From: Hydrogenovibrio sp. SC-1
Lineage (GTDB): Bacteria > Pseudomonadota > Gammaproteobacteria > Thiomicrospirales > Thiomicrospiraceae
Assembly: GCF_002848135.1 (NCBI RefSeq)
Contig: NZ_PKGB01000015.1
Span: 1-53,466 of the forward strand
Reading direction: 5' to 3'
DNA: 53,466 nucleotides
A program made the translations under genes and the position numbers. This document shows positions 1 to 53,466 of the stretch, piece by piece. The number at the start of each line of letters is the position of its first letter. Within the stretch, counting starts at the first letter, position 1. The notes beneath the pieces are model-generated. The model had not been told where the DNA came from and ran no database searches. It worked only from the letters and a program-made list of their open reading frames with translations.

Positions 1-20
1 TTTTATTGTGTGAATAACAA

Positions 21-38
21 AGCATTATTGATGCCATA
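21..38 (-). promoter_or_regulatory. sigma54 promoter, probably for the next flagellar gene to the left
   Basis: Read on the minus strand the site is TGGCAT-N5-ATGC, with the GG and GC doublets at the spacing RpoN needs. It lies beyond flgH and points out of the window, where flgI would be expected in a flgBCDEFGHI order. The target gene is inferred because it is not in the window. Confidence 0.5.
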
Positions 39-62
39 CCAATAAAAACATGAAAAAAAATC

Positions 63-89
63 TAAAGTTTTTAAGAGGGTTGCCGAGTG
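63..89 (+). promoter_or_regulatory. sigma28-type promoter on the plus strand, opposite to the flg genes
   Basis: The site reads TAAAGTTT-N11-GCCGAGTG. The -35 half is perfect and the spacing is the classical 11 bases; the -10 half matches GCCGATAA in its first five bases. No gene follows on this strand. Transcription would run into the palindrome at 150-173 and then antisense to flgH. The site could instead be an activator site for the nearby sigma54 promoter. Confidence 0.4.
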
Positions 90-101
90 GCAAAAATGGT
101 C

Positions 102-129
102 AAAAAAATGGGGATAAAATTTATCCCCC
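102..129 (-). terminator. terminator after flgH
   Basis: On the minus strand a hairpin with a GGGGATAAA/TTTATCCCC stem is followed by ATTTTTTT. It lies about 80 bases past the flgH stop and is a convincing intrinsic terminator for the flgG-flgH end of the cluster. Confidence 0.7.
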
Positions 130-149
130 AAAGACCAGAAAAGCGGGTT

Positions 150-173
150 AAAACGACCAGGCCTGGCCGTTTT
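150..173. repeat. CCAGGCCTGG palindrome family, copy 1 (intergenic)
   Basis: The core CCAGGCCTGG (157-166) is flanked by complementary AAAACGA and TCGTTTT-like arms with one mismatch, giving a near-perfect inverted repeat of about 24 bases. It lies just past the flgH stop. With the flanking T run it could also act as a two-way terminator. Confidence 0.7.
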
Positions 174-206
174 TGAATGTTTATCACATTTAAAATAAAG
201 GTTGAA

Positions 207-944
207 TTATAGCGGCCAGTATTTATGTAGCCATTGTGTCAAGGCACTTGGACGAGCCGTATTACCAGAAATACCAGTGTCCTTATAAATCAGTCTCACA
301 TCGGCAACTTTTTCCGAATCGATAGTATTATCTGGACGAATATCCTGCGGTCTCACAATACCCGCAAATCGAATCACTTCTTCACCTTCATGAATCGTAA
401 TCCATTTTTCACCACGGATGACCAAATTACCATTCGAAATCACTTCAACAACGGTGACCGCAATGGACCCTGTCAAACTTGAATTCTGTTTTACATCGGC
501 TTTACCGGTAAAGGCACCACTTGAACCATAACCAACGCCTATGCCCGTTCCAAGGCCGGGAATCGAAACATTCCCTCCCATAACATTAGCATTGGTACCT
601 GCCTGTGCTTGGCCATTTAGACCGAAATTTTGACTGTTATCTTTATTGTATTTCGCTTCATCTTTTTTCTTGGCATCAAATTTTTCAGCCAAATTAATGG
701 TGATAATATCGCCAATTTTATGAGCACGTGAATCATCAAACAACGTCAAGGCTTCTGAGCTTTGATAAAGAGACCCATTCTTCGGCAACGTCTTCTTTGG
801 AATATTCATCGGATAATTTGGCTCATAGGAGAACTTTTCTAATCGTTCAGGTGTTGAAGAACAGCCTCCAATAACAACTGACGCGAGCAACACCCCCACT
901 AAAGGATGAAATCGACGCATTTGTTTAACAGTTTTTCTGATCAT
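207..944 (-). CDS. flgH: flagellar L-ring protein FlgH (lipoprotein)
   Basis: FlgH forms the outer-membrane L ring that lets the flagellar rod pass through the envelope. The 245-residue product opens with a basic stretch, a hydrophobic segment and a lipobox ending in Cys28 (VIGGC), as expected for an acylated outer-membrane protein. The family blocks SLYQ, ...FDDSRAHKIGDIITI and NGNLVIRGEKWI are present, and the C-terminus ends with the typical WLHKYWPL. The start at 944 is preferred over an ATG at 980 because AAGGAG lies seven bases ahead of it. It follows flgG closely on the same strand and is followed by a terminator. Confidence 0.93.
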   Translation of the reverse strand: MIRKTVKQMRRFHPLVGVLLASVVIGGCSSTPERLEKFSYEPNYPMNIPKKTLPKNGSLYQSSEALTLFDDSRAHKIGDIITINLAEKFDAKKKDEAKYNKDNSQNFGLNGQAQAGTNANVMGGNVSIPGLGTGIGVGYGSSGAFTGKADVKQNSSLTGSIAVTVVEVISNGNLVIRGEKWITIHEGEEVIRFAGIVRPQDIRPDNTIDSEKVADVRLIYKDTGISGNTARPSALTQWLHKYWPL

Positions 945-991
945 CACTATCTCCTTCTTAGCGCTGTACGCTTTTATCATAAGAGCTTTTT

Positions 992-1783
992 TTAGACATT
1001 ATTATTTAGGTATTGCATCATGCCGTCAGCAGCACTGATGGCTTTCGAATTCATTTCATAAGTTCGCTGTGCTTCAATCATGCCCACCAGTTCTTCAACT
1101 GTGTTTACATTTGACGATTCAACAGCCCCTTGTAAAAGGCTTCCTGCTTCTTCAACTTCAGGGTTTTTGACATTTGGTGGTCCACTGGCAAGCGTTTCTA
1201 GAAAGAAGTTTTTACCCGCTGATTCCAAACCAGCTGGATTGATGAAGGTTGCTACGGTAATCTGACCAATTTGTATTGGATCGGGATTTCCACCTTCTTT
1301 AGCCGACACGATACCATCTGGTGAAATAATGACCTCCGTTGAATTGAGAGGCACATTGATGTTAGGTTCCACTAAAAACCCAGACGAGGTGACAAGATCC
1401 CCATTTTGATTTAACTGAAAAGAACCATCACGGGTATACAAAATATTGCCGTCCTGGTCTATTGCTTGGAAGAAACCTTTACCTTGGATCATCACATCAA
1501 ACTGGTTATTAGAAACTACTGCATTCCCATCTGTATGAATTTTTTGTACTCCAACGGCTTTCACCCCAGTTCCCATTTGAATACCAGAAGGATAGGTATT
1601 TTCAGCGTTCTGAGTTGCTTGCGCACCTGGTTGACGAATATTCTGATACATTAAGTCTTGAAACTCGGCACGTGCTGTCTTATAACCAAACGTATTGGCA
1701 TTCGCCAAGTTATTAGAGATGGTTGTCAATCTAAAATCTTGGGCTTCCAGACCTGTTTTAGCCACATATAGTGCTCTATTCAT
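992..1783 (-). CDS. flgG: flagellar distal rod protein FlgG
   Basis: FlgG builds the distal rod, the straight drive shaft between the MS ring and the hook. The product has 263 residues, close to the usual 260. The N-terminal rod/hook signature is present (ALYVAKTGLEAQDFRLTTISNNLANANTFGYK), followed by the internal GKGFFQ region. The C-terminal ESSNVNTVEELVGMIEAQRTYEMN motif forms the D0 coiled coil. It sits 42 bases after flgF and 47 bases before flgH, so the three are probably one transcript from the sigma54 site at 2769-2785. Confidence 0.96.
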   Translation of the reverse strand: MNRALYVAKTGLEAQDFRLTTISNNLANANTFGYKTARAEFQDLMYQNIRQPGAQATQNAENTYPSGIQMGTGVKAVGVQKIHTDGNAVVSNNQFDVMIQGKGFFQAIDQDGNILYTRDGSFQLNQNGDLVTSSGFLVEPNINVPLNSTEVIISPDGIVSAKEGGNPDPIQIGQITVATFINPAGLESAGKNFFLETLASGPPNVKNPEVEEAGSLLQGAVESSNVNTVEELVGMIEAQRTYEMNSKAISAADGMMQYLNNNV

Positions 1784-1825
1784 TTCAAACTCCTTTTGTC
1801 AACACGGTGGCTGACAACACCTTTA

Positions 1826-2566
1826 TTAACCTAGCTTAAGTAAACTATCCGATTTTTGAGCATGGCTTTTTGAGGTGCTCATCATCTTAATTTGCATTTC
1901 ATATTTTCGTGACAACTCAATCATATTAGTTAATGCCTGAACGCTGTTCACATTACTCGTTTCCAATGCACCACCCACTACCGTAACCGCTGCTTGCGCT
2001 AACGGTTGTTCTCCAATATTTCGAATATAGCCATCCACCCCTTTCTGTAAAGACTTGATCTCAGGCTCGACTAATCGAATTTGATCGAGAACCACTGGCA
2101 AGTTATCTGCTGAGCCCGCAGGAATAAATGAAACGGTTCCATCATTTCCAACTTTTATTGACTTAGCAGGCGGTATAGTTATCGGGGTTCCCCCTTGATT
2201 CAGAATCGCATTCCCTCCTAAATCCACCAATTCACCCAATGGGGTTAAATGCATTGATGCAGATCGAACTAAGGCTTCTGTTCCATCTGGCGATAAGATA
2301 CCAATATAACCATTTTCCTTAGTTGCAATATCCAAATCACGCCCGGTCACTTTCATTGCCCCCGGTGAAAAGTCCGTTGCGGGTCTTTCATCTAAAGCAT
2401 AGGTACGCGAGTTCCAACCCGGTCCCTGCATATGTTGCGCTCGGAATTGATTAAAGTCTTGCTTAAAACCATCTGTATTGGCATTGGCAAGGTTATTGGC
2501 ATTATTGGCCTGTGAGAGCATCACCTCTTTGGCACCACTCATCGAGATATATAACATCCGATCCAT
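1826..2566 (-). CDS. flgF: flagellar proximal rod protein FlgF
   Basis: FlgF is one of the proximal rod subunits. The 246-residue protein has the rod-family N-terminus (MLYISMSGAKEVMLSQANNANNLANANTDGFK) and a C-terminal D0 helix with the ETSNVNSVQALTNMIELSRKYE motif. It is distinguished from FlgG by length, by operon position and by the central region around residues 80-170. It leads the flgF-G-H group and has a long 5' leader of about 200 bases containing hairpins, with a sigma54 promoter further upstream. Confidence 0.92.
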   Translation of the reverse strand: MDRMLYISMSGAKEVMLSQANNANNLANANTDGFKQDFNQFRAQHMQGPGWNSRTYALDERPATDFSPGAMKVTGRDLDIATKENGYIGILSPDGTEALVRSASMHLTPLGELVDLGGNAILNQGGTPITIPPAKSIKVGNDGTVSFIPAGSADNLPVVLDQIRLVEPEIKSLQKGVDGYIRNIGEQPLAQAAVTVVGGALETSNVNSVQALTNMIELSRKYEMQIKMMSTSKSHAQKSDSLLKLG

Positions 2567-2768
2567 AACACAATTCCTTAACCTGACTGGTTTGCTTTAA
2601 CTGTCTGCTTGATTGGCTTTAAGAAAATAGGGTCCAGAAAATTTCTACCTGAACCCTTATTTGAAACACATTTCATACTCTTGACTCTTTGGTCTATGTG
2701 TTTCGTTCCCTTGTATTTAGCGTTCTCTGCCAAAAGGCTGACACTTTTGTTTTAATCAAAGTTTATTT

Positions 2769-2785
2769 AGCACAAGCTGTGCCAA
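2769..2785 (-). promoter_or_regulatory. sigma54 promoter of flgF-G-H
   Basis: On the minus strand the site is TTGGCAC-AGCTT-GTGCT. The -24 GG and -12 GC elements are correctly spaced, with one mismatch in the -12 box. It is about 200 bases before flgF. Confidence 0.6.
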
Positions 2786-2803
2786 TTTATAAAATAAAGC
2801 GAT

Positions 2804-2830
2804 TAAAGTTCTTTAGAAGTTTGCCGATAA
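2804..2830 (+). promoter_or_regulatory. sigma28 promoter on the plus strand, antisense to flgE
   Basis: The site reads TAAAGTTC-N11-GCCGATAA: a full -10 element, classical spacing and seven of eight -35 bases. It is as good a match as those of the flagellins, yet no gene follows on this strand. A transcript would start near 2838 and run through the flgE terminator hairpin into the antisense strand of flgE. Confidence 0.55.
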
Positions 2831-2847
2831 ATTTATTACGGGATGTT

Positions 2848-2876
2848 ATAAAAAAGAGCCGGCAATGATTGCCGGC
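2848..2876 (-). terminator. terminator after flgE
   Basis: On the minus strand the hairpin GCCGGCAA-TCA-TTGCCGGC is followed by TCTTTTTTAT. It is 25 bases past the flgE stop and separates flgE from flgF. The bases just before it (CTTTTCTGGTCTT) also occur just before the flgH terminator. Confidence 0.85.
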
Positions 2877-2900
2877 AAGACCAGAAAAGTAAACTTAAAA

Positions 2901-4514
2901 CTAGATTTGTAAAATAGCTTGTGTCAAGGTTTTAGCAGTTTGAACAACCTGTGCACTGGCTTGATAAGTCCGTTGCATTTGAATCATATTCACCAATTCT
3001 GATGCCGTATTCACATTCGAATATTCCAATGCACCCGAGTTAATCGAACCAAATCCATTTTCTTGAGGTGTACCAATTTGCACAGCACCCGATGAGAATG
3101 ATTCAGCATAGGTTTGTCCACCCAGTTTTTCCATCGCATTTTTATCACTGAAGTTTGCTACACCCAATTGAGCAACCTTAACGGCTAGACCGTTTGAATA
3201 GCGCGCTTCAACAATACCATCTTGCCCAGTTGTTACACCAACCAAGTCACCAATTTGATAACCGTTCTGAGTCACGCCTCTTAGGTTATAAGTCCCGGCA
3301 TATTGTGTTAACGCGGTAAAATCAGCGGTAATTTTAATTCCCTTCGGATCCGCAGGATTCCCTAAAGGATCTTGAGCACCGGTAATCGGAGTATCAATTA
3401 CCCAAGCCATTTGAGGTTGTGCGCCAACTTGAGACCAACTCGCATTTGCTAAAGGAGTATTGGCAGTGTCTTGACCGACAGGTGTTGAATTTGCACCAGC
3501 TGCTAATGCAGCAGTAACAGGTTCTCTCACATCAATCAATGACCCATTGGTATCAAAACGTAATTCAAAAATCATCCCAGCATCGGCTGATGCTGTGCCA
3601 TCTGCTGGAACCGCCTCCCTGTGTCCAGAAGTAATCCATTGATTTGTGGCCAAATCATAATCTTCTACAGTCGTTTGAGCAATCCAGCTGGTATATTTTG
3701 CATTCCCAGTACCTGCAGCTCCCTGAGCATAAGTTTGGGTTATAGGATCATAGGTTAGGTCTGAATTGGCCGCGGTCACTACATCCCGTTTAAAGAAATT
3801 AGTGGTTAAACGATGCTCGCCCCCTAATGTGTCATAAACCAATTTACTAGTAGAAAAATCTGGCGATCCACCAAATGGATCCGCTTCAGGATTTGTTAAC
3901 TTTTGAATATTGGGTAAAGTAGAACCACCTAAAGCCGTATTACCAGCAGCAGAATTACTGATCGTACCAGCGGCGGGCGTTTGAGCTGGATCGATATTAT
4001 TCGGTTCTTGGCCATCTAAGTTAACATTAAAAGTCATAGAGTCGGTTGCTTTTGGCACTTTATTCAATTCATCTAAGTTAATTGAACTCAAGGTAGTGTT
4101 AAAAACTGGAATTGCCTCTGTAGACAAAGCAGTATCTAATAAATACCCTTGTAAGGCGTTTCCATCCTGAGAGGCAACAAAACCATCCTTATCAACTTTA
4201 AAAGAACCATTACGTGTATAAACGTTACCATATTTACCGGTTCTATCTTCTAAGATAAAGAAACCTTCACCATCAATCGCCATATCCAAATCACGTCCGG
4301 TACTTGAGATGGTTCCATTTGAGAAATCTTGAGTAATTGACCCGACTCTTGCCCCATTACCAGGTGAGTTTTGAGCGCCATAAAAGACATCGGCGAATTC
4401 CGCTCTTGATGCTTTAAAGGCGGTGGTTTGGGCGTTTGCTAAGTTGTTTGAGACAACCCCCAAGCCTTCGCTTGCGGCATTAATTCCACTGACTGCTGTT
4501 AGATCGAATGGCAT
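2901..4514 (-). CDS. flgE: flagellar hook protein FlgE
   Basis: FlgE polymerises into the hook, the universal joint between rod and filament. The 537-residue protein begins with the hook signature (GINAASEGLGVVSNNLANAQTTAFK), has the GEGFFILED region near residue 85, and ends with a D0 helix containing SNVNTASELVNMIQMQRTYQASAQ. It is longer than the roughly 400 residues of enteric FlgE; the extra length is a low-complexity, Ala/Thr/Asn-rich middle (about 150-420), which is the surface-exposed variable domain in this family. It is monocistronic in layout: sigma54 promoter upstream and terminator downstream. Confidence 0.95.
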   Translation of the reverse strand: MPFDLTAVSGINAASEGLGVVSNNLANAQTTAFKASRAEFADVFYGAQNSPGNGARVGSITQDFSNGTISSTGRDLDMAIDGEGFFILEDRTGKYGNVYTRNGSFKVDKDGFVASQDGNALQGYLLDTALSTEAIPVFNTTLSSINLDELNKVPKATDSMTFNVNLDGQEPNNIDPAQTPAAGTISNSAAGNTALGGSTLPNIQKLTNPEADPFGGSPDFSTSKLVYDTLGGEHRLTTNFFKRDVVTAANSDLTYDPITQTYAQGAAGTGNAKYTSWIAQTTVEDYDLATNQWITSGHREAVPADGTASADAGMIFELRFDTNGSLIDVREPVTAALAAGANSTPVGQDTANTPLANASWSQVGAQPQMAWVIDTPITGAQDPLGNPADPKGIKITADFTALTQYAGTYNLRGVTQNGYQIGDLVGVTTGQDGIVEARYSNGLAVKVAQLGVANFSDKNAMEKLGGQTYAESFSSGAVQIGTPQENGFGSINSGALEYSNVNTASELVNMIQMQRTYQASAQVVQTAKTLTQAILQI

Positions 4515-4561
4515 GATAGCTCTCCTTGTGACTGACTCGATTTATTTTATTAATGACTGAT

Positions 4562-4580
4562 TAGCATGAGCCGTGCCAAA
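4562..4580 (-). promoter_or_regulatory. sigma54 promoter of flgE
   Basis: On the minus strand the site is TTGGCAC-GGCTC-ATGCT, with correct GG/GC spacing and one mismatch in the -12 box. It lies 48-66 bases before the flgE start. Confidence 0.65.
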
Positions 4581-4597
4581 TTTAATAAAAAAAGAAT

Positions 4598-4623
4598 TAA
4601 AGATTTCAGAAAGCTGCCGATAC
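4598..4623 (+). promoter_or_regulatory. sigma28-type promoter on the plus strand in the flgD-flgE gap
   Basis: The site reads TAAAGATT-N10-GCCGATAC, one base shorter in spacing than the enteric consensus but equal to the spacing of two flagellin promoters in this window. It is followed by TTATTACGGGG, which is also found after the site at 2804-2830, so the two regions are diverged copies of one element. No gene follows on this strand before the antisense of flgD. Confidence 0.45.
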
Positions 4624-5016
4624 CCTTATTACGGGGCTTTTTACCTGTTGACTTAAATTCTACGCCAACGACTTTCCACCTCATATTTAATAATAACGGC
4701 AACGGTTGCCGATAAGGCAAAGCTGTACGGCAATCACTTTATTTTCTCCTTGCCGTATTGCATTCTAGTACAACATGTAGCGACTCAACAGCCTTCCTAA
4801 GCCTCATCAAATCAACAGCTGAAATCACAAATTGCTATTGCGTGAATTGAATAGAGATACAAAAAAGTTGGATAGAAAACGACTTAGAAATAAATGTGAG
4901 TTTGATTAAGAAGTGGTATTACCGACTGATCGGCATGAAAATAAGAACGGTAATATGGACTAACTAAAAAATTGAGCCTATCTGAACTCGCTGTCAGACA
5001 GGCACCTTTGAAACGA

Positions 5017-5700
5017 TCAACTAATTTCTCTAATTTGATCAACATTAACGATTTCACCCGTGGCCAAGGTGGCTCGAGCGGTTCCATCACTGCCAACTCC
5101 AATTGAATTGATGCGTGAAGGAACAATGGTGTCAATGGTTTTAATGTCACCATCTTTACCTGTACCATAAACGGTCAGTTGATAATCATCACTTGGCATA
5201 TCATTACCGAGCTTATCAATACCATCCCATTGCGCCACTTTTTCACCGATAGGTTGATCGTCTAAAAAGATTTCCTTAACAGGGCCAGAGTCGTTAGAAA
5301 TAACCACTTTGACGTCGGTTAAAGGCTCTTTGATATCCAATTTAATATCACTTGTCGTACCTTGCTGATGAGATAATAAATCACCAACTGCCTGTACATT
5401 TTTACCAATTAAACTGGCAGACTGCATCACCTGCATGCTCTGTAAGCTAGTGGTCATGGCTTGCATTGCTTCGTTCATTTTATTGGTTGATTCAAGTTGG
5501 CTCATTTGTGTTAAATCAGTAACGAAGTTCGTTGGATCCATGGGTTTATTCGGATCTTGATTGGCTAGCTGTGTTGTTAATAATCTTAAGAAATCAGCTT
5601 GATCCAACTGTTGATTTGGCGCATTTTTTTTCGGATCTGTTGCTTGCTGCAAGGACGAAATATAATTCTGATTTTGCGTATCAATCGGTAACGTTGCCAT
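5017..5700 (-). CDS. flgD: flagellar hook-cap (hook assembly scaffold) protein FlgD
   Basis: FlgD caps the growing hook and is discarded when the hook is complete. The 227-residue product has the conserved N-terminal block (LDQADFLRLLTTQLANQDPNKPMDPTNFVTDLTQMSQLES, about residues 32-72), the Ig/tudor-like middle, and a C-terminal RINSIGV..DGTARATLATGEIV segment near 196-222. It starts 10 bases after flgC on the minus strand and is the third gene of the flgB-C-D unit. Confidence 0.95.
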   Translation of the reverse strand: MATLPIDTQNQNYISSLQQATDPKKNAPNQQLDQADFLRLLTTQLANQDPNKPMDPTNFVTDLTQMSQLESTNKMNEAMQAMTTSLQSMQVMQSASLIGKNVQAVGDLLSHQQGTTSDIKLDIKEPLTDVKVVISNDSGPVKEIFLDDQPIGEKVAQWDGIDKLGNDMPSDDYQLTVYGTGKDGDIKTIDTIVPSRINSIGVGSDGTARATLATGEIVNVDQIREIS

Positions 5701-5710
5701 AATCTATCTC

Positions 5711-6121
5711 CTATTTACCCAGTTGAATGGTTCTTAGTAATAATTGCTTAGAAGTATTCAATACTTCAATATTGGTTTCATAGCTTCTAGAGGCACTGAG
5801 CATATTGGCCATCTCTTCAACCACATTGACATTGGGTCTAAAAATATATCCTTCCTCATTGGCAGAAGGATGATTGGGGTTATATTCCATTTTTAACGGT
5901 GCTTTACTTTCAACCACATCATCCACTCTAACTCCGCCTACTGGCAAGCCAGATTCCTGGTCCAATACAGTTTTAAAAACAGGCTGTTTAGAGCGATAAG
6001 TGTCTTCGGCATTACTGCTCACACTGTCGACATTTGCCATATTTGAGGCAATCGTATTTAAACGAACTGTTTGGGCATGCATCGCTGAAGCAGATATATC
6101 AAGCGTTGGGAACATTGACAT
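5711..6121 (-). CDS. flgC: flagellar proximal rod protein FlgC
   Basis: FlgC is a proximal rod subunit of 136 residues, the usual size. The N-terminal region LDISASAMHAQTVRLNTIASNMANVDS is typical of rod proteins, as are the central YIFRPNVNVVEEMANMLSASRSYETNIEVLN and the C-terminal helix ending TIQLGK. It lies between flgB (11-base gap) and flgD (10-base gap) in one transcript. Confidence 0.96.
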   Translation of the reverse strand: MSMFPTLDISASAMHAQTVRLNTIASNMANVDSVSSNAEDTYRSKQPVFKTVLDQESGLPVGGVRVDDVVESKAPLKMEYNPNHPSANEEGYIFRPNVNVVEEMANMLSASRSYETNIEVLNTSKQLLLRTIQLGK

Positions 6122-6132
6122 CAGAACTCTCC

Positions 6133-6537
6133 TTATTCGCCTTTCAAGGCACCGCGAATGCCATTAATTTTACCATTCAGAAATTCAAGCGTTGCCTGAT
6201 ATTGCATGGCGTTTTCCATAAATTGGGCTTTTTCAATATGCGTTTCCACCGTATTGCCATCTAATGCTGGCTGGGTCGGTTGGCGATATTTTAAATAACT
6301 TTCCGTACTGGCTGCGTCAGCGAACCCACCGATATGACGACTATGGGTTGTCTTCATATCAGGTCTGTTAATCGACTGACTCAACGATTCTTCTGCCGCT
6401 TGCATCTCTTTACGCCAATCCAAATCACGCGCTTTAAAATTTGGCGTATCGGCATTCGCCAAATTATTCGCAATCAGGTTTTGCCGTTCTTTACGAATGG
6501 CCAATGCTTGTTCATGTATGCCAAAAATTGAATCCAT
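6133..6537 (-). CDS. flgB: flagellar proximal rod protein FlgB
   Basis: FlgB is the most membrane-proximal rod subunit. The 134-residue product carries the expected N-terminus (FGIHEQALAIRKERQNLIANNLANADTPNFKARDLDW) and a C-terminal helix with KAQFMENAMQYQATLEFLNGKINGIRGALKGE. It is the first gene of flgB-C-D. Upstream it has both a sigma54 promoter (6638-6655) and a sigma28 promoter (6692-6718), pointing at two-stage expression. Confidence 0.96.
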   Translation of the reverse strand: MDSIFGIHEQALAIRKERQNLIANNLANADTPNFKARDLDWRKEMQAAEESLSQSINRPDMKTTHSRHIGGFADAASTESYLKYRQPTQPALDGNTVETHIEKAQFMENAMQYQATLEFLNGKINGIRGALKGE

Positions 6538-6637
6538 GGCGAAATTCCTTATCTAGTCTGGTTTAGTCAAATTGATTTGCTGCTATCGCAATCTTTGTGT
6601 CAATTTAATTACATTATTCTTTTTCTAACCAAAACCA

Positions 6638-6655
6638 AGCAAAGGAAGTGCCAAG
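6638..6655 (-). promoter_or_regulatory. sigma54 promoter of flgB-C-D
   Basis: On the minus strand the site is TTGGCAC-TTCCT-TTGCT, a full match to the RpoN consensus at both -24 and -12. It is about 100 bases before flgB and is the best sigma54 site in the window. Confidence 0.85.
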
Positions 6656-6691
6656 TCATAAAAAAAGTTAAACTCATCGAAAAATGGCCGT

Positions 6692-6718
6692 TAATCGACC
6701 GGAACTCAAAAAACTTTA
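6692..6718 (-). promoter_or_regulatory. sigma28 promoter upstream of flgB
   Basis: On the minus strand the site is TAAAGTTT-N11-GTCGATTA, with a perfect -35, correct spacing and six of eight -10 bases. It lies just upstream of the flgB sigma54 site in the same direction, as in the fliD upstream region. Confidence 0.55.
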
Positions 6719-6868
6719 GCCAATATGGATTTTTTTTGCGGGCATTCGGCAAAGATTGCATGAAACAGCCAGCAAAGCAACGTGAAAGCACCTGGCTGGG
6801 CCGAACTTCAAGGAAAATTAAATCGGAAACAAACTCAGATAGACGAATTAAGAACAGGGTGCTCTGAC

Positions 6869-7318
6869 TTAATCAATTAGTGGATACCAAGAAGATACAT
6901 CGACTCTTTCTAATAGTTGGCGATAATCGGACTTAATCGTTGCCTCCAACCCCTGTGCCCTTGCAGGTTGACCCCCCCCCATGTCAGCGACTTGACGGTA
7001 AAGCGCATTTTTAAGACGATCCCGTAAATCTCGAGCATCTGTTGTAATGTATTTTTTAATAAAATTATTCAGTGTGAGTCGGTACTTTTGAATAAATAAC
7101 CGATTGACTTCAGACTGATTTGCAGAAGCCCGAACCCCACGGCAGCGTTGATTAAAGAAATCATAATGAATGGCCGTTTCAACCAAACGAATATGTAAAG
7201 CTTCTCCTGTTAGCGTTTCGACCGTTTCAACTTCAGCCTGAGCCGATAGGCTGAAAAAACCCAATCCGATAATAACCCAAATACCCAAAACTCGTTTATA
7301 GCGTGCTACTGACAGCAT
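6869..7318 (-). CDS. secreted protein of unknown function with a G9 tract
   Basis: I do not recognise this 149-residue protein. It has a clear signal peptide (basic MLSVARYKR, hydrophobic core, AQA cleavage site near residue 30). The mature part is helical and charged, with one Cys (FFNQRCRGV) and no known motif. The start at 7318 has AAGGA seven bases ahead; a GTG six bases earlier overlaps that site. Codons for Met-Gly-Gly-Gly are encoded by a run of nine G (6972-6980 as C on the plus strand), a typical slippage site. It lies between rnfH and the flgB promoters on the same strand, 32 bases after rnfH. A periplasmic role is inferred only from the signal peptide. Confidence 0.75.
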   Translation of the reverse strand: MLSVARYKRVLGIWVIIGLGFFSLSAQAEVETVETLTGEALHIRLVETAIHYDFFNQRCRGVRASANQSEVNRLFIQKYRLTLNNFIKKYITTDARDLRDRLKNALYRQVADMGGGQPARAQGLEATIKSDYRQLLERVDVSSWYPLID

Positions 7319-7350
7319 TTTCACTTCCTTGTCGCATTGCTTTGCGGAGC

Positions 7351-7626
7351 TTACTTTTGTTTACGATCTTGTTCCACTTGGTTTCGTCTTCTTTCCCGCG
7401 GATCTGCAATCAGCGGACGATAAACCTCAATACGGTCCCCTTCTCGAAGCACACGATCCAAAGACACCTCTTGCGAAAAAATACCAACCGAATCAATATT
7501 TAAATCTGGAAATTTTTTCAGTAATTTCGAAGCCTTTAACGCTTCGCCAACGGTAGTCCCCTCTCCCACAGTTTCTTCACATAAAAACTGTTCATCAGGG
7601 AGAGCATAAGCCACTTCAATAATCAT
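7351..7626 (-). CDS. rnfH: RnfH family protein (ubiquitin-like fold, UPF0125)
   Basis: This is a 91-residue small protein of the RnfH/YfjF family, which has a beta-grasp (ubiquitin-like) fold; its precise role is unsettled. The family N-terminus (VAYALPDEQFLCEETV), the central GIFSQEVSLDRVLREGDRIEVYRPL and the basic tail DPRERRRNQ are all present. Its start overlaps the ratA stop by four bases (ATGA), the same ratA-rnfH pairing found beside smpB in many gammaproteobacteria. Confidence 0.9.
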   Translation of the reverse strand: MIIEVAYALPDEQFLCEETVGEGTTVGEALKASKLLKKFPDLNIDSVGIFSQEVSLDRVLREGDRIEVYRPLIADPRERRRNQVEQDRKQK

Positions 7627-8057
7627 GATCCATACACCTGTTTTGCGCGATCACAGAATGATTGAACTAAGGTTGAAACAATCTGTTCAAATATCACCCC
7701 AATCGCGGCATTCAATAAAGAATTATTGATTTCAAACTCAATATCCAATGAAATTTTACAAGCTTCCGTATCTAAGGATTGAAACTCCCATAAACCATAC
7801 AAACTTTTGAAGGGTCCTTCTAGCAGATGCAATTCGATTTTCTCAGGCCGCTGTAACTCATTGCGGGTCATAAATTGGTGTTTAAGTCCCGCCTTAGTAA
7901 TTAAAATACTCGCAACCATTTTTTCATCAGTGTGTTCAATCACTTCACTGCCACCACACCACGGCAAAAACTCGGGATAAGTTGCAACATCATTCACCAA
8001 ATCAAACATACATTCAGCGGAATAAGGCAACAAAGCAGAGCGTGTTATTTTTTTCAT
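7623..8057 (-). CDS. ratA: RatA / COQ10-like START-domain protein
   Basis: The product is 144 residues of the START/polyketide-cyclase fold. RatA has been described in E. coli as a ribosome-association toxin, while the related COQ10 proteins bind ubiquinone; the sequence does not decide between these roles. The family features ITRSALLPYSAECMFDLVNDVATYPEFLPWC at the N-terminus and a C-terminal helix FEQIVSTLVQSFCDRAKQVYG are present. It is divergent from smpB with only 33 bases between starts, and overlaps rnfH. Confidence 0.9.
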   Translation of the reverse strand: MKKITRSALLPYSAECMFDLVNDVATYPEFLPWCGGSEVIEHTDEKMVASILITKAGLKHQFMTRNELQRPEKIELHLLEGPFKSLYGLWEFQSLDTEACKISLDIEFEINNSLLNAAIGVIFEQIVSTLVQSFCDRAKQVYGS

Positions 8058-8082
8058 ACGACGCCTGTAAATTCGCTATAAT
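8053..8082 (+). promoter_or_regulatory. sigma70 promoter of smpB giving a near-leaderless message
   Basis: A perfect TATAAT (8077-8082) is preceded, with an 18-base spacer, by TTCATA. The smpB ATG begins only eight bases after the -10 box, so transcription would start at or within two bases of the start codon. No ribosome binding site is visible. The -35 box overlaps the ratA start codon. Confidence 0.5.
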
Positions 8083-8090
8083 CCGCTATT

Positions 8091-8567
8091 ATGGCAAAGA
8101 AAAAAAAACAAAACAATGCAAACAGCATTGCTCAAAATAAAAAAGCGCGTTTTGACTATTTTATTGAAGAAACCTACGAAGCAGGCTTAGTACTTTCGGG
8201 TTGGGAAGTTAAAAGCTTACGCCAAGGAAAAGTTCAAATTAATGAAAGTTATATTCTGCTTAAAAACCATGAAGCTTGGCTGTTCGGTGCACTGATTACC
8301 CCATTAATCAGTGCCTCAACGCATAACTTTCACGATCCTTTACGGCTTAGAAAATTGCTAATGCATCGTCGAGAGATTGACCGTCTCATGGGGCTAATCG
8401 ATCAAAAAGGCTATACGCTCGTCCCACTGAGCCTGTATTGGAGCAAGAGCAAAGTCAAAATCTCTATTGGTCTAGCGAAAGGTAAAAAACTGCACGACAA
8501 ACGTGCCACGGCAAAAGAGCGTGACTGGAACCGTGATAAACAACGCATTCTCAAATATCATGCATAG
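8091..8567 (+). CDS. smpB: SsrA-binding protein SmpB
   Basis: SmpB binds tmRNA and delivers it to stalled ribosomes for trans-translation. The 158-residue protein shows the OB-fold core ([28 protein letters not shown], about 22-50) and the characteristic basic C-terminal tail ([24 protein letters not shown]). It is transcribed toward its partner ssrA, which begins 120 bases downstream. The coding start contains a run of nine A (8100-8108). The promoter suggests a leaderless or nearly leaderless mRNA. Confidence 0.97.
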
Positions 8568-8615
8568 ATTTTGATCTATTCCACTTGAAAACAAACTCAA
8601 CAGCTCTAAATACTG

Positions 8616-8621
8616 TATAAT
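8616..8621 (+). promoter_or_regulatory. -10 box probably of ssrA
   Basis: A perfect TATAAT lies 65 bases before the mature tmRNA 5' end. No good -35 is visible at 16-18 bases. If it is used, the precursor carries the palindrome at 8638-8667 in its leader, to be removed by RNase P processing. Confidence 0.35.
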
Positions 8622-8637
8622 ATCCACTTTCTAACAC

Positions 8638-8667
8638 TTAAAAACGACCAGGCCTGGTCATTTTTAA
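8638..8667. repeat. CCAGGCCTGG palindrome family, copy 2 (smpB-ssrA gap)
   Basis: The core CCAGGCCTGG (8648-8657) is embedded in an inverted repeat of about 30 bases (TTAAAAAC-GA... and ...TC-ATTTTTAA) with one mismatched pair. It could terminate smpB transcription; it also lies between the putative ssrA -10 box and the mature tmRNA. Confidence 0.7.
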
Positions 8668-8686
8668 GAAGCAAACCATCGAATTC

Positions 8687-9043
8687 GGGGATGCACTGGT
8701 TTCGACGGGGAGTACAAAGTTTAGGATGCATGTCGTGCCTGAATGATGCACGTAAATCTTTATTTCAATTTGTTATAGTTGCAAACGACGATAACTACGC
8801 TCTAGCGGCTTAATCCCGCTAGCGCAGACTGGGGCCGTTGTTCGTGGCGCCCAGCTCTGTGTCGACTCACACGGAATCGTCGGTCTTATGTGTTTGGATA
8901 AGGCTTGACTAAACTTTACAAGCTCGCTTAATGTGATCCCTGCTGGCCGGGTAGCATTAGGTTAAAATAATTGACCAAATAAACATGTAGAGTTTTAAAT
9001 GGAGGCTTCTCGGACGGCGGTTCGACTCCGCCCATCTCCACCA
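8687..9043 (+). ncRNA. ssrA: transfer-messenger RNA (tmRNA)
   Basis: The 5' end (GGGGATG) pairs with CATCTCC just before the 3' ACCA, forming the alanyl acceptor stem. The tRNA-like T-arm sequence GGCGGTTCGACTCCGCC is present near 9016-9032. The tag reading frame (8781-8813) encodes ANDDNYALAA followed by TAA, a typical gammaproteobacterial degradation tag recognised by ClpXP/ClpAP. The length is about 357 bases. It is adjacent to smpB and followed by a strong terminator. Confidence 0.97.
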
Positions 9044-9061
9044 ATTATTATTTTTATCCAT

Positions 9062-9090
9062 AAAAAAGCCCGAAATTTCGGGCTTTTTTT
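9062..9090. terminator. two-way terminator between ssrA and fliN
   Basis: The stem AGCCCGAAA/TTTCGGGCT is flanked by A and T runs on both sides. It serves ssrA on the plus strand and the end of the fliE-to-fliN run on the minus strand. Confidence 0.88.
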
Positions 9091-9107
9091 GTTTTTAGCA
9101 TTATGGA

Positions 9108-9569
9108 TTATTTGAGTTTTTTAATCCGTTCTTGAGGACTAATGACATCGGTTAATCGAACCCCGAACTTGTCATTAATCACCACCACCTCACCATGCGC
9201 GATCAAGGTGCCATTCACCAACAAGTCAAGCGGCTCTCCAGCTAAACGATCCATCTCAATAACCGACCCTTGGGTGTAAGACAACAGATTTCGAATGGAA
9301 ACTTTTGCTCGACCAATTTCCAAGGCAAGCGTGACAGGGATATCTAATAGCACATCCAAGTCAACCTTTTCAGAGCCGTTGCCACGGCTTTTTTCAAGTG
9401 CCGCAAATGAGGCTGCATCAATTTCATCAGCATTGTTTGAGTGTGTTTCCCTTGCTTGTTCAGACAAGGCTTCACCCCAAGGATCATCGTCGGTTGCGGA
9501 TGATGTTTCCGACTGTGCTTGTTCATCCATGGCTTCACCCCAAGCACTTAAATCATCTTCTTCACTCAT
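9108..9569 (-). CDS. fliN: flagellar motor switch protein FliN
   Basis: FliN forms the lower C ring of the switch. In the 153-residue product the last 85 residues are the conserved SpoA fold (LLDIPVTLALEIGRAKVSIRNLLSYTQGSVIEMDRLAGEPLDLLVNGTLIAHGEVVVI). The first 65 residues are acidic and low in complexity and include a repeated DDxxxWGEAxxEQA element, as in other polar-flagellum FliN proteins. It overlaps the fliM stop by eight bases and is the last gene of the run before the terminator. Confidence 0.96.
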   Translation of the reverse strand: MSEEDDLSAWGEAMDEQAQSETSSATDDDPWGEALSEQARETHSNNADEIDAASFAALEKSRGNGSEKVDLDVLLDIPVTLALEIGRAKVSIRNLLSYTQGSVIEMDRLAGEPLDLLVNGTLIAHGEVVVINDKFGVRLTDVISPQERIKKLK

Positions 9570-10581
9570 TGTACCATTCCTTTACATTCTCAATCATTCG
9601 CTCTTGATAAGCAGGATGCCTTAATATTTCTTCGATTTTTACCGCTTTTCGATCATTGCTCTCGCCAATTTTTCCTCGAACAATTCCAATGCCTTCCGCT
9701 CTAACAGTTACCTGTTCGGGCATTTCGATTGGAATGATATCGCCTTTTTCCATTTTCATCAGATCATCCATGTTCATTTGCAACTCAAGTAAGTTCACAG
9801 ATAAATCGACTTCAATATTTTTGGCTTCTTCCTTGAGGGTTCGAGACCAACGGTTATCCGACTCCCCTTGAAGATTTGACATACCCTCTTCAAGTTTATC
9901 TCTAACGGGTTCAAGCATCGCATAAGGCATGACGATATCAACCCGACCTTCAACCCCTTCAAAACGAACATTAATCGGACTGACCACAATCATATCGGTG
10001 GCATCGACAATGCTGGCAAACTTCGGATTCATCTCGGAATGCATATAATCGATTTCGATATCCATTACCGGAGCCCAAGCTTTACGGAGCGTTTCCGATG
10101 AAATATCAAGGATACTTCGAACCATACTCATCTCAACGGGTGTGTATTCTCGGCCTTCAATTTTGAAAGGCAATAAGCCTGTCCCACCAAAGTACATATC
10201 TACAGCGGTAAAAATCAATTTTGAATCTAACGTAAAAAGCGAGACCCCATTTAAAGGGTTGATGCGGTAAATATTCAAACTGGTCGGTACAAATAAGTTC
10301 CGCAGATAATCGATCATTTTAATGATCTTGACTTCCCCCGCCGTGACTTCAACGCTCGACATAATCATCTCATTAAAATTGCGCTGAAACCCTCTAGCAA
10401 AACGTTCATTAATAATATCTAACGCAGGAAGACGCCCACGAACAATTCGTTCTTGATTGGTAAAATCATAGACAGTCGCAACGGTTCCATCGACGGAATC
10501 ATCATTTTCCGTTTCAACATCTCCACCGCCCATCCCTTTCAGGAGCGCGTCGACTTCGTCTTGACTTAAAATATCTTCCAT
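9562..10581 (-). CDS. fliM: flagellar motor switch protein FliM
   Basis: FliM is the switch subunit that binds phosphorylated CheY. The 339-residue protein opens with the CheY-binding motif (ILSQDEVDALLKG). The middle CheC-like domain holds INERFARGFQRNF and the GGxG loop (YFGGTG), and the C-terminal SpoA domain holds LQMNMDDLMKMEKGDIIPIEMP. It starts 20 bases after fliL and overlaps fliN. Confidence 0.97.
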   Translation of the reverse strand: MEDILSQDEVDALLKGMGGGDVETENDDSVDGTVATVYDFTNQERIVRGRLPALDIINERFARGFQRNFNEMIMSSVEVTAGEVKIIKMIDYLRNLFVPTSLNIYRINPLNGVSLFTLDSKLIFTAVDMYFGGTGLLPFKIEGREYTPVEMSMVRSILDISSETLRKAWAPVMDIEIDYMHSEMNPKFASIVDATDMIVVSPINVRFEGVEGRVDIVMPYAMLEPVRDKLEEGMSNLQGESDNRWSRTLKEEAKNIEVDLSVNLLELQMNMDDLMKMEKGDIIPIEMPEQVTVRAEGIGIVRGKIGESNDRKAVKIEEILRHPAYQERMIENVKEWYNE

Positions 10582-10601
10582 TCGCTGCTACCTAATCACT
10601 T

Positions 10602-11162
10602 TTATTGCATTACAAATCGTTCAAAGTAAACATCTTCTAATAAATCTGGATAGATCTTTTGTTTTTCAAGCACTTCTCGTGCCTTTGTTAAGATTTTGTT
10701 TCTCAAAATTTCAGGGCCATTATCCAAGTTCATTTCAGAAAATGTTTGGACCCTTAATAGCGCCGTTATATCATTTCTCAGGATTGGACGGTAATTTTCC
10801 ATGTCAACAATCACTTGTGGGTAGTAAGACATAAACTTAAGTGTCACTGCCAGAAACTTAGCTTGACCTTCACCTTTGAAATTAACCACAAATGGTTCCA
10901 TGGGATAATACTGAGGAGCACTTCCTGGTTCTGGTGGATCATATTGTTTATAGGTCGGAGGAACAGCAATCGCATCTTCGTCAACATGCTCAACGATTTG
11001 TTGTCCATCTTCAGACTTTGCATGATCTCCGCCATCGCCTTTGAGCAAGAAAAATGCTAAAACACTAATACCAATCAACAATAAAACAAGCACGACAACG
11101 AGGGTAATAATTAGGCCCTTACCGCCACTCTTTTTAGTCTCTTGTTGTTCTTCTTCAGCCAT
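10602..11162 (-). CDS. fliL: flagellar basal body-associated protein FliL
   Basis: FliL surrounds or supports the stator around the basal body. The 186-residue protein has one membrane segment (about 16-40) after a short charged cytoplasmic N-terminus. An acidic linker follows, then the periplasmic FliL domain (YPMEPFVVNFKGEGQAKFLAVTLKFM... to ...VYFERFVMQ). Its position between motB and fliM is common when stator genes are placed inside the fli operon. Confidence 0.94.
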   Translation of the reverse strand: MAEEEQQETKKSGGKGLIITLVVVLVLLLIGISVLAFFLLKGDGGDHAKSEDGQQIVEHVDEDAIAVPPTYKQYDPPEPGSAPQYYPMEPFVVNFKGEGQAKFLAVTLKFMSYYPQVIVDMENYRPILRNDITALLRVQTFSEMNLDNGPEILRNKILTKAREVLEKQKIYPDLLEDVYFERFVMQ

Positions 11163-11198
11163 GTGATTCCCTTTTTAAGCAATAATTACAATTAAATA

Positions 11199-12083
11199 TT
11201 AAAGCGGTGAATTCACCATTTCACCTGACAAATCTTCTAAGCCAGGCGCTTCACTTAAACTTCTTAAGCGTTCATCCGCTTCTTGGTTCAACACGATAAT
11301 ACTAATACGTCTATTACGTGGATTATACGGATTTTCTTTGTCAAATGGCACGGTATCTGCCAACCCAACAACTTGTGCAATTTTACCTGACACAACACCA
11401 CCATCTAATAGCAATCTTCTCGCCGCATTAGCTCGGTCGGCGGACAGCTCCCAGTTGGTATACTCGGCATTCGAGTGATAACCGGAAGAGTCCGTATGAC
11501 CTGCAATACTAATTCGATTTTGGGTATTAGCCAACACCGACCCCACTTCTCTTAGTAAATTAGCGGCATAATCTTTTGGCAAATCAACACCCGTTCCAAA
11601 CATAGGGCGTTTTCTATCATCTAAAACCTGAACCTGTAAACCATTCGGCGTTACTTCAATTTTAAGCTGATTTTTGAGTTCATTTAGAACAGGATTATCT
11701 GATATTTTCTGCTCAATTAAGCGTTTCAAAGACTCCATTTCTGCTTTTTCTTTCGCTTTATCTGCACCACCAACCCCATCATCATCGCCACCTTTCGGTG
11801 CGTCCTTGAAGCCGCCCATGTCAATAATTGAGTCTGAACTTTGACCTGCTTCTTTAGATGGCACCAATACTGATGGAGAAGCCTCAATCACCGTTGGATC
11901 TCTAAAGTATTCTGCCATCGCCCGCATTTCTTCATCGTTGGTTCCACCCAACACCCAAAGCATTAAGAAGAATGCCATTGCTGCTGTCATAAAATCAGCA
12001 AACGCAACCTTCCAAGCCCCACCATGTGCACAATGGGGACATTTGGTTAACCGTTTGATAATTATGGACTGTTCATCGCTCAT
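11199..12083 (-). CDS. motB: flagellar motor stator protein MotB
   Basis: MotB anchors the stator to peptidoglycan and, with MotA, carries the ions that power rotation. The 294-residue protein has the ion-binding aspartate Asp30 in AFADFMTAAMAFFLMLWVL, a plug/linker region, and a C-terminal OmpA-like domain (ISIAGHTDSSGY...NWELSADRANAARRLL). The ADFMTA context is MotB-like, suggesting proton rather than sodium use; this is inference. Oddly, a CPHCAH motif (Cys15, His17, Cys18, His20) sits just before the membrane segment, a possible metal or redox site. Confidence 0.95.
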   Translation of the reverse strand: MSDEQSIIIKRLTKCPHCAHGGAWKVAFADFMTAAMAFFLMLWVLGGTNDEEMRAMAEYFRDPTVIEASPSVLVPSKEAGQSSDSIIDMGGFKDAPKGGDDDGVGGADKAKEKAEMESLKRLIEQKISDNPVLNELKNQLKIEVTPNGLQVQVLDDRKRPMFGTGVDLPKDYAANLLREVGSVLANTQNRISIAGHTDSSGYHSNAEYTNWELSADRANAARRLLLDGGVVSGKIAQVVGLADTVPFDKENPYNPRNRRISIIVLNQEADERLRSLSEAPGLEDLSGEMVNSPL

Positions 12084-12119
12084 TTAGCTTCACTCAATTT
12101 ATGACAGAATTCAACGGCG

Positions 12120-12971
12120 TTATTTTTGCGTTTGTAAAAACTCATCAACTTCCTGGAAAGAAGGTCTATCGGCTCCTGGAATCGACTTTCGTCCAAACTC
12201 AACCGCTATCTGAGGTGCATAGCCATTTAGGTTTGCCATTAAACAGGTTTTAATGGTACCGTAAAAAGCGCCTTCATCATGCGCACGGTTAGCCATATCT
12301 GAAGAAATGGGGCCGACAATGCCATAGGCCACTAAAATCCCTAAAAAGGTTCCCACTAAAGCCACCGACATATGATGAGCAATCTCAAGGGGTCCGGCAT
12401 CTAAGTAACTCATCGTGACAATAATCCCCAAAACCGCTGCAACAATACCAAAACCAGGCAAGGCTTCAGCAACCTTCCCTACCGCTTCGGCTGGTGCCGC
12501 TGCTTCATGATGGTGAATATCCATCTCTAATATCATTAAATCTTCAATTTGATACGGGTTACTGGCACCACTAATCATTAGCCGCAAGTAATCACATATA
12601 AAATCCACAACATGATGATCTGCAACAACTTTTGGAGAAGCATTGAACAACTCACTGGAATGAGGCTCTTCAACATCGGCCTCTATCGCCATTAACCCTT
12701 CTCTACGTGCTTTGTTAAAGATTCGGAACATTAACCCCAGTAGTTCCATATAGGTTTCTTTAGTAAATTGAGGAGGCTTTGCGAGCCCTAAAGCACCTGT
12801 AAAGCTTTTCTTAACGACCCATCCTGGGTTAGCGATGATAAAGGCCCCAAATGCACTACCACAAATAATGAGGACTTCTAATGGTTGAATCAGAATCCCG
12901 AAGCTACCGTGAGGAAGATACCCTCCCAGCAGGCAACCGATAACCACCAATGTTCCAATAATTGCTTTCAT
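12120..12971 (-). CDS. motA: flagellar motor stator protein MotA
   Basis: MotA is the five-subunit partner of MotB and contacts FliG. The 283-residue product has four hydrophobic segments (about 1-20, 30-50, 165-190, 200-225). The cytoplasmic loop contains the conserved ARREGLMAIEADVEEP block that holds the FliG-facing charges, and prolines follow in the third and fourth helices. It is 36 bases before motB, and together they form the stator pair between a chemoreceptor-like gene and fliL. Confidence 0.96.
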   Translation of the reverse strand: MKAIIGTLVVIGCLLGGYLPHGSFGILIQPLEVLIICGSAFGAFIIANPGWVVKKSFTGALGLAKPPQFTKETYMELLGLMFRIFNKARREGLMAIEADVEEPHSSELFNASPKVVADHHVVDFICDYLRLMISGASNPYQIEDLMILEMDIHHHEAAAPAEAVGKVAEALPGFGIVAAVLGIIVTMSYLDAGPLEIAHHMSVALVGTFLGILVAYGIVGPISSDMANRAHDEGAFYGTIKTCLMANLNGYAPQIAVEFGRKSIPGADRPSFQEVDEFLQTQK

Positions 12972-13029
12972 AGTCTGTAACCTTAATCTTGCTTTATTTC
13001 AGAGTGCTTGAATGTTTTATTATTTATCA

Positions 13030-14025
13030 CTAAAGACGATTGACTGCCTTGGAAAGTGCATCTTGTGCCGTATTTAGTTGGGCAAGATTATCCTTTATTT
13101 CATGTAAAAAATCACTTACTTTTACTGCTTGTTGCTGTGTTGTTTCAGCTCGAGTTTGTCCGCTACCCATTACATCAACCGCATTACGAGCTCTTTGTTG
13201 CAACTCTTCAATAATCGCTTGAATTTCGGTTGTCGCCTGTTGTGTTTTCCCAGCTAAGATTCGAACCTCATCCGCTACAACAGCAAACCCTCGACCGTAT
13301 TCACCCGCTCTTGCCGCCTCAATGGCCGCATTTAATGCGAGTAGGTTAGTTTGCTCTGCAATATCCCGGATCAATACCAAAACGGTTCCAATATTATTAC
13401 TGTCATCCTCTAAAGCTTTTATCACACCTGACGCTTCTGTGACCTCGTCCGTTAAACCGTTTACCTCTGTAATAACGCTGGAGGCCGATGCCATACCATC
13501 TTGCGCCCCATCACTCATTTTATCGATTAAACTGGTTAGATTACCTGACAGCGAAACTAACTCTGTCGCATCAAATGACTCTGTTAGGGGTTGAGGTTGC
13601 TGAAGACTCATATTCTGAGCTTCAGCAAGCTGTGACTGCAAGGTTTCAGTTTGCTTTTCAAGCATTTGATTATTTTGAGCAAAGGCTTGTACCTGTTGTT
13701 GTTCGCTTTCAAGTTGCTCATTAAAAAGTGCGACCAAGCTATTTAAGCTTTTCTGTAACTTTGGGGCGATTGAATTTGATTCGATCGGCTGAGAGAAGTC
13801 GTTATTTGCAATATAGGCATCAATGGCATCGGTTAAGTCGGTTGAATCACAGGCATTGACGCGGTTACACCAAATTAAATAAACCAAAGCCCCCGCAATC
13901 ACGGCGCCAACACCCAAGGCCACTAAAACACCACCAAGACTGGCAATCACCTCTTCTCCTCCAGCCATAACCGAAAAGGGCATCCATGCAATTAAGCCTG
14001 TCATTATTTGTTTATGTAGTTTCAT
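13030..14025 (-). CDS. short methyl-accepting chemotaxis-like protein in the motor operon
   Basis: The 331-residue protein ends in a chemoreceptor signalling domain with an intact hairpin tip ([34 protein letters not shown]), the CheA/CheW contact region. The N-terminus has two close hydrophobic segments (about 8-21 and 27-52) with almost no periplasmic part, then a short HAMP-like stretch and a Gln-rich coiled coil. There is no ligand-binding domain and no CheR/CheB-docking pentapeptide. The start at 14025 has AAAGGA ahead of it and follows the fliK stop closely. Lying between fliK and motA, it may link chemotaxis signalling to the basal body, or sense from the membrane or cytoplasm; both are inference. 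Confidence 0.85.
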
Positions 14026-14038
14026 ATTCAATCCTTTA

Positions 14039-15877
14039 CTAAGCATAATAATCGACCAAATTATCTGTCGCTATTTCTATCGGAGCTGTCTCAGTCATTT
14101 CCTCATCGTCTGCATCCGTTGAAGATCCGTTCAAACCAGAGTCCTTACCACCTTGTGAAGCATCCTGATTTTGGTCTCTAGCAAATGTTCTTTCATCGCG
14201 AACATCAAGCGACCCCAATCCGATTCCTGCGGCATCCAGAATTTCTCGTAATCTGGGCATCGCATTTTCAATGGCTTCTCTTGTGGTGCCCTGTTGTGCA
14301 GTCATGGACACATGTAATTGGCTATCCTTGTCAATATTCAGTTTTATTTGAATGGTGCCAAGCTTTTCAGGATTTAAGGTAATTTTCGCCTCTTGTACCT
14401 TATTATTCGCCATATAAGTAATTCGCTGTCCTAACGCCTGCCCCCATTGTGGAGACCGCATTGGCTGACTCATAGTCTGCATTCCTGATGGTAATTGAGC
14501 ACGACCATCTAAGGATACCCCCAAAGAGCCGAGTAGTTTTTCACTTTTTTCCGCTTTAGCCTCTTCTGTGATTAATGCTTCATTAAAGCTTCTAACCCCT
14601 TCTTGTTGTACTCTAGCGATATCCTGCTTTTGTAACTGTGCAAAAGCTTGAGCTTGTTGCATTTGCTGTTGAGTTTGACCAGAATTTCCCTGGTGACCTG
14701 ACTGTCCTTGTTGTCCAGGACCCTGCTCAAAAGTAGATTGATGAGCACTTGCGCCCATACTTTGAGGCGAAGACGGCTGCTGCGCTGAAGCTGAAGGGTT
14801 CATATTCGATGGTTGTGTTGCCGCTTGAGCCTGTCCAGCTACGGGTGATTGAACCGTTCGAGCTTGTTGGGCTGACTCAAGGTGTGTTTCATTCATCCCT
14901 TGCTGGAACGACTGCTGTGCTTCAACATTTGCAGCTTGGCGACTTTGTTCTGCCCGAGTCATTGGTTGATCCGAATCATATGCAACCGGCTGAACAGACA
15001 CATCACGACTTGGAATAGACTCTTGCGAGACTTCTTTCAAACCGGATTCTGTCATCATTGCGACGTCATCATCGACCATACCGGGTAAAGAAACTGTCGT
15101 TGGGCTTTCATTTTCTTTCTGTTGCTTACCAATATCAACCAGGCCTGGTTTCTCCTCAGAAGCCTCATTACTATCCACATTTGAATGGGATGAAACAGTA
15201 ACAATAGGGACTTCTAAACCTTCTTTCTGTAGCGGTTGTTTTGTATTGGATACGACAGCATCAATCGAAGCTTCCGAACCTTCTTTCAGTGACGATTGTT
15301 TTGCGCTTGATTCGGTAGCATCATTTGGGGCTTTCAAATTTTTATTAGATACCTGTTGAACTGACTTTAATACGTTTTGCACGAAAGCCTCGCCATTAAT
15401 TGCCACTTTATCTGTTGCGCTCTGTCGTTCAACAATCGGATTCACCACATGAGCTTCAACTCCCGGCAATAGCGCAACACCAGATGCTAGCTTATCCCCC
15501 TTTTCTCCAGTCAAAGGAGCATGGGATGGCGTTGAATCAGCATCAAATGTCTTAACTGTCGAATTTGCATTCATGATTTTCTGGTTAATTTGTTGCAATA
15601 CCGTTTCTAGCTCAGAGGCTCTGTCGGCATCTTGGATTCTTTTATCGACACCTTGACTAAGCACATCACTAGGCAACCGAATGTCTGAGCCAATCGTTTT
15701 CGAATGATCCACCTGACCATCAAGCGATTTTAATGCAGATGCTTCTCTCACAAAAAGTTTGGCAAAACCATTTGCCCCTTTCGGCAAACTTTGCCCATTA
15801 CTTTGAACAGACTGTTGCGCTTCGGATGAAGCTATTGAAGGATTCAGCACAGAGTCTAATATGGGTTGCTTAATCAT
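14039..15877 (-). CDS. fliK: flagellar hook-length control protein FliK
   Basis: FliK is the secreted ruler that sets hook length and switches export specificity. The product is 612 residues. The first 400 are low in complexity and Ser/Gln/Ala-rich, with near-repeats such as [17 protein letters not shown] and [13 protein letters not shown]. The C-terminal domain has the conserved [31 protein letters not shown]...[20 protein letters not shown] block (about 490-565). It is longer than the enteric protein (405), from the N-terminal expansion. It contains one CCAGGCCTGG palindrome. Confidence 0.9.
15137..15150. repeat. CCAGGCCTGG palindrome family, copy 3 (inside fliK)
   Basis: The 14-base perfect palindrome AACCAGGCCTGGTT lies inside the variable part of fliK, without the longer arms seen in intergenic copies. 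A coding location argues against a pure terminator role for the family. Confidence 0.6.
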
Positions 15878-15954
15878 ATTTCTATCCAGTAACGTAATTT
15901 AACTTGAAAAGTAACAAGCAACTAACAAGCCAATTCAAAATATATGTGAAGAGG

Positions 15955-16401
15955 TTAGTGTTTTTTTTGGTCGTGATAAAATTTTTGGGACGCCAACTCA
16001 TCTAGCGTTTTTTGCTCTTGTTTTGCTAATTTAATCGTTTGATCTTTCTTGAGTTTTTGCAATAACGAAGTCATTGCTTGATGTCGAGCTTTTTGTTCAA
16101 TCCAATAGGCTTCGGCATCCTTTAAGGCTTGTTGTGCTTGATTAACCTGTTCTTGTTGAGAGGAAATGGCAGTATTCACCTTCTCAATAAAAGCTTGAGT
16201 GGCGACAATTTGCGCTGAATTAACTTGCTTGTTTTGGTAAACCGAAGCTAAATAACCCGATTGATACTCTTTGAGTGAATCCAGTTGCATTTGATGGGAA
16301 TCGCATTGCTGCCTCAATATAAGCACATTTTCCCTAGCCTGATCCAGATCATTTTGTGCTAGGTCAACGAGCATTTCAAAGCGCTCAATTTTTGCTTTCA
16401 T
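15955..16401 (-). CDS. fliJ: flagellar export chaperone FliJ
   Basis: FliJ is the small coiled-coil stalk that connects the FliI ATPase ring to the export gate. The 148-residue product is almost entirely charged helix with heptad-like spacing and no Cys/Trp-rich core, as expected. Identification leans on its place directly after fliI and before fliK, plus the coiled-coil composition and length. A run of eight T near the stop (plus strand 15959-15968) marks the C-terminal lysines. Confidence 0.88.
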   Translation of the reverse strand: MKAKIERFEMLVDLAQNDLDQARENVLILRQQCDSHQMQLDSLKEYQSGYLASVYQNKQVNSAQIVATQAFIEKVNTAISSQQEQVNQAQQALKDAEAYWIEQKARHQAMTSLLQKLKKDQTIKLAKQEQKTLDELASQKFYHDQKKH

Positions 16402-16438
16402 TGGTCACCCTCTATCCTTTTGTACATTGATAGAAGCG

Positions 16439-17782
16439 TCAAGTCGTTTCAAGAGAAGCTTTTAGGCCACTTAAGCTCTGTTCAACAGTATAAGACTCAG
16501 TCATTGATTGAGATAAGAAGTTAGCCAACTGTGGCTGTTTGGCTATTGCCTCATCAATCGCAGGATCTGACCCTTGTCGATAAGCACCAATACTAATTAA
16601 ATCCTGGTTTTGTTGATAAATTGAATAAAGTTGTTTAAACCTTCTAGCCAATTGAACTTGTTCAGCAGGAACAATATCAATCATAACACGGCTGATAGAT
16701 GACTCTATATCAATTGCCGGATACCGGCCAGAGTCAGCAATTTGTCGTGATAATAAAATATGACCATCTAACACCCCTCTGGCCGAATCAACCACGGGAT
16801 CATTTTCATCATCACCTTCTGCTAAAACGGTATAAATTGCCGTTATGGAGCCAGAGTGCTTAGCGCCATTTCCCGCTCTTTCGACTAACTGAGGGAGTTT
16901 CGCAAAGACGGAAGGAGGATACCCCTTGCTAGCAGGGGGTTCGCCAACTGCAAGTGCGATTTCGCGCTGCGCTTGTGCAAACCGGGTTAAGGAGTCCATC
17001 AACAACAAGACATCTTTGCCTTGGTCTCGAAAGTACTCGGCAATCGAGGTTGCTAACATAGCACCATGCAACCGCATTAGCGGCGGGTCATCGGCAGGTG
17101 TTGCCACAACGACCGCTCTTTTTAATCCCTCTTCACCCAAGTTATGTCGAACGAAATCATTCACTTCTCGACCACGCTCACCTACGAGCCCAACCACAAC
17201 GACCTCTGCATCCGTAAAGCGAGTCATCATACCCAGCAGGACACTTTTACCGACACCGGTTCCAGCCAGTAACCCGACCCTTTGGCCTTTTCCTAAGGTC
17301 AATAAACCATTAATGGTTTTAACCCCTACGTCCAATGGCGACTGAATGGGGGCACGCAACAAGGGGTTAATTTTTTGGCCCGTCAAAGACACCCGTTTTT
17401 CATAAGCAATGGGGCCTTTATCATCTAAAGGGTTACCAGCTCCATCAATGACTCTGCCAAGCAACGAGCGACTGACACCGACCTTAATCCCACCAGCTAG
17501 CGGTACTACACGCGCATTCGGCTCCAAACCATGAATGTGACCTATTGGCATTAAATACAGTCGATCATTACTAAAACCAACCACCTCTGCTTCCACAGGT
17601 GCTTGATCACTTGCATAAATCTGACATCTTGAGCCAATGGGGGCATAGGTTCCAACCACTTCTAAGGTCATGCCGACCATTCTAACTAAACGTCCTTCGA
17701 CAGCTAAAGGGCTTTTTTCTGGCAAGCGTTTCGAAAGTGCGGAGAGTCGGTGTGATAAAAACTGGTTCAATAAGGGCTTCAT
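16439..17782 (-). CDS. fliI: flagellum-specific export ATPase FliI
   Basis: FliI is the F1-beta-like ATPase that helps feed substrates to the flagellar type III export gate. The 447-residue protein has the Walker A loop GTGVGKSVLL, the family motif GLVGERGREVNDFV, the Walker B strand DVLLLMDSLTRFAQAQREIALAVGEPPASKGYPPS, and SRVM..IV near the C-terminus. The ATG at 17782 (GAGGG seven bases upstream) is preferred over a TTG 18 bases earlier. It lies 14 bases after the fliH stop. Confidence 0.97.
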   Translation of the reverse strand: MKPLLNQFLSHRLSALSKRLPEKSPLAVEGRLVRMVGMTLEVVGTYAPIGSRCQIYASDQAPVEAEVVGFSNDRLYLMPIGHIHGLEPNARVVPLAGGIKVGVSRSLLGRVIDGAGNPLDDKGPIAYEKRVSLTGQKINPLLRAPIQSPLDVGVKTINGLLTLGKGQRVGLLAGTGVGKSVLLGMMTRFTDAEVVVVGLVGERGREVNDFVRHNLGEEGLKRAVVVATPADDPPLMRLHGAMLATSIAEYFRDQGKDVLLLMDSLTRFAQAQREIALAVGEPPASKGYPPSVFAKLPQLVERAGNGAKHSGSITAIYTVLAEGDDENDPVVDSARGVLDGHILLSRQIADSGRYPAIDIESSISRVMIDIVPAEQVQLARRFKQLYSIYQQNQDLISIGAYRQGSDPAIDEAIAKQPQLANFLSQSMTESYTVEQSLSGLKASLETT

Positions 17783-17796
17783 GATATCACCCTCGC

Positions 17797-18624
17797 TCAA
17801 TCGCCTGATTGGCTAGTTGGTTTTGTCGATGAATTAAGAGAATCTGGCTCAACAGCCAATTTCGAAACCAAAGTGTCGGTTTCTTCCATAAATGACTTTA
17901 GACGAAGCTGCCAGTTATTGACGACAACTGATGATTTATGTTTAACACGGCAACTGCCTTTTGGTAGGTCTGAATCTGCCGATATGCGCCATTTTTTTTG
18001 TTCAGTCTGTTGATATTTTTCGATCACCGCCAAATCATCAGGGTGCACTTGAATATCCAAATGCTCTGAATCTTCTGGTAACTTAGCAATGGCTTCATGC
18101 AAGGCTTTTAATACCCAATCTTGATGTAATTGAATATCAACTTCAACTACTTTTGCTGCCATTTCCAATGCCAGCCTCGATAAAGATTCAAACACCGACT
18201 CAGAAATAAGTTGATAAGGTTCACCCATGGATTCAATCAAATTTTGGAGAGATTTAACTTGCTCCGATAAGAGCTGTTTTGCTTCTGCTTCCACTGCTTC
18301 ATAGGCTTGTTTCTTTCCCGCTTCAGATCCTTCGATAAACCCGGCTTCATACCCTTCGGCATGCGCTTTTTCATAAGTTTCTGCTTTAAGAATTTCGGCC
18401 TGTTTTTGAATCTCAGGCTGCATTTCCTGGCGAATTTTTTCTTTAAGCTCCGCATCAACCACTTTTTTGTCATTGGGTTCTTTTTGAGCCAAATCTTGGT
18501 ATTTCCAGGTTTTGACTTCTGGTGCGGCAACTTCATCAGCACTGATTAAGTTTGCGACGGGCAATGCTTCCACTGGCTTATCAGGGACACCGGAAGTAAC
18601 CCCTGTGTCTTTTGGCGTCGCCAT
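17797..18624 (-). CDS. fliH: flagellar assembly protein FliH
   Basis: FliH binds FliI and holds it at the C ring. The 275-residue protein has a long charged, Lys/Glu-rich middle (about 55-130), including the small-residue stretch EAGFIEGSEAGKKQAYEAV typical of the FliH GxxxG repeat region. A V-ATPase-E-like C-terminal domain follows (ALHEAIAKLPEDSEHLDIQVHPDDLAVIEKY..., ...DLPKGSCRVKHKSSVV). Its ATG directly follows the fliG stop codon. Confidence 0.92.
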   Translation of the reverse strand: MATPKDTGVTSGVPDKPVEALPVANLISADEVAAPEVKTWKYQDLAQKEPNDKKVVDAELKEKIRQEMQPEIQKQAEILKAETYEKAHAEGYEAGFIEGSEAGKKQAYEAVEAEAKQLLSEQVKSLQNLIESMGEPYQLISESVFESLSRLALEMAAKVVEVDIQLHQDWVLKALHEAIAKLPEDSEHLDIQVHPDDLAVIEKYQQTEQKKWRISADSDLPKGSCRVKHKSSVVVNNWQLRLKSFMEETDTLVSKLAVEPDSLNSSTKPTSQSGD

Positions 18625-19638
18625 CTACACAAATTCCTCGGCACCACCAGGCATCATCAACTTATCTTCATCCGCTAAACGTCTAACCGTTTGAATAATA
18701 TTTCTTTGCGCGTCTTCGACATCGCTCAACTTCACTGGGCCACTCATTTCCAACTCTTCGCGCAACATTTCTGCTTGGCGTTTTGACATATTGCTCAAAA
18801 TTAATTCGGTCATCTTCTGATCGGCACCTTTTAAGGCCACTTTCAAAATGTCATTTGGTACTTCACCCAATAAGGTTTGAATACCGCGAGGGTCAATACC
18901 ACTGATATCTTCAAAGACAAACATTTTATCTTGAATCCCCTTACTGACATCTTCATGTTCAATAGCAATATCGTCCAACACCTTAGTATCAATACCACTA
19001 CCCACCAAGTTCAATATTTCAGCCGCACGTTTTTCGCCACCAATCGTTGCCAATTTGCCCCCTTCACCGTCACTGGAAGCCCTTTCAAGTACATCATTCA
19101 AATCAAACAGGGCTCTTGGCTGAATCGTTGATAGGGTTGCGATACGATAAACCACTTCAGACTGGAAACGTTCGGGAATCCCTGCCAAAATTTCAGCCGA
19201 CAAGTCTGGTTCAAAATAAGACAACACAATCGCAATCACCTGGGGATGTTCATTTTTAAGCATATTGGATATGGTTGCGGGATGCATCCATTTCAGCGCT
19301 TCAAGACCTTTTACTTGGTCACCCAGCAAAGCGGCATCCATTAAACCGCCACCACCATCGCCCAAAGCATCGACCATTAACGACTGTGCATACTCAGTTG
19401 GGTTAACGCCCAGGGCATCTTCACCAAACTCGTTCATAAAGCTTTGCATAACCGACGCAATATCGGTATGAGAAACTTCAGAAACATCCGTCATGGCCGT
19501 CCCAATTTGCTGAACCTCTCTAGGGTTAAGATGGGCAAGCACTTTTGTCGCAGAGTCTTTCCCTAAAGCAAGTAGCAAAATTGAGGCTTTTTCCAGCCCC
19601 GTTAAATTACTTTCCTGATATTCCTCAATTTCTACCAT
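18625..19638 (-). CDS. fliG: flagellar motor switch protein FliG
   Basis: FliG is the rotor protein that receives torque from MotA. The 337-residue product has the N-terminal FliF-binding domain (GLEKASILLLALGKDSATKVLAHL), the EHPQ motif in the middle (NEHPQVIAIVLSYF, about 128-141), and a C-terminal torque helix region (LILSNMSKRQAEMLREELEMSGPVKLSDVEDAQ) with the expected charges. It starts seven bases after fliF. Confidence 0.97.
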   Translation of the reverse strand: MVEIEEYQESNLTGLEKASILLLALGKDSATKVLAHLNPREVQQIGTAMTDVSEVSHTDIASVMQSFMNEFGEDALGVNPTEYAQSLMVDALGDGGGGLMDAALLGDQVKGLEALKWMHPATISNMLKNEHPQVIAIVLSYFEPDLSAEILAGIPERFQSEVVYRIATLSTIQPRALFDLNDVLERASSDGEGGKLATIGGEKRAAEILNLVGSGIDTKVLDDIAIEHEDVSKGIQDKMFVFEDISGIDPRGIQTLLGEVPNDILKVALKGADQKMTELILSNMSKRQAEMLREELEMSGPVKLSDVEDAQRNIIQTVRRLADEDKLMMPGGAEEFV

Positions 19639-19645
19639 GATTCAA

Positions 19646-21331
19646 CTAACCCTTTTTAGAGATCCATTGCTTGATAATATGCGCAGCCAGTTTTGGATCA
19701 GCAGAAACAATCGCCTTAACCTTCTCTAACATTTCTTTATCTTTTTCTGAAGTTAAGTTCGCCTCTTCGGCTTGCTTACCAACTTCCTCATTCATTTGTT
19801 CAAGCGCTTTGGAAATTTCAGCTGAATTTCGAACGTCTTCTTTTTCTTCTGGAACATCTTCTAAATAATCCGGAACCAGTTCATCGCGTTTTGACAAATC
19901 TCTCAGCATTGGACGGATAACACCAAAAATAATGATTAAAACAGCCAGGCCTGCCAATACTTGTTTGATTAGGTTCCAGAACCAAGGCGCTTCCCAAACT
20001 GGTGGCGACTCATAACGCTCCTGTACTTCTTCAACAAACGAGGCATTAACAATACTCAAGGTGTCACCTCGAGTTGAGTCTAAACCAACCGCGTCACTCA
20101 CCAACTGTCGATAGCTCGACAACTCTTCATCGGTTAAAGGCACACTGATCGATTCGCCGTCATCATTTAGTTGTGTTTTGTTATCAATTACCACCGCAAC
20201 AGAAAGTCGTCGAATTGCGCCAACAGAATTTTTAATATGGCTCACCGTCCGATCCAACTCATAATTCTTAGTTCTTTTCTCTGATGAGTTGTTAATGCCA
20301 GAACCACCATCATCTGGCTGATATCCCTCTTCTGGCGCAATGCCGGCTCCTGGTGGCTGATTGGTTAAAGCACCAGGAATACCTTTAGGCCCCGTTGAGC
20401 GGTTAACTTCCTTTATTTCTTGCTCAGATCGAATGGCGGACGGATCAGGTTCATAGTTTTCACGCGTCTGTTCTTGTTGGGTAAAGTCCAGTTCAGCGGT
20501 CACTTGTGCTCGAACTTTATGCCCACCACCGGCAACAGGCGTCAACAAGGTAACAATGCGTTGTGATAGCGTATTTTCAACCTGACGCGTATATCCCAAC
20601 TGCTTTAAACTAACATTCATGATTCCTGATTGAAAATCACTCGTCAATAAATTGCCTTGTTGGTCAACAACTGTGACCCCTTTGGGCTTCATATTCGGAA
20701 TACTAGATGAGACTAAATAAACGATTGCGCTAACTTGTTCTTCACTTAGTGAACGTCCAGGGTAAAGCTTAACAGCAACCGAGGCGGTTGGATCTTCTTG
20801 CTTTCTCACAAAAACAGAGCGTTTAGGCATGCCTAAAATTACTCTAGCCGACTTAACGGAATTAATGCTGGAAACCGACTTAGCCAACTCACCTTCAATA
20901 GCCCGTTGATAACGGGTCGTTTCCTTAAATTGTGAAATACCAAAACCTTGGTCAATGTCTAATAATTGATATCCCGTTGGGGCTTGCTTGGGAAAGCCTT
21001 GTGCGGCCAACTTCAGTCTTAAACCATGAACCTGGTCATTCGGAACTAAAATAGCCCCTGAACCCTGGTCTAATTTATAGGGAATTTTTTCCTGATCTAA
21101 TGTTTGAACCACTTCCGACATGTCTTTGGCATCCATATTGCCAAACAGAAGTGAATATTGCGGGGATTGCGCCCATAGGATAATGCCAACAGCTAGGGCA
21201 ACACTTGCCGCTAAGGTGATGACCAAACTCACTTGTTTGGCGACAGATAAAGAGGTTAGATTTTTTAAGAGAGGCGAGCCTTCGGCATTTTTTGCATCTA
21301 GGCTGGGATCAAGAGTGGGTTGATCAGGCAT
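19646..21331 (-). CDS. fliF: flagellar MS-ring protein FliF
   Basis: FliF forms the MS ring in the inner membrane, the base on which the rod and export gate assemble. The 561-residue protein has membrane segments near residues 33-52 and 445-465 flanking the ring-building domains (including YQRAIEGELAKSVSSINSVKSARVILGMPKRSVFVRKQEDPTASV). A cytoplasmic acidic tail binds FliG. It follows fliE by 32 bases and precedes fliG by 7. It contains one incomplete relative of the CCAGGCCTGG palindrome near 19944, which I do not count. Confidence 0.96.
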   Translation of the reverse strand: MPDQPTLDPSLDAKNAEGSPLLKNLTSLSVAKQVSLVITLAASVALAVGIILWAQSPQYSLLFGNMDAKDMSEVVQTLDQEKIPYKLDQGSGAILVPNDQVHGLRLKLAAQGFPKQAPTGYQLLDIDQGFGISQFKETTRYQRAIEGELAKSVSSINSVKSARVILGMPKRSVFVRKQEDPTASVAVKLYPGRSLSEEQVSAIVYLVSSSIPNMKPKGVTVVDQQGNLLTSDFQSGIMNVSLKQLGYTRQVENTLSQRIVTLLTPVAGGGHKVRAQVTAELDFTQQEQTRENYEPDPSAIRSEQEIKEVNRSTGPKGIPGALTNQPPGAGIAPEEGYQPDDGGSGINNSSEKRTKNYELDRTVSHIKNSVGAIRRLSVAVVIDNKTQLNDDGESISVPLTDEELSSYRQLVSDAVGLDSTRGDTLSIVNASFVEEVQERYESPPVWEAPWFWNLIKQVLAGLAVLIIIFGVIRPMLRDLSKRDELVPDYLEDVPEEKEDVRNSAEISKALEQMNEEVGKQAEEANLTSEKDKEMLEKVKAIVSADPKLAAHIIKQWISKKG

Positions 21332-21363
21332 TTATAATAACGTCTCTCAATTAGTGAGTGAAT

Positions 21364-21696
21364 TTAAATCGGCATGTTCTTAATTTCTTTATAAGCATCA
21401 ACCAACTTATTTCTAACTTGTGTCATTGCTTGAAAAGATAAACTGGCTTTTTGTGCTTGAACCATAACATCCGTCAAGTCAACATCCTCCCCTTTTTCAA
21501 AGGATTTTTTCATTGCACCAGATTTATTTTGCTCTACGGCAACCGCATCCACCGACTTGGACAATAGGTCGGCAAAATTTTCCGCACTCTGAGTTCCTTT
21601 TTCCGCCTGCACAACAGGCTGTGTCTGCGATGCTGCTTCTGCAGCCAAACTCCGCATTTGTAACATTAAGCTTTGAGTATCAACGGTATTATTCAT
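21364..21696 (-). CDS. fliE: flagellar MS ring-rod junction protein FliE
   Basis: FliE connects the MS ring to the rod and is one of the first exported proteins. The 110-residue protein has the conserved C-terminal helices [70 protein letters not shown]. It is the first gene of the fliE-to-fliN run, with a sigma54 promoter about 80 bases upstream. Confidence 0.95.
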
Positions 21697-21773
21697 TTTT
21701 AAAGGTAACTCCGCATAAAATATTCACTCAAAAAATGCAGTGAATCAAAAACAACTAGGATTATGACACAAAA

Positions 21774-21790
21774 AGCAATTGTCATGCCAT
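21774..21790 (-). promoter_or_regulatory. sigma54 promoter of the fliE operon
   Basis: On the minus strand the site is ATGGCAT-GACAA-TTGCT, with a full -12 box and one mismatch in the -24 box. It lies 78 bases before fliE and after the flrC stop. Confidence 0.7.
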
Positions 21791-21871
21791 AGAGACTGTC
21801 AAAAAATTGCTTATCACCCACATCAAATGCGCTGTTTACTTGTTGCTAGTTTAACAAAGCCTTAAACGAAT

Positions 21872-23251
21872 TCATACTACTTCCAAGCCCTGCTCTTTAA
21901 ATTTTGCTAACTTATAACGCAAAGTGCGTGGACTAATATTCAGCGCCTCTGCCGTTTTTTGACGATGCCCATTATTGGCTTTCAAGGTTTCCAAAATAAT
22001 TTGAACTTCACGTTCTTTTAGATCGGTTGAAACAGGTGCCAAATCGACATTCACTACAGTTGAATTAACTGTTGTCATCGCTTCTTTTTCATCGACAGAT
22101 CCCGCAGGCTCTGATGCGGTCAAATTTGATAAATTTTCATCTAGAAAAATATCTTGTAACTGAATAGTTTCACCCGACATCATCACCAACGCCCGTTGAA
22201 TAACATTATCCAGTTCTCGAATATTTCCTGGCCATCCATACTGAATTAAGGCTCGCATAGCAGGAGCTGAAATCATTGGTTCAACTCGTCGTCCGCCACA
22301 GTGACGTTGCAATAAACGCTCGGTAATCGCGGCAATATCTTTCGGACGATCACGCAATGGCGGTAATCGCATAGGAAAGACATTTAAACGATAAAACAAA
22401 TCTTCTCTGAAGTCTCCTGCTGCAATAGCGGCCTTCATGTCAACATTAGAAGCACTTAACACTCGAACGTCTAATTTAATGACTTTTGAACTACCAATCC
22501 GCTCGACTTCTCGTTCTTGAAGCACACGCAACAATTTCGCCTGTAATTCAGGTTTCATTTCGCCAATTTCATCTAAGAAAATCGTGCCATTTTGTGCCAA
22601 CTCAAACTTACCCGGCATGGCTTTGAGTGCACCTGTAAACGCACCCTTTTCGTATCCAAACAAAGTTGCTTCCAGCATATTTTCAGGAATAGCCGCGCAG
22701 TTAATTGCGATAAAGGGTTCCTTTTTCCGTGTTGAGTGATTATGAATAAATCGTGCTAAGACTTCTTTACCCGTTCCACTTTCACCCGTAATCATAACGG
22801 TCGCATCACTTTCCGCAACTTTTTGTGCCAAGGTTTTTAACTGAATGGTTGCCGGATCAGCGACAACAAAATCTTCATCTAGCGAAGCATCTCGATAAAA
22901 ATATGACTTAGCTTTTTCAACTAACACATCGGCTTCAAACGGTTTCAAAATATAATCGACTGCCCCAGATTTCATAGCATCAACCGCTTGCTCGACAGTT
23001 CCATAGGCGGTCATTAATACAATCGGCAAAAAAGGTTTAATCGCTCGAATACGAGTCATCAACTCATAACCATCCATCCCGTCCATTCGAATATCGGTAA
23101 ATATCATTGCAATTTCATCATCAAGTGCGACCAACGCATCTTCTGCTGAACTGACTGCCACAACGTCAAATCCATTTAACTCCAGCGTATCCACTAGGGC
23201 TTCTTGCAACTCGCTATCGTCTTCAACCACCAAAATCTTTGCAATACTCAT
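21872..23251 (-). CDS. flrC: sigma54-dependent flagellar response regulator FlrC/FleR
   Basis: This is the class III activator of the polar-flagellum cascade. The 459-residue protein has a receiver domain with phospho-acceptor Asp53 (FTDIRMDGMDG), acidic pair Asp11/Asp12 and Lys103. The AAA+ domain shows Walker A GESGTGKE at about 156-163 and GAFTGA for sigma54 contact, and a Fis-type helix-turn-helix lies at the C-terminus (GHRQKTAEALNISPRTLRYKLAKF). Its start overlaps the stop of flrB (ATGA), so kinase and regulator are translationally coupled. Likely targets are the sigma54 sites listed here. Confidence 0.95.
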   Translation of the reverse strand: MSIAKILVVEDDSELQEALVDTLELNGFDVVAVSSAEDALVALDDEIAMIFTDIRMDGMDGYELMTRIRAIKPFLPIVLMTAYGTVEQAVDAMKSGAVDYILKPFEADVLVEKAKSYFYRDASLDEDFVVADPATIQLKTLAQKVAESDATVMITGESGTGKEVLARFIHNHSTRKKEPFIAINCAAIPENMLEATLFGYEKGAFTGALKAMPGKFELAQNGTIFLDEIGEMKPELQAKLLRVLQEREVERIGSSKVIKLDVRVLSASNVDMKAAIAAGDFREDLFYRLNVFPMRLPPLRDRPKDIAAITERLLQRHCGGRRVEPMISAPAMRALIQYGWPGNIRELDNVIQRALVMMSGETIQLQDIFLDENLSNLTASEPAGSVDEKEAMTTVNSTVVNVDLAPVSTDLKEREVQIILETLKANNGHRQKTAEALNISPRTLRYKLAKFKEQGLEVV

Positions 23252-24420
23252 GCTTTCTCCTCAGTCAACAACAGTGGCAAACGTATTCCAAACTCGGCAC
23301 CATTTCCTTCCACCGACTTCACCCAGACTTCTCCATCATGGGCTTCTGCAACAGCCCTTACAACCGCTAGCCCTAACCCCGTTCCTTGAGCCCGACTGGT
23401 ATAAAAAGGTTCGAAGACCTTTTCATTCATCTCTGCTGTTATCCCTGGGCCATTATCTCGAACAGATAAAACCAGCTGTTGAGCCTCTCGCTCAGCTTTG
23501 ATATATATTTTCGCGCCTGATTGCACAATTTCAACTGCATTACTCACTAGATTCTCAAGAGCAGTTAATAGACCATCCTCATCCCCTAAAACGGCTAGAC
23601 CTGGTTGATTTTGTTCAAAAAAGACTTCACTTTTGGATAGTTGTATTTTGGGTTCAATCGCTTGCTTGAGTGCCTTCAATAAGCGATCAATCTCCACTTT
23701 ATGATTTTTCGCTTTTCCACCTTTTGCATATTGCAACATATCATTAACAAGTGACTCTAAGTGCCGCAAACTATTTAAGGTCTTACCGATAAATTTTTCA
23801 CGCTTATCACTATCCAACTGCGGAGAAGAAAGCTGCGACACATATAACAGAGCGGATGCGAGCGGCGTTCGAATTTGATGTGCTAGTGAAGCGGCCATTT
23901 CCCCCATTGAACTTAATCGCTGATGGCGACTCATATGCCGCTGGAGGTCTCGTGCATCGGTCACATCTTGAATCAGTAATATTTTACCTGACATATTTTC
24001 ACCGTCATACGCAAGATTTAATGGCGACTCCGATAACTGATAAACCGTTTGATTGTGGGTAATGAGTTCGCCTGCATCATTTTTAACCAGGAAAACATTT
24101 CGCATCACCACATCCCAGTGACGACCAAGTGCATCAGCGCCTAGAATTTTCTGGGCTGCAGGGTTCATATCCACCAAAAGACCATCCGCGTTTAACACGA
24201 TCACACCTGCTGGTAATAGATTCAACAACTGTTCAAGTCGCTCTCCAACATGAATTTTTTCACGATTACTTTCAGCTAACTGAGCCTGCAGATCTTCAAC
24301 TTGATTTTGTAGCGCCTCATACGCATGCGTCAACTGAAACGAGGTCTGGTTAAATAACTCAAAAGCCGCCTCCAGCTCTGTGAGTCTTTCTTTTTCAACA
24401 GAATTATCGTTTGTGCTCAC
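23248..24420 (-). CDS. flrB: flagellar sensor histidine kinase FlrB/FleS
   Basis: This kinase phosphorylates FlrC when the early flagellar structure is in place. The 390-residue protein is soluble: it has an N-terminal coiled coil (about 10-60) and a PAS domain (VIVLNADGLLVDMNPAAQKILG, about 75-150). The HisKA box SLAHQIRTPLASALL holds the phosphorylated His near residue 183, and the ATPase domain carries the N box ENLVSNAVEI and G boxes DNGPGIT and GTGLGLAVV. There is no membrane segment, as for FlrB/FleS. It is 15 bases after flrA and coupled to flrC. Confidence 0.94.
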   Translation of the reverse strand: MSTNDNSVEKERLTELEAAFELFNQTSFQLTHAYEALQNQVEDLQAQLAESNREKIHVGERLEQLLNLLPAGVIVLNADGLLVDMNPAAQKILGADALGRHWDVVMRNVFLVKNDAGELITHNQTVYQLSESPLNLAYDGENMSGKILLIQDVTDARDLQRHMSRHQRLSSMGEMAASLAHQIRTPLASALLYVSQLSSPQLDSDKREKFIGKTLNSLRHLESLVNDMLQYAKGGKAKNHKVEIDRLLKALKQAIEPKIQLSKSEVFFEQNQPGLAVLGDEDGLLTALENLVSNAVEIVQSGAKIYIKAEREAQQLVLSVRDNGPGITAEMNEKVFEPFYTSRAQGTGLGLAVVRAVAEAHDGEVWVKSVEGNGAEFGIRLPLLLTEEKA

Positions 24421-24435
24421 GATGGGGCCTTAAGA

Positions 24436-25539
24436 TTAATTTAAATTGAATTTACGGATCTTTTCGACCAGTGTTGTTCGGTTAGTTTGCAGCAGTTTTG
24501 CCGCCTGGGAAACATTCCCTTCCGTCTGCTCTAATGCCTTTTGAATTAATTGTACCTCCATCTCAACTAAATAGGACTTCAAATCCAAGCCATCACTTAA
24601 ATTTGGAGACAAGTCACTGGTTTGAGATTCTATGGATGAAGGTTTGCTCTCTTCCGATTCGGAAATCGTTTTAGCTGAAGTGCCTGTGTCAATATCGGAA
24701 GAATCAGCTTGCACACTAACATCTGAATTTATCGGCGGTTCTGCCTGTTTTAAAACTTCATTTCCGTCAAGTTCGACTTGATATTTTACCGGCAAATCAT
24801 CATAACCCACATTCAAACCAGGAAACAAAATAGATAATCTTTCCGCTAGGTTTCCTAATTCACGGACATTTCCTGGCCAATGATAATTTTGTAAGGCAAT
24901 CAATGCCGTTTGAGATAAATTTGGAATTTTACGCCCAGAATCCTGAATTTTTTTAAACATAAAATCAAACAATTCTGGAATATCTTCAGGTCTTTCTCTT
25001 AAAGACGGCATTTCAATAGGAAACACATTCAAACGATAAAATAAATCTTCTCGAAAGGTTCCATCCGAAATATTATCTTCTAAATTTCGGTGCGTTGCTG
25101 CGATCACTCGAACATCGCACTCAAAGCTTTTGTTGCCACCAACACGTTCATATATTCGTTCTTGCAAGACGCGAAGTAATTTAACCTGCATCGGTAATGG
25201 CATGTCACCGATCTCATCCAAAAAGATCGTGCCCTTTTCGGCCATTTCAAAACGCCCTTTTCGAGCGGTAATTGCCCCAGTAAAGGCCCCTTTTTCATGA
25301 CCAAATAACTCTGACTCCAGCAGTTCTCCAGGGATTGCACCACAATTAATAGGAATAAAGGCCTTTTCAGAACGGATTGAAATAGAGTGTAAGGCTTGAG
25401 CGACCACTTCTTTTCCCGTTCCTGACTCGCCGAGAATAAGAACCGATGCATCGGTATTTGCGACTTGATGGATGAGCTTTTTGACTTGTTGCATTGCTGG
25501 CCCAGCGCCAACGAGGTTAGGTAAAAGTGTTTGTTGCAT
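24436..25539 (-). CDS. flrA: sigma54-dependent flagellar master regulator FlrA/FleQ, lacking the N-terminal domain
   Basis: This is a bacterial enhancer-binding protein of 367 residues. The AAA+ domain fills residues 8-245, with Walker A GESGTGKE at 37-44, GAFTGA near 99 and the arginine-finger region FREDLFYRLNVFPIEMPSLRERPED. A Ser-rich linker (265-315) and a Fis helix-turn-helix (NVSQAAKLLQTNRTTLVEKIRKF) follow. FleQ/FlrA proteins normally have another 120-140 residues at the N-terminus (a divergent receiver domain); here the AAA+ domain begins almost at once. The frame stays open for 32 codons upstream but has no start codon there, and the promoter at 25616-25644 lies within it. Ribosome binding is weak. 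Confidence 0.85.
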   Translation of the reverse strand: MQQTLLPNLVGAGPAMQQVKKLIHQVANTDASVLILGESGTGKEVVAQALHSISIRSEKAFIPINCGAIPGELLESELFGHEKGAFTGAITARKGRFEMAEKGTIFLDEIGDMPLPMQVKLLRVLQERIYERVGGNKSFECDVRVIAATHRNLEDNISDGTFREDLFYRLNVFPIEMPSLRERPEDIPELFDFMFKKIQDSGRKIPNLSQTALIALQNYHWPGNVRELGNLAERLSILFPGLNVGYDDLPVKYQVELDGNEVLKQAEPPINSDVSVQADSSDIDTGTSAKTISESEESKPSSIESQTSDLSPNLSDGLDLKSYLVEMEVQLIQKALEQTEGNVSQAAKLLQTNRTTLVEKIRKFNLN

Positions 25540-25615
25540 TAGGTTGCCATCACTATTAACAGACTGAATATAGTCTTTATAACGGCTTTTGGCATAGATG
25601 TCAAAATTTTGGCTA

Positions 25616-25644
25616 CTTTTAAATGCGAATTTATTTTATGTCAA
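25616..25644 (-). promoter_or_regulatory. sigma70 promoter of flrA-flrB-flrC
   Basis: On the minus strand the site is TTGACA-N17-TAAAAG: a perfect -35, ideal spacing and four of six -10 bases. It gives a leader of about 70 bases for flrA and fits a master operon driven by housekeeping sigma factor. Confidence 0.6.
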
Positions 25645-25740
25645 TTGAACTTGAAATAAAATCTTGATTGAGTGCCAATGGTATAGGCAACAACAGAACA
25701 GGCGAAGAATTCCGATAACTTTGTTGAAAAAAGCTTGTTA

Positions 25741-26040
25741 CTACTCAGCTGGTGTAACATATGCTTTCAATTGCTTTAACCGTTTAAAATCAGCCTTACT
25801 CTCCTCCAATAAGGATTGTTGCTTGCATTTAACCAACTCTTGAATTTGATCATTATCTCGAGCCAACTCTTTCAAGGTATCGTCCAACGCATGCTTGTAC
25901 TCCTCTATCGCTTCAGATAGGTGTTGCTGAAACATAGAATTCAACGCAACGTACTCTTGCCAAGACTCAGATTCAATCGCTGTTAACAAATTTTTTGACT
26001 CTGATAACAGCGTAATTTTCGTTAAGGCCAGTGACGGCAC
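25741..26040 (-). CDS. fliT: FliT-like flagellar chaperone
   Basis: This is a 99-residue helical, charged protein directly after fliS. Enteric FliT is the FliD export chaperone; position and size support that role here, though sequence identity alone is weak. I place the start at the GTG (26038-26040) immediately after the fliS stop, because GGAG lies about ten bases upstream inside the fliS end. The longer frame would overlap fliS by 77 bases. The segment ESKNLLTAIESESWQEYVALNSMFQQHL resembles the FliT N-terminal helix. Confidence 0.65.
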   Translation of the reverse strand: MPSLALTKITLLSESKNLLTAIESESWQEYVALNSMFQQHLSEAIEEYKHALDDTLKELARDNDQIQELVKCKQQSLLEESKADFKRLKQLKAYVTPAE

Positions 26041-26041
26041 C

Positions 26042-26479
26042 TTAGTGAGCTCCCATCTTTTCAATTTGATCTTTCGATAATTTTTTATAAGCTGAGGGCA
26101 GTTCTTTCCATGCTTCACTCAACCCAGACAAGTATTCGTTAATTTCATCCAAAATCACCGTATCATTTTTAAAGGATGCTTTGATTAATTGACGATAACA
26201 GTAATCATATAAACCATATAAATTAGCCGCAACTTCACCCCCTTTTTCTAAATCAACGCCTTCTCTCAAGTTCAATACAATTGAGAGCAGTTTATTCATA
26301 TGTTCTGATTTTTTCTCAAAGTTCTTCTGCTCCATAAAAATTTTAACCAACTTAATATTCTTCAAAGCCCCGTCATATAACATTTCAATTAACTTATGCG
26401 GCGTGGCTTCTGAAACAGACGTTTCAACATAGTTGTTTGCGTACTGTTTCGCAAATTGTTGTTTTTGAAGTAAGCTCAC
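26042..26479 (-). CDS. fliS: flagellin export chaperone FliS
   Basis: FliS binds flagellin before export and stops early polymerisation. The 145-residue product has the family N-terminus QYANNYVETSVSEATPHKLIEMLYDGALKNI and the second block ANLYGLYDYCYRQLIKASFKND. It lies between fliD (68-base gap) and the fliT-like gene. Confidence 0.96.
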   Translation of the reverse strand: MSLLQKQQFAKQYANNYVETSVSEATPHKLIEMLYDGALKNIKLVKIFMEQKNFEKKSEHMNKLLSIVLNLREGVDLEKGGEVAANLYGLYDYCYRQLIKASFKNDTVILDEINEYLSGLSEAWKELPSAYKKLSKDQIEKMGAH

Positions 26480-26547
26480 TTTGATTTCCCTTTCTATGTC
26501 TTGTTTTATTTATAAGTCACTACACCTTAGTTCTCGACTAAAGAGCA

Positions 26548-28890
26548 TTAATTATTATTGTTACTAAATTGAGCAGTTAATTGACTGCGGGTTGCTTCAG
26601 CATTAGACATAATCGACTGAAGCATAGAAAACTGTAGCCGGTATTTGGCTTCAAGTTTATCATATCGTTCATCAAGTGCTGTATTGCGTTCCTTATAGTT
26701 TTCGATTTTGGTATCTAATGCATCGGTTCTTCGAGCAATTAAACCTGTGTCAGTATCAAAATAATTATTTACCGTTTCTTCTAACCGACTGGCAAATCCT
26801 TTTGAAAAACTGAGATTCCCTCTCGCACCAATTGCGCCACCAAGCACTTCGAAACTTAATCCTCTAACCTCAGCATCATTAGTACCAATAACTGCAAAAT
26901 CACTAATATTAATTCGTCGTCCATCAGTCGAATCCGCATAAGCACCGATATTGATCGTTCCTGAAGCCGTCGTTAAGGTACCATCAACAGACTGTCCTGT
27001 TGCCGTCAAATTAGCCGCAAAACCAGCATTAGCAAAACCGGCAGACACATTTGTAATATCAATTGATGAATAGCCACCAAAACGGTTGGAAGCAATTGAT
27101 AACGCCCCACCTGTCGCTGATACAGTCACAGAATTGCCGTTGGTACTCACGTCTGTATTCGCGTTAATATTACTGGCCATAACACTGGCTAATTCATTCA
27201 AGGTATAGCGTTGTTGAGCAATATTTATCGTGGTTGAAATAGAGTCATCAACCTTAATATCAAAGCTCACTGGAGCAGCAGTAAGATCAACCAATCCTTC
27301 ACCTGCATATGCAGTTGCTTGCTGAAAACCTTGATTAACCAGACCTGTCGCAGAATTCACCGTCACAGCACCCTGCCCAGAATTTGCTGCAATTTCAAAT
27401 CGAGATTGAGCAACATCATAGCTGACCGTCGCAACGCTACCACCAAAAGCAGTATCTAAAGCCCCCTGTAATGCCGTCGCAACCTCATCTTTTGAGTTGT
27501 AATTTTGCGCCAATGCTGAAAGGTCAATATTTTGATTAACCCCACCAATCGTAATATCTAAACTCGCACCCACATCAATGATAGATGCGTTAGCACTATT
27601 GGTAATTTTATCGCCAGAAACTTGTTCATCCGTTGACACGGTTGCTGCATTCCCTGCTGTCTGAGCTCGGGTTGCCAACTGAGTAATGTCTAACGCATAA
27701 GTACCTGTTTGTGTTTTATCCGACCCGCCTAACACATTTACCAATGTATCTGTGCTACTTCCGCCAGTTGCAAACAAAGCTGCAAATGCCGAAACATCGC
27801 TAGCAGCAACATCATTCAGTTTGGTCTCATCTAATTGCATTTGCCCATCTAATGCAAAGCTGATCCCAACAACCCCTAATGAGTTAATATTGCCAGAAAT
27901 TTCGTTAATTGCGCCAGATAGAGTATTTTTTAACTCCGAGCGAATTTGACGCAATATGTTATTCCCAGCAAGATCCCCATAATAAAGATATTGATCAGAC
28001 TGCAACTCTTCTTCAGTATATTTAGACGCATCATAAGCGCCCATTTCATCAAAAATAGTTTCTAATTGGTTATAGACATCGACAAAACTTTTAATTGTGT
28101 CTGTAACCTTAGTAGCATCTTGAGAAATATTAATGGTATTGACTTGTCCAGGTTTTGCTGAATTAAGATTAATACTAACACCATCAATAACCCCTTCAAA
28201 CGTATTGGTGCTACTGGTAATTGACACGCCATTCATGTTCATAATCGCATCTTGTGCTTCAACGGTTGTTGTCAATCCTAACGTATCAAATTCTGTGATT
28301 CCAGACACTGAAAACTCACCACTAGCACCTGAATTCTTTGAAGAAAACATCATCTGATAACTACCGCCATTATTAATGACTGAAGCGGTAATCCCATAAT
28401 CGCCGTTATTTATCGTTTTTTGCAGCCCCTCCAAGGTATTATTGGTTGCATCTACTGTAATATTATGTACCTGCCCACCAACATTAATGGTAAAAGTTCC
28501 ATTTGTCAGGCTATCATATTGAGATGAAAACGATTGATTTGCTACCTGGGTATGGGATTGAGCCAGTTGTTCAGCAATAACAGAAAAAGAGCCAGCAACC
28601 GCAGTTGTAGATGCCGTTGCCGTAACCGCAGTTTCATCTGTTGAAGAAACTTGTTTTTCTAGAAAAATATCGGGGGAAGACAAATCCGTTACATAAGAAT
28701 TAAATGCATTTAAATTGACCTCTAAATACTTCAATGCACTTAATTCTGTAGTCGCTTTTGTATTCCCTTTTTCGACAATACCGCGTTGGGTGGCAACATC
28801 TGCCTCTGCCAATACCTTGGCCATATTACCAATATCAAATGTGCTGTTTGTCAGTGAATTCAATAATGTTGAGCCAATTTCATTAGCCAT
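26548..28890 (-). CDS. fliD: flagellar filament cap protein FliD (unusually long)
   Basis: FliD caps the filament tip and folds flagellin into it. The 780-residue protein is much longer than enteric FliD (about 470). The N-terminal FliD_N region (FDIGNMAKVLAEADVATQRGIVEKGNTKATTELSALKYLEVNLNAF) and the C-terminal coiled-coil (LEETVNNYFDTDTGLIARRTDALDTKIENYKERNTALDERYDKLEAKYRLQFSMLQSIM) are intact. The extra length is a Ser/Thr/Asn/Ala-rich surface domain with repeated flagellin-hook-IN-like motifs (about 390-690). It has both sigma54 and sigma28 promoters. Confidence 0.95.
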   Translation of the reverse strand: MANEIGSTLLNSLTNSTFDIGNMAKVLAEADVATQRGIVEKGNTKATTELSALKYLEVNLNAFNSYVTDLSSPDIFLEKQVSSTDETAVTATASTTAVAGSFSVIAEQLAQSHTQVANQSFSSQYDSLTNGTFTINVGGQVHNITVDATNNTLEGLQKTINNGDYGITASVINNGGSYQMMFSSKNSGASGEFSVSGITEFDTLGLTTTVEAQDAIMNMNGVSITSSTNTFEGVIDGVSINLNSAKPGQVNTINISQDATKVTDTIKSFVDVYNQLETIFDEMGAYDASKYTEEELQSDQYLYYGDLAGNNILRQIRSELKNTLSGAINEISGNINSLGVVGISFALDGQMQLDETKLNDVAASDVSAFAALFATGGSSTDTLVNVLGGSDKTQTGTYALDITQLATRAQTAGNAATVSTDEQVSGDKITNSANASIIDVGASLDITIGGVNQNIDLSALAQNYNSKDEVATALQGALDTAFGGSVATVSYDVAQSRFEIAANSGQGAVTVNSATGLVNQGFQQATAYAGEGLVDLTAAPVSFDIKVDDSISTTINIAQQRYTLNELASVMASNINANTDVSTNGNSVTVSATGGALSIASNRFGGYSSIDITNVSAGFANAGFAANLTATGQSVDGTLTTASGTINIGAYADSTDGRRINISDFAVIGTNDAEVRGLSFEVLGGAIGARGNLSFSKGFASRLEETVNNYFDTDTGLIARRTDALDTKIENYKERNTALDERYDKLEAKYRLQFSMLQSIMSNAEATRSQLTAQFSNNNN

Positions 28891-28945
28891 AATTCTGTCT
28901 CCTGGTCAGGAACAATATAATTTAATTATAGGATATTTATTTCAA

Positions 28946-28961
28946 GCAGCAAAAGTGCCAA
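28946..28961 (-). promoter_or_regulatory. sigma54 promoter of fliD
   Basis: On the minus strand the site is TTGGCAC-TTTTG-CTGC: a full -24, three of four -12 bases and correct GG/GC spacing. It lies 56 bases before fliD. Confidence 0.65.
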
Positions 28962-28978
28962 TCCTTATGTTATTTATT

Positions 28979-29005
28979 ATATCGGCAAACAACAATAAAT
29001 CTTTA
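28979..29005 (-). promoter_or_regulatory. sigma28 promoter of fliD
   Basis: On the minus strand the site is TAAAGATT-N11-GCCGATAT, a strong match with classical spacing, just upstream of the sigma54 site and in the same direction. Confidence 0.7.
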
Positions 29006-29020
29006 ATACTGAGTTATAAA

Positions 29021-29048
29021 AACAAAAAAAGCGGCTATAAAACCGCTA
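29021..29048 (-). terminator. terminator of the downstream flagellin gene
   Basis: On the minus strand the stem AGCGG/CCGCT is followed by seven T. The block CCCTTGTGTTTAGCGG ahead of it is repeated in the terminator at 30211-30236. Confidence 0.8.
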
Positions 29049-29113
29049 AACACAAGGGGAACGCTTACTTACGCGTTCATAATCATTGTCATTGCTATTA
29101 AATTTGGTGTGCC

Positions 29114-29133
29114 TCCCAACTTAAATTGGGAGA
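29114..29133. other. hairpin just after flagellin gene A
   Basis: The inverted repeat CTCCCAA-N6-TTGGGAG lies 13 bases past the flagellin stop. It has no T run, so it is more likely an mRNA-stabilising 3' hairpin than a terminator; that role is inference. Confidence 0.4.
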
Positions 29134-29145
29134 CTAACTGTTAAC

Positions 29146-30072
29146 TTATTGCAATAGCGATAATACTTGCTGAGATTGTTGGTTCGCTTGACTCAGCATG
29201 CTCATCCCTGCTTGTTGCAATACTTGGGTTCTCGCCAAGCTTGCACTTTCTATTGCAAAGTTCGCATCCATAATTCTGGAGCGTGATTCATTAATGTTTT
29301 CATTAATATTTTGTAAATTCGATACCGTTGACTCTAGTCGATTTTGTAACGCACCCCAAGTCGCACGCATCGTTTTTAATACAGATAACCCTGTATCAAA
29401 TGTAGTCAACGCAACCGAGGCTTTAATCGCTGCTGATGCATAAGTTGAGATACCTGAGTTAGCCAACCCTATTGCTGCACCAATCGCACTGAGTGATGAG
29501 AAGTTAAGCATTGGAATCCCCATACGGTTATTTGATGCGCCTTCCCAACCAGCATGAATTTTCATCGCTGACGCATTGGCTGTAGCGACAGATAGCGCTC
29601 CAGCACTAGTTGCTGCAAAGGTTGCTGCAACCGCTGCAGATCCAAATGAACTGGCGTTCATAATATTCATTCCGTTAAATTTGGTAGTATCTGCAACGCG
29701 CTGGATTTCACCTTTTAACTGGATAATTTCTGAATCCATTTGTTTACGGTTATCCATACTGTAGGTACCGTTCATTGACTGTATGGCTAGTTCACGCATT
29801 CTTTGCATCATGTTCATAACTTCTTCAGTCGCACCATCTAGAGTTTGCAACATGCCAATACCGTCATTGGCGTTACGAATCGCCATTTCTGTTCCACGGA
29901 TTTGAGTAGTCATACCTTGTGCAACTGCAAGTCCTGCTGCGTCATCTGCTGCACGGTTGATTCTAAGACCTGATGTGAGGCGTTCCATTGCAGTTGATTG
30001 TTCACGCGAGGTTGCGTCTAACGTTCTTACCGCATTGAGTGATGCCATATTTGTGTTGATTACCATTGCCAT
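29146..30072 (-). CDS. flagellin A (identical to flagellin C)
   Basis: This is a filament subunit of 308 residues. The D0/D1 N-terminus (MAMVINTNMASLNAVRTLDATSREQSTAMERLTSGLRINRAADDAAGLAV) and C-terminus (ESRSRIMDANFAIESASLARTQVLQQAGMSMLSQANQQSQQVLSLL) are canonical. The short Ala/Ser-rich middle (about 135-215) replaces the large outer domains of enteric flagellin. It is identical in protein, and apparently in DNA, to the gene at 31878-32804. It has its own sigma28 promoter at 30155-30180 and terminator at 29021-29048. Confidence 0.96.
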   Translation of the reverse strand: MAMVINTNMASLNAVRTLDATSREQSTAMERLTSGLRINRAADDAAGLAVAQGMTTQIRGTEMAIRNANDGIGMLQTLDGATEEVMNMMQRMRELAIQSMNGTYSMDNRKQMDSEIIQLKGEIQRVADTTKFNGMNIMNASSFGSAAVAATFAATSAGALSVATANASAMKIHAGWEGASNNRMGIPMLNFSSLSAIGAAIGLANSGISTYASAAIKASVALTTFDTGLSVLKTMRATWGALQNRLESTVSNLQNINENINESRSRIMDANFAIESASLARTQVLQQAGMSMLSQANQQSQQVLSLLQ

Positions 30073-30167
30073 GATATTTCTCCCTTGTATATCTAACTTG
30101 TGTGTGATTTATCTATTTTTAGTTTTGAGGCAGTGTGCCCTGCCTTCAATCAAGTTATCGGCTCTAT
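29146..30167 (-). repeat. 1,022-bp direct repeat, copy A (flagellin gene plus promoter -10)
   Basis: By eye this segment matches 31878-32899 base for base. Identity starts exactly at the flagellin stop codon and ends just upstream of the sigma28 -10 box, after which the -35 regions differ by a few bases. The offset is 2,732 bp. Confidence 0.85.
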
Positions 30168-30180
30168 CAAAATTTCTTTA
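30155..30180 (-). promoter_or_regulatory. sigma28 promoter of flagellin A
   Basis: On the minus strand the site is TAAAGAAA-N10-GCCGATAA: a full -10, the -35 core and spacing one base short of the enteric norm. It lies 83-108 bases before the gene. Confidence 0.75.
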
Positions 30181-30210
30181 GAAAAAAATTGCACTTTTTA
30201 AAAGCCATAA

Positions 30211-30236
30211 ACAAAAAAAGCGGTCCTAAGACCGCT
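30211..30236 (-). terminator. terminator of flaG
   Basis: On the minus strand the stem AGCGGTC/GACCGCT is followed by seven T, 23 bases past the flaG stop. It shares its flanks with the terminator at 29021-29048, a trace of local duplication. Confidence 0.85.
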
Positions 30237-30258
30237 AAACACAAGGGAACTATCATAC

Positions 30259-30693
30259 TTAAACAATCTGATCAGTTAGTAATCCAATTGGGGTTTCCGC
30301 CCGATCACCAGGTGCCTGTTGCTGCACCCGGTCAAGATATTGTGAAATCTGCTTCGACACTTCTAGTAGATCCCTGGAAGGAATCTGTCGAATGACCTCG
30401 CCTGTTTCGCTGTTTTTAATCGAAAAAACCATTTTCTCTGTGTCTTCATCTTTTTCAAACTTTAAAAAACTCTGTAACCCCTTTACCTTTTCATTGACGC
30501 TGACCAATAATTCGTCGGCTTTTTGCGCATCTATTTCAGCATTTTCGGTTACCGCACTCTTTAAAGTTGCACCAGATGTCTCAGTGGATTTTGCACTTGC
30601 AAGGCCATTTTGAGAACCTGACTGAACAACTGAGTCCACATTAGAAGACGGTTTTTTTGAATAATCTACGGTATTTGTCGCTTGAATATCCAT
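30259..30693 (-). CDS. flaG: FlaG family protein
   Basis: FlaG proteins are short, commonly lie next to flagellins and influence filament length or assembly. The 144-residue product has a variable Ser/Thr/Asn-rich N-terminus and the conserved C-terminal block LQSFLKFEKDEDTEKMVFSIKNSETGEVIRQIPSRDLLEVSKQISQYL (about 75-125). The ATG at 30693 is chosen over one six bases earlier because AAGGAG has proper spacing only to it. It is placed between two flagellin genes. No sigma28 site is visible directly upstream, so it may depend on read-through from flagellin B. Confidence 0.9.
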   Translation of the reverse strand: MDIQATNTVDYSKKPSSNVDSVVQSGSQNGLASAKSTETSGATLKSAVTENAEIDAQKADELLVSVNEKVKGLQSFLKFEKDEDTEKMVFSIKNSETGEVIRQIPSRDLLEVSKQISQYLDRVQQQAPGDRAETPIGLLTDQIV

Positions 30694-30804
30694 CACCATT
30701 CTCCTTTTTTAGTAAAACCATAACCCAATGATTCCACTAAAAAAGTAGGATGTCAACCTGTGGAAACTATATCAACTCATTGACTCTAAAAACCATTTTA
30801 GTGG

Positions 30805-30838
30805 AAGGCCTATCACCTCAAACTGGATGATAGGCCTT
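30805..30838. other. strong hairpin between flagellin B and flaG
   Basis: The 11-base perfect inverted repeat AAGGCCTATCA/TGATAGGCCTT with a 12-base loop sits 13 bases past the flagellin B stop. No T run follows on the minus strand. An mRNA end-protecting or processing hairpin would let some transcription continue into flaG; this is inference. Confidence 0.5.
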
Positions 30839-30851
30839 AATCTCGCATGCT

Positions 30852-31778
30852 TTATCTTAAAAGAGATAGAACATTTTGCGAGTTAGAATTAGCCTGTGAC
30901 AACATACTCATACCAGCTTGCTGTAGTACTTGCGTACGAGCTAAGTTAGCACTTTCTTTTGCAAAGTCTGCATCTTGAACACGAGATCTAGAAGCCTGGA
31001 TGTTTTCGTTTACATTTGACAAGTTAGAAACTGTCGATTCTAAACGATTTTGCATCGCACCCCAAGTCGCTCTCATACCATTGATAACAGACAAGCCGCC
31101 ATCAATTGCAGTCAATGCTGTAGAGGCTTTAACCACTGCTGAAGCATAAGTTGAGATACCTGAGTTAGCCAACCCTATTGCTGCACCAATTGCACTCAAA
31201 GATGAAAAGTTAAGCATGGCAATACCAAGACGGTTAACAGAAGCTGCTTCCCATCCTGCATGAATTTTCATCGCAGAGGCATTATCGCCAGCTACAGATA
31301 GAGCTCCCGCACTAGTTGCTGCAAAGGTTGCTGCAACCGCAGCAGAACCAAATGAACTGGCATTCATAATATTCATACCATTAAACTTGGTAGTATCTGC
31401 AACACGTTGAATTTCATCTTGCAACTGCTGAAATTCTGTATCCATTTGTTTACGGTTATCCATATTATAGGTACCGTTGAGTGACTGAACCGCCAACTCA
31501 CGCATACGACCCATCATATTGGTAATTTCTTCTGTTGCACCATCCAATGTTTGCAACATACCAACACCATCATTGGCGTTTCGAATCGCTTGATCTGTAC
31601 CTCGAATCTGCGTGGTCATACCAGATACAACCGATAACCCTGCCGCATCATCCGCCGCACGATTGATTCTCAACCCAGAGGTCAATCTTTCCATCGATGT
31701 ACTTTGTTCTCTTGATGTATTATCAAGAATCCGCTGAGCATTGAGTGCCCCCATATTTGTATTAATTACCATAGCCAT
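30852..31778 (-). CDS. flagellin B (divergent paralogue)
   Basis: The flagellin is 308 residues, the same length as flagellins A and C, with canonical ends (MAMVINTNMGALNAQRILDNTSREQSTSMERLTSGLRINRAADDAAGL; VQDADFAKESANLARTQVLQQAGMSMLSQANSNSQNVLSLL). It differs from A/C at scattered residues in D0/D1 but shares long exact DNA stretches in the middle (for example around 31145-31190), suggesting gene conversion. It has its own sigma28 promoter immediately before the end of flagellin C, and a hairpin downstream. Confidence 0.96.
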   Translation of the reverse strand: MAMVINTNMGALNAQRILDNTSREQSTSMERLTSGLRINRAADDAAGLSVVSGMTTQIRGTDQAIRNANDGVGMLQTLDGATEEITNMMGRMRELAVQSLNGTYNMDNRKQMDTEFQQLQDEIQRVADTTKFNGMNIMNASSFGSAAVAATFAATSAGALSVAGDNASAMKIHAGWEAASVNRLGIAMLNFSSLSAIGAAIGLANSGISTYASAVVKASTALTAIDGGLSVINGMRATWGAMQNRLESTVSNLSNVNENIQASRSRVQDADFAKESANLARTQVLQQAGMSMLSQANSNSQNVLSLLR

Positions 31779-31841
31779 GATCGTTCTCCTTTTTGACTTA
31801 GATAAAACTCTCGCTCTTTTACTTCTATTTTCCCAAAAACT

Positions 31842-31868
31842 GTATCGACAACTTTTGGAAAACCTTTA
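31842..31868 (-). promoter_or_regulatory. sigma28 promoter of flagellin B
   Basis: On the minus strand the site is TAAAGGTT-N11-GTCGATAC. It fits between the flagellin C stop and flagellin B. Confidence 0.65.
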
Positions 31869-31877
31869 GAAGACTTT

Positions 31878-32804
31878 TTATTGCAATAGCGATAATACTT
31901 GCTGAGATTGTTGGTTCGCTTGACTCAGCATGCTCATCCCTGCTTGTTGCAATACTTGGGTTCTCGCCAAGCTTGCACTTTCTATTGCAAAGTTCGCATC
32001 CATAATTCTGGAGCGTGATTCATTAATGTTTTCATTAATATTTTGTAAATTCGATACCGTTGACTCTAGTCGATTTTGTAACGCACCCCAAGTCGCACGC
32101 ATCGTTTTTAATACAGATAACCCTGTATCAAATGTAGTCAACGCAACCGAGGCTTTAATCGCTGCTGATGCATAAGTTGAGATACCTGAGTTAGCCAACC
32201 CTATTGCTGCACCAATCGCACTGAGTGATGAGAAGTTAAGCATTGGAATCCCCATACGGTTATTTGATGCGCCTTCCCAACCAGCATGAATTTTCATCGC
32301 TGACGCATTGGCTGTAGCGACAGATAGCGCTCCAGCACTAGTTGCTGCAAAGGTTGCTGCAACCGCTGCAGATCCAAATGAACTGGCGTTCATAATATTC
32401 ATTCCGTTAAATTTGGTAGTATCTGCAACGCGCTGGATTTCACCTTTTAACTGGATAATTTCTGAATCCATTTGTTTACGGTTATCCATACTGTAGGTAC
32501 CGTTCATTGACTGTATGGCTAGTTCACGCATTCTTTGCATCATGTTCATAACTTCTTCAGTCGCACCATCTAGAGTTTGCAACATGCCAATACCGTCATT
32601 GGCGTTACGAATCGCCATTTCTGTTCCACGGATTTGAGTAGTCATACCTTGTGCAACTGCAAGTCCTGCTGCGTCATCTGCTGCACGGTTGATTCTAAGA
32701 CCTGATGTGAGGCGTTCCATTGCAGTTGATTGTTCACGCGAGGTTGCGTCTAACGTTCTTACCGCATTGAGTGATGCCATATTTGTGTTGATTACCATTG
32801 CCAT
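31878..32804 (-). CDS. flagellin C (identical to flagellin A)
   Basis: The 308-residue flagellin has the same sequence as the gene at 29146-30072, including silent positions as far as I can compare. Its promoter (32887-32912) is the same apart from a few bases in the spacer and -35. Only about nine bases separate its stop from the flagellin B promoter and no terminator is visible, so read-through into flagellin B is likely. Confidence 0.96.
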   Translation of the reverse strand: MAMVINTNMASLNAVRTLDATSREQSTAMERLTSGLRINRAADDAAGLAVAQGMTTQIRGTEMAIRNANDGIGMLQTLDGATEEVMNMMQRMRELAIQSMNGTYSMDNRKQMDSEIIQLKGEIQRVADTTKFNGMNIMNASSFGSAAVAATFAATSAGALSVATANASAMKIHAGWEGASNNRMGIPMLNFSSLSAIGAAIGLANSGISTYASAAIKASVALTTFDTGLSVLKTMRATWGALQNRLESTVSNLQNINENINESRSRIMDANFAIESASLARTQVLQQAGMSMLSQANQQSQQVLSLLQ

Positions 32805-32899
32805 GATATTTCTCCCTTGTATATCTAACTTGTGTGTGATTTATCTATTTTTAGTTTTGAGGCAGTGTGCCCTGCCTTCAATCAAGTTATCGGCTCTAT
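31878..32899 (-). repeat. 1,022-bp direct repeat, copy C (flagellin gene plus promoter -10)
   Basis: This is the partner of 29146-30167. The sharp left edge at the stop codon and the right edge in the promoter spacer suggest recent duplication or ongoing gene conversion across the intervening flaG and flagellin B genes. Confidence 0.85.
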
Positions 32900-32912
32900 T
32901 CAAATCTCTTTA
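32887..32912 (-). promoter_or_regulatory. sigma28 promoter of flagellin C
   Basis: On the minus strand the site is TAAAGAGA-N10-GCCGATAA, the same -10 and spacing as flagellin A. Confidence 0.75.
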
Positions 32913-33280
32913 GAAAAATAATCTAATTTCATTAAACTTTATTGAAAATACCTTAATAAAATGGCGATCTAAGTCGATTAAAGACAGTTTTATCTTCATT
33001 AATCCTACCAATACAATGAATACCCATTAAGCCATCGAATTGTTTTAAATTCGATTTATTTAAAATAAACATTGACTTCCAGAACCAGATCAACTCTAAT
33101 AGCTTCACTAAGAAAGAAAACCCATATTTATCTGCTCGTCTTCGTTGTTTTATTCGTAATTCTCCGTCTTTGTAGTCTAGTTCAAATAAGGTCAAGTTTA
33201 TTTTCTGATGTTTACGCCAAGCACCTTGTATCAATAAGGTTCGAAGCACTCTTTAATTTATAAATTGATAGGATAATATT
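32913..33280. other. gap between flagellin C and the cold-shock gene
   Basis: About 370 bases. A 98-codon open frame runs on the minus strand (32953-33249), but it starts with GTG, has no ribosome binding site and resembles nothing I know. The 5' leader of the cold-shock gene probably occupies the right-hand part, as such leaders are often long. I cannot place its promoter with confidence. Confidence 0.4.
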
Positions 33281-33490
33281 ATGTCTAATACAACAACAGG
33301 AACTGTTAAGTGGTTCAACGAAGCAAAAGGTTTTGGTTTTATTGAGCAAGCGTCTGGTCCAGATGTTTTCGCTCACTTCAGCGCAATTGTTAGCTCTGGC
33401 TTCAAAACTTTAGCAGAAGGTCAAAAGGTTGAATTCTCAGTCACTGACGGACCAAAAGGTCCTCAAGCTGAGAACATCGTTGCACTATAA
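33281..33490 (+). CDS. cold-shock domain protein (CspA family)
   Basis: This is a 69-residue single-domain RNA-binding protein. RNP1 (KGFGFI) and RNP2 (DVFAHF, usually VFVHF) are both present, as are the [11 protein letters not shown] start and the [11 protein letters not shown] end. CspA-type proteins melt RNA structure during cold or growth shift; which Csp paralogue this is cannot be told. It is followed by a strong terminator, so it is a single-gene unit. Confidence 0.95.
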
Positions 33491-33512
33491 GTAACGATTA
33501 ATCTTTGATTGT

Positions 33513-33545
33513 AAAAAGCCAAGCATCTGCTTGGCTTTTTTATTG
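33513..33545 (+). terminator. terminator of the cold-shock gene
   Basis: The stem AAGCCAAGC/GCTTGGCTT is followed by six T, about 25 bases past the stop. Confidence 0.88.
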
Positions 33546-33563
33546 CGCTAAAACCTTCATTTT

Positions 33564-33577
33564 GACCAGACCTGGTT
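33564..33577. repeat. degenerate relative of the CCAGGCCTGG palindrome
   Basis: GACCAGACCTGGTT differs from the family core by one base (G to A), with weaker arms. It is intergenic, between the cold-shock gene and the next gene, like the full copies. Confidence 0.4.
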
Positions 33578-33689
33578 ATTATTTGTACCTATTTCATCAA
33601 CATCTCACTGCTTAACAAGCATTTTAAATAACCATTATCATGTACAATCTAACGCTAATTATCCTTTCATATCAGTAAGGCACTTCATT

Positions 33690-33929
33690 ATGGATATTTT
33701 TCAGAAAATCTTTTTATATTTAGGAACGGCGATTGCTGCCTGCTTTTTATTGGTGGTCTTTATCGTACTGGGGACAGCTGAAAATGGACAATTATCGGTT
33801 GAAGGCTTACAACACCTATCAGAGCCACTCACCTCTTTTTACGATCTCTTTAAATGGTTTGTATATTTGTGGTTACTGAGTGGCCTTGTTTTACTTGCCC
33901 GCTTTTTAAAGCGGCTCTTTGGACGTTAA
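33690..33929 (+). CDS. small membrane protein of unknown function
   Basis: The product has 79 residues and two predicted membrane helices (about 7-28 and 54-73) joined by a short polar loop, with a basic end (RFLKRLFGR). AAGG lies nine bases before the ATG. It ends five bases before the GTPase gene on the same strand, so the two are probably co-transcribed. I do not recognise a family. Confidence 0.7.
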   Translation: MDIFQKIFLYLGTAIAACFLLVVFIVLGTAENGQLSVEGLQHLSEPLTSFYDLFKWFVYLWLLSGLVLLARFLKRLFGR

Positions 33930-33933
33930 TAAA

Positions 33934-34881
33934 ATGCAAATCCAGTGGTATCCAGGACACATGCACAAAGCGCAAAAAGCGGTTCGTGACATTTTGCCGC
34001 AAGTCGATTTAATTATTGAAGTACTCGATGCTCGCATTCCATTTAGTAGCGAAAATCCGATGATTGCTCAATTACGTGGCGACAAGCCCACCTTAAAAAT
34101 CTTGAACAAATCTGACTTAGCAGACTCCGAAAAAGTTCAACAATGGCAAGATTACTTTGCCACGTCAAGCCATATTCAGACCTTAGCCATTCATGCTCAG
34201 CAAGCAGACCGTAAAGAGCGCATCTTAAACCAAATAAAACAAATGGTTCCTCGCACCGACAATTCAGTCAAAATCATTCATGCTTTGATATTGGGCATCC
34301 CCAATGTTGGAAAATCAACCTTAATTAACACTCTTGCCAGCCGCACCATTGCCAAAACAGGAAATGAACCGGCCGTCACCAAAATCCTACAGCGAATTAA
34401 ATTAGAAGGTGGCATCACCCTGTTTGATTCGCCAGGACTATTGTGGCCAAACATTGAAAATAGCCATTCTGGCTATCGCTTGGCCATTACCGGCGGTATT
34501 AAAGAAACGGCTTTTGAGCTACCTGACATCGCTAGCTATGCTGCCGAATATTGCTTAAAAGCTTATCCAGAGCGCTTAAAACAGCGTTATCAATTATCCG
34601 AACTGCCTGCTGATGGCCCTGCTCCAGAAATAACTTTCCTGGAACAAATTGGAAAAAGTCGAGGCTGCTTAGTGTCTGGCGGACAAGTCAACCTCGACAA
34701 AATTTCACGAATTTTTATCAATGAACTTCGCGAAGGATTGCTTGGACCAATCTGCTTTGAACTTCCGGAAAATATGATCGAAGAATCTCAACAAGTTGAA
34801 GCACAACGCATCCTCAAGGCGGCTAAAAAACAACAGCGTTTAGAAGCCAAAAAGAATAAACAATCCAAACGTCGACGCTAA
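33934..34881 (+). CDS. YlqF/RbgA-type circularly permuted ribosome-assembly GTPase
   Basis: The 315-residue GTPase has motifs in permuted order: G4 NKSD (58-61), then G1 GIPNVGKST (121-129), then G3 DSPG (165-168). This order defines the YlqF/YawG family, whose best-studied member RbgA helps mature the large ribosomal subunit. The N-terminus MQIQWYPGHMHKAQKAVRD is the family hallmark. The ATG at 33934 is chosen over an upstream TTG that overlaps the preceding gene. The C-terminus is Lys/Arg/Gln-rich. Confidence 0.92.
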   Translation: MQIQWYPGHMHKAQKAVRDILPQVDLIIEVLDARIPFSSENPMIAQLRGDKPTLKILNKSDLADSEKVQQWQDYFATSSHIQTLAIHAQQADRKERILNQIKQMVPRTDNSVKIIHALILGIPNVGKSTLINTLASRTIAKTGNEPAVTKILQRIKLEGGITLFDSPGLLWPNIENSHSGYRLAITGGIKETAFELPDIASYAAEYCLKAYPERLKQRYQLSELPADGPAPEITFLEQIGKSRGCLVSGGQVNLDKISRIFINELREGLLGPICFELPENMIEESQQVEAQRILKAAKKQQRLEAKKNKQSKRRR

Positions 34882-34930
34882 ACACCCACGGTAACCAGCG
34901 TTTTTTAATATTTTTTAGAAGGGCATAATA

Positions 34931-35770
34931 ATGTTGAGCTATCAGCACGGTTATCATGCAGGCAACTTTGCCGATGTTCTCAAGCACAGTGTCAGTATTC
35001 AAATTTTAAATTACCTAACCCAAAAACCTAAACCCCTATTTTACTTGGATACCCATGCTGGCTGCGGTGCCTTTCAGTTAACAGGTCATCAAGCACAAAA
35101 GAATAAGGAATATGAAACTGGCATTGGTCAACTTTGGCAAAATTCGACTTCTCAGCCACCTTTAATCCGTGATTACCTTCACTGGATCAAACGATTTAAC
35201 CAAACCTCAACGCTCAGTCATTACCCAGGCTCACCCTGGTTTGCACAGCAGATATTAAGGCCGCAAGATCGATTGGGGCTTTATGAGCTCCACCCCCAAG
35301 AATATCAACACCTTAAGCACAATATGGAAACCGATGTTCGTATTAAAACCTTTCAATCAAATGGTTTTCAAGCTTGCCTAAGTCAGTTACCACCGAAAGA
35401 AAAGCGCGGCTATATTCTGATAGACCCGCCTTATGAAGTAAAACAAGATTATCAAACAGTGGTAGAAGTGATGAAAAAGGCACACCGAAAATTCTCACAA
35501 GGAACTTATGCCTTGTGGTACCCGGTTGTTGAGCGTTTTCGCATAGAACAACTTGAAAAAGCCTTTATAGAAAGTGGTATCAAAAACATTCAGCTCTTTG
35601 AACTAGGAATTGATAGTGACAACGCCAAAGGCATGATGGCCAGCGGCATGATTGTCATTAATCCACCTTGGACCCTGTATAAAACCATGCAAACCGATTT
35701 GCCCATCTTAACGCACCAACTCGCCCCCACGAAAGGACATTTTAGAACCGAACAACTGGTTGCGGAATAA
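34931..35770 (+). CDS. rlmJ: 23S rRNA (adenine(2030)-N6)-methyltransferase RlmJ
   Basis: RlmJ methylates A2030 of 23S rRNA using S-adenosylmethionine. The 279-residue protein has the family start MLSYQHGYHAGNFADVLKH, the SAM-site region FYLDTHAGCGAFQL (about 37-50), the catalytic IDPPYE motif (near 165), and GMMASGMIVINPPWTL near the end. It lies 49 bases after the GTPase with AGAAGGGC ahead of the start. The two ribosome genes probably share a transcript. Confidence 0.95.
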   Translation: MLSYQHGYHAGNFADVLKHSVSIQILNYLTQKPKPLFYLDTHAGCGAFQLTGHQAQKNKEYETGIGQLWQNSTSQPPLIRDYLHWIKRFNQTSTLSHYPGSPWFAQQILRPQDRLGLYELHPQEYQHLKHNMETDVRIKTFQSNGFQACLSQLPPKEKRGYILIDPPYEVKQDYQTVVEVMKKAHRKFSQGTYALWYPVVERFRIEQLEKAFIESGIKNIQLFELGIDSDNAKGMMASGMIVINPPWTLYKTMQTDLPILTHQLAPTKGHFRTEQLVAE

Positions 35771-35952
35771 AGTCCAACCCACATGCTTCATGAATTTGTT
35801 CTGGGATTGCGCAGGAAGTTGTTTTCACAAGGCAATTTTTGAAGAAGTGTCCTATCCTTGATGACGGCTAACTGGGAAAATATGTCTTGTGGAATCAAGG
35901 GGAAAGCGAGATCGGTGCAAATTTGTGAAATATCTAGGGGCAGTGATTCTCT

Positions 35953-36774
35953 TTATTTTTTTAAATACTCATTCGCAATTTCTAAAGCTTCAACTGCGTC
36001 CAAACCTTGATGCATAAAATCATACGCAACCTGTTGTTTTTCTGTTAAAAACCGCGCTTCGAAATCTGCAATTAAAGTACGCCAGGCCAGCTTATCCTCT
36101 GTATTATCAGGGGTATGTGCCAACAACTTAGCCAAGGTGGCAAAAGCGACGGTACTGTCATTCATTTGCTGCAGATAGAGTCGAAAATCTGAAAACTCTT
36201 CTTTTAGCTCTTGCAACTTAGTCTCTGCATCTAACGGACAGTCAAATAAGCTGTCAACCGCATTCAGAAACCGCATCACTTCTTTTTGATTATTTTCAGA
36301 CTGGGTCACCGCAAGGTTTAAAGCCATACTGGCTTCCTGAAAATCCGCCTCGTCCTTTGATAAAGCAGACCCATCTTCTAAAAAATTAAATTCGGATAAC
36401 TTAGAAGCCTCCATTGACACCAGCGCAGTATCAGCATCGGTCATAACCAATCGATGATGAGCCAATAATTGACCACTAGTCACTTGTGCGATATGACAAC
36501 CACACAAATACTGTCCCGACTCATCTGGACGCAGATGAATCACCTCAACGCCTTCAAGACAATAAACTTCATCAGACTGCTCATTTCTCACTCTCAGACT
36601 TAACTGTTGATGTGGTAAAAACAAATCCGGATCATCAACCAGAAACCCCAACCCTGTTAAATTGACATCCGCACCCTCAAATGCTGCCGAGAAAGTTTCA
36701 TCCTCATGATTTGTCACATAAAATGGCCGTTCAAAACGCATGGACTGTCTTTGTTCAAGATCCATTTGAATCAT
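35953..36774 (-). CDS. PilZ-domain protein with an unassigned C-terminal helical region
   Basis: In this 273-residue protein the first 115 residues look like a PilZ domain, a binder of cyclic di-GMP. The basic RQSMRFERPF supplies the RxxxR motif (residues 9-13), and DVNLTGLGF fits the (D/N)x(S/T)xxG motif at about 36-41. The remaining 150 residues are helical and acidic and match nothing I know. GGGGAG lies six bases before the start. The gene may tie c-di-GMP to motility or adhesion; near a large flagellar cluster this is plausible but unproven. Confidence 0.75.
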   Translation of the reverse strand: MIQMDLEQRQSMRFERPFYVTNHEDETFSAAFEGADVNLTGLGFLVDDPDLFLPHQQLSLRVRNEQSDEVYCLEGVEVIHLRPDESGQYLCGCHIAQVTSGQLLAHHRLVMTDADTALVSMEASKLSEFNFLEDGSALSKDEADFQEASMALNLAVTQSENNQKEVMRFLNAVDSLFDCPLDAETKLQELKEEFSDFRLYLQQMNDSTVAFATLAKLLAHTPDNTEDKLAWRTLIADFEARFLTEKQQVAYDFMHQGLDAVEALEIANEYLKK

Positions 36775-36809
36775 TGTTTTCTCCCCACTTGCAACTGAAC
36801 AACCAAAGC

Positions 36810-37064
36810 CTATTTAAAGCCAAGTGCGTCGCTATCCGCTTTTGGAATCCAGCCCAAACGACTTCTCACTTTTAACGATTGAATATTACGTACAATCGGC
36901 ATTACTGTCACCAGTCCCCACAATTGTTGATACCAGTGCCAACCAACACTCGACGGTTGTTTTGACCACCAAAGGTTATTGACGCCAAAATGCTTGGTTT
37001 TAAAAACCAGGTGAATGATCAGTCGCCAATATTTAATTGCATATCGAATTGTTGTTTTATTCAC
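36810..37064 (-). CDS. hypothetical protein between tlpA-like and PilZ genes
   Basis: The 84-residue frame has a good AAGGATG ribosome site, 10 bases after the upstream gene on the same strand and 35 bases before the PilZ gene. The product is basic and Trp-rich (WWSKQ, WHWYQQLWG), with one hydrophobic stretch (about 37-58), possibly membrane-associated. No family is recognised; it may be real because spacing and ribosome site are good. Confidence 0.45.
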   Translation of the reverse strand: MNKTTIRYAIKYWRLIIHLVFKTKHFGVNNLWWSKQPSSVGWHWYQQLWGLVTVMPIVRNIQSLKVRSRLGWIPKADSDALGFK

Positions 37065-37074
37065 GATACATCCT

Positions 37075-37575
37075 TTACTTTAAATGGCCATATTTTTCTA
37101 GAAAATCTTCTAACATTTGCTGATTAACGCCCCCGGTTCGAGCAGCAATGACTTCTCCGGATGGAGACACCATATAGGTCGTCGGTAAACCGCGTAAAGG
37201 ACCGAATGGCGTTGTTTTATTATCAATAATCCCTGTCGGCCGAACCACGGGAAACTTAATCATTTGTTCTTCTAAAAAAGCTTGTACCTTTTTGACAGAA
37301 GCCTGTTCATAATTTACCCCTAAGACAATGGCATCTTTATTTTTGTGTGCTTCATGAAAGAAGCTGAGTTCTGGCATTTCAACCAAGCAAGGAGGACACC
37401 AAGTCGCCCAATAATTAACCACCACCCATTTACCTTGGTAGTCTGACAATTGAACTGTTTTGCCATCTAAGGTTTTAAATTCAATTTTCTCTGTAGCCTG
37501 TGAAGGGGAAACAAAGCTAACAAACAGGGTAGCCAAAATCCAAAATACGCCCAAATAAACCCTATTTTTTATCAT
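37075..37575 (-). CDS. TlpA/ResA-like periplasmic thioredoxin
   Basis: The product is a 166-residue thiol-disulfide protein. The signal peptide or anchor covers residues 1-27. The thioredoxin fold has the active site WCPPC (Cys60, Cys63), a cis-proline loop (GLPTTYMV) and the GFPVV-like strand KFPVVRP. Such proteins reduce disulfides or help cytochrome c maturation. The ATG at 37575 has AGGA ahead of it; an ATG 18 bases earlier overlaps that site. It directly follows hda. Confidence 0.88.
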   Translation of the reverse strand: MIKNRVYLGVFWILATLFVSFVSPSQATEKIEFKTLDGKTVQLSDYQGKWVVVNYWATWCPPCLVEMPELSFFHEAHKNKDAIVLGVNYEQASVKKVQAFLEEQMIKFPVVRPTGIIDNKTTPFGPLRGLPTTYMVSPSGEVIAARTGGVNQQMLEDFLEKYGHLK

Positions 37576-37593
37576 TTCATTTTTCCTATACAT

Positions 37594-38304
37594 TTATGCG
37601 ACTCTTAAAATGTGTTTCACAAAAGGCAAGGTCATTCGCCGTTTTTCAACAAAAGAGGCTTGCTCTAACAACTTCAAAACCGACAACAACTCTTGCAGAT
37701 CATTTGAAAATTGCTTTACCAAATAATTCCCCACTTCTATGGGCAATTCAAATCCGAGCTTTTGAGCATGGCGCTGTAACGCCAATACGATATCTTGTTT
37801 TCGTGTTAGCGGTTTTAATGTAATCGGCATCACTGACATCAACGCTTGCAACCACTCAGTCGTTTCAACCGACCAAGAAGTTACATCACTACTCCCCGAC
37901 ATCACCACTTGATGCCCCAAAGCTTTAGAACGCATGACTAGGTTTGCCAACGCCAACTCCCAATCTGGATCACCCATCACATGATCGACATCATCCAAAC
38001 ACACCAAAGGGGTTTGCTCAAGTCCATGCAATACATCTGCAATTAATGGCAAACTTGAATCTGCCAAAGGCAAATAGACACTAGCGCGATTTTTTTCGGT
38101 TACAAACCGGCAAGCAGCTTGCAATAAGTGGGTTTTGCCTGTGCCAACCTCGCCATACACATAAAAAGACTCATCACTCTGTCTATCTGACAAACTCTGC
38201 TGAAACTGTGCTAACTTAAATGCAACCCCTTCTTCTTCAGCGATGTAGGTATCAAAGCAGACCTCTTCTCTCAAGCCAATTTTTAACGGTAATTGCACAA
38301 ACAT
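37594..38304 (-). CDS. hda: DnaA regulatory inactivator Hda
   Basis: Hda couples DnaA-ATP hydrolysis to the loaded sliding clamp and prevents over-initiation of replication. The 236-residue protein has the N-terminal clamp-binding motif QLPL (residues 4-7), Walker A GEVGTGKT (51-58) and Walker B VCLDDVDHV (about 101-109). It lacks the DnaA DNA-binding domain. It follows the DUF2066 gene by 11 bases, an arrangement common near purM-purN. Confidence 0.93.
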   Translation of the reverse strand: MFVQLPLKIGLREEVCFDTYIAEEEGVAFKLAQFQQSLSDRQSDESFYVYGEVGTGKTHLLQAACRFVTEKNRASVYLPLADSSLPLIADVLHGLEQTPLVCLDDVDHVMGDPDWELALANLVMRSKALGHQVVMSGSSDVTSWSVETTEWLQALMSVMPITLKPLTRKQDIVLALQRHAQKLGFELPIEVGNYLVKQFSNDLQELLSVLKLLEQASFVEKRRMTLPFVKHILRVA

Positions 38305-38315
38305 GTTGGAGGCCC

Positions 38316-39419
38316 TTACTCAGAAGCTGGTGACTGCGATTGCCATTGGAAATCCACTCGTCCAATTAACGCATTATCATCCACTAGTTTTAAAAAGGAT
38401 AAGGCTTGTAAACGTTCTAATAACTGGGTATAGCTCCCCTGGTATTCAACTTCAAATACAACGGTTGCCTCTTTCAACGAGACCAACTTAACCTGGTGAA
38501 CCATTGGCTTAATTTTTTTCAAGTAACTTTCTAATTGGGTAACTTGAGCAGCTGAATAAATATCGTCAAATCGCAAAGTCACAGCGCCCAGAAAATCAGC
38601 CTGTTGACGATAACTCGCAGAGTATGCCTGAATCAAGGTTAAAAAGATTTGATCATAAAAAGCATCCACTGAAACAAAGTCCATATCCTTCACAAGCGGA
38701 ATGACACTCTCTCCACTGCGGCTAAACACTTGCCACTTGTAATGTTGACGTCCATTAATCAAGGATTCAACCTGAAAGCTTAACAAATAATCTGCCGAGC
38801 TACTTTGTAAACGATCAGCAACGGCCTGGCTATGACTTTGTCCCTCGGGATAAACCCAAACTTTCCCTTCATGATCCAGCTCAATTGGTAATCCCAACTG
38901 CTCCGCACTATGCCGAAAATCCATGTCAGCGGCATACTCCATATTTTGAGAAGTTAACTTCACCAAAGTACCCGCCATCATTCGAGATCCCATCACCAAG
39001 GTTGTTGGGCGATTGCGATAAGGCCAACTGACCCAACCCTGTTTTTGAAACGTTTTATATAGCCGCCCCTTATCAAACTGAAAAACTAAATAGCTCCCCA
39101 CTTTGACCCCTTCCACTTCATAGGGTTCATAACGATAACTTTTTAGCCATACTTTGGGTTGATTGAGAAGATCAGCCACTTCTGCTTGATTCAAGATATC
39201 TTCACTACCCGTCAAACGGATTAATACGCGACGCATGGCATTCTGCAAAACACGATCAAAAGCGCTTTCTGATCGCACTCGTTCACCATCCTCTTGCAAT
39301 ACTTTAATTTCAAATAAATCAGGTACCTTCACTTCCAATGACGCAGGTTCTGCGTAGGCGCTTCCAGTCAGCCACACGCCAATAACGATAAAAAAACCAC
39401 GCAAGAGAAAACTTCTCAT
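38316..39419 (-). CDS. DUF2066 domain-containing exported protein
   Basis: The 367-residue protein has a signal peptide (RSFLLRGFFIVIGVWLTGSAYA) and the DUF2066 pattern (AFDRVLQNAMRRVLIRLTGSEDIL; WLKSYRYE; VWVYPEG). The function is not known; the gene is conserved next to hda and divergent from purM in many gammaproteobacteria. The ATG at 39419 has GGAG five bases ahead and is preferred over a GTG six bases upstream. Confidence 0.85.
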   Translation of the reverse strand: MRSFLLRGFFIVIGVWLTGSAYAEPASLEVKVPDLFEIKVLQEDGERVRSESAFDRVLQNAMRRVLIRLTGSEDILNQAEVADLLNQPKVWLKSYRYEPYEVEGVKVGSYLVFQFDKGRLYKTFQKQGWVSWPYRNRPTTLVMGSRMMAGTLVKLTSQNMEYAADMDFRHSAEQLGLPIELDHEGKVWVYPEGQSHSQAVADRLQSSSADYLLSFQVESLINGRQHYKWQVFSRSGESVIPLVKDMDFVSVDAFYDQIFLTLIQAYSASYRQQADFLGAVTLRFDDIYSAAQVTQLESYLKKIKPMVHQVKLVSLKEATVVFEVEYQGSYTQLLERLQALSFLKLVDDNALIGRVDFQWQSQSPASE

Positions 39420-39613
39420 AATCACTCCACTATTTTTAGTTACAATATGTTATCCGATTTTGCCGACAATCTCAGGTTAATTCCGATGGACACAACGATT
39501 AACGCCTGTTTGAGTGATCCATGTCTTGTTGGCGCTATTTTCAAGACGAGACGCGACAAGCAGTGTTAAATTGCTGCTCAAACCGTCTCTTAAAAAAGTT
39601 ACGACACAATCAT

Positions 39614-40657
39614 ATGACTAAAAAGACCCCTTCTATTAGCTACAAAGATGCCGGCGTTGATATTGATGCAGGCAATGCACTTGTTGAAGCCATTAAACCC
39701 ATTGCTAAAGCCACTGCTCGCCCTGAAGTTTCAACTTCATTAGGGGGATTTGGTGCCTTATTTGAATTACCAATGGGAAAATACAAAAACCCACTTTTGG
39801 TTTCTGGAACCGATGGTGTTGGCACCAAGCTCCGATTAGCAATTGAAAGTGGTAAACATGATCAAGTCGGTATAGACCTAGTTGCTATGTGCGTTAATGA
39901 CCTTATTGTTCAAGGTGCTGAACCCCTATTTTTCCTTGACTACTATGCAACAGGAAAGCTCGATATCTACACCGCTCGTGATGTTGTAAAAGGAATTGGT
40001 GAAGGCTGTAAGCAATCAGGTTGTGCATTGATTGGCGGCGAAACTGCAGAGATGCCAGGAATGTACCCAGATGGCGATTACGACTTAGCAGGATTTTGTG
40101 TCGGTATTGTTGAAAAAGCTGACTTAATTGATGGTCAAAAAGTTAAAGCTGGTGATGTATTGCTTGGACTCGCCTCATCTGGTCCTCATTCAAATGGGTA
40201 TTCACTCATTCGAAAAATTATTGAAGTCAATGGCACCCAGCTGCATCAAGATTGTGATGGTCAGCCATTAATTGATGCTCTGATGGCACCGACTAAAATT
40301 TATGTCAAATCCATATTAGAGCTGATGAAGCAGGTTGAAATTCATGCTGTATCCCACATTACCGGTGGTGGACTATTAGAAAACTTGCCGAGAGTGATGC
40401 CCGAATATACACAAGCGGTGATAGATTCAAAAAGCTGGCAACGGCCTGCTGTGTTTGATTGGATTCAAGAACACGGCAATGTTGAATTTTTAGAAATGCA
40501 TCGCACTTTAAACTGTGGCATTGGTATGGTCGTTGTGGTTAGTGAAGAAAACCAACAAGCTGCTATGGACAGCTTAACCGCGCAAGGCGAAACCGTGAGC
40601 GTTATTGGTAAAATTGAACAAGCGGAGTCGCAAGAGCCCAGTGTTCAACTTAACTAA
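39614..40657 (+). CDS. purM: phosphoribosylformylglycinamidine cyclo-ligase PurM
   Basis: PurM (AIR synthase) closes the imidazole ring in purine synthesis using ATP. The 347-residue product matches the usual length. Motifs include [13 protein letters not shown] at the start, [13 protein letters not shown] (near 58-70), [11 protein letters not shown] and [14 protein letters not shown]. The start at 39614 aligns with other PurM proteins; the frame stays open further upstream without family similarity. It precedes purN by 12 bases and they form the usual purMN pair. I see no PurR box in the 188-base upstream gap. Confidence 0.96.
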
Positions 40658-40669
40658 TATTGAAACTGG

Positions 40670-41344
40670 ATGCCCTGCTCTATGAATCAACCGCCTAAAA
40701 TGCGTATCGCAGTACTGATATCCGGTACCGGATCTAATTTAAAAGCATTAATTGATCATCAATCCACCGCACATTATCAAATTGGATGTGTGCTTTCAAA
40801 TCGCCCTGAGGCAAAAGGGATTGTGTTTGCTCAACAGGCAGGTATTGCCACTGAAATTTTAGATCACACCCATTTTGAATCGCGTGACGCGTTTGATCAG
40901 GAAATGATTTCAGCTCTATCACGTCATCAAATCGATGCGATTGTTTTGGCAGGGTTTATGCGCATTCTCACGCCGAACTTTGTCAACCATTACCTGGGAA
41001 AAATGTTAAACATCCACCCCTCTTTATTGCCCAAATACCCCGGACTGAATACCCATAAAAGAGCTTTAGAAGCAAATGATGCTGAGCACGGCATTAGCAT
41101 TCACTTTGTGACATCTGAACTCGATGGCGGTCCAGTTATTTGCCAATCAAAATTTAACATTACCGAAAATGACACAGTAGAATCCTTACAAAAAAAAGCG
41201 CACCAATATGAACACAAAGCATACTGGCAAGTGGTTGAATGGCTAGCGACTGGGGATATTGCGTTAAAAAATGGCCAGGCCTGGTTTAACAACCAACCAT
41301 TAAACCAGCCTCTACAGCTATCCCCTACTTCGGATCCGTTGTGA
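40670..41344 (+). CDS. purN: phosphoribosylglycinamide formyltransferase PurN
   Basis: PurN transfers the formyl group from 10-formyl-THF to GAR in purine synthesis. The 224-residue frame contains AVLISGTGSNLKALID, the catalytic-site region NIHPSLLPKYPGLNTH (Asn and His) and the late HFVTSELDGGPVI with the catalytic Asp. Starts at 40670, 40682 or 40700 are possible; the last aligns best with E. coli PurN. Its stop overlaps the next gene. A CCAGGCCTGG palindrome lies near its 3' end. Confidence 0.95.
   Translation: MPCSMNQPPKMRIAVLISGTGSNLKALIDHQSTAHYQIGCVLSNRPEAKGIVFAQQAGIATEILDHTHFESRDAFDQEMISALSRHQIDAIVLAGFMRILTPNFVNHYLGKMLNIHPSLLPKYPGLNTHKRALEANDAEHGISIHFVTSELDGGPVICQSKFNITENDTVESLQKKAHQYEHKAYWQVVEWLATGDIALKNGQAWFNNQPLNQPLQLSPTSDPL
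41273..41286. repeat. CCAGGCCTGG palindrome family, copy 4 (inside purN)
   Basis: The core at 41275-41284 is perfect. It falls within the last twenty-some codons of purN, in a segment beyond the conserved fold, and has short arms only (GGCC...GGTT). Confidence 0.6.
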
Positions 41345-42093
41345 TGATAACTACATCCCAAAATACAGCGCCGAGAGCAATATGTACTGGACTCTTTGCT
41401 GTATTATTGAGTAGCTTTGCAAGCATAACGAAAGCCCAACCCTTACCTGAATTCAAAGCACAGTTTGACATCTGGGTAATGGGATTTAATATTGGTGAAG
41501 CCCAGCATAAAATGACCTGTCAGCAACAAGATTGTTTGCTTACCAGCATTGCTGAACCCCCTGGCTGGGTTAAACGCTTTATTAATGAATCCGCTGTTGA
41601 AAAAATCAAAATTAAACAGTCAGATACCGATTTCAAATGGTTATCGTACAAAAAATTTCTGACTCGCCGAAAGAGTGGCGATACCATTAATAAGACCGAA
41701 ACACTGGTGCGTAACCAAGCCAACAATCAAATCGATTATGTTGAAGAACAACGTTCATGGCCCAACCCTGAACGAGTTTATGATGTCATTTCCATTGCCT
41801 ATGGCCTCCAATTCTTAGTGTTAAACGAGAAACCTTTAGATGACATCTATCTACAAGACACCAAAGGCCAACAAAAACTTAAATTTTCCACTTCGGCCAA
41901 GCCAGAAACCCTAAATTTGCCGTTTAATTATCGAGCTAAAACGCAACGCTACCATTTTCACAATGATAAAATCGATGCCAAACTTTGGTTAATGCCCAGT
42001 CTAAACTACTTTCCCGTTAAAATGATTGTGCTAAATAAAGATACTGATCGTAAAATTGAACTCGAACTTAACCAGAAGCTAAAAAGACCATGA
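41344..42093 (+). CDS. DUF3108 domain-containing exported protein
   Basis: The product is about 249 residues with a signal peptide (about 1-32, ending KAQP) and the DUF3108 fold pattern ([52 protein letters not shown]). The role is unknown; it may be an outer-membrane-associated beta protein. The ATG overlaps the purN stop by one base (a GTG three bases earlier is also possible) and the stop overlaps dcd, so purM-purN-DUF3108-dcd looks like one transcript. Confidence 0.85.
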
Positions 42094-42713
42094 AACTAAG
42101 CGACCGTGATATTATCCAACATTTAAAAATGGGCAAAATCGGCATAGAGCCGATGCCGGAACAACACAAAATCAAAGGCATTAGCGTTGACCTAAGACTG
42201 GCAGATAAATTCCGGGTGTTTAACGATCATACTGCACCTTTTATTGACCTCAGTGGCCCATCAGAAGAAATGCAGAAAATCATGGATCGAATCATGGGCG
42301 ATGAGGTGGTTATCCCAGAAGGCGAAGCATTTTTTCTACACCCTGGCGAACTGGCTTTAGCATCCACCTATGAGATCGTCTCCATCCCAGACGATTTAGT
42401 CGGATGGTTAGATGGGCGTTCGAGCCTCGCGCGCTTAGGCCTAATGGTTCATGTTACGGCTCACCGTATCGACCCCGGCTGGGAAGGCCAAATTGTGCTA
42501 GAAATTTTTAACAGCGGAAAACTACCGCTCGCCCTTCGTCCAGGGATGGATATCTGTGCCATTAATTTTGAAACGCTGTCCAGCGCCGCCATTAAGCCCT
42601 ATAACAAAAGAGCCGATGCCAAGTACCGAAACCAAAAAGGCCCTACCTCAAGCCGAATCACTCAAGATGCCCAGCTTTCCCACAATGAACGCCAACTTGA
42701 TCTGCTACCTTAG
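42090..42713 (+). CDS. dcd: dCTP deaminase
   Basis: Dcd deaminates dCTP to dUTP, the main route to dTTP in many gammaproteobacteria. The 207-residue protein has the signature [31 protein letters not shown] (about 110-140), with catalytic Glu in the VLE segment, and the substrate-binding SVDLRL near residue 32. It is a little longer than the E. coli enzyme (193), mainly at the C-terminus. It overlaps the preceding gene by four bases. Confidence 0.95.
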
Positions 42714-42818
42714 CCTTTAAAACCGCTGTTACAGACAAAAGAGTCCAGTATTCATTCACAGCAATGTCCTTGAATTTTTTATGGATGAAGCCGACGCTTT
42801 AAAGGTTTAAAATAGCGC

Positions 42819-42844
42819 AAAAACGACCAGGCCTGGTCGTTTTT
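42819..42844. repeat. CCAGGCCTGG palindrome family, copy 5 (perfect 26-base form)
   Basis: This is a perfect 26-base palindrome: AAAAACGA, core CCAGGCCTGG (42827-42836), TCGTTTTT. It is the best copy of the family and can be taken as the consensus. It lies between dcd and apbC, 22 bases before apbC. As RNA it would fold to a hairpin followed by U residues on either strand, so terminator activity is possible. Confidence 0.8.
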
Positions 42845-42865
42845 AAATGAAATGGAATCGACACT

Positions 42866-43996
42866 ATGCAAATTCTTAAGAATCTTTTTGCCTCACAGCT
42901 ACCTGAAACGGAACAAGCTTTACTCTCTCAAAGCTTGCAGTCGTTAACGTTTGAAAGCTTAGCTGAGGGCAGCTTCTCAGAAAAAAACATTGAATCCGCT
43001 CACTTAAAGAAAGGTCAGCTGAAACTAAAACTAAAATTGCCTTTTGCCGCTAAAAGCTTATGGCCTTCTATCAGCCAAAAGCTTCAGAAACAACTAACCG
43101 ATCAGTCTAACGTCATTGAATCAGTCAGCTGTGATTTTCAAACTGAAATTGTTGCCCACTCGGTCCAAGGATCCATTCAACCCCTGTCCGGAGTTAAAAA
43201 TATTATTGCCGTCGCCTCTGGCAAAGGCGGGGTTGGCAAATCCACCACCAGCGTTAACCTGGCTTTGGCATTGCAAAGTGAAGGGGCCAACGTCGGAATA
43301 TTGGATGCCGATATATATGGCCCAAGCATTCCAACCATGCTTGGCGTTAATGACAAACCTGAAACCAAAGACGGCAAGTCGATGGAACCCATCTCAGCCT
43401 ACTCACTTCAGCTGATGTCAATTGGCTTTCTGATTAACCCTGAAGATGCGATGATTTGGCGAGGCCCTATCGTGACCTCAACCCTAGTTCAACTGCTGAA
43501 AGAAACCAACTGGGCTGATTTAGATTATCTGGTTATTGATTTACCCCCCGGCACTGGGGATGTTCAATTGACCTTATCGCAACAAATCCCTGTTACAGGC
43601 TCAGTCATTGTCACCACACCTCAAGAGGTTGCGTTGATTGATGCACGTAAAGCACTGCAAATGTTTAATAAAGTCAATATTCCTGTGTTGGGCGTGGTCG
43701 AGAATATGAGCACACACATCTGCGGACAATGCGGGCATGAAGAAGCCATTTTTGGCCATGATGGCGGGATGCTATTGGCAGAAGATAATCAGGTCGATTT
43801 TTTAGGCGCCCTACCTTTAGATGCTCGGATTCGCCAAAATATGGATGTCGGCGAACCCACCGTCATTAACGACCCTTTAGGGGAACTCAGTCAAAAGTAT
43901 CATGCCATCGCCACACAGGTTTCAAGCGCTATCGCGTTAAAACGCAAAGACTATGGCCATGCTTTTCCCAATATTGTGATTGAAAGTAACCCCTAA
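42866..43996 (+). CDS. apbC: Mrp/ApbC iron-sulfur cluster carrier ATPase
   Basis: ApbC is a P-loop NTPase that carries and delivers Fe-S clusters. The 376-residue protein has a short N-terminal MIP18-like part. The deviant Walker A ASGKGGVGKSTTSVNLALAL lies at about 116-135, followed by YGPSIPTMLG and DYLVIDLPPGTGDVQLTL. The cluster-binding CxxC is found in HICGQCGHEE (near 291-294). It is not overlapping its neighbours and converges on the next gene. Confidence 0.94.
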   Translation: MQILKNLFASQLPETEQALLSQSLQSLTFESLAEGSFSEKNIESAHLKKGQLKLKLKLPFAAKSLWPSISQKLQKQLTDQSNVIESVSCDFQTEIVAHSVQGSIQPLSGVKNIIAVASGKGGVGKSTTSVNLALALQSEGANVGILDADIYGPSIPTMLGVNDKPETKDGKSMEPISAYSLQLMSIGFLINPEDAMIWRGPIVTSTLVQLLKETNWADLDYLVIDLPPGTGDVQLTLSQQIPVTGSVIVTTPQEVALIDARKALQMFNKVNIPVLGVVENMSTHICGQCGHEEAIFGHDGGMLLAEDNQVDFLGALPLDARIRQNMDVGEPTVINDPLGELSQKYHAIATQVSSAIALKRKDYGHAFPNIVIESNP

Positions 43997-44000
43997 TCGG

Positions 44001-44024
44001 AAAATAAACGCCCTTTAGGGGGCG
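44001..44024 (-). terminator. terminator of the Gln-rich coiled-coil gene
   Basis: On the minus strand the stem CGCCC/GGGCG overlaps the stop codon and is followed by TTTATTTT. It lies between converging genes. Confidence 0.5.
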
Positions 44025-44620
44025 CTACTACCTTGCATCATTTGCATGGCTTTCTGACGCAAAGTTTTTAACTTTTTCATTTGCTCTTCTAAGCGAACTA
44101 ATAAGGATTGCCCAGATTCTCCGGACTGTTCAATAGCCTTGCGAAGGCGAACTTGTAGTGCTTCTGCTTGCTTTTGAATGTCTGGGTTTTGAAAGGCTGC
44201 TCTTTGTCGTTGCTGAAAGGCCTGCTGTTTCGCTTGAAAGTCTGATATCTGTTGCTGTGTCGGCTGTTCTTTTGTGTTTTGATATTTCTCAACCAATTGA
44301 TTTAATGCTGCCAGCTCTGATTCGGCATTATAGTCATCATCTGACATTGCCTGCGCAATGCTTTTTTGTAAATCATCTCGTTGAGATTTTAGCTTTGGAT
44401 TATCTTGATAAACTTTTTGCTGGATTTTTTGTAATGCTTGTTGGGTTTGTTGCAATGACTGTTGAACTCGCTGAAGCTCCATCATCATTGCTTTTTGCTC
44501 ATCATTCAGTTTCGGCATTGCATTTTGAGCTGCAGGTGGTTGGGCCTGCAACGTCATGGGCGTCAACACCCACATCATGCTCGACAGGACACTCAATAAT
44601 AGCGCTTTTTTTAACAACAT
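44015..44620 (-). CDS. exported Gln-rich coiled-coil protein, unknown function
   Basis: The 201-residue protein has a signal peptide (about 1-26, ending LQA) followed by a long Gln/Lys/Ala-rich coiled coil (LQRVQQSLQQTQQALQKIQQ..., ...QSLLVRLEEQMKKLKTLRQKAMQMM). The start at 44620 has AAGGA five bases ahead; an earlier ATG is less well placed. It could be a periplasmic or outer-membrane-associated helical protein (Spy/CpxP-like in style only). No close family is recognised. Confidence 0.75.
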   Translation of the reverse strand: MLLKKALLLSVLSSMMWVLTPMTLQAQPPAAQNAMPKLNDEQKAMMMELQRVQQSLQQTQQALQKIQQKVYQDNPKLKSQRDDLQKSIAQAMSDDDYNAESELAALNQLVEKYQNTKEQPTQQQISDFQAKQQAFQQRQRAAFQNPDIQKQAEALQVRLRKAIEQSGESGQSLLVRLEEQMKKLKTLRQKAMQMMQGSSAP

Positions 44621-44789
44621 AAAAATCCTTTTTATACTCAACGAATCAACTCAAAATACTTTTAGGCTAACCCATTCAAACAATTAACATAAATAAAAGT
44701 GAAACCCTATCATAATCATATTTAAAGTAAAAGCATTGTTTACTCACAACAGTTAAAAACGACTCACCTAGCCAAAGAGATACTGCCCA

Positions 44790-45317
44790 TTATTTTGATA
44801 AGGGGATTTCAACTTCAATCGAATTTACATTCACCTTATTTTCATCGACTTGAACGCCTAGTTTGAACTGAGTTGAGTTTTCAGTCGCACCTAACTCTAA
44901 ACGATGGCCTTGTTTATCTCGTCCCTTATAGCCATATTCCAATTCAAGCGGTGATGGTGGCGACTTAGGTAACGTGCTATTCTTCTCAGTCGCTGCTGAC
45001 TCGATTATGTCGTCGACCAGTATAGGGCCCTCTTCACGGCCATCCTCTACTGGCGCAATATTCAGGTTTAAAGGTTTCGAGATAGGCTCTGATACGGTTC
45101 GATTTGCTTCTTCATCTGTCTTTGCTGGAGCAGTCATCCGCTCCTTAGCTGGTGGATGCATCTCAGCTGGATTCACTTTTTCTGATGGGGCATTGACTGT
45201 TTTGTATGCAACCCAAACCGCACACATCATCACTAGGGCGCCCAGAATCAAGATCAAACGTTTCCAAGCAATAAAACGGCCTTGCGTATTGGGCTGATTA
45301 AAGAGAGAAACCGCCAT
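44790..45317 (-). CDS. single-pass membrane protein of unknown function
   Basis: The 175-residue protein has a cytoplasmic tail of about 20 residues, one membrane helix (about 20-40), a Pro/Glu-rich linker (45-130) and a short C-terminal domain with beta-like spacing (HRLELGATENSTQFKLGVQVDENKVNVNSIEVEIPL). It is divergent from the cls gene, with about 100 bases between starts. The family is not recognised. Confidence 0.7.
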   Translation of the reverse strand: MAVSLFNQPNTQGRFIAWKRLILILGALVMMCAVWVAYKTVNAPSEKVNPAEMHPPAKERMTAPAKTDEEANRTVSEPISKPLNLNIAPVEDGREEGPILVDDIIESAATEKNSTLPKSPPSPLELEYGYKGRDKQGHRLELGATENSTQFKLGVQVDENKVNVNSIEVEIPLSK

Positions 45318-45418
45318 TCTAATTTACCCCTAAAGCTAAACAACTCACCTAAACAAGCGTGAAATGATTAGAATAATAAGCCTAGCATTGTTATAGACGC
45401 TTTAAGGAATTGCAAGAA

Positions 45419-46837
45419 ATGTTTAGTATTGAACAATGGGCTTTATTGGCCTACGGAATCAATTTACTGCTGGTATTAAGCATTTTATTTTTTATGCTCT
45501 ATCAACGTCGTTCACCGCAAAGCCTAACAACCTGGGGACTGACACTATTTCTATTGCCTTTTTTCGGAGTACTATTATATTTAGTATTAGGTTCACGAAA
45601 ATTACTCTATAAAAAGAATAAACCCAATATTTTATTACACCCTTTAGAATCGCCACCCTCCAATCCCTCATTTCACGCACCTTTGCCCAGCGCCATTACA
45701 CAGTTACTCTATGCCAACCAAATAGACAGTGTCACTTATCACAACACGATTGCCTTTATTGCAGAACCAGAGGAAGCCTATCAGCAATTGCTAAAGGCCA
45801 TTCATTCAGCCAAAACCGCTATCTATATTGAAACCTATGTATTTGAATTGGATGAAACAGGACATGCCATATTAAATGCTCTGACTGAAAAAGCCAAACA
45901 AGGGGTCGAAGTTCGCATATTATTCGATGCGGTCGGCACACTTAATCTATATTTAAACGCACGCTCTTTAGCCGAATTTAAACGCGCTGGTGGGCGTTAT
46001 GGCTTCTTTCAACCGCTTTTCAAAGGGTTTTTAAGCCGACAAATGAACCTTAGAAACCACCGAAAAATCTTTATTTTTGATGGTCAAATCACCTTTACGG
46101 GTGGTATGAACCTCTCTCAAGATTATATGGGACAAACAAGCTCCTCAGAAAGACCTTTTTGGATTGATACCTTATTTAAAATAAAGGGTGCCAGTGTCAA
46201 CCATCATCAAACCATCTTTATGGAAGATTGGTTTTATACCAGTCAAGAAAGACTAACGCCAATCGCGCAAGATTCAAGTCACCAAATCGACCACAACCAT
46301 GCCACCTCTATCACAACCATTCCCTCGGGACCCGATATTAATAGTGATGCACTATTTGAAAGTTTTTTGCTCAGCATTCATGCCGCACAGAAAAATTTAA
46401 TTATCGCCAGTCCCTACTTTATTCCAGATAGTGCGATTATGAATGCACTCATGATGGCGCTCAAACGGGGGGTCAATGTCTGCTTAATCACCAATCAAAC
46501 GTCAGACCACCTCATATTTGACCTAGGAAGCGCCTCCTTTATTAGACAGCTTTTGGAAGCCGGCGGAAACGTCTACTGCTTCCCATCTCGAGTTATGCAT
46601 GCTAAGTTAATGATCATTGATCAGCAAGCTGCTTTTTTTGGTTCGGCCAATCTGGACTACCGTTCTTTGTTTTTAAATTATGAAATCAGCCATTTTGTAT
46701 CTGATTCCCAACTGATTAAAACCTTAATGGAATGGGTTGAAATAAAAATACAAGAAGCCGAGACTTATCAACCTTCTCAGCACAAAGTCCATCGTTTTTT
46801 TGAAAACCTCACCCGAGTCTTTGCGCCGCTGTTATAG
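45419..46837 (+). CDS. cls: cardiolipin synthase (phospholipase D family)
   Basis: The enzyme condenses phosphatidylglycerol into cardiolipin at the inner membrane. The 472-residue protein has two N-terminal membrane helices (about 5-28, 35-57), then two PLD active sites: NHRKIFIFD near 211 and HAKLMIIDQQAAFFGSANLD near 393, each with HxKxxxxD. The start at 45419 is preferred over a TTG at 45410 because AAGGA is correctly spaced only for the ATG. Confidence 0.93.
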   Translation: MFSIEQWALLAYGINLLLVLSILFFMLYQRRSPQSLTTWGLTLFLLPFFGVLLYLVLGSRKLLYKKNKPNILLHPLESPPSNPSFHAPLPSAITQLLYANQIDSVTYHNTIAFIAEPEEAYQQLLKAIHSAKTAIYIETYVFELDETGHAILNALTEKAKQGVEVRILFDAVGTLNLYLNARSLAEFKRAGGRYGFFQPLFKGFLSRQMNLRNHRKIFIFDGQITFTGGMNLSQDYMGQTSSSERPFWIDTLFKIKGASVNHHQTIFMEDWFYTSQERLTPIAQDSSHQIDHNHATSITTIPSGPDINSDALFESFLLSIHAAQKNLIIASPYFIPDSAIMNALMMALKRGVNVCLITNQTSDHLIFDLGSASFIRQLLEAGGNVYCFPSRVMHAKLMIIDQQAAFFGSANLDYRSLFLNYEISHFVSDSQLIKTLMEWVEIKIQEAETYQPSQHKVHRFFENLTRVFAPLL

Positions 46838-46852
46838 GAGCAGGTTGTTTAA

Positions 46853-47590
46853 ATGTATAAACCCAAGCTCACACCCCTATCAATCCCTTCAGCAACAGCA
46901 AGGTTTTTACCCAACCCTTTTCGGTTAATCGTCTGGAACTGCCATAAAGTCAATTTTGATCGCCACCATCATCAACCCATTGAAAAGCTATTAAACATAC
47001 CTGCGCCTCAGATCCTCTCACTTCAAGAAGCGACCTTAACCCCAGAACAACCGCACTTTTTTCAACTTCCATACATCATGACACCGAATATTCAAACCAC
47101 TAAAAATCTCTATGGTGTACTCACCGCGTCGTCTCACCATTTCTATCCATTACGTCAACAATTGACAAAAAGTCGAGAGCTGGGCTTTTTAACCTATAAA
47201 GCCTCTCTTATCACGCTTCACCCACTATCAAGCGGTGAGATACTCACCCATTTAAATATTCATGCCATCAATTTCGTACCCCATTTGCTCTTTAAGCGCG
47301 AAATCGAAGCCATTAGAGCGCTTTTAGAGCAACTAACTGGCCCAATGATTTTAAGTGGCGATTTCAATACATGGAATAAAAAGCGCGTTGCAACCCTATT
47401 TAATTCTATGGGTGCCTTAGGTTTAAAACGCGTAACGTATCCAGATGAACGCCCTATTAAAACCTTAAACCGCCAACCCTTAGATTATATTTTTTATCGC
47501 GGATTAGAAATCGATTCAGCACAAGCGATGCGGGTACCTAATATCTCAGACCACAACCCCTTGATTGTCGATTTCAAACTTAACCAATAA
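46853..47590 (+). CDS. endonuclease/exonuclease/phosphatase (EEP) family protein
   Basis: The 245-residue protein has EEP-fold motifs: WNCHKV near 29, the metal-binding Glu in LSLQEATL (near 57-64), GDFNTWN (near 164) and the catalytic end SDHNPLIVDF. The substrate (nucleic acid, phospholipid or other phosphoester) cannot be told from sequence. AGGAG of the cls stop region serves as ribosome site and the genes are 15 bases apart, so a shared transcript is likely. Confidence 0.88.
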   Translation: MYKPKLTPLSIPSATARFLPNPFRLIVWNCHKVNFDRHHHQPIEKLLNIPAPQILSLQEATLTPEQPHFFQLPYIMTPNIQTTKNLYGVLTASSHHFYPLRQQLTKSRELGFLTYKASLITLHPLSSGEILTHLNIHAINFVPHLLFKREIEAIRALLEQLTGPMILSGDFNTWNKKRVATLFNSMGALGLKRVTYPDERPIKTLNRQPLDYIFYRGLEIDSAQAMRVPNISDHNPLIVDFKLNQ

Positions 47591-47729
47591 GCAACAACTT
47601 ATATCCAATTTGTTTATTGGGTAAAAAAGAGGGATAATGGCCACAAAATCATAGTTTGAGAATTATCCTCAAATCTAAATAATTACTGAACCCTCTCAGC
47701 CTCTCATGTTGCTTAAGGAGATCGCCATA

Positions 47730-48419
47730 ATGAAAATACGCCAGCTCTTTGATTACGAAACTTGGACCTATACCTACCTTATTTGGGATGAAATCACCAA
47801 TGAAGCCGCTGTCATTGACTCAGTAATCGAAAATGCCGAAAGAGACGAAAAGCATATAAAAGAACTGGGGTTAAACATAACATACCTGCTTGAAACTCAC
47901 ATTCATGCCGACCACATTACGGGTGCAGGAAAATTACGACAGCAGGTTGGTGGACAATTGGTTGTCCATAAAAATTCAAATTCTGAGTGTGCGGATATTT
48001 TAGCCGAGGAAGGTGATATCTTTTATTTAGGGCAGCAACCCATCCGAGTCATCCACACGCCCGGGCACACCAATAATGACATTAGCTATCATATCGAAGG
48101 TGCGGTTTTTACTGGAGACACTCTATTGGTCAGGGACTGTGGACGAACCGACTTTCAACTCGGAAATAACCAGGCCATGTATCAATCTATAACAGATAAA
48201 TTATTTAGTCTCCCCGAAGATACCAAAGTATTCCCGGCACACGACTATAAAGGGTTTAGTCAAAGCACGATAGGAGAAGAAAAGAAATTCAATGTACGAG
48301 TTGGTGATGGGAAATCTTTTGAGGATTTTTCTACCATTATGGACAACCTCAACCTACCCAACCCCAAACGAATAGATATTGCCGTCCCAGGTAATATGAA
48401 ATGTGGGTTAGTCGATTAA
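47730..48419 (+). CDS. ETHE1-like metallo-beta-lactamase fold hydrolase (persulfide dioxygenase family)
   Basis: The 229-residue protein carries the metal-binding HIHADH motif (His57, His59, Asp61, His62), HTPGHTNND with a further His, the GDTLLVRDCGRTDFQ block characteristic of the ETHE1/persulfide dioxygenase branch, and FPAHDY. ETHE1 oxidises glutathione persulfide to sulfite, which would suit a sulfur oxidiser; the specific reaction is inferred from the motif. The ATG at 47730 follows AAGGAG by eight bases; the ATG at 47706 precedes that site. Confidence 0.88.
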   Translation: MKIRQLFDYETWTYTYLIWDEITNEAAVIDSVIENAERDEKHIKELGLNITYLLETHIHADHITGAGKLRQQVGGQLVVHKNSNSECADILAEEGDIFYLGQQPIRVIHTPGHTNNDISYHIEGAVFTGDTLLVRDCGRTDFQLGNNQAMYQSITDKLFSLPEDTKVFPAHDYKGFSQSTIGEEKKFNVRVGDGKSFEDFSTIMDNLNLPNPKRIDIAVPGNMKCGLVD

Positions 48420-48425
48420 TAACCA

Positions 48426-48451
48426 TTGAGCCAAGCCTATGCTTGGCTCAA
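48426..48451. terminator. hairpin between converging ETHE1-like and FKBP genes
   Basis: The perfect stem TTGAGCCAAGC/GCTTGGCTCAA has a four-base loop. It has no T run on either strand, so it is a terminator by position and strength only. Confidence 0.5.
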
Positions 48452-48477
48452 ATCACATTACTGAAGCCAACAACCGC

Positions 48478-48903
48478 CTAAGCAACCTCGATGACTTCCA
48501 CTTTATACTCTAAAGTTTGGTTTGCTAAAGGGTGATTACCATCTAAATAGACCTTATCTTCATCAATATCAACAATTCTAAATTGAATTGGATTGCCATC
48601 TGGGTCTTCTGTTTCAACGACTTCACCGACTTCTAATTCAACCTGATCATCAAAATTTTCAGGCGCCGCAAACACAACCAAATCTTCGCGCGTCACCCCA
48701 TAAGCCTGCTCCGGTGGCAAGGTTACTTTTGCCTCAAACCCAGGCTCTTCACCTTCAAACAAGGTTTCGAGTCCCTCAATAATATCGCCATCGCCATGGA
48801 CATAATGTACTGGCTCCCCATCAAAAGTTGAATCGATCAACTCCCCTTTGTCATTTCTTAGTTCATAATGGAAGGTCACTTCGCTGCCTTGTTTAATTCT
48901 CAT
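48478..48903 (-). CDS. FKBP-type peptidyl-prolyl isomerase (SlyD/SlpA-like)
   Basis: The 141-residue protein is an FKBP with the inserted chaperone flap: start VTFHYELRNDKGELIDSTF, the YVHGDGDIIEGLE turn, PPEQAYGVTRED and the end LDGNHPLANQTLEYKVEVIEV, which is a SlyD/SlpA signature. It lacks the His/Cys-rich metal tail of SlyD. It aids protein folding, probably in the cytosol. It is divergent from the dnaQ-like gene. Confidence 0.9.
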   Translation of the reverse strand: MRIKQGSEVTFHYELRNDKGELIDSTFDGEPVHYVHGDGDIIEGLETLFEGEEPGFEAKVTLPPEQAYGVTREDLVVFAAPENFDDQVELEVGEVVETEDPDGNPIQFRIVDIDEDKVYLDGNHPLANQTLEYKVEVIEVA

Positions 48904-48990
48904 ACTTTTTGCCTATCAATTGCATTAAAATATTGTTTGGTACTTATTTTACCTGAAAACCCTCACTGGATTACGAGAGAAAAACCCTCT

Positions 48991-49686
48991 ATGCGTCAAA
49001 TTGTACTGGATACTGAAACCACGGGATTCGATCCTAAAAATGGCGACAAAATTATTGAAATTGGTGCCGTTGAGCTCTTTAAACGAAAACTAACGCACAA
49101 TAACTACCACCAATATATTCAACCAGAACGCGAAGTGCCGATGGATGCTATTGAAGTGCACGGTATCACCAATGAATTCTTGATCGACAAACCCATCTTT
49201 GCCGATATTGTGGAAGCATTTATGGAGTATGTGTCAGGTGCTGAGCTTATCATTCACAATGCCCCCTTCGATGTTGGCTTTATTAACCATGAATTATCTC
49301 AACTTTCTAATAATCATTGGGGCAAAATTGAAGACCATTGCACCATTACTGACAGCCTAAAAATTGCCCGTAAATCCTACCCTGGCCAAAGAAACTCACT
49401 AGACGCACTTTGTAAGCGATTGGGCATCGATAACAGTAACCGCACATTACACGGTGCCTTGCTTGACTCGGAAATCCTTGCCGATGTCTATTTAACGATG
49501 ACGGGTGGACAAACCGACTTAATGCTCACCAAAACCGAAAACACCTCCAAAAATCTGACTAAAACGGATTTTGAAAAACCCAAAGGTCCTTTAAAAGTCA
49601 TTCGTGCAAATGCAAATGAACTGGTTGCACATCAACAAAAGTTATCAGAACTCAGCAAAGCAACCTCAACGCAAATTGAGTGGTAA
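48991..49686 (+). CDS. dnaQ: DNA polymerase III epsilon subunit (3'-5' proofreading exonuclease)
   Basis: The 231-residue DEDDh exonuclease has Exo I LDTETTGFD (Asp7, Glu9), Exo II IIHNAPFDVGFINHEL and Exo III with HGALLDSEILADVYL (catalytic His and Asp). The C-terminal extension (QKLSELSKATSTQIEW) resembles the polymerase-binding tail of DnaQ. The start at 48991 matches DnaQ proteins; the longer frame runs into the FKBP promoter. Confidence 0.93.
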   Translation: MRQIVLDTETTGFDPKNGDKIIEIGAVELFKRKLTHNNYHQYIQPEREVPMDAIEVHGITNEFLIDKPIFADIVEAFMEYVSGAELIIHNAPFDVGFINHELSQLSNNHWGKIEDHCTITDSLKIARKSYPGQRNSLDALCKRLGIDNSNRTLHGALLDSEILADVYLTMTGGQTDLMLTKTENTSKNLTKTDFEKPKGPLKVIRANANELVAHQQKLSELSKATSTQIEW

Positions 49687-49696
49687 TCCGCGGTAA

Positions 49697-49721
49697 AATT
49701 CGGCCAGGCCTGGCTGAATTT
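49697..49721. repeat. CCAGGCCTGG palindrome family, copy 6 (dnaQ-valS gap)
   Basis: The core is at 49704-49713, with arms AAATTCGG/CTGAATTT bearing one mismatch. It lies 11 bases past the dnaQ stop and directly before a TATAAT (49724-49729) that may be the valS -10 box, so it overlaps where the -35 would be. Confidence 0.7.
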
Positions 49722-49723
49722 GC

Positions 49724-49729
49724 TATAAT
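49724..49729 (+). promoter_or_regulatory. -10 box, possibly of valS
   Basis: A perfect TATAAT occurs 178 bases before valS. No convincing -35 is present at the usual spacing because the palindrome occupies that place. Confidence 0.3.
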
Positions 49730-49907
49730 TCTTCTAATTTTTAAGCGGCATTGCACAGCAAATTCATAACTTGAACAAAAAGATGAATACCCCTTATCAA
49801 GTTGAATTTTGCGACCTAAGCGAAGCAAAATGACGCCCGCACTAACCATAACCACTCAATATCGGTTATAAACTAGTCAATCAATTACAAGAAGACACAA
49901 AACCATA

Positions 49908-52682
49908 ATGGAAAAGCATTTTAATCCTCAATCTATCGAAACTAAGTGGTACCAAATTTGGGAACAAAGTGGCTATTTTAAGCCGCAACAAAGCTCAACA
50001 GGCCAAACTTACAGCATTATGATCCCACCGCCCAATGTGACAGGAAGTCTTCATATGGGGCATGCTTTCCAAGACACCATTATGGATACTTTAACGCGCT
50101 ACCACCGAATGAAAGGCGACGAAACATTATGGCAACCAGGAACAGATCATGCCGGTATCGCAACCCAAATGGTGGTTGAAAGACAACTAGCTGCTCAAGG
50201 CTTAAGCCGTCATGATTTAGGACGCGAGGCCTTTACCCAAAAAGTTTGGGAATGGAAAGCGCAGTCAGGCGGTACTATTACCCAACAACTCCGAAGATTA
50301 GGCGCTTCTCCAGATTGGAGTCGCGAAAGATTCACCATGGATGAGGGCCTATCCAATGCTGTCAAAGAAGTCTTTGTCAAACTCCATGAAGAAGGTTTAA
50401 TCTACCGCGGCAAGCGCCTTGTTAATTGGGACCCAATTCTACATACTGCCGTTTCAGATTTAGAAGTCCTCTCTGAAGAAGAGATGGGCAGCTTATGGCA
50501 TATGCGTTATCCATTATCAGATGGCTCCGGCTATTTAGTTGTCGCCACCACTCGCCCAGAAACCTTGTTTGGAGATCAGGCTGTTGCCGTACACCCAGAT
50601 GATGAACGCTATCAAAGTTTAATTGGCAAAACCATTACCCTTCCTTTAGTGGGGCGTGAAATCCCAATCATTGCAGACGACTATGTCGATATGGAATTTG
50701 GAACCGGTTGCGTCAAAATCACCCCAGCTCACGACTTTAATGACTACGAGATGGGCAAACGTCATAATCTACCAATGCTCAATGTCATGACCATCGATGC
50801 GGCTATGAACGATGAAGTTCCGGAAAAGTACCAGGGACTTGATCGCTATGAAGCAAGAAAACAGGCTGTTGCCGACTTAGAAGCAGCCGGCTTAATGGAT
50901 AAAATTGAGCCACACAAGCTCATGGTGCCACGTGGAGACCGCACTCATGCCGTTATTGAGCCCTTCCTAACTGATCAATGGTATGTTGCAGTACAAGAAT
51001 TAGCCAAACCCGCCATTGATGCGGTTAAAAACGGCGATATTCAATTTGTCCCTAAAAATTGGGAAAACACCTATTTTGAATGGATGAACAATCTTCAAGA
51101 CTGGTGTATTTCACGACAGATCTGGTGGGGGCACCGTATTCCAGCTTGGTATGATGACCAAGGCAATGTCTATGTTGCCCGTACCGAAGCAGAGGTTCGC
51201 AAAAAATATCAACTATCCGATACTGTCACTCTACAACAAGACAGTGATGTTTTGGATACTTGGTTCAGTTCAGCGCTTTGGACCTTTTCAACCCTCGGTT
51301 GGCCGGAGCAAACAGCCGAATTAGCAAAATTCCACCCAACCTCCGTTTTAGTCACTGGCTTTGATATTATTTTCTTCTGGGTTGCCAGGATGATTATGAT
51401 GACCCTTAAATTTACGGGCCAAGTTCCCTTTAAACAAGTTTATGTTCATGGTCTGGTTCGGGATGGCGAAGGTCAAAAAATGTCCAAATCGAAAGGGAAT
51501 GTATTAGACCCGATTGACTTGATCGATGGCATTGATCTTGAAAGCCTTGTAACCAAACGAACGTCAGGCATGATGCAACCAGAAAAGGCTGCTCGCATTG
51601 AAAAATCAACGCGAAAGCAATTTGCAGAGGGTATTGAATCTTATGGCACCGATGCTTTACGGTTTACCTTTGCTTCTCTGGCTTCAACCGGCAGAGACAT
51701 TCGATTTGATCTTAACCGATGCGAAGGCTATCGAAACTTCTGTAACAAATTATGGAATGCCACTCGATATGTACTAATGAATACCGAAGGTAGAGACACA
51801 GGGGTTGATGAGAAACTGCCTTGTACCCTTTCTCTCGCTGACCGTTGGATTATTTCAAAAATGCAAGCTGTTGAATTAGAAGTGGCAAAGCATTTTGATC
51901 AATATCGTTTTGATTTGGCTGCTAATGCACTCTACGAATTCACGTGGAATGAGTATTGCGACTGGTACCTTGAGTTAGTCAAACCTGTACTGAATTCTGA
52001 CACGGCAACCCTAGATGCGCAGAGAGGCACCCGAAAAACCTTAGTACGTGTTCTCGAAACGATTCTAAGACTGCTGCACCCAATTACTCCTTACATTACC
52101 GAAGAAGCTTGGCAAAGTGTTGCTGGCCTAGCTGGCAAGGATGGTAATACCATCATGCTACAGCCATATCCAAAATCAGACGATGCATTAATCGATACCT
52201 ATGCAGAAGCTGAATTGGAATGGGTTAAACAGTTTATTATGGGAATTCGCAAAATTCGTTCAGAAATGGACATAGCGCCCAGTAAAAAGTTAGATATTCT
52301 CTTATCAAATTTATCGACACAAGATAAAATTTGGTTGGAAAATAATACCCATTCTTTAAACAGTTTAGCTAAACTAAATCACATCACGTTACTGAATGAA
52401 ACTGATGAAGCACCTGAATCAGCGGTGGCACTTGTTGGAGAAATGAAAATCCTGATACCGATGGCAGGGCTCATTGACAAGGATGCTGAACTGAAACGCC
52501 TAACAAAGGAAATCAATCGATTAGAAGGCGATATAAAACGATTCTCAGGTAAATTATCCAATGAAAATTTCGTTGCTAAAGCACCAGAAGCAGTTATTGC
52601 AAAGGAAAAGCAAAAGCTCGAAGATTCAGAAAAAGCACTTACTAACCTAAAGGAACAGTATGAAAAAATTAGTCAAATCTAA
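49908..52682 (+). CDS. valS: valyl-tRNA synthetase
   Basis: ValS charges tRNA-Val and edits mischarged threonine. The 924-residue class I enzyme has the HIGH-type motif HMGH (49-52) in [13 protein letters not shown]. The editing domain lies at about 200-340 ([18 protein letters not shown]), the KMSKS motif is near 523-527, and an anticodon-binding helical region follows. A C-terminal coiled coil (about 860-920) typical of ValS is also present. It overlaps the next gene by 23 bases. Confidence 0.97.
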
Positions 52683-53373
52683 CCACAGCATTCTACCCCT
52701 ATTAACTATCAGTGCTCTTCTGACAACATTAGCACCTAGTGTTCAAGCAGAATCAGAAGCTGGCGGCTACACGAACTATGTAACGGATTCTATTGAAATA
52801 CCTTTTAGAAGTCAGCCAGGTTACAAATACAAGATTCTAAGAATGCTACGCTCTGGTAGCAAAGTCACTGTTGTTGAAGTGAATGAAGATGGTTGGGCAA
52901 AATTGCTCTATAATCACCGAGGTGAAGATATCGAAGGTTGGATGCCATCCATTCTACTGCAGGCACAGCCCATAGCGAGAGAGAAAGTTGCAGATCTAGA
53001 GAAAAAGGTCGCCTATGTTGAAAAGCAACTAAATCAAATCAAGCTCGAAAAACAAACATTGCAAAGCCGATTTAATGAAACGGATGAATCTCTAAAGTCT
53101 GCAAAGAAAGTCAATTATGAGCTGGAAAAACAGCTTGAAGAAATCAAAAAACTCTCAGGCAATGCCATCCAACTTAATGAAGATAACCGTCAAATGGCAC
53201 AGCACATTCAAAAGCTTGAAAATGAAAACACCATTCTCACTGAACAAATTGACCAATCTGAAGATGTTGTTAAGCGCCAATGGTTCTTAACCGGCGGTGG
53301 TGTACTCCTACTCGGCTTAATTATTGGGCGCTTATTCAGAATGCCTGGCCGTAGAAAATGGAATACACTCTAA
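52660..53373 (+). CDS. TIGR04211-type SH3 domain / coiled-coil membrane protein
   Basis: The 237-residue protein has a signal peptide (about 1-30, ending VQA), a bacterial SH3 domain ([34 protein letters not shown]...GWMPSILL, about 40-105), a long coiled coil (about 110-205) and a C-terminal membrane helix followed by [11 protein letters not shown]. This layout matches the YgiM/TIGR04211 family, of unknown role at the envelope. The ATG lies within the end of valS, so translation is probably coupled. Confidence 0.9.
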
Positions 53374-53402
53374 CACAAGAATAAGAAGTAAAAAATCATC
53401 TT

Positions 53403-53427
53403 AGCCCGCTCAAATGCGGGCTTTTTT
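53403..53427 (+). terminator. terminator after the SH3-domain gene
   Basis: The stem AGCCCGC/GCGGGCT has a six-base loop and is followed by six T, about 30 bases past the stop. Confidence 0.88.
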
Positions 53428-53466
53428 GTACAGATCAACCCTTGATTGTGTAGATATTGATATAGA

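Follow-up and report, generated by a model that had tools for sequence, protein, structure and literature searches.

Phased sigma28-type sites facing away from sigma54 promoters of flagellar rod and hook genes: a candidate late switch

Opposed sigma54 and sigma28 elements between flg genes

The window, by which we mean the whole stretch of 53,466 nucleotides analysed here, opens with flagellar genes on the minus strand: flgH (207-980, recognised by FlgH models under their curated cut-offs), flgF (1826-2566, NF009280 above cut-off) and flgE, encoding the hook protein (2901-4514, TIGR03506 above cut-off). An earlier note on this DNA had described a repeated design in the gaps, with a sigma28-type site facing away from the minus-strand sigma54 site of a flg gene at a distance of 18-25 bp. 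This design was present at all three places, the gaps being 25, 18 and 18 bp at sites 1, 2 and 3. The sigma54-type promoters, all on the minus strand, lie at 21-37 (ATGGCATCAATAATGCT), 2769-2785 (TTGGCACAGCTTGTGCT, flgF) and 4563-4579 (TTGGCACGGCTCATGCT, flgE); the first was assigned to flgI, which lies past the left window end and whose position is taken from relatives. All three scored between 18.0 and 20.0 in our own weight scheme (GG-N10-GC with a TGGCAC/T-N5-TTGC context). The plus-strand sites were scored over the 13 positions of TAAAG-N13/14-GCCGATAA. As expected of a sigma28 promoter (TAAAG and GCCGATAA with 13-14 bases between), site 2 (2804-2830, TAAAG-N14-GCCGATAA) matched at 13/13 and site 3 (4598-4623, TAAAG-N13-GCCGATAC) at 12/13, while site 1 (63-89, TAAAG-N14-GCCGAGTG) reached 10/13 and is clearly the weakest of the three.

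Two other details of the earlier description were borne out. The word TTATTACGGG follows the -10 of sites 2 and 3 on the plus strand (2833-2842 and again 4626-4635); its copy at 2833-2842 occupies the place of an TTATATAGGAAGG-like stretch in relatives, in the start region of the putative antisense transcript. No plus-strand gene was seen for the sites to serve, the list of open reading frames holding only short plus-strand frames, none of them gene-like. What lies downstream are the terminators of the opposing genes, a flgH hairpin followed by a minus-strand T-run (110-129, minus strand, by direct reading of the sequence) and a flgE hairpin whose T-run is confined to the minus strand (2858-2876, minus strand). 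The flgE copy of the element is probably a duplication; among the matches to the combined antisense-sigma28 and sigma54 pattern in 62 family genomes, only those of the window's own genome and its nearest relative (G003) lie at flgE.

The same element is found at flgB (6638-6718), which the earlier note had missed, as an overlapping sense and antisense pair. Behind the flgB sigma54-type promoter (6638-6654, minus strand, by the sigma54 scoring) come an antisense arm at 6669-6694 (plus strand, 11/13, with TAAAC for TAAAG) and, overlapping it, a sense sigma28-type site at 6692-6718 (minus strand, 11/13). Two opposed promoters that overlap at a shared -10 form the bidirectional promoter class. In the family, 32/43 flgB regions carry the motif in one or the other orientation at 11/13 or better and 23/43 carry it in the sense orientation. 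Both arms reach at least 11/13 in 8/43, among which the antisense match of G001 sits elsewhere; other genomes have a weaker second arm.

As yardsticks we used the sense sigma28-type sites of the same window, all on the minus strand: those of three flagellin genes (30155-30180, 13/13; 31842-31868, 11/13; 32887-32912, 13/13) and that of fliD (28979-29005), after which comes a sigma54-like site (28945-28961). The flagellin-type sigma28 promoters of this genus have the very motif seen in the antisense sites, with N13 and N14 as spacings in both. TAAAG-N13/14-GYCGATW has 20 matches in the 2.45-Mb genome, versus 5 for the reversed pattern, and 8 of the 20 fall inside the 53-kb window. The six of these eight that are not antisense all have the orientation of the flagellar genes: three precede flagellin genes, one each precedes fliD and flgB, and one stands just upstream of fliF. 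FliA itself was detected with TIGR02479 above its curated cut-off in 24/24 genomes searched (in the window's own genome at G000:C4:142207-142860). The element is not generic to flagellar sigma54 promoters: in the 130 bases ahead of the sigma54-like site that lies upstream of fliE-fliF (21774-21790), the best match was 7/13 antisense and 9/13 sense, although in G408, one of the relatives, fliE does have such a match in antisense orientation upstream (L189).

Conservation and helical steps in the family

The family in question consists of sulfur-oxidising bacteria. The combined antisense-sigma28 and sigma54 pattern was found in 45 of its 62 genomes, and a reversed control in 0/62. At flgF, 44 of 58 genomes have the antisense motif at 11-13/13 and the remaining 14 score at most 8/13, which leaves a gap in the distribution; one g2 genome comes to 9/13 once flgE coding sequence is included, the g2 regions G024 and G028, too short in the first scoring, giving 7/13 and 9/13 on rescan. 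Dinucleotide-shuffled regions reached at least 11/13 in 2/1160 cases for flgF, 1/840 for flgI and 4/860 for flgB. The 14 genomes without the motif (all four g2, all seven g6 with flgF and three of g3) indicate that flgF can do without it. The earlier note had named absence of a conserved TAAAG in relatives as a sign against the sites; at flgF this was not seen, TAAAG being intact in 44/44 sites. Since both halves and both spacings are kept in all 44, the sigma28 character of the sites is well supported.

At flgI, 21/42 family regions have the antisense motif at 11-13/13, with the proviso that where no flgI start was recognised we took the first 480 bases after flgH, so that some of the sigma54 sites counted may not be those of flgI. 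Every site scoring at least 11/13 is antisense, both at flgF (44/44) and at flgI (21/21). Five genomes keep the GCCGA half at flgI without TAAAG, having TCAAT (G002, G009) or TCAAG (G013, G023, G027) in its place. The flgF and flgE sites also have a common extra spacer word, approximately TTTNAGAAAA, which was not seen in the flagellin promoters compared and which hints at a further binding protein.

Outside the family, 13/365 genomes of the same class matched the antisense plus sigma54 pattern. Seven of these were inspected: L223 (between a CheV-like gene and flgA) and L219 (flgI, where the motif seems to lie inside the gene before it) count as flagellar, L221 stands ahead of a gene for a TPR protein and the other four look like chance. 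Up to 420 bases past flgE were scanned at 28 non-family FlgE loci, drawn from 80, with no antisense match of at least 11/13 (best 10), four of the stretches being short and several reaching into flgF; of seven family loci from the same 80, the three scanned from a correct end coordinate gave 13/13 (L282), 12/13 (L294) and none (L292).

Distances from the GCCGAT box to the sigma54 site cluster at intervals of roughly one helical turn: 31, 41-42 and 51-53 bp at flgF, 28-31, 38-40 and 49-50 bp at flgI, and 44-46, 54-55 and 65-66 bp for the flgB sense site; the flgB antisense arm fits this ladder less well. Some ten shifts in distance on the tree, which we compiled once the clusters were known, lie near multiples of 10.5 bp, and 0/200,000 random sets did as well. 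A single phase for all promoters could be rejected, coherence at 10.5 bp being only 0.29 when flgF, flgI and flgB were pooled; the offset differs from promoter to promoter, so that phasing is claimed per promoter. Between the box and the flgE terminator hairpin, which lies on its opposite side, the spacing in 37 genomes is spread over all values of 28-39, each of them occurring, with two more cases at 23. The whole-turn groups point to an action in cis on the sigma54 promoter, and such steps suggest a built-in switch that acts on the rod and hook genes, more than a chance match. Some lineages have as little as 5-9 bp between the TAAAG half and the sigma54 site, a distance at which two polymerases should exclude each other, judging from their footprint sizes.

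Activator site, regulatory RNA or antagonistic polymerase

As one alternative, the earlier note had raised an FlrC/FlrA enhancer site mimicking sigma28. In a broader form, the element would be all or part of a binding site for the class III activator FlrC/FleR, or for another factor that works with sigma54, its likeness to a sigma28 promoter being due to chance or shared descent. The window encodes such a response regulator (21872-23251, minus strand), named by position and homology, none of the 25 models listed being above cut-off. A bound activator would also need phasing to the sigma54 site, and the occurrence of both orientations and of a near-palindrome at flgB, the persistence of the GCCGA half at some flgI promoters where TAAAG has decayed and the extra spacer word at flgF all agree with this idea. 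Yet in genomes that have this FlrC, an enhancer of this kind should stand at all promoters depending on it, and the 14/58 flgF promoters mentioned above lack it (the FlrC dependence of flgF being carried over from Vibrio cholerae, as given in the available part of PMC7064773). Each of the 24 genomes tested has FlrC, and 12 of these genomes are motif-free at flgF; in these 12, its helix-turn-helix and recognition helix are the same or nearly so in eight and more different in four. The motif is therefore not an obligatory FlrC site at flgF. Fis-type domains, and hence FlrC, are expected to favour palindromic sites, and by eye there is none at flgF. The 13 positions and two spacings fit sigma28 promoters, a site 5-9 bp from the sigma54 site would hardly give an activator loop enough space, and Vibrio FlrC sites typically lie downstream of the start (PMC6504787, available part). 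A mimic of this sort is thus disfavoured, and we hold the activator reading as a whole to be unlikely; it is weakened but keeps some weight, because phasing next to a sigma54 promoter is what an activator site would show.

The other proposal of the earlier note was that sigma28 drives antisense or small RNAs which shut down hook-stage genes late. Such regulatory RNAs would act on hook-stage mRNAs, either as small RNAs whose 3' end is at the flgE terminator or as transcripts antisense to the 3' ends of flgE and flgH. Its sigma28 half stood, as shown by the flgF sites; the RNA product fared less well. In its favour, a conserved stretch of the TTATATAGGAAGG or TTATTACGGG type lies at most about 20 bases past the antisense -10, a hairpin begins 23-39 bases past it in 37/44 genomes, and in four genomes (G002, G009, G012, G018) T-runs flank the flgE-terminator hairpin on both sides; moreover, Campylobacter sigma28-dependent noncoding RNAs are predicted to have sigma54-dependent mRNAs as targets (PMC4626219, available part). 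On the antisense strand, however, the T-run of an intrinsic terminator follows in only 4/42 genomes with a scored hairpin (4/37 for the main hairpin, as five of the 42 are a short upstream one) and not in the window's own species, which counts against a dedicated small RNA. Nor is the sequence downstream of the flgI sites the same, and helical phasing relative to the sigma54 site is not to be expected of a promoter that serves only an RNA. Window positions 1-7000 gave no Rfam match at E ≤ 1. A small antisense ORF was rejected likewise: in a by-eye stack of the flgF regions, the frames past the antisense start share no start codon or frame. We consider regulatory RNAs quite improbable as the purpose of the sites.

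That the sites have no function and are sigma28-like words which appeared a single time close to flg promoters and have simply been inherited, giving at most pervasive antisense transcription much as with the many intragenic FliA sites of E. coli (PMC4183435, available part), is very improbable, since thirteen positions are held in 44 genomes although spacers and flanks have diverged, and the gap in scores and the whole-turn shifts also speak against it.

We tentatively favour another reading, which we think has a reasonable though less than even prospect of being right: the sites would be sigma28 (FliA) promoter elements pointed away from class III sigma54 promoters and antagonising these late. 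FlgM is exported upon hook completion. From then on, we infer, sigma28 polymerase would bind the site in vivo, on the face of the helix that also carries the sigma54 promoter, and would obstruct the sigma54 polymerase or its contact with the activator; it would also start a short-lived RNA on the antisense strand in the direction of flgE or flgH. Repression would be the effect, class III transcription dropping while class IV begins, and the sites would have been retained for this action in cis on the adjoining promoter. One point against antagonism is flgB, where the sense motif of 23/43 regions is expected to raise late expression, not to lower it. In a wider form, which we regard as conceivable but doubtful, the sigma28 holoenzyme would be a DNA-bound regulator of adjoining sigma54 promoters, using a backward promoter on a fixed helical face to switch off the rod and hook operons after FlgM exit without an extra repressor.

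To our knowledge, it is not settled for polar flagellates by what means transcription of class III (rod and hook) genes ends at the filament stage. A conserved, phased sigma28 site beside class III promoters in several genera offers a testable candidate, in which the sigma factor of the checkpoint would itself do the shutting off. It also means that a sigma28 consensus match near a flagellar operon need not signal a missed gene or small RNA.

Comparison with known systems

In a literature search with most subscription journals outside its scope, we did not find this arrangement described; what is new here is the grouping of box-to-sigma54 distances in steps of roughly one helical turn. The earlier note knew of sigma28-dependent regulatory RNAs in E. 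coli, to which Campylobacter can be added: CjNC1, CjNC4 and FlmR (CJnc170) are FliA-dependent regulatory RNAs (available parts of PMC4626219 and PMC11187230). They share sigma28 dependence with the present sites, and for CjNC1 and CjNC4 the predicted targets are sigma54-dependent flagellar mRNAs, but they are discrete RNAs, whereas here the terminator is not conserved and the RNA only putative. Vibrio FlrC enhancers likewise control class III sigma54 promoters (PMC6504787, available part), but from their typical downstream position, whereas the present element lies upstream of the sigma54 site and is missing from part of the flgF promoters.

The canonical FliA promoters of the flagellins in the same genome have the same TAAAG, 13 or 14 bases and GCCGATAA; unlike these, the sites described here have no gene downstream, run antisense to the ends of flgE and flgH, are phased to a sigma54 promoter and, at flgF, contain the extra spacer word. 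Closest in layout is the pair at L223 in G357, outside the family, where an antisense sigma28 motif lies upstream of a flagellar sigma54 promoter between flgA (by Pfam) and a CheV-like gene (by reading of a 320-aa ORF), but this is one case, its sigma28 site has a gene to serve and its spacing is off the ladder. In E. coli, sigma54 is not known to serve flagellar expression. Its intragenic and antisense FliA promoters (PMC4183435, available part) are also FliA sites away from gene starts, some of them antisense; in contrast, both position and phase are conserved across genera in the sites reported here.

An antisense sigma28-type motif in the flagellar cluster

The window holds the left part of a minus-strand flagellar cluster (flgB, C, D, E, F, G and H), flgI being taken to lie beyond its left end. 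Positions 21872-25539 hold an FlrC-type regulator with its kinase, together with a FleQ-like activator, and 26.5-32.8 kb holds fliD and the flagellin genes; the names FlrC and FleQ are putative, given by position and homology, with none over the cut-off among the models shown. The closest named relative of FlgE belongs to a Piscirickettsiaceae MAG (96% identical), followed by Thiomicrorhabdus, Hydrogenovibrio and Sulfurivirga species, which are sulfur oxidisers. In our codes the window belongs to genus g1 and family f1.

Direct reading of the sequence confirmed all three pairs described in the earlier note, each a minus-strand sigma54-type promoter of a flg gene beside a plus-strand, antisense sigma28-type site: site 1 at 63-89 (flgI side), site 2 at 2804-2830 (flgF) and site 3 at 4598-4623 (flgE). 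Scored against TAAAG plus GCCGATAA (13 positions), they matched at 10/13, 13/13 and 12/13, respectively, with 14 bases between the halves in sites 1 and 2 and 13 in site 3. Sense sites of the same type precede fliD and three flagellin genes in the window, which identifies the motif as this genome's sigma28 promoter type; the genome also encodes FliA.

The sense sigma28 site of fliD is followed 17 bases further by a sigma54-like site, the two together spanning 28945-29005. Two flagellin genes (29146-30072 and 31878-32804) are identical over all 927 bases; the third, between them, has 257 of 309 codons alike. The two identical genes also agree in all 45 bases after their sigma28 -10. Elsewhere in the genome, TAAAG-N14-GCCGATAA occurs on the flagellar strand upstream of flgL (locus L107, G000:C4, 604-630). 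In relatives this match falls within an apparent flgJ coding sequence, whose homologue in genome G014 matches Pfam Rod-binding; it might serve flgKL as an embedded sigma28 promoter, though protein constraint could also account for it.

Conservation in the family

We found flgF in 58 of 62 family genomes and read its upstream region in all 58. In 44 of them an antisense match of 11-13/13, with a spacer of 13 or 14 bases, preceded the flgF sigma54 site; the other 14 regions reached at most 8/13 (one 9/13 once flgE coding sequence was included), and only 2 of 1160 dinucleotide shuffles reached 11. The TAAAG half, on whose conservation in relatives the earlier note had made its reading depend, was unchanged in 44/44 sites. 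No sense match of at least 11 was found among the 58 regions, all of which had a sigma54-like site scoring at least 18. The motif was missing in all four genomes of genus g2, three of g3 (G401, G415, G423) and seven of g6, the last being the g6 genomes that have flgF, there not found directly behind flgE. The flgF leader also carries a word like CGCTAACACACAAGGGAA (2704-2725, minus strand), present 45-82 bases downstream of the sigma54 site's start in 29/58 regions and upstream in 2/58, and retained in g6 genomes without the sigma28 motif (loci L087-L090); it is a possible RNA-binding or activator site.

At flgI, a good sigma54 site was present in 42 regions, of which 21 had an antisense match of at least 11/13 and none a sense match of that quality; five genomes (G002, G009, G013, G023, G027) retained the GCCGA half, with TAAAG changed to TCAAT or TCAAG. 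A loop-free palindrome, CCAGGCCTGG, lies upstream of flgI at 157-166, as in several relatives, and upstream of flgF in the g6 locus L087; it could be a regulator site. At flgB the element consists of two overlapping arms, roughly TAAAG-N14-GCCGATATACGGCC-N13-CTTTA, with matches of at least 11/13 in the sense direction in 23/43 regions, antisense in 17/43, at least one in 32/43 and both in 8/43.

Among combined-pattern matches in family genomes, the site 3 type was assigned to flgE only in this genome and G003; in G003, neither flgB nor flgD was found on flgE's contig. Most of the flgD-flgE gaps read had no sigma54 site. Here some 500 bases (4515-5016) separate flgE, which has its own sigma54 promoter, from flgD; the two genes are close together in most other loci compared. 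A perfect inverted-repeat word, CGGCAACGGTTGCCG, lies upstream of the flgE promoter (4697-4711), and TTGCC/GGCAA palindromes recur near flg promoters of several relatives. At locus L188 (G023:C28, 2755-2814), an antisense sigma28 and sigma54 match precedes a putative flagellin-modification (MAF-type) gene, of which a 200-residue piece had no Pfam match.

Helical phasing and the antisense product

Measured between the centre of the GCCGAT box and the GG of the sigma54 site, the distance was 31 (4 genomes), 41-42 (34) or 51-53 (6) at flgF, 28-31, 38-40 or 49-50 at flgI, and 44-46, 54-55 or 65-66 for the flgB sense arm. The antisense arm of flgB was least clean (31, 37-38, 41, 49-50, 58-61 and one match at 111). 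We counted about ten separate spacing shifts on a FlgF/G/H tree built by quick search, in which 30 of the 55 inner branches were starred; G422, which the tree misplaced because data were lacking, was left out. The shifts were close to 10.5 or 21 bp in size, with a mean square deviation of 0.51. None of 200,000 random shift sets did as well, a guide only, the shift list having been drawn up after the pattern was seen. Coherence pooled over promoters was weak (0.29 at 10.5, 40 distinct combinations) because every promoter has its own offset. On the other side of the box, as a control, the distance to the flgE terminator hairpin covered every value in the range 28-39 and was 23 in two of the 37 genomes. 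If the factor bound at the box contacts or blocks the sigma54 polymerase or its activator, a constant helical face relative to the sigma54 promoter is to be expected; a promoter whose sole job is making RNA gives no reason to expect one.

Polymerase starting from the three sites would run antisense into the flgH or flgE 3' ends or the flgD-flgE gap. A hairpin could be scored at the flgE terminator in 42 genomes, and only four of these (G002, G009, G012, G018) had a T-run for such a transcript; the genomes therefore do not share a defined small RNA. Of the proposed sigma28-driven antisense or small RNAs, the sigma28 character was supported, in both halves and spacings, and the RNA product was not. 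The scarcity of T-runs leads us to rank action in cis as more probable than an RNA product; an unstable antisense transcript may contribute alongside. CTTTTCTGGTCTT precedes the flgH and flgE terminators on the minus strand (130-143 and 2877-2889), and at flgE the GACCAG word follows the hairpin, viewed antisense, in 20/42 genomes.

The candidate binder and known systems

Several features suggest binding by sigma28 polymerase: both halves and both spacings agree with the flagellin promoters, the orientation at flgF and flgI is invariably antisense, an A-rich stretch precedes the -35, and a conserved start region of TTATATAGGAAGG type lies downstream of the -10. FlrC could instead bind the element, as the phasing to the sigma54 site and the palindrome-like appearance at flgB would allow, yet it was found in all 24 genomes tested, including 12 without the flgF motif, and its helix-turn-helix NISPRTLRYKLARLKEQG is identical in G401 and G423 (motif absent) and G029 (motif present); moreover, FlrC sites in Vibrio lie mostly downstream of the start (PMC6504787). 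Other genomes without the flgF motif carry NLSPRTLRYKLA (G415 and five g6 genomes) or a more divergent helix-turn-helix (G011, G024, G022, G426).

The earlier note's observation was borne out, and its interpretation in part. Judged from sequence, the elements appear to be a variant of known promoter elements, and they lead to a specific and testable proposal of how rod and hook genes are shut off late, in which binding, transcription and direction of effect at the sites are inferred.

Of 365 genomes of the class outside the family, 13 had the antisense sigma28 plus sigma54 pattern. Among seven such matches inspected, one (L219) precedes flgI and another (L223) is a plain divergent pair, its sigma28 site facing a CheV-like gene and its sigma54 site flgA. 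Antisense sigma28 beside sigma54 with an ordinary reason therefore exists elsewhere, since the L223 sigma28 site faces a gene; in family f1, by contrast, the sigma28 site has no gene and its spacing moves by helical turns.
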